Shown piece after piece: positions 1-27,394 of a stretch of DNA of 27,394 nt. Under the pieces are notes generated by a model. It did not search any database and was not told the origin of the DNA. It saw only the letters and a program-made list of their open reading frames with translations. The stretch comes from a virus. The translations under genes were made by a program, and so were the position numbers. Position 1 is the first letter of the stretch. Each line of letters starts with the position of its first letter. Location: positions 1 to 27,394 of the IMG/VR virus record IMGVR_UViG_3300046522_000372. The stretch is one strand, 5' to 3'.

Positions 1-54
1 TCGACCTATGTTGCTGGAGTACGGCTTCGTGTCCCCCCTTTCGCGAGGTCGTGC

Positions 55-76
55 AGACACGCTTTCGAGCGTGTCT
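55..76 (+). other. UUCG-capped RNA hairpin
   Basis: A perfect 9-bp inverted repeat (AGACACGCT / AGCGTGTCT) is closed by a TTCG tetraloop and lies 16 nt upstream of the terminator at 93-124. The pair of stems looks like the 3' end of a structured transcript, either a small RNA or the 3' UTR of a gene that begins before the window. I do not recognise the RNA family and no ORF here is convincing. Confidence 0.45.
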
Positions 77-92
77 CCTCCCTGAACCTTGG

Positions 93-124
93 CCACCTCG
101 GGCATTTGCCCGAGGTGGTTTTTT
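93..124 (+). terminator. Intrinsic (rho-independent) terminator
   Basis: An 11-bp perfect stem (CCACCTCGGGC / GCCCGAGGTGG) with loop ATTT is followed directly by six T. It ends a rightward transcript that enters from outside the window. The next gene (169-600) is on the other strand and converges on it. Confidence 0.9.
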
Positions 125-168
125 ATGGGCAGGCGAATCCGGGCTTTGGGGAGTGGCTGCAATAGCCT

Positions 169-600
169 TCAGCGGCCGTCATTCTGCTCTACGACCAGCG
201 CGAGCTTGGATAACATCCCCTCCCATAGCTGCTGGGCATCTCCCGGACCCGCGCCGCGTGCCACAAAATCCAGACGTGATCCCGAGCCGACTTGGCGGAT
301 GTCGATCTCGATATGAGCGACTCCGGCGAAATGTTGCGGCACGATCAAGCTGAACGCCAACCGTTTCGGCGGGTCGACCAACGCATATATGCCGTCATGC
401 GTGATTATCCGACCGGCAGCCTGTTCCGTAATCGAGTACGACCCGCCGGCTCGAGGGTCGGAGCGCGCGCTCAGCGTGTTGTCGGGTGACTTGAAGAGCC
501 ATTGCTCCATCAATGCGGGATCGATCCATGCGTCGAACACCGTACGGGCATCGGCTGCGATATGCAGTGTCGTTCTCGCCCGGACGTCGCTGGCTACCAT
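169..600 (-). CDS. SRPBCC / AHSA1-like (START-fold) protein
   Basis: A 143-residue protein with the helix-grip architecture of the AHSA1 (Hsp90 ATPase activator homologue) branch of the SRPBCC superfamily. It opens with a strand and the motif VFDAWIDPALMEQW (about residues 20-33), which matches the family pattern V-[FW]-x-A-[WL]-T-x-P-x-x-x-x-x-W. A GGSY turn follows at about 51-54 and a DPPKRLAFS strand at about 76-84, and the long C-terminal helix carries the W-x-x-M-L-x-K-L pattern. Members are small hydrophobic-ligand-binding or stress-related proteins, and the substrate cannot be told from sequence. An AGGAG-like ribosome site sits 6 nt before the ATG. It lies 72 bp downstream of the amidohydrolase gene on the same strand and may be co-transcribed with it. 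It is a host gene. Confidence 0.85.
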   Translation of the reverse strand: MVASDVRARTTLHIAADARTVFDAWIDPALMEQWLFKSPDNTLSARSDPRAGGSYSITEQAAGRIITHDGIYALVDPPKRLAFSLIVPQHFAGVAHIEIDIRQVGSGSRLDFVARGAGPGDAQQLWEGMLSKLALVVEQNDGR

Positions 601-672
601 CGGCTACCTCCAAGGATTTGCGTCCAAACCAATCGTCGTCGTGCTCCTCGATGGGCGCACGCGCGACCCGCG

Positions 673-1521
673 TTACTCGGCGGCCAGTGCCAGTCCGCCG
701 GTCAGCAGTTCGTCGGTGGCGGCGTCGATCATTCGTCGCAGCAAGGCGACGGTGCCCGCCAGGCCCTTGCCCGGTGCGGTCAGGTTGGAGTCGAGATAGA
801 GCCGGCGGTCGATCTCGATCTGGATCGCATGGATATGCTCGTCGGGCCGGCCGTGGCGCGACAGGATGTAGCCGCCGGGATAGGGCGTGTTGAGCGCCGC
901 GCGATGCCCTGCGGCGATGACTTCGCCTTCCAGCCGATGGACCAGCCGCCCGCCCGCGCTGCGGCCGAAGCGGTCGCCGATCACCACGCGGGCCGCGGCG
1001 CCGCCCGGCAATGGCGGCATCGAATGCACGTCGAGCAACAGAGCGGCGCCGAATCGGTCGCGCGCCGCCGCCAGCGCCTCGGCAAGCGCCGAATGATAGG
1101 GACGGTGATCCTGATCGATCCGCTGCCGCACTTCGTCGTCGCCCAGCCGCCGGTTCCAGATCGCGACGCCGGGCGCCGATCGCCGCGGCACCAGGCCCAG
1201 TCCGCTGCGCAATTTGGTCGCGGCGGCGCCGGCCGGGATCGGCCGCGCGCCGTCGTCGATCATCGGATCGCGCTCGTCCTCGCCGCGATTGAGGTCGATC
1301 CAGGCGCGCGCGCGGCGCTGCACGAACATAGTCTCGTCGATTCGCGCCGCCAGCGCGACTTCGTCGGCATGGCGATCCTCCAGCGCCAGCATCGACGCTA
1401 CCGGCACGGCGGCGGCGGCGCGCAGCTGGAGCGGATAATCGCGCCCGGCATGCGGCACCGACAGGATCACCGGGCTGTCGGGCGGGATTGGTCCGACGCG
1501 GTCGAACGAGGGAGCGGCCAT
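673..1521 (-). CDS. N-formylglutamate amidohydrolase family protein
   Basis: A 282-residue member of the N-formylglutamate amidohydrolase (HutG/FGase) family, zinc-type hydrolases that release formate or act on related N-acyl substrates. Visible family motifs are VPHAGRDYP (22-30), LEDRHAD (47-53), WIDLNR (74-79), LLLDVHSMPP (161-170), NTPYPGGYI (211-219) and IQIEIDR (233-239). The histidines and acidic residues in the first, second and fourth motifs are the expected metal ligands. The ATG at 1521 was chosen because the protein starts there directly with family-like sequence; an upstream in-frame TTG at 1557 would add 12 residues. There is no histidine-utilisation gene nearby, so a role in histidine degradation is not supported, and these paralogues are common as stand-alone genes in sphingomonads. 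It is a host gene. Confidence 0.88.
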   Translation of the reverse strand: MAAPSFDRVGPIPPDSPVILSVPHAGRDYPLQLRAAAAVPVASMLALEDRHADEVALAARIDETMFVQRRARAWIDLNRGEDERDPMIDDGARPIPAGAAATKLRSGLGLVPRRSAPGVAIWNRRLGDDEVRQRIDQDHRPYHSALAEALAAARDRFGAALLLDVHSMPPLPGGAAARVVIGDRFGRSAGGRLVHRLEGEVIAAGHRAALNTPYPGGYILSRHGRPDEHIHAIQIEIDRRLYLDSNLTAPGKGLAGTVALLRRMIDAATDELLTGGLALAAE

Positions 1522-1632
1522 GCGCGCAAATCTACGCGTCGTACCGTCCTGGGGCAATCGCCGCGCGACGCTGGAAAATCTTAAACCCTTGGGGCATAAA
1601 AAGGCAGGCGGGACATTAGGCAGCGGACGGGC

Positions 1633-2010
1633 ATGATCAGGATTCTATTGGCCGAGGACGATTCGGTGATGCGCGAATATCTGACGCGCGCGCTGGAACG
1701 GTCGGGCTATGCCGTCACCGCGGTCGATCGCGGTACCGCCGCGCTGCCGCTGATCGAGGCCGAACATTTCGACCTGCTGCTGAGCGACATCGTCATGCCC
1801 GAGATGGACGGGATCGAACTGGCGCAGAAAGCGTCGGAGATCGCACCCGACATGCGCGTCATGTTCATCACCGGATTCGCCGCCGTGACCTTGCGCGCCG
1901 GCAAGCAGATGCCGCAGGCCCGCGTGCTATCCAAGCCGTTCCATCTCAGGGATCTCGTGATCGAAGTCGATCGCTTGTTCGAGGTCGAAAGCGCTAACGG
2001 CGGATTGTAG
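1633..2010 (+). CDS. cpdR: CpdR-type single-domain response regulator
   Basis: A 125-residue stand-alone receiver domain with no output domain. The acidic pair is Asp9/Asp10, the phospho-acceptor is Asp52 in LLLSDIVMPEMDG, the switch Thr is Thr80 in MFITGFAAV and the conserved Lys is Lys101 in LSKPFHL. The MFITGFAAV and LLSKPFHL signatures match Caulobacter CpdR. In Caulobacter, unphosphorylated CpdR primes ClpXP to degrade cell-cycle substrates, and the CckA-ChpT relay inactivates it. That function is transferred by family membership. The gene reads toward tRNA-Val 53 bp downstream, a gene order I believe is conserved in sphingomonads. The start follows a purine-rich GCGGACGGGC stretch. Confidence 0.88.
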   Translation: MIRILLAEDDSVMREYLTRALERSGYAVTAVDRGTAALPLIEAEHFDLLLSDIVMPEMDGIELAQKASEIAPDMRVMFITGFAAVTLRAGKQMPQARVLSKPFHLRDLVIEVDRLFEVESANGGL

Positions 2011-2063
2011 AGTTTCCGCGCTTGCACGGCGGCGGAAGCGCCGCTACAGGGCGCCCTCCCCGT

Positions 2064-2138
2064 GGGCGTGTAGCTCAGTGGTAGAGCACTGTGTTGACAT
2101 CGCAGGGGTCGCAAGTTCAATCCTTGCCACGCCCACCA
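2064..2138 (+). tRNA. tRNA-Val(GAC), CCA encoded
   Basis: The full cloverleaf can be drawn. The acceptor arm is GGGCGTG (2064-2070) paired with CACGCCC (2128-2134), followed by discriminator A and an encoded CCA. The D arm is GCTC/GAGC. The anticodon stem is CTGTG/CGCAG around loop TTGACAT, giving anticodon GAC (valine, GUC). The T arm is GCAAG-TTCAATC-CTTGC. The prophage integrase gene ends 26 bp downstream, so the 3' part of this gene is the probable integration target and still forms an intact tRNA. Confidence 0.97.
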
Positions 2139-2163
2139 TAGAAAGGCCCGCTAGCCCAACAGG
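2100..2163. other. Probable attL region (tRNA-Val 3' end)
   Basis: A tyrosine integrase gene points at the 3' end of an intact tRNA and stops 26 bp from its CCA end, the standard arrangement for tRNA-targeted prophages. The core of the attachment site is inferred to lie in the anticodon/T-arm half of the tRNA and the bases just after it. Exact limits cannot be set because attR is not in the window. Confidence 0.55.
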
Positions 2164-2179
2164 TTAGCGGGCCTTTTTT
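2142..2179 (+). terminator. Intrinsic terminator after tRNA-Val
   Basis: A 12-bp perfect stem (AAAGGCCCGCTA, 2142-2153, with TAGCGGGCCTTT, 2165-2176) can be extended across a G-T pair and two further pairs to a 5-nt loop. It runs into a T tract at 2174-2179. It would end the cpdR/tRNA transcript. The integrase stop codon and its last codons (from 2164) lie inside the right arm. Confidence 0.85.
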
Positions 2180-3462
2180 GATGCCCGGATCGGAACGATC
2201 TTCGGTGCCTCTCCGGTGTCTGTCCGGTGAAACGCACCCGGAACACGGGCTTCGATCTCATCAATGATCGCCTCGATCGCGCGCGTCGCATTGGCCAGAT
2301 AGTCCGGATCGAACGCGGCATAGAGGTCAGTCACGCTGTCCAGCTTGCGGTGCCCTAGCTGTAGCTCGATCTCTTCGCTTGGCACCTTGCGCGATTGGTC
2401 GCGCCATTCCTCCGACCATGCCCGTTTCGTGCCCGCGTCGCGGAGCAGCTGCGCGACCGATCGCCGGACGATCTTCATCCCGAACTCGCGATCGCGCGGC
2501 CAGCCGAGATCGTCGCACATGCTGTCCCAGGCGCTTCGCACCGACACGGCCTCGACGAAGAAGCCCTTCACTTCGTCCAGGCGGTGCGCGAGCTGCCACG
2601 GTGCGATCACGGTCGCGCGGTATTTCTTTGTCTGGCGTCGGCCGGCAGGATTGAGCGCCAGGACGCTGCGGTCGGCATTCCATTGGCGCCGATCCCTTTC
2701 GGTCGAGACATCGTGCGCGGCGTCGGGGCGGGCCGCGGTGCCGACCGAGAGCATCAGGAATCGATGCAGGCCCTGTCGCTTCACCGGGAAGCGTGGATCG
2801 CTCGCATAGCGGAACGCGGCGGCAATCTCATCGATCGACAGGCGCCGATAGGGCGTGCGGTTGAGTACCTTCGTCTGGATCGGGGTGAACCGGGCGCCCT
2901 CGGGTATACGCTTGCGCCATTCGGCCTGGTTGATCGCGGATTGCAGGGCGATCACGCTGTTCTCGGTTGTCGATGGCGCGCGTGGCTCATCGCGGAACCG
3001 GCCGGACGAGAAGACGACGGGCTGCGCGGCCGACCACGTGCGGAAAGCCGCGACCCAATCTTCGTCGACCTGTTCGCACTTGATCTCGGCCGAGGGCAGG
3101 GTGGCGATATAGTCGACGACGTGATCGAGCCGCGCGTCGAGGACGGTGTCGTCCTTCACCGCACGATATTCGTTGATCGCATTCGTCACGAAATAGGGTG
3201 TCGCTTCTGCCGGCTTGCGCTGGCCACAGGTCGGGCAAAGGTCGCCCCCGCCATGATCCGCCAGGTCTTTCAGGATGAGCGCGCGGAGCGCTTGCCCCTC
3301 ATCGACTGTGCCTGTCGAAGCGCTTCGGATGCGGCCTCGCTCATCGTCGTACCAGAAGATGGTAAGGAAGGGGCTTCGTCTGGTGCCGTCGGCGCGTTCA
3401 TCCCAGTCGAGCCAGTATCGACCGCGATGATGGAGCCCCTTCGCCTTTGCACGACGCGGCAT
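2164..3462 (-). CDS. Tyrosine-type phage integrase
   Basis: A 432-residue site-specific recombinase that would integrate and excise the prophage at the neighbouring tRNA-Val. The C-terminal catalytic domain shows Arg245 in GTAARPDA, a beta-hairpin lysine at 279/280 in QTKKYRATVIAP, Arg333 in KIVRRSVAQLL, His371 in LQLGHRKLDSVT and the nucleophile Tyr381 in DLYAAFDPDYL. The usual box II H-x-x-R reads K-x-x-R here (Lys330). The middle region (about 90-190) is the SAM-like core-binding domain. A CxxC pair (Cys76, Cys79) precedes it. The ATG at 3462 has an AAAGGA site 9-10 nt upstream. The gene overlaps the previous ORF (3270-3623) by 193 nt in another frame, and its stop sits in the tRNA terminator. 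Confidence 0.93.
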   Translation of the reverse strand: MPRRAKAKGLHHRGRYWLDWDERADGTRRSPFLTIFWYDDERGRIRSASTGTVDEGQALRALILKDLADHGGGDLCPTCGQRKPAEATPYFVTNAINEYRAVKDDTVLDARLDHVVDYIATLPSAEIKCEQVDEDWVAAFRTWSAAQPVVFSSGRFRDEPRAPSTTENSVIALQSAINQAEWRKRIPEGARFTPIQTKVLNRTPYRRLSIDEIAAAFRYASDPRFPVKRQGLHRFLMLSVGTAARPDAAHDVSTERDRRQWNADRSVLALNPAGRRQTKKYRATVIAPWQLAHRLDEVKGFFVEAVSVRSAWDSMCDDLGWPRDREFGMKIVRRSVAQLLRDAGTKRAWSEEWRDQSRKVPSEEIELQLGHRKLDSVTDLYAAFDPDYLANATRAIEAIIDEIEARVPGAFHRTDTGEAPKIVPIRASKKAR

Positions 3463-3623
3463 GCCGCTTTTTCCTTTAGTGAGTCGGCCTCGGCCGTCAG
3501 AATTAGTTGAGTGACGCCTATTGCCGTCAGCTGGTCAAGATCGGCCGCTTCCAGCCGGATGCCTTTGCCACGTTCGAGCGCGCGCGACCATTTGCGGGCG
3601 AGGGATGGATCGAGGTCGGTCAT
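3270..3623 (-). CDS. Hypothetical protein overlapping integrase 5' end
   Basis: A 117-residue ORF whose start overlaps the stop of the upstream gene as ATGA (3620-3623), the same coupling used along this operon. The first ~55 residues look like a real folded protein, with charged helices containing WSRALERGKG and LDQLTAIGVTQLI. The remaining ~60 residues are low complexity because they are read through the integrase start region in another frame. I do not recognise the family. The N-terminal part also carries the ribosome-binding site of the integrase, so translating this ORF may couple to integrase expression. A shorter functional product or an old frameshift is possible. Confidence 0.55.
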   Translation of the reverse strand: MTDLDPSLARKWSRALERGKGIRLEAADLDQLTAIGVTQLILTAEADSLKEKAACRVVQRRRGSIIAVDTGSTGMNAPTAPDEAPSLPSSGTTMSEAASEALRQAQSMRGKRSARSS

Positions 3624-4021
3624 ATCAGATCAAACATCCCAAAGCGGACGCGCGCGCGCAGGAACTCGGTCGCGCCCATGCGGCCCGCCTCTCGGTCTTC
3701 GTCGCGCCATTGCTGGATCAGGCGGTTCTGCGCGTTGCTCGCCTTGCGAGCGATCACGCGATCCTCGTCGCTGCCGCGCGTTCCGTTTCGCGTCATGCGC
3801 GCGACGGCCGCGATCGGGGTCAGCACCTTGCCGCGCACGGTGGCCCGGTTCTCCCACGCCGCTTTATGTGGCGCCGAGCAGAACAGCTGGTTGCGCCTGT
3901 TCGGCTCGAACCGCTTGCCGCATTCAGGACAGGTCCGCTCGGCCCATCCGCCTATCTGCTGACCGGGGGTGCGGTTGTGGCCCTCCTGAGGGCACGTGCG
4001 TAACGCGGGTGCCTTCTTCAT
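3620..4021 (-). CDS. Small zinc-finger protein
   Basis: A 133-residue protein with a CxxC...C-x3-H set at Cys31, Cys34, Cys48 and His52 (CPECGKRFEPNRRNQLFC), typical of a small treble-clef/FCS-like zinc finger. A basic helical C-terminal half contains RKASNAQNRLIQQWRDEDRE. The start at 4021 was chosen because its ATG overlaps the upstream stop as ATGA; a longer reading with 35 extra residues has no support. Its stop likewise overlaps the next gene's ATG. Nucleic-acid binding is plausible but not shown. It belongs to the leftward operon with the integrase. Confidence 0.75.
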   Translation of the reverse strand: MKKAPALRTCPQEGHNRTPGQQIGGWAERTCPECGKRFEPNRRNQLFCSAPHKAAWENRATVRGKVLTPIAAVARMTRNGTRGSDEDRVIARKASNAQNRLIQQWRDEDREAGRMGATEFLRARVRFGMFDLI

Positions 4022-4506
4022 GCCGCGCGCCCCTGCTTTTTGCGGCTGCGCTGCCATTGGGCGAGACCGTGCGGTATCCAGATATGCGGCGGCGCGCCCT
4101 CGCTGGTCGGCTGGAGGTGCCACCACAGCGCCTCACCGACCTCGGCATTGCGGCGATCGTCGGAGCCGGCTTCCGGTCGATCGGCGAGCTGGCGCAAGCG
4201 CTCGCGGCTTCCCGCGATCTCGCGCTGCATGTCGGCGAGCGTCGCGCCCAGGCGCGGCTCGCAATCGGCCGGACCGGGAAGGTCTTCGCAGGCGAGGACG
4301 ATCTGCCACAGCTTCACGATCGCGCCCATCACGCGGAGGCCGCGCTCCGCCTGGTCGGCGGTCAGCTTCTCGCGCTCGACCAGGCTGGGATAGAGTTTCT
4401 GGCGCTGCTCAAGCAGATCGCCGGCGAGCCGCGCGCACGCTTCCCAGTCGTCGCGGCGCGTCGGCCACGGCGTCACGTCACTGGCGAAGGTGCGCAGCTC
4501 GCTCAT
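4018..4506 (-). CDS. Hypothetical helical phage protein
   Basis: A 162-residue, mostly helical protein rich in Arg, Glu and Leu. It has helices around DDWEACARLAGDLLEQRQKLY (split by charged turns) and TADQAERGLRVMGAIVKLWQ. The ATG at 4506 overlaps the upstream stop as ATGA, and its own stop overlaps the next ATG the same way. No signal peptide, membrane segment or known catalytic motif is visible. I do not recognise it. Its position in the leftward integrase operon suggests an accessory role in the lysogen or early infection. Confidence 0.7.
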   Translation of the reverse strand: MSELRTFASDVTPWPTRRDDWEACARLAGDLLEQRQKLYPSLVEREKLTADQAERGLRVMGAIVKLWQIVLACEDLPGPADCEPRLGATLADMQREIAGSRERLRQLADRPEAGSDDRRNAEVGEALWWHLQPTSEGAPPHIWIPHGLAQWQRSRKKQGRAA

Positions 4507-4979
4507 GCGGCCAGCCTGACCGTCTCGGCGCGCAGCAACCGGGCGAGTGCGAAGGGATCGTTGACCAGCCTGAGCAAGACGTTGGCGTGGCACCAGGCGG
4601 AGGTCAGCGGGCACCAGCATTGCAGGTTGCGTCCGCGAAGGTCGACCAGCGAGCGGAGCAGCCGCTGCCGCCAGCGGTGGAGCGCGGCGATCTCATCGCG
4701 CCCGAAGCCGCAGCGCGACAGGATATAATCGTTCAGACGGCCATGGATCCACGCATCATAGAGTATGACGCTGCGCTTGTGGCTGATCCTGCCGCGTCGC
4801 TCGAATGGATTGCTATAGTCGGTCGGACGGCCGACATACCGCGCACCCGGTGGGGTGCGGGCGTTCTTGCCCCGCACCCGGTGCAGTCGGACGGGCATCA
4901 AATCGGGAGCGCAAGCGACCTTGATCGGCGGGGAGGAACGACCCGCCGATCCTAGTGCGAGATGCACTGTCGTGATCAC
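4503..4979 (-). CDS. DUF4326 domain protein (left-arm copy)
   Basis: Carries the DUF4326 pattern: an N-terminal R-x-x-R-x-K strand, GARYVGRPTDYSNPF (the G-R-P-[ST]-x-x-x-N-P-F signature), and the C-terminal LRGRNLQCWCPL...CHANVLLRL block with paired cysteines. DUF4326 is frequent in phages and its biochemical role is unknown. Two starts are possible. GTG at 4979 overlaps the upstream stop as GTGA and fits this operon's coupling style. The internal ATG at 4898 gives a 131-residue protein starting where the domain starts. Neither has a clear ribosome site. A second, diverged DUF4326 gene lies at 11493-11918 in the same prophage. Confidence 0.82.
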   Translation of the reverse strand: MITTVHLALGSAGRSSPPIKVACAPDLMPVRLHRVRGKNARTPPGARYVGRPTDYSNPFERRGRISHKRSVILYDAWIHGRLNDYILSRCGFGRDEIAALHRWRQRLLRSLVDLRGRNLQCWCPLTSAWCHANVLLRLVNDPFALARLLRAETVRLAA

Positions 4980-5833
4980 GCGGCGACCGCGACGGGGGCT
5001 GCGGCGAGAAGTTCGAGTAGCTTTTCCGCCTGCCGCGCGTAAGCCTTTTGACGAGCAGCATCAGCAGCAGCAGCATAAGCAGCATAAGCAGCATCAGCAG
5101 CATAAGCAGCATCAGCATCAGCAGCAGCAGCATAAGCAGCATAAGCAGCATCAGCAGCATAAGCAGCATCAGCATCAGCAGCATCAGCATCAGCAGCATC
5201 AGCATAAGCAGCAGCAGCAGCAGCAGCAGCATCAGCAGCAGCAGCATCAGCATCAGCAGCAGCAGCATCAGCAGCATCAGCATCAGCAGCAGCAGCATCA
5301 GCATCAGCAGCAGCAGCATAAGCAGCAGCAGCATAAGCAGCAGCAGCATCAGCAGCAGCAGCATAAGCAGCAGCTCTAGCAGTGGAGGCCGCGTTACGTG
5401 CATCTACCGGATTGATTACTTCGCCGATCGATCGGCGGCGGAGTATTTCTATTGCATCGACGACGGCGGCCTTGGTCTTTTCATTACCATGCCGCTCGTT
5501 GACGTCGACAACTACCCAGTGGAGGAATTGCCATCCGACCAATGATAGGTCGGCGCCGACCGGGATCGCCGAGATGAACCGCGCCGGGAACAGCTTGGCT
5601 TCGGCATTCGGCATGCCTTCGAAGATGCGATCCTCCAGCCGGGCGAGCATGCGAGGGATGCCCAGTTCGCGCTCATAGGCCGAATGGTCCGAGCCGTGGA
5701 TCGTGCAGCCGACCGCGCAGCCCTTGCCGCCTTCCCAGTACTTGCCCTTGACGATCTCGTCGGCGGCCTGGTGCGCTTCGATCTGGGCGAGCTTGCTCGC
5801 CTTGAGCTGCGGTAAAGAGTGAAATGCGAACAT
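4976..5833 (-). CDS. Phage protein with Ala/Asp/Tyr low-complexity tail
   Basis: A 285-residue protein in two parts. Residues 1 to about 150 form a conserved-looking domain with the Cys-containing motif GKGCAVGCTIHGSDHSAYE and the block IPRMLARLEDRIFEGMPN followed by FPARFISAIPVG. I recall such N-termini from other phage proteins of unknown function. Residues from about 154 to 260 consist only of Ala, Asp and Tyr, in patterns such as AAYAA and AADAD, encoded by only three codons. A basic R-Q-K-A-Y-A-R-Q helix closes the protein. The tail should form a long alanine-rich helix. A strong AAGGAG site lies 9 nt before the ATG. It is part of the leftward operon, directly upstream of the DUF4326 gene with a GTGA overlap. 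Confidence 0.8.
   Translation of the reverse strand: MFAFHSLPQLKASKLAQIEAHQAADEIVKGKYWEGGKGCAVGCTIHGSDHSAYERELGIPRMLARLEDRIFEGMPNAEAKLFPARFISAIPVGADLSLVGWQFLHWVVVDVNERHGNEKTKAAVVDAIEILRRRSIGEVINPVDARNAASTARAAAYAAAADAAAAYAAAAYAAAADADAAAADADAADAAAADADAAAADAAAAAAAAYADAADADAADADAAYAADAAYAAYAAAADADAAYAADAAYAAYAAAADAARQKAYARQAEKLLELLAAAPVAVAA
5054..5374 (-). repeat. In-frame triplet repeat tract (GCT/GAT/TAT)
   Basis: A 321-nt tract of exactly 107 codons. On the coding strand it uses only GCT (Ala), GAT (Asp) and TAT (Tyr). On the plus strand it reads as runs of AGC with ATC or ATA inserted. Larger blocks recur, for example the stretch encoding DAAYAADAAYAAYAAAADA. The Ala codon GCT contrasts with the GCC/GCG used elsewhere, which points to growth by slippage or recombination rather than selection for alanine alone. 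Confidence 0.9.
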
Positions 5834-5866
5834 GGGTAACGTCTCCTTGTGGTGAAGGGTTGAAGG

Positions 5867-5989
5867 TCAGGCCGCGTCGTCACGCGCTGCGGGTGACAAA
5901 GGCGCGGGATAGGTGCGCTGGCGGACGATCTTGCCGCGCTGCCATTCGATCCAGTTGGATGGGCGTTGCCCAATGGCGGGGCGGGTCAT
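5867..5989 (-). CDS. Small ORF, 40 aa hypothetical
   Basis: A 40-residue reading frame (starting MTRPAIGQRPSNWIEWQ and ending ARDDAA) fills the gap between two operon genes. Its ATG overlaps the upstream stop as ATGA (5986-5989), the junction used by its neighbours. It is basic with two Trp and has no recognisable family. The next gene starts 34 nt after its stop with its own strong ribosome site. Support is positional only. Confidence 0.5.
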   Translation of the reverse strand: MTRPAIGQRPSNWIEWQRGKIVRQRTYPAPLSPAARDDAA

Positions 5990-6603
5990 TCGCCGTCCTC
6001 GGGCGCGAACCACAGTTTGCGAGGGCCGCTCTCGTGGAGCCTGCGGCGGAACTTCAACTCATAGCCCCGGTCTTTCAGCATCCGGGCCATTCGCGTGTTC
6101 GTGAGATTGGAGCCCCACGATCCAAGGGCCTCGCAGGCCTCAGCTATCGTGAAGGGCGCGGGCGGCAGCTTCGACCAATCCAACTCGATTGGCGGACTGA
6201 TCAACTCCCGCTCGACGCGATTGAGCGCCGACCGGCAGTCGCGCAGCTCGCGTGCGAGCCAGTCCTCGTTTGCTTCCTGCTGTTCCTCTGGAAGTTCGGG
6301 ATTAACGCTGTGGCGCCCCCAACGGAGCGTTTTCCCGCCAGCCGCGACAAACTCGCCAGCTTCTTCGATCGCGTGCGCCAAGGCGAAGTCGAAGCCGGGC
6401 CGACTATAGCAGGCCTTCGGCGCATCCTGTGGATCGTCCAGCACCAAGTAGAACTTGAAGCCGTCGATCTCCACGCGGATTTGCTGGCCGTCCTGTCCGA
6501 TCGCCACCTCGCAGTCTGCGAGGTGTTCATGGTCGGGAAGAAAAGCCTGGAGCGTGCTGCGGATGGCGGCGATGACGCCGGCCGTTTCGATTGCAGCGCC
6601 CAT
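5986..6603 (-). CDS. Hypothetical phage protein, 205 aa
   Basis: An acidic, apparently cytoplasmic protein. The N-terminal half contains an alpha/beta-looking segment (CEVAIGQDGQQIRVEIDG then FKFYLVLDDPQDAP), the centre a charged helix (EEQQEANEDWLARELRDCR), and the C-terminus (about 150-200) a winged-helix-like stretch with FTIAEACEALGSWG and NTRMARMLKDRGYELKF. The last part resembles phage DNA-binding domains of the AntA/KilA-C or primase-associated type, but I cannot assign a family. The start is either ATG 6603 (sharing A with the upstream TGA) or GTG 6606 one codon earlier. Confidence 0.7.
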   Translation of the reverse strand: MGAAIETAGVIAAIRSTLQAFLPDHEHLADCEVAIGQDGQQIRVEIDGFKFYLVLDDPQDAPKACYSRPGFDFALAHAIEEAGEFVAAGGKTLRWGRHSVNPELPEEQQEANEDWLARELRDCRSALNRVERELISPPIELDWSKLPPAPFTIAEACEALGSWGSNLTNTRMARMLKDRGYELKFRRRLHESGPRKLWFAPEDGE

Positions 6604-6926
6604 CACTGCACCCGCCCGGCGACAAGCGCCCAGGAGAAGCCGCCGAGCATCATGGCGGCGAGCATGACCGCGATGATGAGGGCAAGATTGCCGAGGATGC
6701 GGCCGAGCTGATCGCCGCGGCCGGGGGTGGGCTGGTCCGCCCAGGCATAGTCGTCGCCGGCTTGGTCGTTATGCGCGGGGTCGTACGCTAGCGCCTCAAG
6801 GCGATACAGCGCCTGGACCGCCTCGAACGAGATGGGCTCGTTGCGGGCGGGATCGTAAGCTGCTGCCTGGAGGCGATGCAGCGACTGCATCACGCCCAAA
6901 GGCACTTGGATGGGTTGTACGGACAT
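6603..6926 (-). CDS. Small C-terminally anchored membrane protein
   Basis: First gene of the leftward operon, 107 residues. A soluble N-terminal part contains two similar stretches, LHRLQAAAYDPARNEP and LYRLEALAYDPAHNDQ, an internal duplication of the pattern L-x-R-L-x-A-x-A-Y-D-P-A-x-N. A single strongly hydrophobic segment (LGNLALIIAVMLAAMMLGGF, about residues 76-95) precedes a short tail, suggesting a tail-anchored inner-membrane protein. The ATG at 6926 has GGGAGG 6 nt upstream; the reading frame extends 16 codons further but would cross the promoter. The function is unknown. First position in a repressor-controlled operon would fit superinfection exclusion or similar, but that is inference. 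Confidence 0.72.
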   Translation of the reverse strand: MSVQPIQVPLGVMQSLHRLQAAAYDPARNEPISFEAVQALYRLEALAYDPAHNDQAGDDYAWADQPTPGRGDQLGRILGNLALIIAVMLAAMMLGGFSWALVAGRVQ

Positions 6927-6952
6927 GCGGGCCTCCCGGTTGACGGGGGCCG

Positions 6953-7001
6953 TACCTAATGAGCAATAGCGCATTCGTCAAACGTAAATGCGCAATTGCT
7001 C
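6953..7001 (-). promoter_or_regulatory. Leftward promoter PL with inverted-repeat operator
   Basis: Reading leftward, TTGACG (6976-6981) is separated by 17 nt from TAGGTA (6953-6958), a plausible -35/-10 pair 26 bp ahead of the first operon gene. The spacer contains GAGCAATAGCGCATT (6961-6975). Its inverted partner AATGCGCAATTGCTC lies at 6987-7001, matching 14 of 15 positions around an 11-bp centre that holds the -35 box. The same core recurs at the repressor gene's own control region, so this is a likely repressor operator. The -10 match is weak. Confidence 0.7.
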
Positions 7002-7062
7002 AATTCTACGGCAGGACGCCGGGTGATACCATTGCGTCGCGGGTTAGGTGGGGAGGCTTGAT

Positions 7063-7443
7063 ATGTGGGCAGCGGCCGTCGGTGCGACATTCAATCTCAT
7101 ATGCAGCGGTATGCTGTTGACGACCGATTTTCGCGGGAAAAGAAGTGAAGCATATTCGGATACATACCGGCTGGACCTCGGCGCGAGGAAGTATTGCGAG
7201 AGTGAATGCAAAGCGCAGTTCGATATCGCGCGCGTCGATCCGACCGAACTTACCCTCGACCAGAAGGGCGACGCCATGACGCGCGGTTCAGAATATCTCG
7301 TCAATCGTGTCGATCGAGAGACTGGCGCGCACTCGGCGTTCGCGAGTAGCGGCCGGGGCTCAAGCACGGTCATGCTGACATGGACGGGTGTGTGCAAGGT
7401 CGCGCCGTTTACCGGCTTCCCGACATTTAAGACGAAGTTCTAG
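7063..7443 (+). CDS. Hypothetical protein of secreted-family type
   Basis: A 126-residue protein read rightward, opposite to both flanking genes, and ending 3 bp before the stop of the repressor gene. It carries an aliphatic N-terminus followed by FNLICSG, then YRLDLGARKYCESECKAQFDIARVD and NRVDRETGA, and ends G-V-C-K-V-A-P-F-T-G-F-P. I recognise this pattern from alphaproteobacterial hypothetical exported proteins, with Cys pairs that could form disulfides. The N-terminal hydrophobic stretch is short for a signal peptide, so export is uncertain. The ATG at 7063 follows GGGGAGG by 7 nt; a GTG at 7048 is less likely. It may be a lysogen-expressed cargo (moron) gene. Confidence 0.65.
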   Translation: MWAAAVGATFNLICSGMLLTTDFRGKRSEAYSDTYRLDLGARKYCESECKAQFDIARVDPTELTLDQKGDAMTRGSEYLVNRVDRETGAHSAFASSGRGSSTVMLTWTGVCKVAPFTGFPTFKTKF

Positions 7444-7446
7444 GCC

Positions 7447-8214
7447 TCAGCCGAGGCCGAGTTCGCCCCACGGCACCCAGCGGTGAATCGTGTGCACGTC
7501 GCGCATCGGTACGCGGAAGCGCATCCTGGGGTTGAACTGCTCAAGCTCGATAAACTCAGCGCCACGCTTGACCAGCTTCTTGAGCAAGACACTTGCGACG
7601 CGACCCTCGCCCTCAGAGTCTCGCCGGATGAGCTGGACGACCACGATGTCCCCGAGGACGGGCCGCTGGTCGGGATTGATGTAGATCGGATCGCCATCGT
7701 CGAACTTCTCGTACATCGACACCCCGCGAACGGTCAGCGAGTAGGAGTTAGGAGAATCTCGGAGCCCTGGCGGCCGGAAGCGCATGTCGGCGGGCTCATC
7801 GAGATAGACGTCCATCTGTTCGGCAAAGTGGGGTTCGCCCTCCTCTGTAAATTCGAAATCGGCCGCCTGCGCGGTCCCGTAATGCGGCACGTCATAGCGG
7901 TCGGCGTCGGGCGTGCCGGCAAGCTTCGCCGCCGGCGATGAAATGCGGCCGATTGTTGTTGCGCCATCGCGCTCCGCCAGCAAATCCTGAAACTCTGTCA
8001 TTGTGACGCCCACGACGCCGAGTATCCGGGCAAGACGATCGACCGACGGGGTCTTTCCCTTTTTGAGGTCCTGGAAATAGCTGGTCGATACGCGAGCGCG
8101 CCGCGACCATTCCGCCCAATTCAATTCGTCGGGCTTCAGGACCGCCAGCAGCTTCCAAAGAGCTGAAGGTTCGTCTTTGATCTCAGTCACCAATTCGCAA
8201 TAGCTAATTGTCAT
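7447..8214 (-). CDS. CI/LexA-like repressor with S24 peptidase domain
   Basis: A 255-residue phage repressor. An N-terminal helix-turn-helix (about 33-72) contains NWAEWSRRARVSTSYFQDLKKG and PSVDRLARILGVVG. The C-terminal S24 domain has the nucleophile Ser166 in VRGVSMYEKFDDGDPIYIN and a candidate base Lys212/Lys213 in VLLKKLV. An Ala-Gly pair (99-100) in the linker could be the self-cleavage site, so induction by RecA-stimulated autocleavage is predicted from the family. The start at 8214 was chosen because a longer reading (to 8280) would run through the operators. It reads leftward, divergent from the Cro-like gene at 8289. Confidence 0.9.
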   Translation of the reverse strand: MTISYCELVTEIKDEPSALWKLLAVLKPDELNWAEWSRRARVSTSYFQDLKKGKTPSVDRLARILGVVGVTMTEFQDLLAERDGATTIGRISSPAAKLAGTPDADRYDVPHYGTAQAADFEFTEEGEPHFAEQMDVYLDEPADMRFRPPGLRDSPNSYSLTVRGVSMYEKFDDGDPIYINPDQRPVLGDIVVVQLIRRDSEGEGRVASVLLKKLVKRGAEFIELEQFNPRMRFRVPMRDVHTIHRWVPWGELGLG

Positions 8215-8227
8215 GGCATGCGTCACG

Positions 8228-8279
8228 CTAAGCGATAGCGCATTTTGCGCTTGCGTGATGAGCGATAGCGCATTACGCA
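8228..8279 (+). promoter_or_regulatory. Rightward promoter PR and tandem operators
   Basis: Between the repressor and the Cro-like gene the sequence AGCGATAGCGCATT occurs twice in direct orientation (8231-8244 and 8261-8274), exactly 30 bp apart. A rightward promoter can be read as TTGCGT (8251-8256), a 17-nt spacer filled by the second copy, and TACGCA (8274-8279). The arrangement mirrors the left promoter, where the core also fills the -35/-10 spacer. Transcription from it would start only a few bases before the ATG at 8289. The repressor promoter presumably overlaps the first copy, but its boxes are not clear. Confidence 0.65.
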
Positions 8280-8288
8280 TGCCGCCCC

Positions 8289-8591
8289 ATGACGATAATG
8301 ACCGACGAAGAGCTGATTGCTCGCATCGAGGCTTTCATAGAGCGAACCGATGGCATGACACCGACGCGGTTCGGTTTGGACGCTGTCGGCGAAGGCGGGT
8401 TCATCAACAGGCTGAAGGCGGGCAGATCGGTCAGCCTTAAACTGGCTAACCGTGTTCTTGCATTCATGGCTCAGCGCGAGGCCGAAATTGCCGAAGCGTC
8501 GGTTCATGACGCATCCGATACGACCGGCACGCCCGCTCTGTCAGCGGGAAACGACGCGGAAAAATCCCGCCGGGCCGCCGCCAATGCGTGA
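8289..8591 (+). CDS. Small HTH protein, Cro-like
   Basis: A 100-residue protein and the first gene of the rightward operon. A helix-turn-helix-like unit is visible at about 22-60 (MTPTRFGLDAVGEG, then FINRLKAGRSVSLKLANRVLAFM): helix 2 carries Pro-Thr-Arg-Phe, and the recognition helix is followed by the K-A-G-R turn common in Cro/CI-type proteins. The C-terminal ~35 residues are polar and low complexity. Position opposite the S24 repressor makes a Cro-like lysis regulator the natural reading. The start is ATG 8289 or the in-frame ATG 8298. No ribosome site precedes 8289, consistent with a leaderless message. Confidence 0.75.
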   Translation: MTIMTDEELIARIEAFIERTDGMTPTRFGLDAVGEGGFINRLKAGRSVSLKLANRVLAFMAQREAEIAEASVHDASDTTGTPALSAGNDAEKSRRAAANA

Positions 8592-9072
8592 CCGCGGCCT
8601 GACCACCGACGAGCAGGTCCTGGCCCGCGCCACCAAAGGCGGGGTGCAGGCGGCCGGCGGGCTGGACATCTGCGAGCGCGAGACGGGCAAATCCGACAGC
8701 CAGCTGTCGCGTTGCTGCTCGACCTCACTGCCCGACAGCATTTCCATCCGCGACGCCGTGATCATCGACGCGATCGGCGTCGGCAAGGCCGGACACCCCC
8801 ATATCCTACGGGCACAGGCGCGCATCCTCGGTTTCCTCTGCGTCCCGCAGCCGAGCATCCCGGGCAGCGACGACCGGCTGCTGAAGACCGTGGCCGAGAT
8901 GATGGCCGAGCTGGGCGACGTCGCGACCGAGGTTGCCGACGCGCTGCGCGACGACGGCGAGTGCGATGCGCGTGAGGCGCGCCGCATCCTGATCCAGCTC
9001 GACGAACACGACACCGTGAGCGCGCGGTTACGCGCCGAATTGAACGCCATCGTGGCGAAGGAGGGGAAATGA
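8584..9072 (+). CDS. CII-like phage regulatory protein (putative)
   Basis: A 162-residue protein. An HTH-like stretch at about 18-62 (KGGVQAAGGLDICERETGKS and DSQLSRCCS) followed by ISIRDAVIIDAIGVGKAGHPHILRAQARILGF resembles the phage regulatory CII/CP76 pattern, in which a Gly-rich helix precedes T-G-K-S-x-S-Q-L-S-R. The C-terminal half is helical and may oligomerise (TVAEMMAELGDVATEVADAL). ATG 8584 overlaps the upstream stop by 8 nt; an upstream extension of 44 codons is out of register with any ribosome site. Control of the lysogeny decision is inferred from place and pattern. Confidence 0.72.
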   Translation: MRDRGLTTDEQVLARATKGGVQAAGGLDICERETGKSDSQLSRCCSTSLPDSISIRDAVIIDAIGVGKAGHPHILRAQARILGFLCVPQPSIPGSDDRLLKTVAEMMAELGDVATEVADALRDDGECDAREARRILIQLDEHDTVSARLRAELNAIVAKEGK

Positions 9073-9620
9073 ACACGATTACGACTTTTACGCCGAGCGC
9101 GAACGCGCTGGGCATGGTGGCTGCGGCGCGGGAGGATGCGGGCGCCAGCAATCCGGTGAGCGAAGGCGCGGTGATGCTGGCCGAGTTCCTGGTCGATCGT
9201 GCGGTGCACCCGGTGATCGACTTCCTGGGCGGCTGGGGCGGCGTGTCGCGGCTGCTGGCCGATGGCTATATGCCGGGCAACGATATCGGCGAGGAAATGG
9301 GCCGCCTGACCAACGGCGTGCTGACGCCGCAAATGTGGCGGCGCGCGTGGGACGGTGAGATCGATCCGCCTGCGCCCGCATTCGACGAAGACCATCAGGA
9401 GCGCATGGGCGCGATCGCCGCGCCGGCACCCAGCATTGGCGCGATCGGCACGATTCCGCCCGGCGCGTTGTTCCGGTTCCGCGCGGTCGAGGACGAGCCG
9501 GGCCTGCGTCAGATCGCCGGCTTGGGGATCGCGATCGAAGGCGGGGACGCCGAATTGTGCAGCCTGCGCGACGCGTGCGCTGCCGCGATCGCCGACCTGC
9601 GTGGTGGCTCCGGGGCATGA
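9069..9620 (+). CDS. Hypothetical early phage protein, 183 aa
   Basis: A 183-residue protein whose ATG overlaps the previous stop (ATGA). A central block, VIDFLGGWGGVSRLLADGYM followed by LTNGVLTPQMWRRAWDGEIDPP, looks like a compact helical DNA-binding or partner-binding unit. The flanks are Ala/Pro/Gly-rich. There is no membrane segment or catalytic motif. The family is not recognised. A regulatory role is suggested only by its place directly after the two regulators. Confidence 0.68.
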   Translation: MNTITTFTPSANALGMVAAAREDAGASNPVSEGAVMLAEFLVDRAVHPVIDFLGGWGGVSRLLADGYMPGNDIGEEMGRLTNGVLTPQMWRRAWDGEIDPPAPAFDEDHQERMGAIAAPAPSIGAIGTIPPGALFRFRAVEDEPGLRQIAGLGIAIEGGDAELCSLRDACAAAIADLRGGSGA

Positions 9621-9862
9621 TCTTCGCGGGGGGGCTGACAGTCACGATAGACGACCCGGAAGCGGGGGGCAGCGAGAGCGGCGCCTGGGCGACGGCGATC
9701 GCGCACACCCCCCATCTGGCCGCCCAAATCAATCTTCAGATCGCGCGCGAACGGACAGCTTCCCCTGTCGCGCGTGACGGCGAGGCGGGGATGCGTCCCC
9801 CCTGTGTTGTTCCCGCCTCGCCGAACATTTCTCCCCAATCCGAGCGGAACGATCATCCATGA
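9617..9862 (+). CDS. Small hypothetical protein, 81 aa
   Basis: The reading frame starts with an ATGA overlap on the upstream stop (9617-9620), and its own stop overlaps the next ATG (9859-9862), so both ends fit translational coupling. The sequence has a short ordered part (GLTVTIDDPEAGGSESGAW, then AIAHTPHLAAQINLQIARER) and a Pro/Ser-rich end. I do not recognise it; the support is mainly the two junctions. Confidence 0.6.
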   Translation: MIFAGGLTVTIDDPEAGGSESGAWATAIAHTPHLAAQINLQIARERTASPVARDGEAGMRPPCVVPASPNISPQSERNDHP

Positions 9863-10371
9863 CGGCGGCGACCTTCCATATCGCGGCGTTGACCGTGTGC
9901 AGGCCGAGCGCCGAGTTGCTCGCCTGGGCGGCGCATGCCCGGATCGGGGAGGATTTCATTTTCGCGGTCGGGCGGGTCGAGCCGCGCGCCGATCCGATCT
10001 GGACGCTGGCGCGGTCGCTGGCCGATGCGCGTCGCGTGACGCTGACGCGTCGGCGTCGCGACGACGGCGTGATCGAGTTCATCGCGCAGCGGATCCGCGA
10101 GACGGCGCGGCCGGCCGATGCCGCGCCGGTCGACGACGATGACGATGCCGTGATGCGCGCGATCAAGCGCCGCCTGAACCTGCGCATGCCGATGGCTACC
10201 AATGCCGAGCTGGCGCGCGAGTGCAGCCTGAAGGACCCGAGCCGCGCCAGCTACGTGCTGCGCCGCCTGATCGGCCGCGGCGTCATCCAGGTGATCGAGA
10301 TGGGACCAAGCCAGCGCCGCGTCGTGACCGTCGTGGCGACCAGGCAGAAGACCGTGGAGGGATCGTTATGA
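9859..10371 (+). CDS. Hypothetical protein with C-terminal winged helix
   Basis: 170 residues. The N-terminal half is Arg-rich and alpha/beta-like. An acidic linker (VDDDDDAV, about 91-98) leads to a C-terminal winged-helix-like domain: ATNAELARECSLKDPSRASYV as the HTH, then LRRLIGRGVIQVIEMGPSQRRVVTVV as the wing strands. DNA binding is likely. It may be a replication or regulatory protein; there is no specific family assignment. Its stop overlaps the ATG of the broken gene downstream (ATGA). Confidence 0.7.
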   Translation: MTAATFHIAALTVCRPSAELLAWAAHARIGEDFIFAVGRVEPRADPIWTLARSLADARRVTLTRRRRDDGVIEFIAQRIRETARPADAAPVDDDDDAVMRAIKRRLNLRMPMATNAELARECSLKDPSRASYVLRRLIGRGVIQVIEMGPSQRRVVTVVATRQKTVEGSL

Positions 10372-10543
10372 GTATGCTGGGGGGGGGGGCTGCACCAGGC
10401 CGACAAAGCTGGTGGGCGAGGACCGCGTTGCCGGGCTCGCCTGGGCGCGAGCCTGGCGCGTTCGCAACAAGCGGCATTTCGACGCGCTGTTCGGTCCGGA
10501 CGAGGCGACTGCGTTCTGCCCCGAATGCGGGAAGCGTCGCTAA
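10368..10543 (+). pseudogene. Frameshifted small Cys-containing protein at poly-G
   Basis: ATG 10368 overlaps the upstream stop (ATGA) and reads M-S-M-L-G into a run of 11 G (10379-10389). In that frame the rest is Arg/Ser-rich nonsense ending at 10550. In the frame one base back, a sensible protein follows immediately: CTRPTKLVGEDRVAGLAWAR, then W-R-V-R-N-K-R-H-F-D-A-L-F and a final FCPECGKRR. It ends in TAA at 10541-10543, which overlaps the next ATG as TAATG. One more G (12) or two fewer (9) would restore one ORF of about 57 codons. The cause could be true mutation, phase variation, programmed slippage or a homopolymer error. Confidence 0.7.
10379..10389 (+). repeat. Homopolymer of 11 G
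   Basis: An uninterrupted run of 11 G within the fifth codon onward of the gene at 10368. It is one of the longest single-base runs in the window and the site of the reading-frame break. Confidence 0.95.
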
Positions 10544-10749
10544 TGGCTAAGGCCCCGACCCTTGCCGAGCTGCGCGACCAGATCGCCGCCTTGGAAGGTG
10601 CCGCGCGCCAGCGCGCGCTGACGGCCGACGGGCATGTCCGGCTGCGCCGGCTGACCAATCGCTACGCACAGGAGAAGCGGCGCCTGCCGATCGTGATCGA
10701 GGCGACGGAGGCGAAGCTCAAGCGGCTGCGGGAGGCCTATTATGGTTAG
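10543..10749 (+). CDS. Small coiled-coil-like protein, 68 aa
   Basis: A 68-residue, strongly basic, all-helical protein (LAELRDQIAALEGAARQRAL, then RLRRLTNRYAQEKRRLP and EATEAKLKRLREAYYG) with heptad-like Leu/Ile spacing in the first and last helices. The ATG overlaps the preceding TAA as TAATG; a longer in-frame start at 10525 would lie inside the previous gene. Dimerisation through a short coiled coil is plausible. The function is unknown. Confidence 0.7.
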   Translation: MAKAPTLAELRDQIAALEGAARQRALTADGHVRLRRLTNRYAQEKRRLPIVIEATEAKLKRLREAYYG

Positions 10750-11023
10750 GCGCACCTTCGACACCGTGCGCGCCGAGACGATCGTCATCGAGCGCTCCGC
10801 GGTCCTGACGCACCGGCGCCAGCACGCGGCCGGGATCGACGAACAGGTCAGGCTCGGCCGCATGAGTGAGGACGAGGGCACGCTGTGCAAGCGCTGCGTC
10901 GCCGCCTTCGCCGACGACCTGGCGATCGGGCTGCACGTCGCCGGCACCGATCCGGACGGGGTCCGTCAGGCCATGCGCGGCGTGATCCGCGCCCACGTCA
11001 AGCAACACTCGGGGGATCAGTGA
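10742..11023 (+). CDS. Hypothetical early phage protein, 93 aa
   Basis: A 93-residue protein overlapping the previous gene by 8 nt and the next start by 1 nt (TGATG at 11021-11025). It contains a charged helix (HRRQHAAGIDEQVRLGRMSE), a CxxC pair (LCKRC), and a C-terminal Asp/Arg helix. No recognised family. The N-terminus VRRTFDTVRAETIVIERSAV looks like paired strands. Confidence 0.65.
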   Translation: MVRRTFDTVRAETIVIERSAVLTHRRQHAAGIDEQVRLGRMSEDEGTLCKRCVAAFADDLAIGLHVAGTDPDGVRQAMRGVIRAHVKQHSGDQ

Positions 11024-11496
11024 TGTCCAACCTCCAATACGCCACGCGCGAGGAAATGGCCGTTTGGGCAGCGCTCGTGATGGAGCGCGAACCGGATTTC
11101 ATCATCGGTGAAATCGACAACCCCTATCTGCGGCGCTGGTGGATCGTTCCGCGCAACGAGGGGTGCAACGTCTATCTGCACGAGATCCTGCGTAGCGACG
11201 ACGATCGCGCGCTGCACGATCATCCCTGGCCGAACACGTCGATGCTGCTCGACGGACGCTACATCGAGCATACGCCCGATGGCAGCACGCTACGCGAGGC
11301 CGGTTGGATCGGGACACGTGAAGCAATCGCGCTGCACCGGCTGGAGATTCTGCCGGGCGAGCGCGCGGTGTCGCTGTTCATTACCGGGCCGAAGGTCCGC
11401 GAGTGGGGCTTCGCTTGTCCGAACGGCTGGGTGCACTGGCGCGACTTCACTGGCGGCGAGAATGGCGAAGTGGTTGGCCGAGGGTGCGGCGAGTGA
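11023..11496 (+). CDS. Cupin-like phage protein
   Basis: A 157-residue protein with a beta-barrel pattern and a metal-site-like H-x-H (His65 and His67 in RALHDHPWPNTSMLLDG) followed by a later His (His105 in IALHRLEILPGERAVSLF). This is the spacing expected for a cupin fold (HxH...E...H). The block VREWGFACPNGWVHWRDF near the C-terminus is familiar from prophage hypothetical proteins. Enzymatic activity, if any, is not predictable. ATG 11023 shares its A with the previous TGA; the longer frame from 10885 is an overprint of the upstream gene. Confidence 0.75.
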   Translation: MSNLQYATREEMAVWAALVMEREPDFIIGEIDNPYLRRWWIVPRNEGCNVYLHEILRSDDDRALHDHPWPNTSMLLDGRYIEHTPDGSTLREAGWIGTREAIALHRLEILPGERAVSLFITGPKVREWGFACPNGWVHWRDFTGGENGEVVGRGCGE

Positions 11497-11918
11497 GCGC
11501 CGCGCGCATTCGCCTATCCCGATCCAGCGGTTTCCGCTTGCCGAAGGGGACGATCAATGTCGCCCGGCCGGGCAAGCTCGGCAATCCGTTCATCGTCGGC
11601 AAATGGGGCACGCGGGCGCAGTGCGTGAGTGCGCTTGCGTCGCTCGCTGCGGGTTTCATCAACCTCGGTACCAGTCATGTCTCGGTCGACCATCAGCTGG
11701 CGCTGTGGGGTCATATCCACGCTTCGCGGGATCGCTTTATCGGTTGCGACGTAGCCTGCTGGTGCTCGCTCGACGGGCCGTGCCACGGCGATGTTTACCT
11801 GCATCTCTGGAATGGCGGGTCGATCGCCGACCTTGTCCAGTTCTTCGTTGAGCCGCCGCGCGTCGGGCTCGGCATGATGGCGTGGGACTTGCTGAAAGCG
11901 CCGGGGGCGGTGGCATGA
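11493..11918 (+). CDS. DUF4326 domain protein (early-operon copy)
   Basis: A 141-residue protein with the DUF4326 signature NVARPGKLGNPFIVGKWGTR and the C-terminal CDVACWCSLDGPCHGDVYLHLW (Cys-W-Cys ... Cys-His) block. The start is GTG 11493, overlapping the upstream stop as GTGA; its stop overlaps the methyltransferase ATG (11915-11918). A C-terminal extension of about 35 residues (LVQFFVEPPRVGLGMMAWDL) is absent from the left-arm copy at 4503. The function of the family is unknown. Sitting directly ahead of the helicase-methyltransferase fusion, it may act with DNA modification, which is inference. Confidence 0.82.
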   Translation: MSAARIRLSRSSGFRLPKGTINVARPGKLGNPFIVGKWGTRAQCVSALASLAAGFINLGTSHVSVDHQLALWGHIHASRDRFIGCDVACWCSLDGPCHGDVYLHLWNGGSIADLVQFFVEPPRVGLGMMAWDLLKAPGAVA

Positions 11919-14620
11919 GGCACGCCGGCGCCCTCGCATCGTCGACTGCTGCCCAGCCGCTCGACTATCTCGACTTCGTCCGCGCGAAGATCATCACGTT
12001 GCCCGCGCTCGGCCTGCCGGTGCCCGCCAACGACGTGCATCCGTGGCTGAAGCCGCATTGCCGCGATATCGTCACCTGGGCGGTCAATGGCGGACGTCGC
12101 GCGATCTTCGCGAACTTCGGGCTGCACAAGACGGCGATGCAGCTGGAATGCCTGCGCCTGATCCGGGTCGGTGAAGGCGGACTGCAACTGATCATCGCGC
12201 CGCTCAACGTCATCCTGGAGGGGACGTTCGACGGCGACGCCGCGCAGATCGGAATCGACACGCGGTTCGTGCGCACCACGGCCGAGATCCTGTCGGCCGT
12301 GGCAGCGGGCTTCGTCGGCCAGTTCCTGACGAATTACGAGAGCGTCCGCGAAGGCAAGATCGACGCCAGCCTGTTCAATGCGGTGTCGCTCGATGAGGCG
12401 GACTGCCTGCGCGGGTTCGGCGGGACCAAGACCTTCCGCGAGTTCATGCGGCTGTTCCCCGGCCTGCAATACAAGTTCGTCGCGTCGGCCACGCCCGCGC
12501 CCAACGACTATGTCGAGCTGCTCGCCTACGCAGCGTTCCTCGAGGTGATGGACGTCGGGCAGGCGAAGACCCGGTTCTTCAAGCGCAACAGCGAAGAAGC
12601 CGACGACCTGACGATCCACCCGCACAAGGTGCAAGAGTTCTGGCTGTGGGTGAACAGCTGGGCGGCGTTCGTGCAGCGGCCGAGCGATCTCGGCCATAGC
12701 GACGAAGGCTATGACCTGCCGCCGATCCGCGTGCGCTGGCACGAAGTCGCGGCCGATCACGCGATCGCGGGAGAGGACAAGGCCGGACAAGGCCTGTTGC
12801 TCAAGAAGGACGCGATCGGCGTCATCGAGGCCAGCCGCGAGAAACGCGACAGCATCGACGCGCGGATCGCGAAGATGATGGAGCTGCGCGCCGAAGACCC
12901 GGCCGCGCATCGCCTGATCTGGCACGACCTGGAGCGCGAGCGGCTGGCGATCGAGAAGGCGATCCCCGGCATCGTCACCGTGTACGGCTCGCAGGATACC
13001 GGCGAGCGCGCCAAGGCGTTCCAGCGGTTCAAGCATGGTGGCGCGGCCGAGCTGGCGACCAAGCCGGTGATCGCCGGCGCCGGCTGCAATTTCCAGAAGC
13101 ATTGCTGGTGGGAAATCTTCCTCGGCATCGGGTTCAAGTTCCGCGACTTCATCCAGGCGATCCATCGCGTGCAGCGGTTCGGCCAGGCGCACGAGGTGCT
13201 GATCGACCTGATCTTCACCGAGGCCGAGCGCGCGGTGAAGGCCGAGCTGGAGCGCAAGTGGCGCGATCACGACGCCATGTGCGCGATGATGAGCGGGATC
13301 ATCCGGCGCTATGGCCTCGGGCTCGAGGGTGCTGCCGACGTCCTGATCCGCACGGTCGAAACCGGTACCGAACTCGACAGCGAGCAGGCGACGATCGCGA
13401 CCTTCGACGGCCAGCCCGATTGGCAGGTATGGCGCGGCGACACCGTGTTGCAAGCGTGCAACCTGGCGACGGACAGCGTCGGCCTGATGGTCACCAGCGT
13501 GCCGTTCGGGTCGCAGTACGAATATAGCCCGAGCTATAACGACTTCGGCCACACCGACGATCTGAACCATTTCTTCGCGCAGATGGACTTCCTGACGCCC
13601 GAGCTGCTGCGCGCGTTGCAGCCGGGTCGGCGCCTGGCGGTGCACGTCAAGGATCGCGTCGTGCCGAGCGGGATGACCGGGCTGGGCTTCCGCACGATCG
13701 AGCCGTTCCACGCGCGCTGCATCGAGCATTATCGCGCGCATGGCTTCGCCTATCTCGGCATGATCACGATCGTCACCGATGTCGTGCGCGAAAATGCGGG
13801 CACCTACCGGCTCGGCTGGAGCGAGCAGTGCAAGGACGCGTCCGGCATGGGCGTTGGCCTGCCGGAATATCTGCTGCTGTTCCGCAAGCCGCCCAGCGAT
13901 CGCTCGAACGGCTATGCCGACGATCCGGTCAAGAAGGCGAAGCCGCTGGTCGACCTGGAGGATGGCGATCGCGTCGGCTGGGACGATCCACGCGCGGCAC
14001 GGGCCGGGAAGGCGCATACGGCGCGCCTGGTGCCCGACAGCGGCTATTCGCGGTCGCGGTGGCAGATCGACGCGTGCAGCCTGTGGCGCAGCTCCGGTGA
14101 CCGCGTGCTGACGCCCGGCGACCTGGTCGGCATCCCGCACGATGCGATCTACAAGGCGTTTCGCGGTTTCAGCTTCGCGACGGTCTATGATTACGAGCAG
14201 CATGTCGCGCTGACAGAATCTATCGAGGCTCGGCATGCGCTCCCGACCGACTTCGCGCTGACGCCTGCGCAAAGCTGGCATCCCGACGTCTGGACCGACG
14301 TCGCGCGCATGCTCGGCGCCAACACGATGCAGAGCGCCAAGGGGCGCGAGCAGCATCTCTGCCCGCTGCCGTTCGATATCGTCGACCGGGCGATCGCCAA
14401 TTGGAGCGAGCCCGGCGAGCTTGTCTATGACCCTTTCGGGGGATTGATGACCGTGCCGATGCGCGCGGTGAAGCTCGGCCGGCGCGGCGCCGCGGTCGAA
14501 CTCAACCCCGGCTATTTTGCGGATGGCGTGAAGCTGCTGCGCGAGCAGGATGCCGGGCGCGCGACGCCCAGCCTGTTCGATCTGCTCGATTTCGAGCAGC
14601 AGGCGGAGGCGGCGGAATGA
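11915..14620 (+). CDS. SNF2-like helicase / DNA methyltransferase fusion
   Basis: 901 residues in two halves. Residues ~40-455 are a superfamily-2 (SNF2-type) ATPase: a degenerate Walker A NFGLHKT (67-73), LIIAPLNVI (92-100), a DEAD box at 160-163, SAT at 191-193, and a motif VI QAIHRVQRFGQ (414-424). Residues ~500-880 are a beta-class (motif IV before motif I) adenine-N6/cytosine-N4 methyltransferase: catalytic motif TSVPFGSQY (527-535), LLLFRKP (653-659), the H-x-x-P-L-P-F block (814-820), and the AdoMet-binding DPFGG (839-843) with VELNPGYF. The segment ~590-800 should hold target recognition. It starts with an ATGA overlap and is coupled to a 64-aa gene and a DndC-like gene. It is likely a phage DNA-modification or anti-restriction enzyme; the recognition sequence is unknown. 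Confidence 0.88.
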   Translation: MRHAGALASSTAAQPLDYLDFVRAKIITLPALGLPVPANDVHPWLKPHCRDIVTWAVNGGRRAIFANFGLHKTAMQLECLRLIRVGEGGLQLIIAPLNVILEGTFDGDAAQIGIDTRFVRTTAEILSAVAAGFVGQFLTNYESVREGKIDASLFNAVSLDEADCLRGFGGTKTFREFMRLFPGLQYKFVASATPAPNDYVELLAYAAFLEVMDVGQAKTRFFKRNSEEADDLTIHPHKVQEFWLWVNSWAAFVQRPSDLGHSDEGYDLPPIRVRWHEVAADHAIAGEDKAGQGLLLKKDAIGVIEASREKRDSIDARIAKMMELRAEDPAAHRLIWHDLERERLAIEKAIPGIVTVYGSQDTGERAKAFQRFKHGGAAELATKPVIAGAGCNFQKHCWWEIFLGIGFKFRDFIQAIHRVQRFGQAHEVLIDLIFTEAERAVKAELERKWRDHDAMCAMMSGIIRRYGLGLEGAADVLIRTVETGTELDSEQATIATFDGQPDWQVWRGDTVLQACNLATDSVGLMVTSVPFGSQYEYSPSYNDFGHTDDLNHFFAQMDFLTPELLRALQPGRRLAVHVKDRVVPSGMTGLGFRTIEPFHARCIEHYRAHGFAYLGMITIVTDVVRENAGTYRLGWSEQCKDASGMGVGLPEYLLLFRKPPSDRSNGYADDPVKKAKPLVDLEDGDRVGWDDPRAARAGKAHTARLVPDSGYSRSRWQIDACSLWRSSGDRVLTPGDLVGIPHDAIYKAFRGFSFATVYDYEQHVALTESIEARHALPTDFALTPAQSWHPDVWTDVARMLGANTMQSAKGREQHLCPLPFDIVDRAIANWSEPGELVYDPFGGLMTVPMRAVKLGRRGAAVELNPGYFADGVKLLREQDAGRATPSLFDLLDFEQQAEAAE

Positions 14621-14811
14621 GCGGGCGAACCGAACGGCGTTTCGTGAACGAGCGCGATCGCGAGATCATCATATCGGTTGAGGACCGTCCCGCTCGCGGC
14701 ATCAGGATAGAGATTGAAGGGCCGTTTAGCCGCTCGACCAATACGATTACCGATCGGGAGGCCACGGAGCTTCGCGACGCGCTGATCGAGCATCTTGGGC
14801 GGCCATCTTGA
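14617..14811 (+). CDS. Small hypothetical protein, 64 aa
   Basis: A 64-residue protein tied by ATGA to the methyltransferase stop and by TTGA to the next gene. It reads as two strands (REIIISVEDRPARGIRIEIEG) and a C-terminal helix (TITDREATELRDALIEHLGR), a compact alpha/beta domain. The family is not recognised. Its position between two candidate modification enzymes is the only functional hint. Confidence 0.65.
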   Translation: MSGRTERRFVNERDREIIISVEDRPARGIRIEIEGPFSRSTNTITDREATELRDALIEHLGRPS

Positions 14812-16013
14812 CCGCGATCGACAACCTGTTCGCGCGTGGCGTCCATATGGTCCATGAAGAGATGGTCGAGATGACGCTTGCCTCGCTTCGCGAATACTGG
14901 CCGCGTCACAGTCATTTCGCGCTCGCCTGGTCGGGCGGCAAAGACAGCACGGCGTTGCTGACGTTGATCATTCACCTGATCGATGCCGGCCTGCTGCCGC
15001 AGCCCGAGGTCCTGTACGTGTTCTACGTCGACACGCGGCAGGAGCTTCCCCCGATCCAGCGCGCGGCCGAGCTGGTCATTGCCAAGCTGCGGCTGCGGAA
15101 TTGGATCAAGGTCAGCGTCGTCACGGCCCCGCTCGATAAGCGGTTCATGGTCTATATCCTCGGCCGGGGCGTGCCGCCTCCGAACAACAACACGCTGCGT
15201 TGGTGCACCCGCCAGATCAAGGTCGAGCCGATGGCCGAAGCGCTCGGCGCCGCGATTGCCGGCCTGCCGGGCACGGCGTTGATGCTCACCGGCGTGCGCG
15301 AAGGTGAGAGCGCGGTGCGCGATGGTAGAATCTCCATGTCGTGTTCCAAGGATGGCGCGGAGTGTGGTCAGGGCTGGTACCAGCAGGTGTTGCCCGAAGC
15401 GAAAGGCATCAAGGGCAGGCTGGCCACGCTCGCACCGTTGCTGCACTGGCGCGTCTGCACGGTCTGGGACTGGCTGAAGGTCTATGCCCCGCAACCCGAG
15501 TTCGGCGGCTGGCCGGTGTCGATCCTGGCGGATGCCTATGGCGGCGATGACGCGACCGAGATCAATGCGCGTACCGGCTGCATAGGGTGTCCGCTGACCG
15601 AGAAAGACACGGCGCTGGAAGTGATCGTCGCCATGCCGGCGTGGTCGCACCTTTCGCCGCTGCTCGAACTCAAGCCGCTCTATCGCTGGATGCGCAAGCC
15701 TCGGCAGCGGCTCCGCAAGAGCGGTGTCGAGCGCCTGAAGGATGGCAGCATCGCCAAGAACCCGCAGCGGATGGGACCGCTGACGCTCAAGGCGCGTGCC
15801 GAGGCGCTGGACAAAATCCTCGATATCCAGCGCCGCGCCGGCGTCGACCTGATCAACGATGAAGAGGAAGCGCGCATCCGCGAGCTGATCGCGGCGCGCA
15901 CCTTCCCCGACAAATGGGATGGCGACGAGCCTAGCGCCGAGGCGTGGCTGGACAGCATCTATGGCGACGGCAGCGTCCAGCCGATCCTCTTTCGGGAGTT
16001 GGTTGGAACATGA
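14808..16013 (+). CDS. DndC/PAPS-reductase-like PP-loop ATPase
   Basis: A 401-residue member of the PAPS reductase/DndC superfamily of ATP pyrophosphatases. The PP-loop SGGKDST is at 42-48; the DndC-like block LGRGVPPPNNNTLRWCTRQIK spans 118-138 in two parts around Cys133; TGVREGES is at 161-168; and the C-terminal motif TGCIGCPLTEKDTALE spans 256-271. Cysteines 133, 179, 186, 258 and 261 could bind an iron-sulfur cluster, as DndC does. DndC activates substrates for DNA phosphorothioation, but no dndB, dndD or dndE homologue is visible here. The start is TTG 14808 (TTGA overlap). A thio-modification, nucleotide metabolism or sulfate-assimilation role all remain open. Confidence 0.82.
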   Translation: MTAIDNLFARGVHMVHEEMVEMTLASLREYWPRHSHFALAWSGGKDSTALLTLIIHLIDAGLLPQPEVLYVFYVDTRQELPPIQRAAELVIAKLRLRNWIKVSVVTAPLDKRFMVYILGRGVPPPNNNTLRWCTRQIKVEPMAEALGAAIAGLPGTALMLTGVREGESAVRDGRISMSCSKDGAECGQGWYQQVLPEAKGIKGRLATLAPLLHWRVCTVWDWLKVYAPQPEFGGWPVSILADAYGGDDATEINARTGCIGCPLTEKDTALEVIVAMPAWSHLSPLLELKPLYRWMRKPRQRLRKSGVERLKDGSIAKNPQRMGPLTLKARAEALDKILDIQRRAGVDLINDEEEARIRELIAARTFPDKWDGDEPSAEAWLDSIYGDGSVQPILFRELVGT

Positions 16014-16249
16014 GGAACGCTCCGCGACCCTGCCCGGTCAAATACTGCACCCACACGCTGCCGTGGCCGCGCGCATCGTTCTGCCAGCGGTGCTTCGCAC
16101 GCATTCCCGGCGATATCCGCGGGCGGATGGACGACGCGACGCGAAAGCAGGCCGCGCACCTGGTCGGCGCGGCCGTGATCGAGGCGCGTGTCTGGCTCGA
16201 CGCGCACCCGCCTGGTGCTGATCCGCGAACCGGCGAAGCACCGACCTGA
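16010..16249 (+). CDS. Small Cys-rich (zinc-binding) protein
   Basis: A 79-residue protein with four N-terminal cysteines at 8, 13, 25 and 28 (CPVKYCTHTLPWPR followed by FCQRC), a probable zinc-ribbon-like site, then an Ala-rich helix. The ATGA overlap with the DndC-like stop supports the start at 16010. The family is not recognised. It ends 54 bp before the primase, leaving the first real gap in the operon. Confidence 0.7.
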   Translation: MRNAPRPCPVKYCTHTLPWPRASFCQRCFARIPGDIRGRMDDATRKQAAHLVGAAVIEARVWLDAHPPGADPRTGEAPT

Positions 16250-16303
16250 CGGCGCGCCGCGCGATCCGACCATTTGTTGTCTGCGTTTCCGGGGGAAGAG
16301 TAA

Positions 16304-19300
16304 GTGCCTGCACCGTCGCCGTCGCTGAGCCCCATGGGGCAGGTGGCGCTCCAATATGTTCGCCGCGGTTGGCCGGTTTTTCCGTGCCGGGAGTGTGACG
16401 GCGCGCCCTATAAGAAGCGTTCGACCGGCGAGATGGCGACGCCCCGCGCGAAGGCTCCCTACACCGGCACCGGCCTCAAAGACGCGACGACCGACGAACA
16501 GCGGATCAACGCCTGGTGGCGGTCCTACCCAAATGCCCTGATCGGCCTCCCAGCCGGCGAGAATGGCTGCTTCGTGGTCGATTTCGATCCTCGGTGGGTC
16601 GAGGATCACGATCCGGCGACCGGCGAAGTCCTGGTCGACGATGACGGCAAGCCGATCCTGCGGTTGTTGACGCTGGTCGAGCTAAAGGCCGCGCTCGAGG
16701 AACAGATGGGATGCCCGCTGCCGCGATCGCTGACGGCGATCACGCCCTCGGGCGGCGTGCATGTCTATTTCCGACAACCGACCGATGGTGAGGAAATCCG
16801 CAACAAGGGCAATCTGCCCGATCACGTCGATGTGCGCGGCCGGGGTGGGTACGTCATCGCGCCGCCCAGCGAGATCCTGGCGCCGGTCGAGTTTGCGTCG
16901 ATCGGTCAATATCGCTGGATGGATCGCGGCGACTGGCGCGACGACGCGGCGATCATGGACGCACCGGCCGAGCTGATCGCGATCCTGCGGGCGCCGAAGC
17001 AGAGCGTGCGGCCGACGACACCGCGATCGCTTTCGCCCGCGACCGGCTCGTCCGAGCGCCGGCCGATCAACACTGACGATCCGGTCGAACGTGCGCGCGT
17101 CGCCTGGGCCCGGGCGGCGCTCGACAATGAGATCAGCGCGGCCGAGCGGCTCCAGCAGGGCAAGCGCAACGATGGCATATCGGCCGCGGCGATTCGGCTC
17201 GGCGCGATCGTCGGTGCCGGGTATCTGTCCGAGAGCCTGGTCAAGGGCGCGCTCTACTCGGTCGCCGAATTGTGGCCCGACGTCGCGAAGACGCAGCGAT
17301 CGATCGACACCGGTCTGGTCAAGGGCATCGGGACCCCGCGCGACATGGCGGATATCGGCGCCGAGGCGGGCCGCCATGCCCCGCGCCCGTCTGGCGCCGC
17401 GCGCGCCCCCACGCCCCCGGCGCAGCGGTCACCTTCGCGATCCTTCCAATCCGGAAGCATGGAACCCGATGAGGGGCTGGCGGAGGGGGACAGGACGCGG
17501 TTCGAGAAGGCATCGGCGGCGTGGCTGGTGCGGCGCATCGACTATCTCGATCCGGACAAGGATGCCGTGCTGCGGCTGGCGTTCAGTGCGGGGCGGCGCG
17601 TGGCGGCCGAGCTGCTCGACATGACTGTGGTCAAAGAGGCGCTGTGGGCGGAATATGAGACGATCGCCGACGTTCAGCATGACGACGTCGACCGGGCGAT
17701 AGAGGACGGGATCGCGCGCGGGTTCGACCTCACGGCGCTGATGCTGACGCAGAAGTGCGGCAAATACCCGATGACCGATTTCGGGATTGCCGAGCGGTTC
17801 CGCGATCGCGTCGGCGCGAATTTCCGCTTCACGACGACGAAGGGCTGGCTCGGCTGGGACGAGCGGCGATGGAAGGTGCTCGACCAGGACGAGAAGACGC
17901 CCCCGGCCGAGGTGATCGCGGCCGTGTTCGAGACGGTGCGCGCGATCCAGGAAGAGGCGCGGTTCGTCGCCGATACGGGCGTTCGATGGGAATTGAAGCG
18001 CTCGGGGAAAGAGCAGGAGCTTGACCTCGAAACGGAGGGCAATCCTCACGGGCTCGATCACTGGATACCCAAGGGCAAATCGTTCGAGCTGTTATCGACC
18101 AAGATCGCGATCTTCGGCCGGCAGGCGGAGACGGCCGGTAAGCCCGTCGCGATCGCCAACCTGGCGCGTCGCTGGCTGACGGTGCCGATCGAGGCGTTCG
18201 ATCACGAGCCCTATGCCTTCAACGTCATGAACGGCACGCTGCGGTTCAGCCGCGAGTTGCTGTCTGACGGCACCTATTCCGTGTCGGTCGCGCTGGCCGA
18301 TCACGCCCGCGACGACATGCTGACCAAGCTGGCGCCGGTCGAATACGATCCGAGGGCCGCCAGCCCGCAATATGACGCGATGTTCGGCTGGGCGCAGCCT
18401 GACGCTGGCATGCGCCGCTATCTGCACCAGGTCGGCGGCTATGCCCTGACGGCCGATGCCGGCGAGCAGAAGCTGTGGTTCTGGTACGGGCGCGGTCGCA
18501 ACGGCAAGGGCGTCACGATGGAAAGCTGGTCGCACGTCGCCGGCGACTATTCCGATTCGATCCCGATCGGCAGCTTCCTCGATCAGGGCATCAAGAAACG
18601 CGGCGACGCTGCATCGCCCGATCTGGCCAAGCTGGGCGGCGTCCGCATGCTGCGCGCGTCCGAGCCCGGACGAAACGAGAAGCTCGATAGCGCGCTGATC
18701 AAGCTGGTGACGGGTGGCGAGCCGATCGCGGTGCGCATGCTCCATCGCGGCTTCTTCAACCTGGTGCCGCTGTTCAAGCTGATCATCCAGGGCAACACCA
18801 AGTTCGACATTCCCGACACCGACGATGGCATCTGGGGGCGGCTCAAGCTGATCCCCTGGCTGCGCAACATCGACATACCCGAAGAGGGCGTCGCGAACTG
18901 GCCGGTGAAGGACAAGGACCTCGCGACCAAGATCAAGGCGAACGAGGGGTCTGGCGTTCTCAACCATCTGATCGCGGGGCTGTGCGACTATCTCGCCAAC
19001 GGCTTTGTCGAGCCGAAGAGCGTGACCGAGGCGACGGCCGCCTATCGCGACGCCAGCGACCCGATCGCCCGCTTCCTGCGCATGTGCACCGAGCCTGACG
19101 ACAAGGGCAAGGTCCAGTCCTCCCGCCTCCATGAGGTGTTCGTCGCCTGGGCCAAGGCCACGGGCGAGCAGGGTCAACGCGAGTGGTCGAACAAGAGCTT
19201 CTCCAAGGCGATGACCGAGAAGGGATACCAGACCAGCCGGTCGAACGGGATGCAATGGGCTGGCCTTCGCCTCATCCGGGAGGTGCACGACTTTGTGGAT

Positions 19301-19402
19301 AGCGACGGCAAGGTGATCGCGATGGAGGATCGTGACGACCCGGTACTCGATAGCGCCCGGCCTCCGCCGATGACGTTCTACGACGACGACATGCCGCCCT
19401 AG
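16304..19402 (+). CDS. Bifunctional primase-polymerase / SF3 helicase
   Basis: A 1032-residue phage replication protein. The N-terminal prim-pol domain (~10-220) has ALIGLPAGENGCFVVDFD with catalytic Asp93/Asp95, TPSGGVHVYF (148-156) and VDVRGRGGYVIAPPSE (176-190). A variable linker (~220-480) is followed by a D5-type N-terminal region (from about 485). The SF3 (P4/D5) helicase core holds Walker A GRGRNGKG at about residue 730, the segment RMLRASEPGRNEKLD, and GNTKFDIPDTDDGIWGRLKL with the conserved N-x-x-F/P and R-finger region. Such proteins prime and unwind at the phage origin. The start is GTG 16304 after GGGGGAAGAG. It is the largest gene of the window. A long minus-strand frame inside it is an overprint. 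Confidence 0.93.
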   Translation: MPAPSPSLSPMGQVALQYVRRGWPVFPCRECDGAPYKKRSTGEMATPRAKAPYTGTGLKDATTDEQRINAWWRSYPNALIGLPAGENGCFVVDFDPRWVEDHDPATGEVLVDDDGKPILRLLTLVELKAALEEQMGCPLPRSLTAITPSGGVHVYFRQPTDGEEIRNKGNLPDHVDVRGRGGYVIAPPSEILAPVEFASIGQYRWMDRGDWRDDAAIMDAPAELIAILRAPKQSVRPTTPRSLSPATGSSERRPINTDDPVERARVAWARAALDNEISAAERLQQGKRNDGISAAAIRLGAIVGAGYLSESLVKGALYSVAELWPDVAKTQRSIDTGLVKGIGTPRDMADIGAEAGRHAPRPSGAARAPTPPAQRSPSRSFQSGSMEPDEGLAEGDRTRFEKASAAWLVRRIDYLDPDKDAVLRLAFSAGRRVAAELLDMTVVKEALWAEYETIADVQHDDVDRAIEDGIARGFDLTALMLTQKCGKYPMTDFGIAERFRDRVGANFRFTTTKGWLGWDERRWKVLDQDEKTPPAEVIAAVFETVRAIQEEARFVADTGVRWELKRSGKEQELDLETEGNPHGLDHWIPKGKSFELLSTKIAIFGRQAETAGKPVAIANLARRWLTVPIEAFDHEPYAFNVMNGTLRFSRELLSDGTYSVSVALADHARDDMLTKLAPVEYDPRAASPQYDAMFGWAQPDAGMRRYLHQVGGYALTADAGEQKLWFWYGRGRNGKGVTMESWSHVAGDYSDSIPIGSFLDQGIKKRGDAASPDLAKLGGVRMLRASEPGRNEKLDSALIKLVTGGEPIAVRMLHRGFFNLVPLFKLIIQGNTKFDIPDTDDGIWGRLKLIPWLRNIDIPEEGVANWPVKDKDLATKIKANEGSGVLNHLIAGLCDYLANGFVEPKSVTEATAAYRDASDPIARFLRMCTEPDDKGKVQSSRLHEVFVAWAKATGEQGQREWSNKSFSKAMTEKGYQTSRSNGMQWAGLRLIREVHDFVDSDGKVIAMEDRDDPVLDSARPPPMTFYDDDMPP

Positions 19403-19619
19403 CGCATGCGTTCGGTTTCCATCCTTCCATATGGAAGGGTTGCCGGAAGGATGATGGAAGGGAGAAAGCGCGGATTTCTGCGGCTTTGGAAGGGTTGGAA
19501 GGTTCGCCGACATGTTCCGCACATCACAGGTGCGCAGGCATGCGCGCGATGCAAAACATTCGTAGATGTTTCCAATCCTTCCGATCTTTCCGACTGAATG
19601 AATTAGATAGGATATTCCA
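19403..19619 (+). other. Gene-poor region with GGAAGG cluster
   Basis: A 217-bp gap after the primase. It contains a perfect 16-bp palindrome CCTTCCATATGGAAGG (19423-19438) and further GGAAGG copies at 19445, 19456, 19488 and 19497, a CCTTCC at 19577, and one more GGAAGG at 19644 inside the next gene. The arrangement resembles iterons or binding sites for a phage protein. A candidate origin or control region is inferred from being next to the primase. A 63-codon frame (19406-19597) crosses it but has no ribosome site. Confidence 0.5.
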
Positions 19620-20117
19620 ATGAGTTATCGGGAGCCTCTAAGCGGAAGGATTGAACTGGACGCTTCCAGGGCTGGAAGCTTGCTGTCGTACGCTGAGGTT
19701 GAGGAACGGTTGATCGAGGCGATGCTGACATGCTGGCGCCACCCTGACCGGGAGCGCGCATGGTTGCGGGTCAAGGCGCTATGGCCTGACGTCCAGGCCG
19801 AGCCCGGCGATCACGATGCGCGGGGTGGTGACCTGACCAGCAGCGACGTGAAGCTGCGCCCGTTGTCCGCCACGCGCCGCGACATTGCCGAGATGGAGGA
19901 AGCGTTCGGCTGGGTCGACGCGGCGTCGTCGGATGAGCGCAAGGTGATCGCCAAGGCGATCACGGCGCGGGCATCGGGCGACACGCGGGTGTCCTGGCTG
20001 GCGCTGGCCTGTGGTGGTCGCGCTGATCCCGCGTTGACGGGCACTGCCGACAAGCTTCGCATGACCTATTCGCGCGGCATGGCCAAGGTCATGAAGCGCG
20101 CCAATCGCGGGCGCTAA
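19620..20117 (+). CDS. DUF6362-like phage protein
   Basis: A 165-residue protein resembling the DUF6362 family common in alphaproteobacterial prophages. It has an N-terminal YAEVEERLIEAMLTCWRHPDRE helix pair, a central SATRRDIAEMEEAFGWVDAAS block, and a C-terminal segment (ERKVIAKAITARASGD, then LRMTYSRGMAKVMKR) with the shape of an HTH in sigma-like or terminase-like proteins. The function is unknown; late-gene regulation is conceivable. An AGATAGGATA stretch precedes the ATG. It is the last gene before a 231-bp gap and the packaging module. Confidence 0.72.
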   Translation: MSYREPLSGRIELDASRAGSLLSYAEVEERLIEAMLTCWRHPDRERAWLRVKALWPDVQAEPGDHDARGGDLTSSDVKLRPLSATRRDIAEMEEAFGWVDAASSDERKVIAKAITARASGDTRVSWLALACGGRADPALTGTADKLRMTYSRGMAKVMKRANRGR

Positions 20118-20348
20118 GTCAAGGAATGGCAGTTTTCCGTCGCATAGAGGTGTCAAGCGGAATGTTGTCTAGGGGGTCGAAATAAAGTTGTTCGTCTCTA
20201 GGGGTATTTGGCCATATCCATTGATACGCTTGGGGTGACCGTGCGTCACACCATGTGATCCTCTCCGATCAACCTACCAAGGGCGGCGCGGCTTCGGCTT
20301 CGCCGCCCTTGGTGCTTCGGGATGCTTGATGTGGGTAGACTGACGGGG
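20118..20348 (+). other. Intergenic region before the packaging module
   Basis: A 231-bp stretch with no convincing ORF. It contains two related short runs, TGTCTAGGGGG (20165 onward) and CGTCTCTAGGGG (20193 onward), and the strong hairpin listed separately. A late promoter is expected here, but no clear -35/-10 pair can be defended. Confidence 0.45.
20277..20312 (+). terminator. Strong hairpin, possible terminator without T run
   Basis: A 12-bp perfect stem (CCAAGGGCGGCG / CGCCGCCCTTGG) with a 12-nt loop CGGCTTCGGCTT, placed between the early operon and the packaging genes. No T tract follows on either strand, so it may end transcription only with help, or act as an antitermination target or mRNA stabiliser. 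Confidence 0.5.
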
Positions 20349-20639
20349 ATGCCGAGCAGGCTCGGCGGCCTCGCGCCCAAGGTGAGCGCCATGCCGAAGG
20401 TGGCTGAGAGCTTCTATCAGTCGACCGAGTGGCGAAGGCTGATCGCGTCAATCAAGCGCGAGCGCGGCAATTGGTGCGAGCGGTGCGGTTCGACCGTGCG
20501 AGTGATCGGCGATCACATCGTTGAGCGGAAGGATGGCGGCGCCGACCTCGACCCATCGAACGTCGAGCTGCTCTGCGCGAAGCACCACGCGACCAAGACG
20601 GCAGCGGCCCGGGCACGTCGGGCAAGGGGGGGTGGGTAA
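20349..20639 (+). CDS. HNH endonuclease
   Basis: A 96-residue phage HNH nuclease. The zinc site is Cys43-x-x-Cys46 with Cys76 and a His at 79/80. The HNH core is Asp55-His56 in VIGDHIVERKDGGADLDPSN, Asn71 in SNVELLC and the final His in KHHATKT. The N-terminal SFYQSTEWRRLIASIK segment is typical of phage HNH proteins found beside terminases, where they support DNA packaging and cos cleavage in HK97-like phages. The start at 20349 was preferred over 20322, which adds 9 unusual residues. It is the first gene of the packaging module. Confidence 0.88.
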   Translation: MPSRLGGLAPKVSAMPKVAESFYQSTEWRRLIASIKRERGNWCERCGSTVRVIGDHIVERKDGGADLDPSNVELLCAKHHATKTAAARARRARGGG

Positions 20640-20697
20640 AAGTCTGGGGGGACGCGGCGCTCTACACCGTCTCCCCCGCCATTCGGAGATTTTTTTC

Positions 20698-21177
20698 TTG
20701 GCTGATGGTTATTTGGACGGTGTTGTCGATCTGTTCGGCGACCCGGTGCCAGCATCGCGGGGCAAGAAAGGTCGGCCGCCTCATTTGCCAACGGCGGAAA
20801 ACCGCCGGTTCGTGCAGGTCGCGTTGGCCTGCGGCCGGATTGAGGAAGATATCGCCAAGGCGCTGCGCATCACTCAGCGCACCCTGAACAAGCATTATTT
20901 TCATGAGCTGTCGGGCAAGGCCTCGGCGCGGATGCGGCTCGAAATGAAGAACATGACCGCAATGGTCGAGCAGGTGGAGAAGGGCAACGTGTCGGCGATG
21001 TCCCTGCTCGCGAAGCGGCTCGACAAGATCGAGCAGAGGGACCTGGCTCGCCGTGTCGCCGATCCGCGCCAGGCGCCGCCGGCCGCGAGAAAGGGAAAGA
21101 AGGAACTGAAGCGCGAAGCGGCGGGCGAGGTTGGCGGCATATACGCGCCACGTCCCTCGCCCGGCGTGCTCAACTGA
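20698..21177 (+). CDS. Small terminase subunit candidate
   Basis: A 159-residue protein directly upstream of the large terminase. An HTH-bearing N-terminal domain reads ENRRFVQVALACGRIEEDIA followed by KALRITQRTLNKHYFHEL. A helical oligomerisation segment (MRLEMKNMTAMVEQVEKGNV) and a basic tail follow. This layout (HTH, coiled oligomer core, C-terminal tail) and the location suggest TerS, which recognises packaging DNA. Similar proteins are often labelled only as HTH proteins, so the call is tentative. The start is TTG at 20698, with CGGAG 9-10 nt upstream; the longer frame from 20521 overlaps the HNH gene. Confidence 0.7.
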   Translation: MADGYLDGVVDLFGDPVPASRGKKGRPPHLPTAENRRFVQVALACGRIEEDIAKALRITQRTLNKHYFHELSGKASARMRLEMKNMTAMVEQVEKGNVSAMSLLAKRLDKIEQRDLARRVADPRQAPPAARKGKKELKREAAGEVGGIYAPRPSPGVLN

Positions 21178-21192
21178 TCTCAGCGATCGGCG

Positions 21193-22914
21193 ATGCTAAC
21201 CTGGTCGACCGCCTGCCCGGATTGGGAAGAGCGGATCGTCGAGGGTCATTCGCTGATCCCGTTCGCCCCTCTCTTCCCGGACGAGGCGGATCGCGCGTTG
21301 GCGGTGTTCAAATCGCTGGTGATGATCGACGTCCCGAACCAGCCGAGGTTCGGCGAGGCGTGCGACGAATGGGTGTTCGACTTCGTCGCCGCGATCTTCG
21401 GGTCGTACGACGCGTCCAACTCGCGGCAGCTGATCAACGAGTTCTTCCTGCTGATCAGCAAGAAGAACGCCAAGTCGACGATCGCGGCCGGCATCATGCT
21501 GACCGCGCTGATCCTCAATTGGCGCGATTATAACGAGCTGCTGATCCTGGCGCCGACGATCGAAGTCGCGAACAACAGCTTCGGACCCGCTGCCGGCATG
21601 GTCCGCGCCAGTGCCGATCTGAGCGACCTGCTGCACGTGATCGAGCACCAGCGCACGATCAAGCATCTGGTCTCCAATGCCGAGCTGAAGATTGTCGCGG
21701 CCGACAGCGACACCGCGGCGGGCAAGAAGGCCGGGTTCATCCTGGTCGAGGAACTGTGGTTGTTCGGCAAGAAGCCGCGGGCGGCGGCAATGTTGCGCGA
21801 GGCGCTGGGCGGCCTGGCCGCTCGGCCAGAGGGGTTCGCGGCATTCATCACGACGCACTCGGATGAGCCGCCAGCCGGCGTGTTCAAGGACCGGCTGGAA
21901 TATTATCGCGACGTCCGCGACGGCATCATCGTCGACAATGCCAGCCTGGGCGTCCTGTACGAGTGGCCGGGGAAGATGCTCGAGGCCGAAGCCTATCTCG
22001 ACCCGGCCAACTTCGGCATCACGAACCCGAACCTCGGGCGATCGGTCAGCCGCGAATGGCTGGTGGCCGAGCTGGCCAAGGTCATGCGCGGCGAGGGCGA
22101 AGGAAAACAGATATTCCTCGCCAAGCATCTCAACGTCGAGATCGGCCTGAGGCTGCGGCGCGACCGCTGGCGCGGGGCCGATTATTGGGAAGGCGCGGCC
22201 GACAAGACGCTGACGTTCGAGACGTTGCTCGAGCGCTGCGATGTCGTGGTGGCGGCAGGAGACGGCGGCGGCCTGGACGATCTGTTCGGCTTCTGCGCGC
22301 TCGGCCGCGAGCGGGCGACGAAGCGCTGGCTCTACTGGTCGCATGCATGGGTGCATCGTTCGGTGCTGTTGCTCCGCAAGGATATCGCGCCCGCGCTGGA
22401 AGGGTTCGCGAAGGACGGCGACCTGACGATCTGTGAGGACATCGGCGAGGATATCATCGGCTTCGTCGGCTATTGCGAGAGGATCCGCGCGGCCGGGCTG
22501 TTCCCGGAGATGGGAGCGATCGGCCTCGACCCGGCGCAGGTCGCAATGCTGGTCGATGCATTGGCCGATGCGGACTTCACGATCGCCCAGCTGGGCACGC
22601 CGGGGGAGGTCGTATCGATCTCGCAAGGCGCGGTGAACATGCTGTCCGCGATCAAGGGATTGGAGCGAAAGCTCGCCGAAGGCAGCGCGGTCCATGCGGG
22701 ATCGCCGCTGATGGATTTCTGTGTCGGCAACGCCAAGGCCGAATTGCGAGGGAACGCCGTGATCATCACCAAGGCTCAGACCGGGTCGGCCAAGATCGAT
22801 CCGCTGATCGCCGCGTTCTGCGCCACAAAACTGATGGAACGTAACCCGGAAGCTGGTGGGGGAGGGCCTTCCGTCTATGAAGTGATGGCGCAGAGGGCGG
22901 CAGAGGCAGCATGA
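21193..22914 (+). CDS. Terminase large subunit
   Basis: A 573-residue HK97-type (Terminase_1) packaging motor. The ATPase domain has a Walker A-like [10 protein letters not shown] (87-96) preceded by NEFFLL, the adenine-related [10 protein letters not shown] (117-126), and Walker B FILVEE (182-187). The C-terminal RNase H-like nuclease domain begins near [13 protein letters not shown], with a catalytic Asp at about 357, and has further acidic residues in ICEDIGED and MGAIGLDP. It translocates DNA into proheads through the portal and cuts it. The stop overlaps the portal ATG as ATGA. A 594-codon minus-strand frame across it is an overprint. Confidence 0.95.
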
Positions 22915-24179
22915 CAGAGGCATGGACTTTCCGCCGCGCCTGGCGCGCGATGGCGCGCGCCATAATGCCGGAACCGACAATTACGTCGAGCCGCATCCGA
23001 ACTGGTGGTCGGACGCCCGCCGGCGTCTTCGTGACGCCGGACACAGCCCTCAAGAACGCGGTCGTATGGGCATGCGTTCAATACCTCACGAAGACCGTGG
23101 CTCATTTGCCGTGGAACGTCCTGACAGACACCGCGCAGGGTGCCGTTCGTGCGAAAACCAATCCGGTGGATTGGCTATTGGGTTCGCGGCCGTGCCCCGA
23201 CATGGGGTCGTTTAACTGGCGCCAGACGATGCTCGGCAATGCTCTTCTGTGGGGCAACGCCTATGCTGAGATCGAACGCGACAATCGGGGCGCTGCCTAC
23301 GCCTTGTGGCCGATCCACCCGCAGCGGGTGGTCGTTCGGCGCGGTGAGGACGGCCTGCTCGAGTACGAAGTCTGGAATAGCGGCGGGAACGCCACCTTGC
23401 CGGCATCGGACGTGTTCCATCTGCGGGGTTTTGGCGATGGGCCGGTGGGCTTCAACGTCATCGAATACGCGGCGGGGTCGATCGGCTGGGCGCAGGCGAC
23501 GGAGATTTTCGGCGCGACCTATTTCGGACAGGGCGCCAATCCGAGCGCGGTAGTTGAGACAGGTGGAAAGTCCCTCTCACCCGAAGGGATGGAGCTGCTG
23601 CGCAGCGCATTCAACAAACTCTATTCCGGCCCGAAGGGCGACAAGACCGTCTTTCTCGACAATGGCTATACCTACAAGCAGGTGTCCACCAACCCGAACG
23701 ACGCTCAGTTCATTGAGACCCGCCAGCACCAGGTTGATGAGATTTGCCGCTGGTTCGGCGTACCGCCCCACAAGGTGATGCACCTGCTCCGCGCGACCTT
23801 TTCGAACATCGAACACCAGTCGATCGAAGTGGTGGTCGACAGTATCACCCCTTGGGTAAAGGCATTCGAAGAGGAAGCGAATTACAAGCTCTTCGGCGCC
23901 AATCGCCAGAACTACTATACTAAGATCGATCTTCGCGGACTTTTGCGCGGGGACAACATCAGTCGCGCACAATTCTACAAGTCGATGTTCGAACTTGGCT
24001 TGCCGCTCAACCGCATTCTGGCGCTCGAAGACGAGAACGGGATTGGTCCGCAGGGCGACGTCTCGTTTGTTTCGAACAACGTCCAAACCCTCGACCGCGC
24101 GATCGCGGCGACAGATCCAGTGCCTGGCATAGATCTGACCGACCCGGCCGCGATCGCGGCGTCGTTCAGGATCAATTGA
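22911..24179 (+). CDS. HK97-family portal protein
   Basis: A 422-residue portal protein, the dodecameric ring at the capsid vertex through which DNA is packaged. Family landmarks are [20 protein letters not shown] near residue 50, [13 protein letters not shown] (about 113-125), the crown/wing region [33 protein letters not shown] (about 282-301) and the C-terminal [16 protein letters not shown]. The length is normal for the family. It is coupled to the terminase by ATGA and followed 9 bp later by the protease gene. Confidence 0.95.
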
Positions 24180-24188
24180 GGAAGAGAC

Positions 24189-24956
24189 ATGGGCAACGGC
24201 TATTCGATCCGCGCCAAAGGCAATGCCTTGGCCGAAATCTACATCTATGAGGACGTTGGCGAAGGCTGGTTCGGCGGGGTCTCGGCGAAACAGTTCTCTG
24301 CCGACCTTAAGGCCCTGGGCTCGGTCTCCACCATCGACGTGCGGATCAACAGCTATGGCGGTGAAGTGTTCGATGGCTTGGCGATCTATCGTCAGCTGGT
24401 CGAGCATCCGGCGAAAATCGTCGTGCATATCGATGGCGTCGCCGCTTCGATCGCGTCCGTCATCGCGATGGCGGGCGACGAAATCAGGATTGCCGAAGCC
24501 GGGTTCGTCATGATCCATCCGGCGCAGGGCGGAGTGCTGGGCTGTGCCAGCGACATGCGCGACATGGCGGACCTGTTGGACAAGATCACGGCGTCGATCG
24601 TCGATGTCTATCAGAAGCGCACCGGAGCCTCGGCCGATGATATCGCGGGCTGGGTGGCGGCAGATACCTGGTTCACCGGCCGTGAGGCGCTCGACGCCGG
24701 ATTTGCGGACGTCATTGACGAGAATATGCTCCTGGCCGCGCATACCGATGTTGCCGCGCACAAGGACAAGTTCAGCGCGGATCAACTCGCCGCAGCGAGC
24801 AATCGCAAAGCCCTTCGTCCGGCCGCCCAGGAACTGGTCGCGTTGGGCGATGCGGCGAGGTTGCTGACCGATGCGACACCGCAGATCGGGCCGAAGCACG
24901 CCGCGGCGATGTCGGCGGTCAAACGTATGCAAGCGCGACTTACCCTCGCGCGCTAA
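24189..24956 (+). CDS. ClpP-family prohead protease
   Basis: A 255-residue S14-type head maturation protease. The catalytic triad can be placed at Ser87 in DGVAASIASVIAMAGD, His110 in FVMIHPAQGG and Asp159 in VAADTWFTG. INSYGGEVFDGLAIY (54-68) is the typical oxyanion/strand region. The C-terminal ~60 residues are Ala-rich and may guide the protease into the prohead. It should process the N-terminal delta domain of the capsid protein encoded next. GAGGAAGAG lies just before the ATG. An intrinsic terminator follows 51 bp after the stop. Confidence 0.93.
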   Translation: MGNGYSIRAKGNALAEIYIYEDVGEGWFGGVSAKQFSADLKALGSVSTIDVRINSYGGEVFDGLAIYRQLVEHPAKIVVHIDGVAASIASVIAMAGDEIRIAEAGFVMIHPAQGGVLGCASDMRDMADLLDKITASIVDVYQKRTGASADDIAGWVAADTWFTGREALDAGFADVIDENMLLAAHTDVAAHKDKFSADQLAAASNRKALRPAAQELVALGDAARLLTDATPQIGPKHAAAMSAVKRMQARLTLAR

Positions 24957-25007
24957 CCTACCTCTGACGGCAACAAGCCGCCCGAGTAATGCGCCACGGC
25001 GCACCAC

Positions 25008-25033
25008 AAACCCGCCCATTGGCGGGTTTTTTT
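25008..25033 (+). terminator. Intrinsic terminator/attenuator before capsid gene
   Basis: A 9-bp stem AAACCCGCC / GGCGGGTTT with a 4-nt loop is followed by an unbroken T run to 25033. It sits in the 92-bp gap between protease and capsid genes, so it likely partly reduces or separates transcription of the two, leaving the capsid to be made at its own level. Confidence 0.85.
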
Positions 25034-25048
25034 GATGGAGACTGCAAG

Positions 25049-26527
25049 ATGACGCGCATCCTGAGCGTGCCGAGCAGCGTCGTGGCCGTTCTGGCTCTCG
25101 GCATGTCGGCGATTGGTTTTGTCTGTGCCGATGCCGATCCGGTGATCGCGGCGCATCGCGACCGCCAAACCGAGTTGATGAACAGCTCGCAGGGCATCCT
25201 TGCCCGCGCCGAGGCCGAAAGCCGTGACCTGACCACGGCGGAGCAGACCGAGATCGAGGGTCTGACGACGGAGTTCGAAGATCTGGAGCGCCAAATCACG
25301 ATCCGCGATCGTGTGTCGACGCAGAACCAGATTCTGAATGCTCCCCGCGGCCGCGTAACCGACCCGGATCCGATCGAGGGTGTCGATCCTGCCGCGGATC
25401 CGGCAATTCGTCCCGCGGCGGCGGCGGCGACCGTGGCGCCGCGCGCTGCCGGCCGGACGCCAGCTGCTCCGCGCGCAACGCCCGGTGGTAACGGCGGCTT
25501 CCGCAATATGGGCGACTTCGCCTTTTCGGTGCGGAACGCTTCGATGCGGCAGGGCGGTGACCTCGACCCGCGCCTGCGCAACGCCGCGACGACCTATGGC
25601 AATGAGGGCACGGGCGCCGACGGCGGCTTCGCCGTCCCGCCCGACTTCCGCTCCGACATCATGTCGCGCGTGTTTGGCGAGGACAGCCTGATCGCGCGGA
25701 CCGATCGCATGCAGTCGTCGAGCAATACGCTGACGCTGCCGATCGACATGACCACGCCATGGCAGACCAGCGGCGGTATCCAGGCGTACTGGACGGCCGA
25801 GGGCGCGACCAAGACGCAGAGCAAGCCGGCGCTCGAGGAGGTGACCACCAAACTCCACACCCTCGCCACGCTCGTGCCCGTTACCGAGGAACTGCTCGAG
25901 GACGCGCCGGCGATGGATTCCTACCTGCGCCGCAAGGTGCCGGAGAAGATGGACTTCACCATCAGCCACGCGATCGTGTGGGGGAACGGCGTCGGTAAGC
26001 CGCTCGGCTTCATGAATTCGCCCGCACTGGTGACGGTCGCGGCCGAAGGCGCCCAAACGACCGACACGGTCAATGCGACCAACCTGATGAAGATGTGGGG
26101 CCGCATGCCGGTGCAATCGCGTCGCACCGCGGTGTGGCTGATGCACCCTGACGTCGAGGCAACGCTGCCGGGCATGTTGCTCGGCACCATCCCGATCTAC
26201 ATGCCGCCTGGCGGCCTGTCGGGTTCGCCTTACGGCACTCTGTTCGGTCGCCCGGTCATTCCGCACCAGGTCGCCGAAACGATCGGCGATCTCGGCGACG
26301 TCATGCTGGTCGATCTGGCCAACTACATGACCGTGACCAAGACTGGCGGCGGTCGAGACTCGAACGGCATGAAGACCGATGTGTCGATCCACCTGTGGTT
26401 CGACCAGGACATGACGGCGTATCGCTTCACCATGCGTATCGCCGGGCAGCCCTGGTGGTCGGCTGCCGTGTCGCAGCGCGACGGCACGAATACCCAGTCG
26501 CCCTTCATCACCCTGGCCTCGCGCTGA
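25049..26527 (+). CDS. HK97-fold major capsid protein precursor
   Basis: A 492-residue major capsid precursor. A delta/scaffold domain (about 31-95) is a helical coil (DPVIAAHRDRQTELMNSS, then ILARAEAESRDLTTAEQTEI). A Pro/Ala-rich linker (100-150) leads to the capsid body from about 190 (DGGFAVPPDFRSDIM), with LPIDMTTPWQTSGG, the E-loop region, and VPVTEELLEDAPAMDSYL and FTISHAIVWGNGVGKPLGFM typical of the family. The delta domain is probably removed by the ClpP-type protease. Unusually, residues 9-26 are strongly hydrophobic (SSVVAVLALGMSAIGFVC), like a signal peptide. GGAG 8 nt before ATG 25049 supports this start. Confidence 0.94.
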   Translation: MTRILSVPSSVVAVLALGMSAIGFVCADADPVIAAHRDRQTELMNSSQGILARAEAESRDLTTAEQTEIEGLTTEFEDLERQITIRDRVSTQNQILNAPRGRVTDPDPIEGVDPAADPAIRPAAAAATVAPRAAGRTPAAPRATPGGNGGFRNMGDFAFSVRNASMRQGGDLDPRLRNAATTYGNEGTGADGGFAVPPDFRSDIMSRVFGEDSLIARTDRMQSSSNTLTLPIDMTTPWQTSGGIQAYWTAEGATKTQSKPALEEVTTKLHTLATLVPVTEELLEDAPAMDSYLRRKVPEKMDFTISHAIVWGNGVGKPLGFMNSPALVTVAAEGAQTTDTVNATNLMKMWGRMPVQSRRTAVWLMHPDVEATLPGMLLGTIPIYMPPGGLSGSPYGTLFGRPVIPHQVAETIGDLGDVMLVDLANYMTVTKTGGGRDSNGMKTDVSIHLWFDQDMTAYRFTMRIAGQPWWSAAVSQRDGTNTQSPFITLASR

Positions 26528-26534
26528 GGCCCAT

Positions 26535-26556
26535 GGGCCGCGCTTCGGTGCGGCCC
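26535..26556 (+). terminator. Hairpin after capsid gene
   Basis: A 7-bp stem GGGCCGC / GCGGCCC with an 8-nt loop and only a short TTA after it, lying 8 bp past the capsid stop. It could be a weak terminator or a 3'-end stabiliser of the capsid message. Confidence 0.5.
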
Positions 26557-26591
26557 TTACCCTTCCTCCGGGTTCGGAAAGGAACCAGACG

Positions 26592-27074
26592 ATGAATCTC
26601 AATGCAGCCTTGGCCGAGCAGGTGAAGCCTGTTCTCGGCCTGCTTGGCACCGTGCCGTCGACCTCTACGCCGGCCTATGTCTCGCTGAAGAACTACGAGC
26701 GCATCGCGATCGTGATCCTCGTCAAGAACGCCACGACCGTCACCGGTTCGGCGATCACCCTCAAGCAGGCGACCTCGATCGCGGCGGCTGGAGAAAAGGC
26801 GCTCGCTTTCACGGTGGCCAAGCGCAATATCGACCTCGGCGCCGGGGACACGCTGGCCGATTTCACCGTCGCGTCGAACACTTTCACGACCGACAGCACC
26901 AACTCCAAGAACCTGATGTACGTCATCGACGTCAAGGCCGAGGACTTGGACGTGAACGGCGGGTTCGACTGCATCCGTGCCGGCACCGGTGACGCCACGG
27001 CCGCGACGGTCACGGTCCTGTACATGCTTTATGGGGCGAAGTTCAGCACGCAGCCGTCGGCAGTCGTCGACTGA
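26592..27074 (+). CDS. Head-associated structural protein (putative)
   Basis: A 160-residue, mainly beta protein placed directly after the capsid gene, where decoration or head-stabilisation proteins often lie. Alternating strands (YERIAIVILVKNATTVTGSA, AITLKQATSI) and Thr/Ala-rich segments (TVASNTFTTDSTNSKNLMYV, DATAATVTVLYMLYG) fit a structural phage protein. I recognise the general type (phage proteins with ITLKQA and AGTGDA strands) but not a named family. GGAAAGGAA precedes the ATG. Confidence 0.75.
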   Translation: MNLNAALAEQVKPVLGLLGTVPSTSTPAYVSLKNYERIAIVILVKNATTVTGSAITLKQATSIAAAGEKALAFTVAKRNIDLGAGDTLADFTVASNTFTTDSTNSKNLMYVIDVKAEDLDVNGGFDCIRAGTGDATAATVTVLYMLYGAKFSTQPSAVVD

Positions 27075-27078
27075 TCGG

Positions 27079-27101
27079 TCGGGGCGGGTCGTCCGCCCCG
27101 A
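27079..27101 (+). terminator. Hairpin after head-protein gene
   Basis: A 9-bp stem TCGGGGCGG / CCGCCCCGA with a 5-nt loop GTCGT, followed by TTGTCTCTCT. It resembles a weak intrinsic terminator and is the third such element in the head module. Confidence 0.55.
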
Positions 27102-27122
27102 TTGTCTCTCTGGAGAGCCATC

Positions 27123-27394
27123 ATGAAGCGCATTAAATTCCTGCGTACCGAGCAATTTGAAAGCGAAGGCCGGAACAAAGGCCCGATCTTTGAAGAAGGT
27201 TCGGTCCACGAGCTGGACGACGCCTTCGCCGATCGCTGGTTGCGCCGCGATGTCGCGGTTGACATCACCGACGGCGATATCGACGCTGCCGACAAGGCCG
27301 CTGCCGACAAGGCCGCTGCCGACAAGGCCGCTGCCGACAAGGCCGCTGCCGACAAGGCCGCTGCCGACAAGGCCGCTGCCGACAAGGCCGCTGC
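27123..27394 (+). CDS. Head-module protein with AADKA repeats, 3' truncated
   Basis: A reading frame open to the window end (90 complete codons visible). The N-terminal ~54 residues form a small domain (MKRIKFLRTEQFESEGRNKG, then PIFEEGSVHELDDAFADRWLRRDVAVDI) like the short phage proteins that follow capsid genes, with the pattern of an initial strand, Glu-Gly turn, helix and W-[LV]-x-R. After DGDID it enters tandem AADKA pentapeptides. TGGAGAG lies 6 nt before the ATG. A minus-strand frame here is a by-product of the repeats. The full length and function are not visible. Confidence 0.72.
   Translation, partial: MKRIKFLRTEQFESEGRNKGPIFEEGSVHELDDAFADRWLRRDVAVDITDGDIDAADKAAADKAAADKAAADKAAADKAAADKAAADKAA
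27285..27394 (+). repeat. 15-bp tandem repeat GCTGCCGACAAGGCC
   Basis: Seven identical complete copies plus the first five bases of an eighth reach the window edge. Copies are in frame and encode AADKA. No base differs among copies, which indicates recent expansion or active homogenisation. The true copy number is unknown because the window ends inside the array. Confidence 0.97.

Follow-up and report, generated by a model that had tools for sequence, protein, structure and literature searches.

The 401-aa PP-loop protein encoded in the early operon of this phage is best explained, from its sequence relationships, as a member of a mobile clade which lies beside, and not inside, the DndC family. 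The reading that we favour, at a probability of roughly 0.4, is that it may act as a stand-alone iron-sulfur sulfurtransferase on nucleic acid, probably DNA, using sulfur supplied by the host, and that it would do so separately from the SNF2-type methylase encoded upstream of it, in an anti-restriction region whose genes reassort. The window, by which we mean the whole stretch of DNA analysed (27,394 nt), is the 27.4-kb record of a temperate tailed phage. Its genes run from the integrase through a repressor, a CII-like activator, the early operon and a Prim-Pol/D5 protein to the terminase, portal, protease and head genes. The features referred to here are as follows.

2064–2138, tRNA-Val (gac) gene, adjoining the integrase gene
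2167–3462, minus strand, integrase, adjoining the tRNA-Val gene
near 4506–4979, minus strand, second DUF4326 gene
11023–11496, plus strand, cupin with the PHROG name ‘cysteine dioxygenase’ (phrog_4786, 1.8e-60), ATG at 11023
11493–11918, plus strand, DUF4326 protein of 141 aa with a GTG start, variable cargo (PF14216, 4.5e-14)
11915–14620, plus strand, fusion of an SNF2-type ATPase with an N4/N6 methyltransferase, 901 aa (PF01555, 9.6e-10; phrog_16, 1.1e-100)
14617–14811, plus strand, orphan linker gene of 64 aa (weak match to phrog_12635, 3e-5)
14808–16013, plus strand, DndC-related PP-loop protein of 401 aa with a TTG start (phrog_12882, 3e-209; PF01507, 3.7e-10; PADLOC DndC, 1.2e-26)
16010–16249, plus strand, Cys-rich zinc-ribbon-like protein of 79 aa, CX4C...CX2C (PF23545, E=0.06, below cut-off; phrog_36250, 0.0022), with its ATG at 16010 inside a listed ORF at 15944

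The position of the tRNA-Val gene beside the integrase suggests that the phage integrates at tRNA-Val; the DNA to the left of that gene may be host sequence. As the closest relatives of the PP-loop protein among named bacterial genomes are found in sphingomonads, the host is probably a sphingomonad.

The four genes from the SNF2-methylase to the Cys-rich protein are indeed linked by start/stop overlaps, as the preliminary description had it, with ATGA or TTGA at the junctions, and the DUF4326 gene which it placed directly upstream does overlap the start of the SNF2-methylase at 11915. The chain of overlaps runs on upstream, where the TGA of the cupin overlaps the start of the DUF4326 gene, making the cupin an upstream member of the chain, and where further overlaps join a 93-aa gene to the cupin and the genes at 8452 and 9069 to each other; the overlaps therefore do not define a four-gene unit. 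They are the rule across the operon, not the mark of a special set of four, and the neighbourhood controls given below warn that such overlaps are a poor guide to function in compact phage operons.

The best profile for the PP-loop protein, phrog_12882, is labelled PAPS reductase, and the match to PF01507 exceeds that model's own cut-off, both of which speak for an auxiliary sulfate-assimilation enzyme of the CysH type. This reading is nevertheless extremely improbable: the CysH model gives 17 bits, its cut-off being 154, the ECGxH motif is missing from the window copy and from all of the genomic copies (0/80), and a true ATP-pyrophosphatase motif, SGGKDS, is present at residues 42–47. The absence of any CysH signature means that the ‘PAPS reductase’ label misleads. 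Across 161 copies of the PP-loop protein S42, K45, D46 and S47 are invariant, as are cysteines 133, 179, 217, 258 and 261, while Cys186 varies once.

The similarity to DndC extends over nearly the full length of the protein, the C-terminal part included; residues 30–386 align to 22–387 of the PADLOC DndC profile (91.7 bits), and the SGGKDS motif and the RWCT and GCxxC cysteines are shared with DndC (TIGR03183). Calling the protein a DndC-family PP-loop enzyme, as was first done, thus holds for the kinship, but ‘DndC’ itself is too strong a name, since the score against the curated TIGR03183 equivalog is 85.6 bits, well under the cut-off of 290.4, and a cysteine dyad is missing. An alignment was made of six clade members with six DndC references, three of which (Salmonella, Chlorohelix and Halorubrum) come from operons that also hold dndD and dndE. 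Cys133, 258 and 261 are common to both groups, whereas the second cysteine pair found in all six references is missing from the clade; the column of Salmonella C262 holds Ala, Ser or Val in 161/161 clade copies and that of C273 is a gap in the six aligned members. Conversely, the near-invariant Cys179, 186 and 217 are specific to the phage clade. According to a published analysis of DndC, three of its cysteines belong to the iron-sulfur centre, and sulfur transfer is assigned to a separate dyad (PMC10853773). We infer that the aligned columns correspond to these published cysteines, and the PP-loop protein would then be predicted to bind an iron-sulfur cluster through the shared three.

In a tree of 27 sequences, one of them an unreliable long-branch plasmid sequence, the PP-loop clade is supported at 100/99 and all six DndC proteins fall across a long branch. 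Its nearest outgroup is the PAPS reductase homologue of Thermus phage Tsatsa (XKB89950), which has the same six-cysteine layout but only 35% identity and belongs to a much smaller, IN93-related phage with no methylase annotated alongside. Members of the clade are carried by phages, prophages and plasmids, one of them a Deinococcus plasmid, and a genome scan placed the family in hosts from at least two bacterial phyla. The clade is set apart from both CysH and DndC by its cysteine set, and it travels without detectable Dnd partners.

The latter point was examined in 24 phage records carrying the PP-loop gene, six of them from named phages and some possibly fragments. In these records no DndD scored over the cut-off, no DndE was found, and no cysteine desulfurase (Aminotran_5) was detected; the corresponding controls recovered DndE in 3/3 true dnd records and Aminotran_5 in 14/14 control genomes. 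The early suggestion that the usual dnd partners are missing is thereby borne out. IscS can replace DndA (PMC10853773, PMC8569181). A supply of sulfur from the host is therefore plausible.

DndC needs DndD and DndE to reach DNA, whereas tRNA thiolases need only a desulfurase. The lack of a conserved partner that would bring the PP-loop enzyme to DNA counts against the DNA-sulfur reading, and an RNA substrate is accordingly possible. The main rival is thus that tRNA, or some other RNA, is what the protein thiolates in the infected cell, in the manner of TtcA, NcsA or TtuA, with the effect of restoring or altering codon reading or of shielding tRNA from host anticodon nucleases. Such an enzyme would act without DndD or DndE, and a fold search lists NcsA with its [4Fe-4S] cluster (6scy, Z 10.9), TtuA and TilS. 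These are, however, found among many PP-loop enzymes and the fold match is a generic one. The AlphaFold (AF2) model behind the search (pLDDT 80) has a PP-loop fold, with most of the cysteine loops at low confidence, and it returned generic PP-loop matches only; apart from a weak FAD synthase match, searching solved structures by sequence revealed no relative. The sequence kin of the protein is DndC (91.7 bits with PADLOC, 85.6 with TIGR03183) and not TilS (14 bits), with the C-terminal part also aligning to DndC. We consider thiolation of RNA unlikely, and it is this kinship over nearly the whole length of the protein that leads us to rank DNA above RNA as the substrate.

A DndC relative that is carried by phages and lacks partners could also be a decoy or regulator directed at the Dnd or Ssp defences of the host, competing for IscS or for DndD/E and so blocking the marking or the sensing of DNA. 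The invariance of the ATP-pyrophosphatase motif and the near-complete conservation of six cysteines in 161 copies would not be expected of a mere mimic, and the family occurs in at least two phyla and on a Deinococcus plasmid, whereas dnd systems are patchy. We regard a decoy role as quite unlikely.

Under the favoured reading, a sulfurtransferase acting on nucleic acid, the PP-loop enzyme would adenylate an oxygen on its substrate, DNA more likely than tRNA, and would take sulfur, as persulfide, from the host cysteine desulfurase IscS, passing it through the clade's own cysteine set; phage DNA would thereby gain a sulfur mark that may help it to evade restriction. The SNF2-methylase would methylate phage DNA independently, the two enzymes working in parallel and not as one machine. 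The narrower proposition that a clade split from DndC, with a different cysteine relay and no DndD or DndE, places sulfur on phage DNA in particular is more tentative, and somewhat unlikely. If true, it would amount to a DNA sulfur modification independent of Dnd and Ssp, spread across tailed phages, Thermus phages and plasmids. It raises a concrete question, namely whether the PP-loop enzyme sulfurates phage DNA and whether its methylase neighbours are needed for this.

The SNF2-methylase is, as originally described, an SNF2-like ATPase fused to an N-methyltransferase. Its ATPase motifs (FGLHKT/DEAD/QAIHRVQRFGQ) and methyltransferase motifs (TSVPF/DPFGG) match the forms found family-wide in 27 relatives, and in the methylase part motif IV precedes motif I, the beta order of N4/N6 methyltransferases. 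In place of the textbook TSPPY there is TS[I/V]PF; as nearly the same form recurs across the 27 relatives, it characterises the family and is no sign of decay. The fusion matches 308 phage records, and it is a typical member of an already known kind (phrog_16), with the same architecture and motifs as the SNF2/DNA-methylase fusions of Pseudomonas, Mycobacterium and Flavobacterium phages and nothing unusual in comparison with them.

Whether the two enzymes belong together was judged from their neighbourhoods, in which small genes are approximate because the genes of related loci were called with a home-made codon-usage caller. A methylase (C5, N4/N6 or SNF2) lies within 3 kb of the PP-loop gene in 41/80 viral and 36/80 genomic loci. 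In Rhizobium phage RR1-A, phiC725A, D14A and OQ658365, and on one Deinococcus and one Endozoicomonas plasmid, for example, the neighbour is a C5 methylase; in Microcystis phage Mae-JY29, whose PP-loop protein is 81% identical to that of the window, it is an N4/N6 methylase. Almost all of the C5 methylases in viral PP-loop loci (28/29) fall within 3 kb of the gene (binomial 1.7e-9 versus uniform placement). We considered a special link between the PP-loop gene and C5 methylases and rejected it: loci around the SNF2-methylase are even richer in C5 neighbours (31/60 versus 31/114), and C5 methylases occur in 24/50 PP-loop phages against 19/50 control phages (p=0.42), the latter being picked through their cupin gene and so not a random sample. 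Scanning for the portal gene, with a view to a neutral set of controls, yielded two relatives only. With methylases no commoner in PP-loop phages than in controls, the genes around the PP-loop gene offer weak evidence that its product acts on DNA.

It could still be argued that the four genes form a coupled cassette in which ATP-driven targeting comes from the SNF2-methylase and sulfur is added by the PP-loop enzyme at or near the methylated sites. The ATGA/TTGA coupling in the window favours this arrangement, as do the position of an SNF2-methylase directly upstream of the PP-loop gene in Phyllobacterium (L136) and one gene further away in Leeuwenhoekiella (L163), and the order kept in a sibling locus (L053) with a PP-loop protein 97% identical, where SNF2-methylase, PP-loop gene, Cys-rich gene and primase follow one another as in the window. 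Reverse searches weigh against it. A PP-loop gene was found within 3 kb at 6/60 SNF2-methylase loci, compared with 6/98 C5-methylase and 3/80 cupin loci, and near-full-length matches in phage records number 290 for the SNF2-methylase and 12 for the PP-loop protein. The 64-aa gene, moreover, is not conserved. A coupled cassette is thus very unlikely, and the dedicated four-gene modification unit of the preliminary description, for which conservation of the block in other phages had been the proposed check, does not survive these counts, co-occurrence being no higher than background. The PP-loop gene and the SNF2-methylase are movable neighbours, not a fixed machine. These counts are most simply explained by a shared early region that gains and loses anti-restriction genes, and the best explanation of the region as a whole is an anti-restriction or DNA-modification island in the early operon of a temperate phage, with freely reassorting cargo. 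In the Leeuwenhoekiella (Bacteroidota) locus, positions 3681–9146 hold an SNF2-methylase and a separate SNF2 helicase before the PP-loop gene.

The smaller genes differ in their persistence. The 64-aa gene has no relative among IMG/VR viral contigs and is replaced by an unrelated small gene in the sibling, the upstream genes of which are also different, while the Cys-rich 79-aa protein is kept there at 62%. For DUF4326 proteins the proposed substrates are derivatives of ADP-ribose (PMC9503650). The syntenic DUF4326 gene of the sibling corresponds to the copy at 4506–4979 and not to that at 11493, so the latter appears to be an extra acquisition. Where the window has this extra copy the sibling encodes, at about 4749–5048 and directly upstream of its SNF2-methylase, a protein of about 100 aa with a Rieske-like CxH...CxxH motif. 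A link between the PP-loop gene and DUF4326 was discarded (9/50 versus 4/49), DUF4326 being rare near the PP-loop gene, and so was one with the cysteine-dioxygenase-like cupin, which is not enriched (6/50 versus 4/50; 3/80 in reverse). Nor did an in-frame reading past the cupin stop hold, as the sequence beyond the stop is not conserved.

Genes annotated as DndC-like or PAPS-reductase-like have been reported singly in phages (PMC12429752, PMC13299392, PMC11437467, PMC8092301), and the excerpts of these four papers contain no functional test of them; one of them describes the role of phage and plasmid PAPS-reductase-like genes as open (PMC11437467). They are usually filed as auxiliary genes of sulfur metabolism. 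In the open literature, of which coverage is incomplete, we found no paper defining the PP-loop clade or its cysteine set. A parallel by description is found in Mycobacterium abscessus prophages, where a DndC-like gene has been noted together with a cysteine-dioxygenase-like gene in the early region, as in the window (PMC8092301). The CasCysH protein of type IV-B CRISPR systems and the PAPS reductase of type 4 BREX are likewise PP-loop proteins found on mobile or defence elements, and their roles are either unknown or related to sulfur (PMC8175902, PMC12839542). Both were compared by description; for CasCysH the catalytic cysteine is reported to be absent, and the BREX protein, which like the PP-loop clade has no DndC dyad, carries extra domains. 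On the conjugative IncC plasmid pVPS114 (L471), a DNA cytosine methyltransferase gene is followed, about 1.8 kb downstream, by the gene of an 817-aa PAPS-reductase-like protein.
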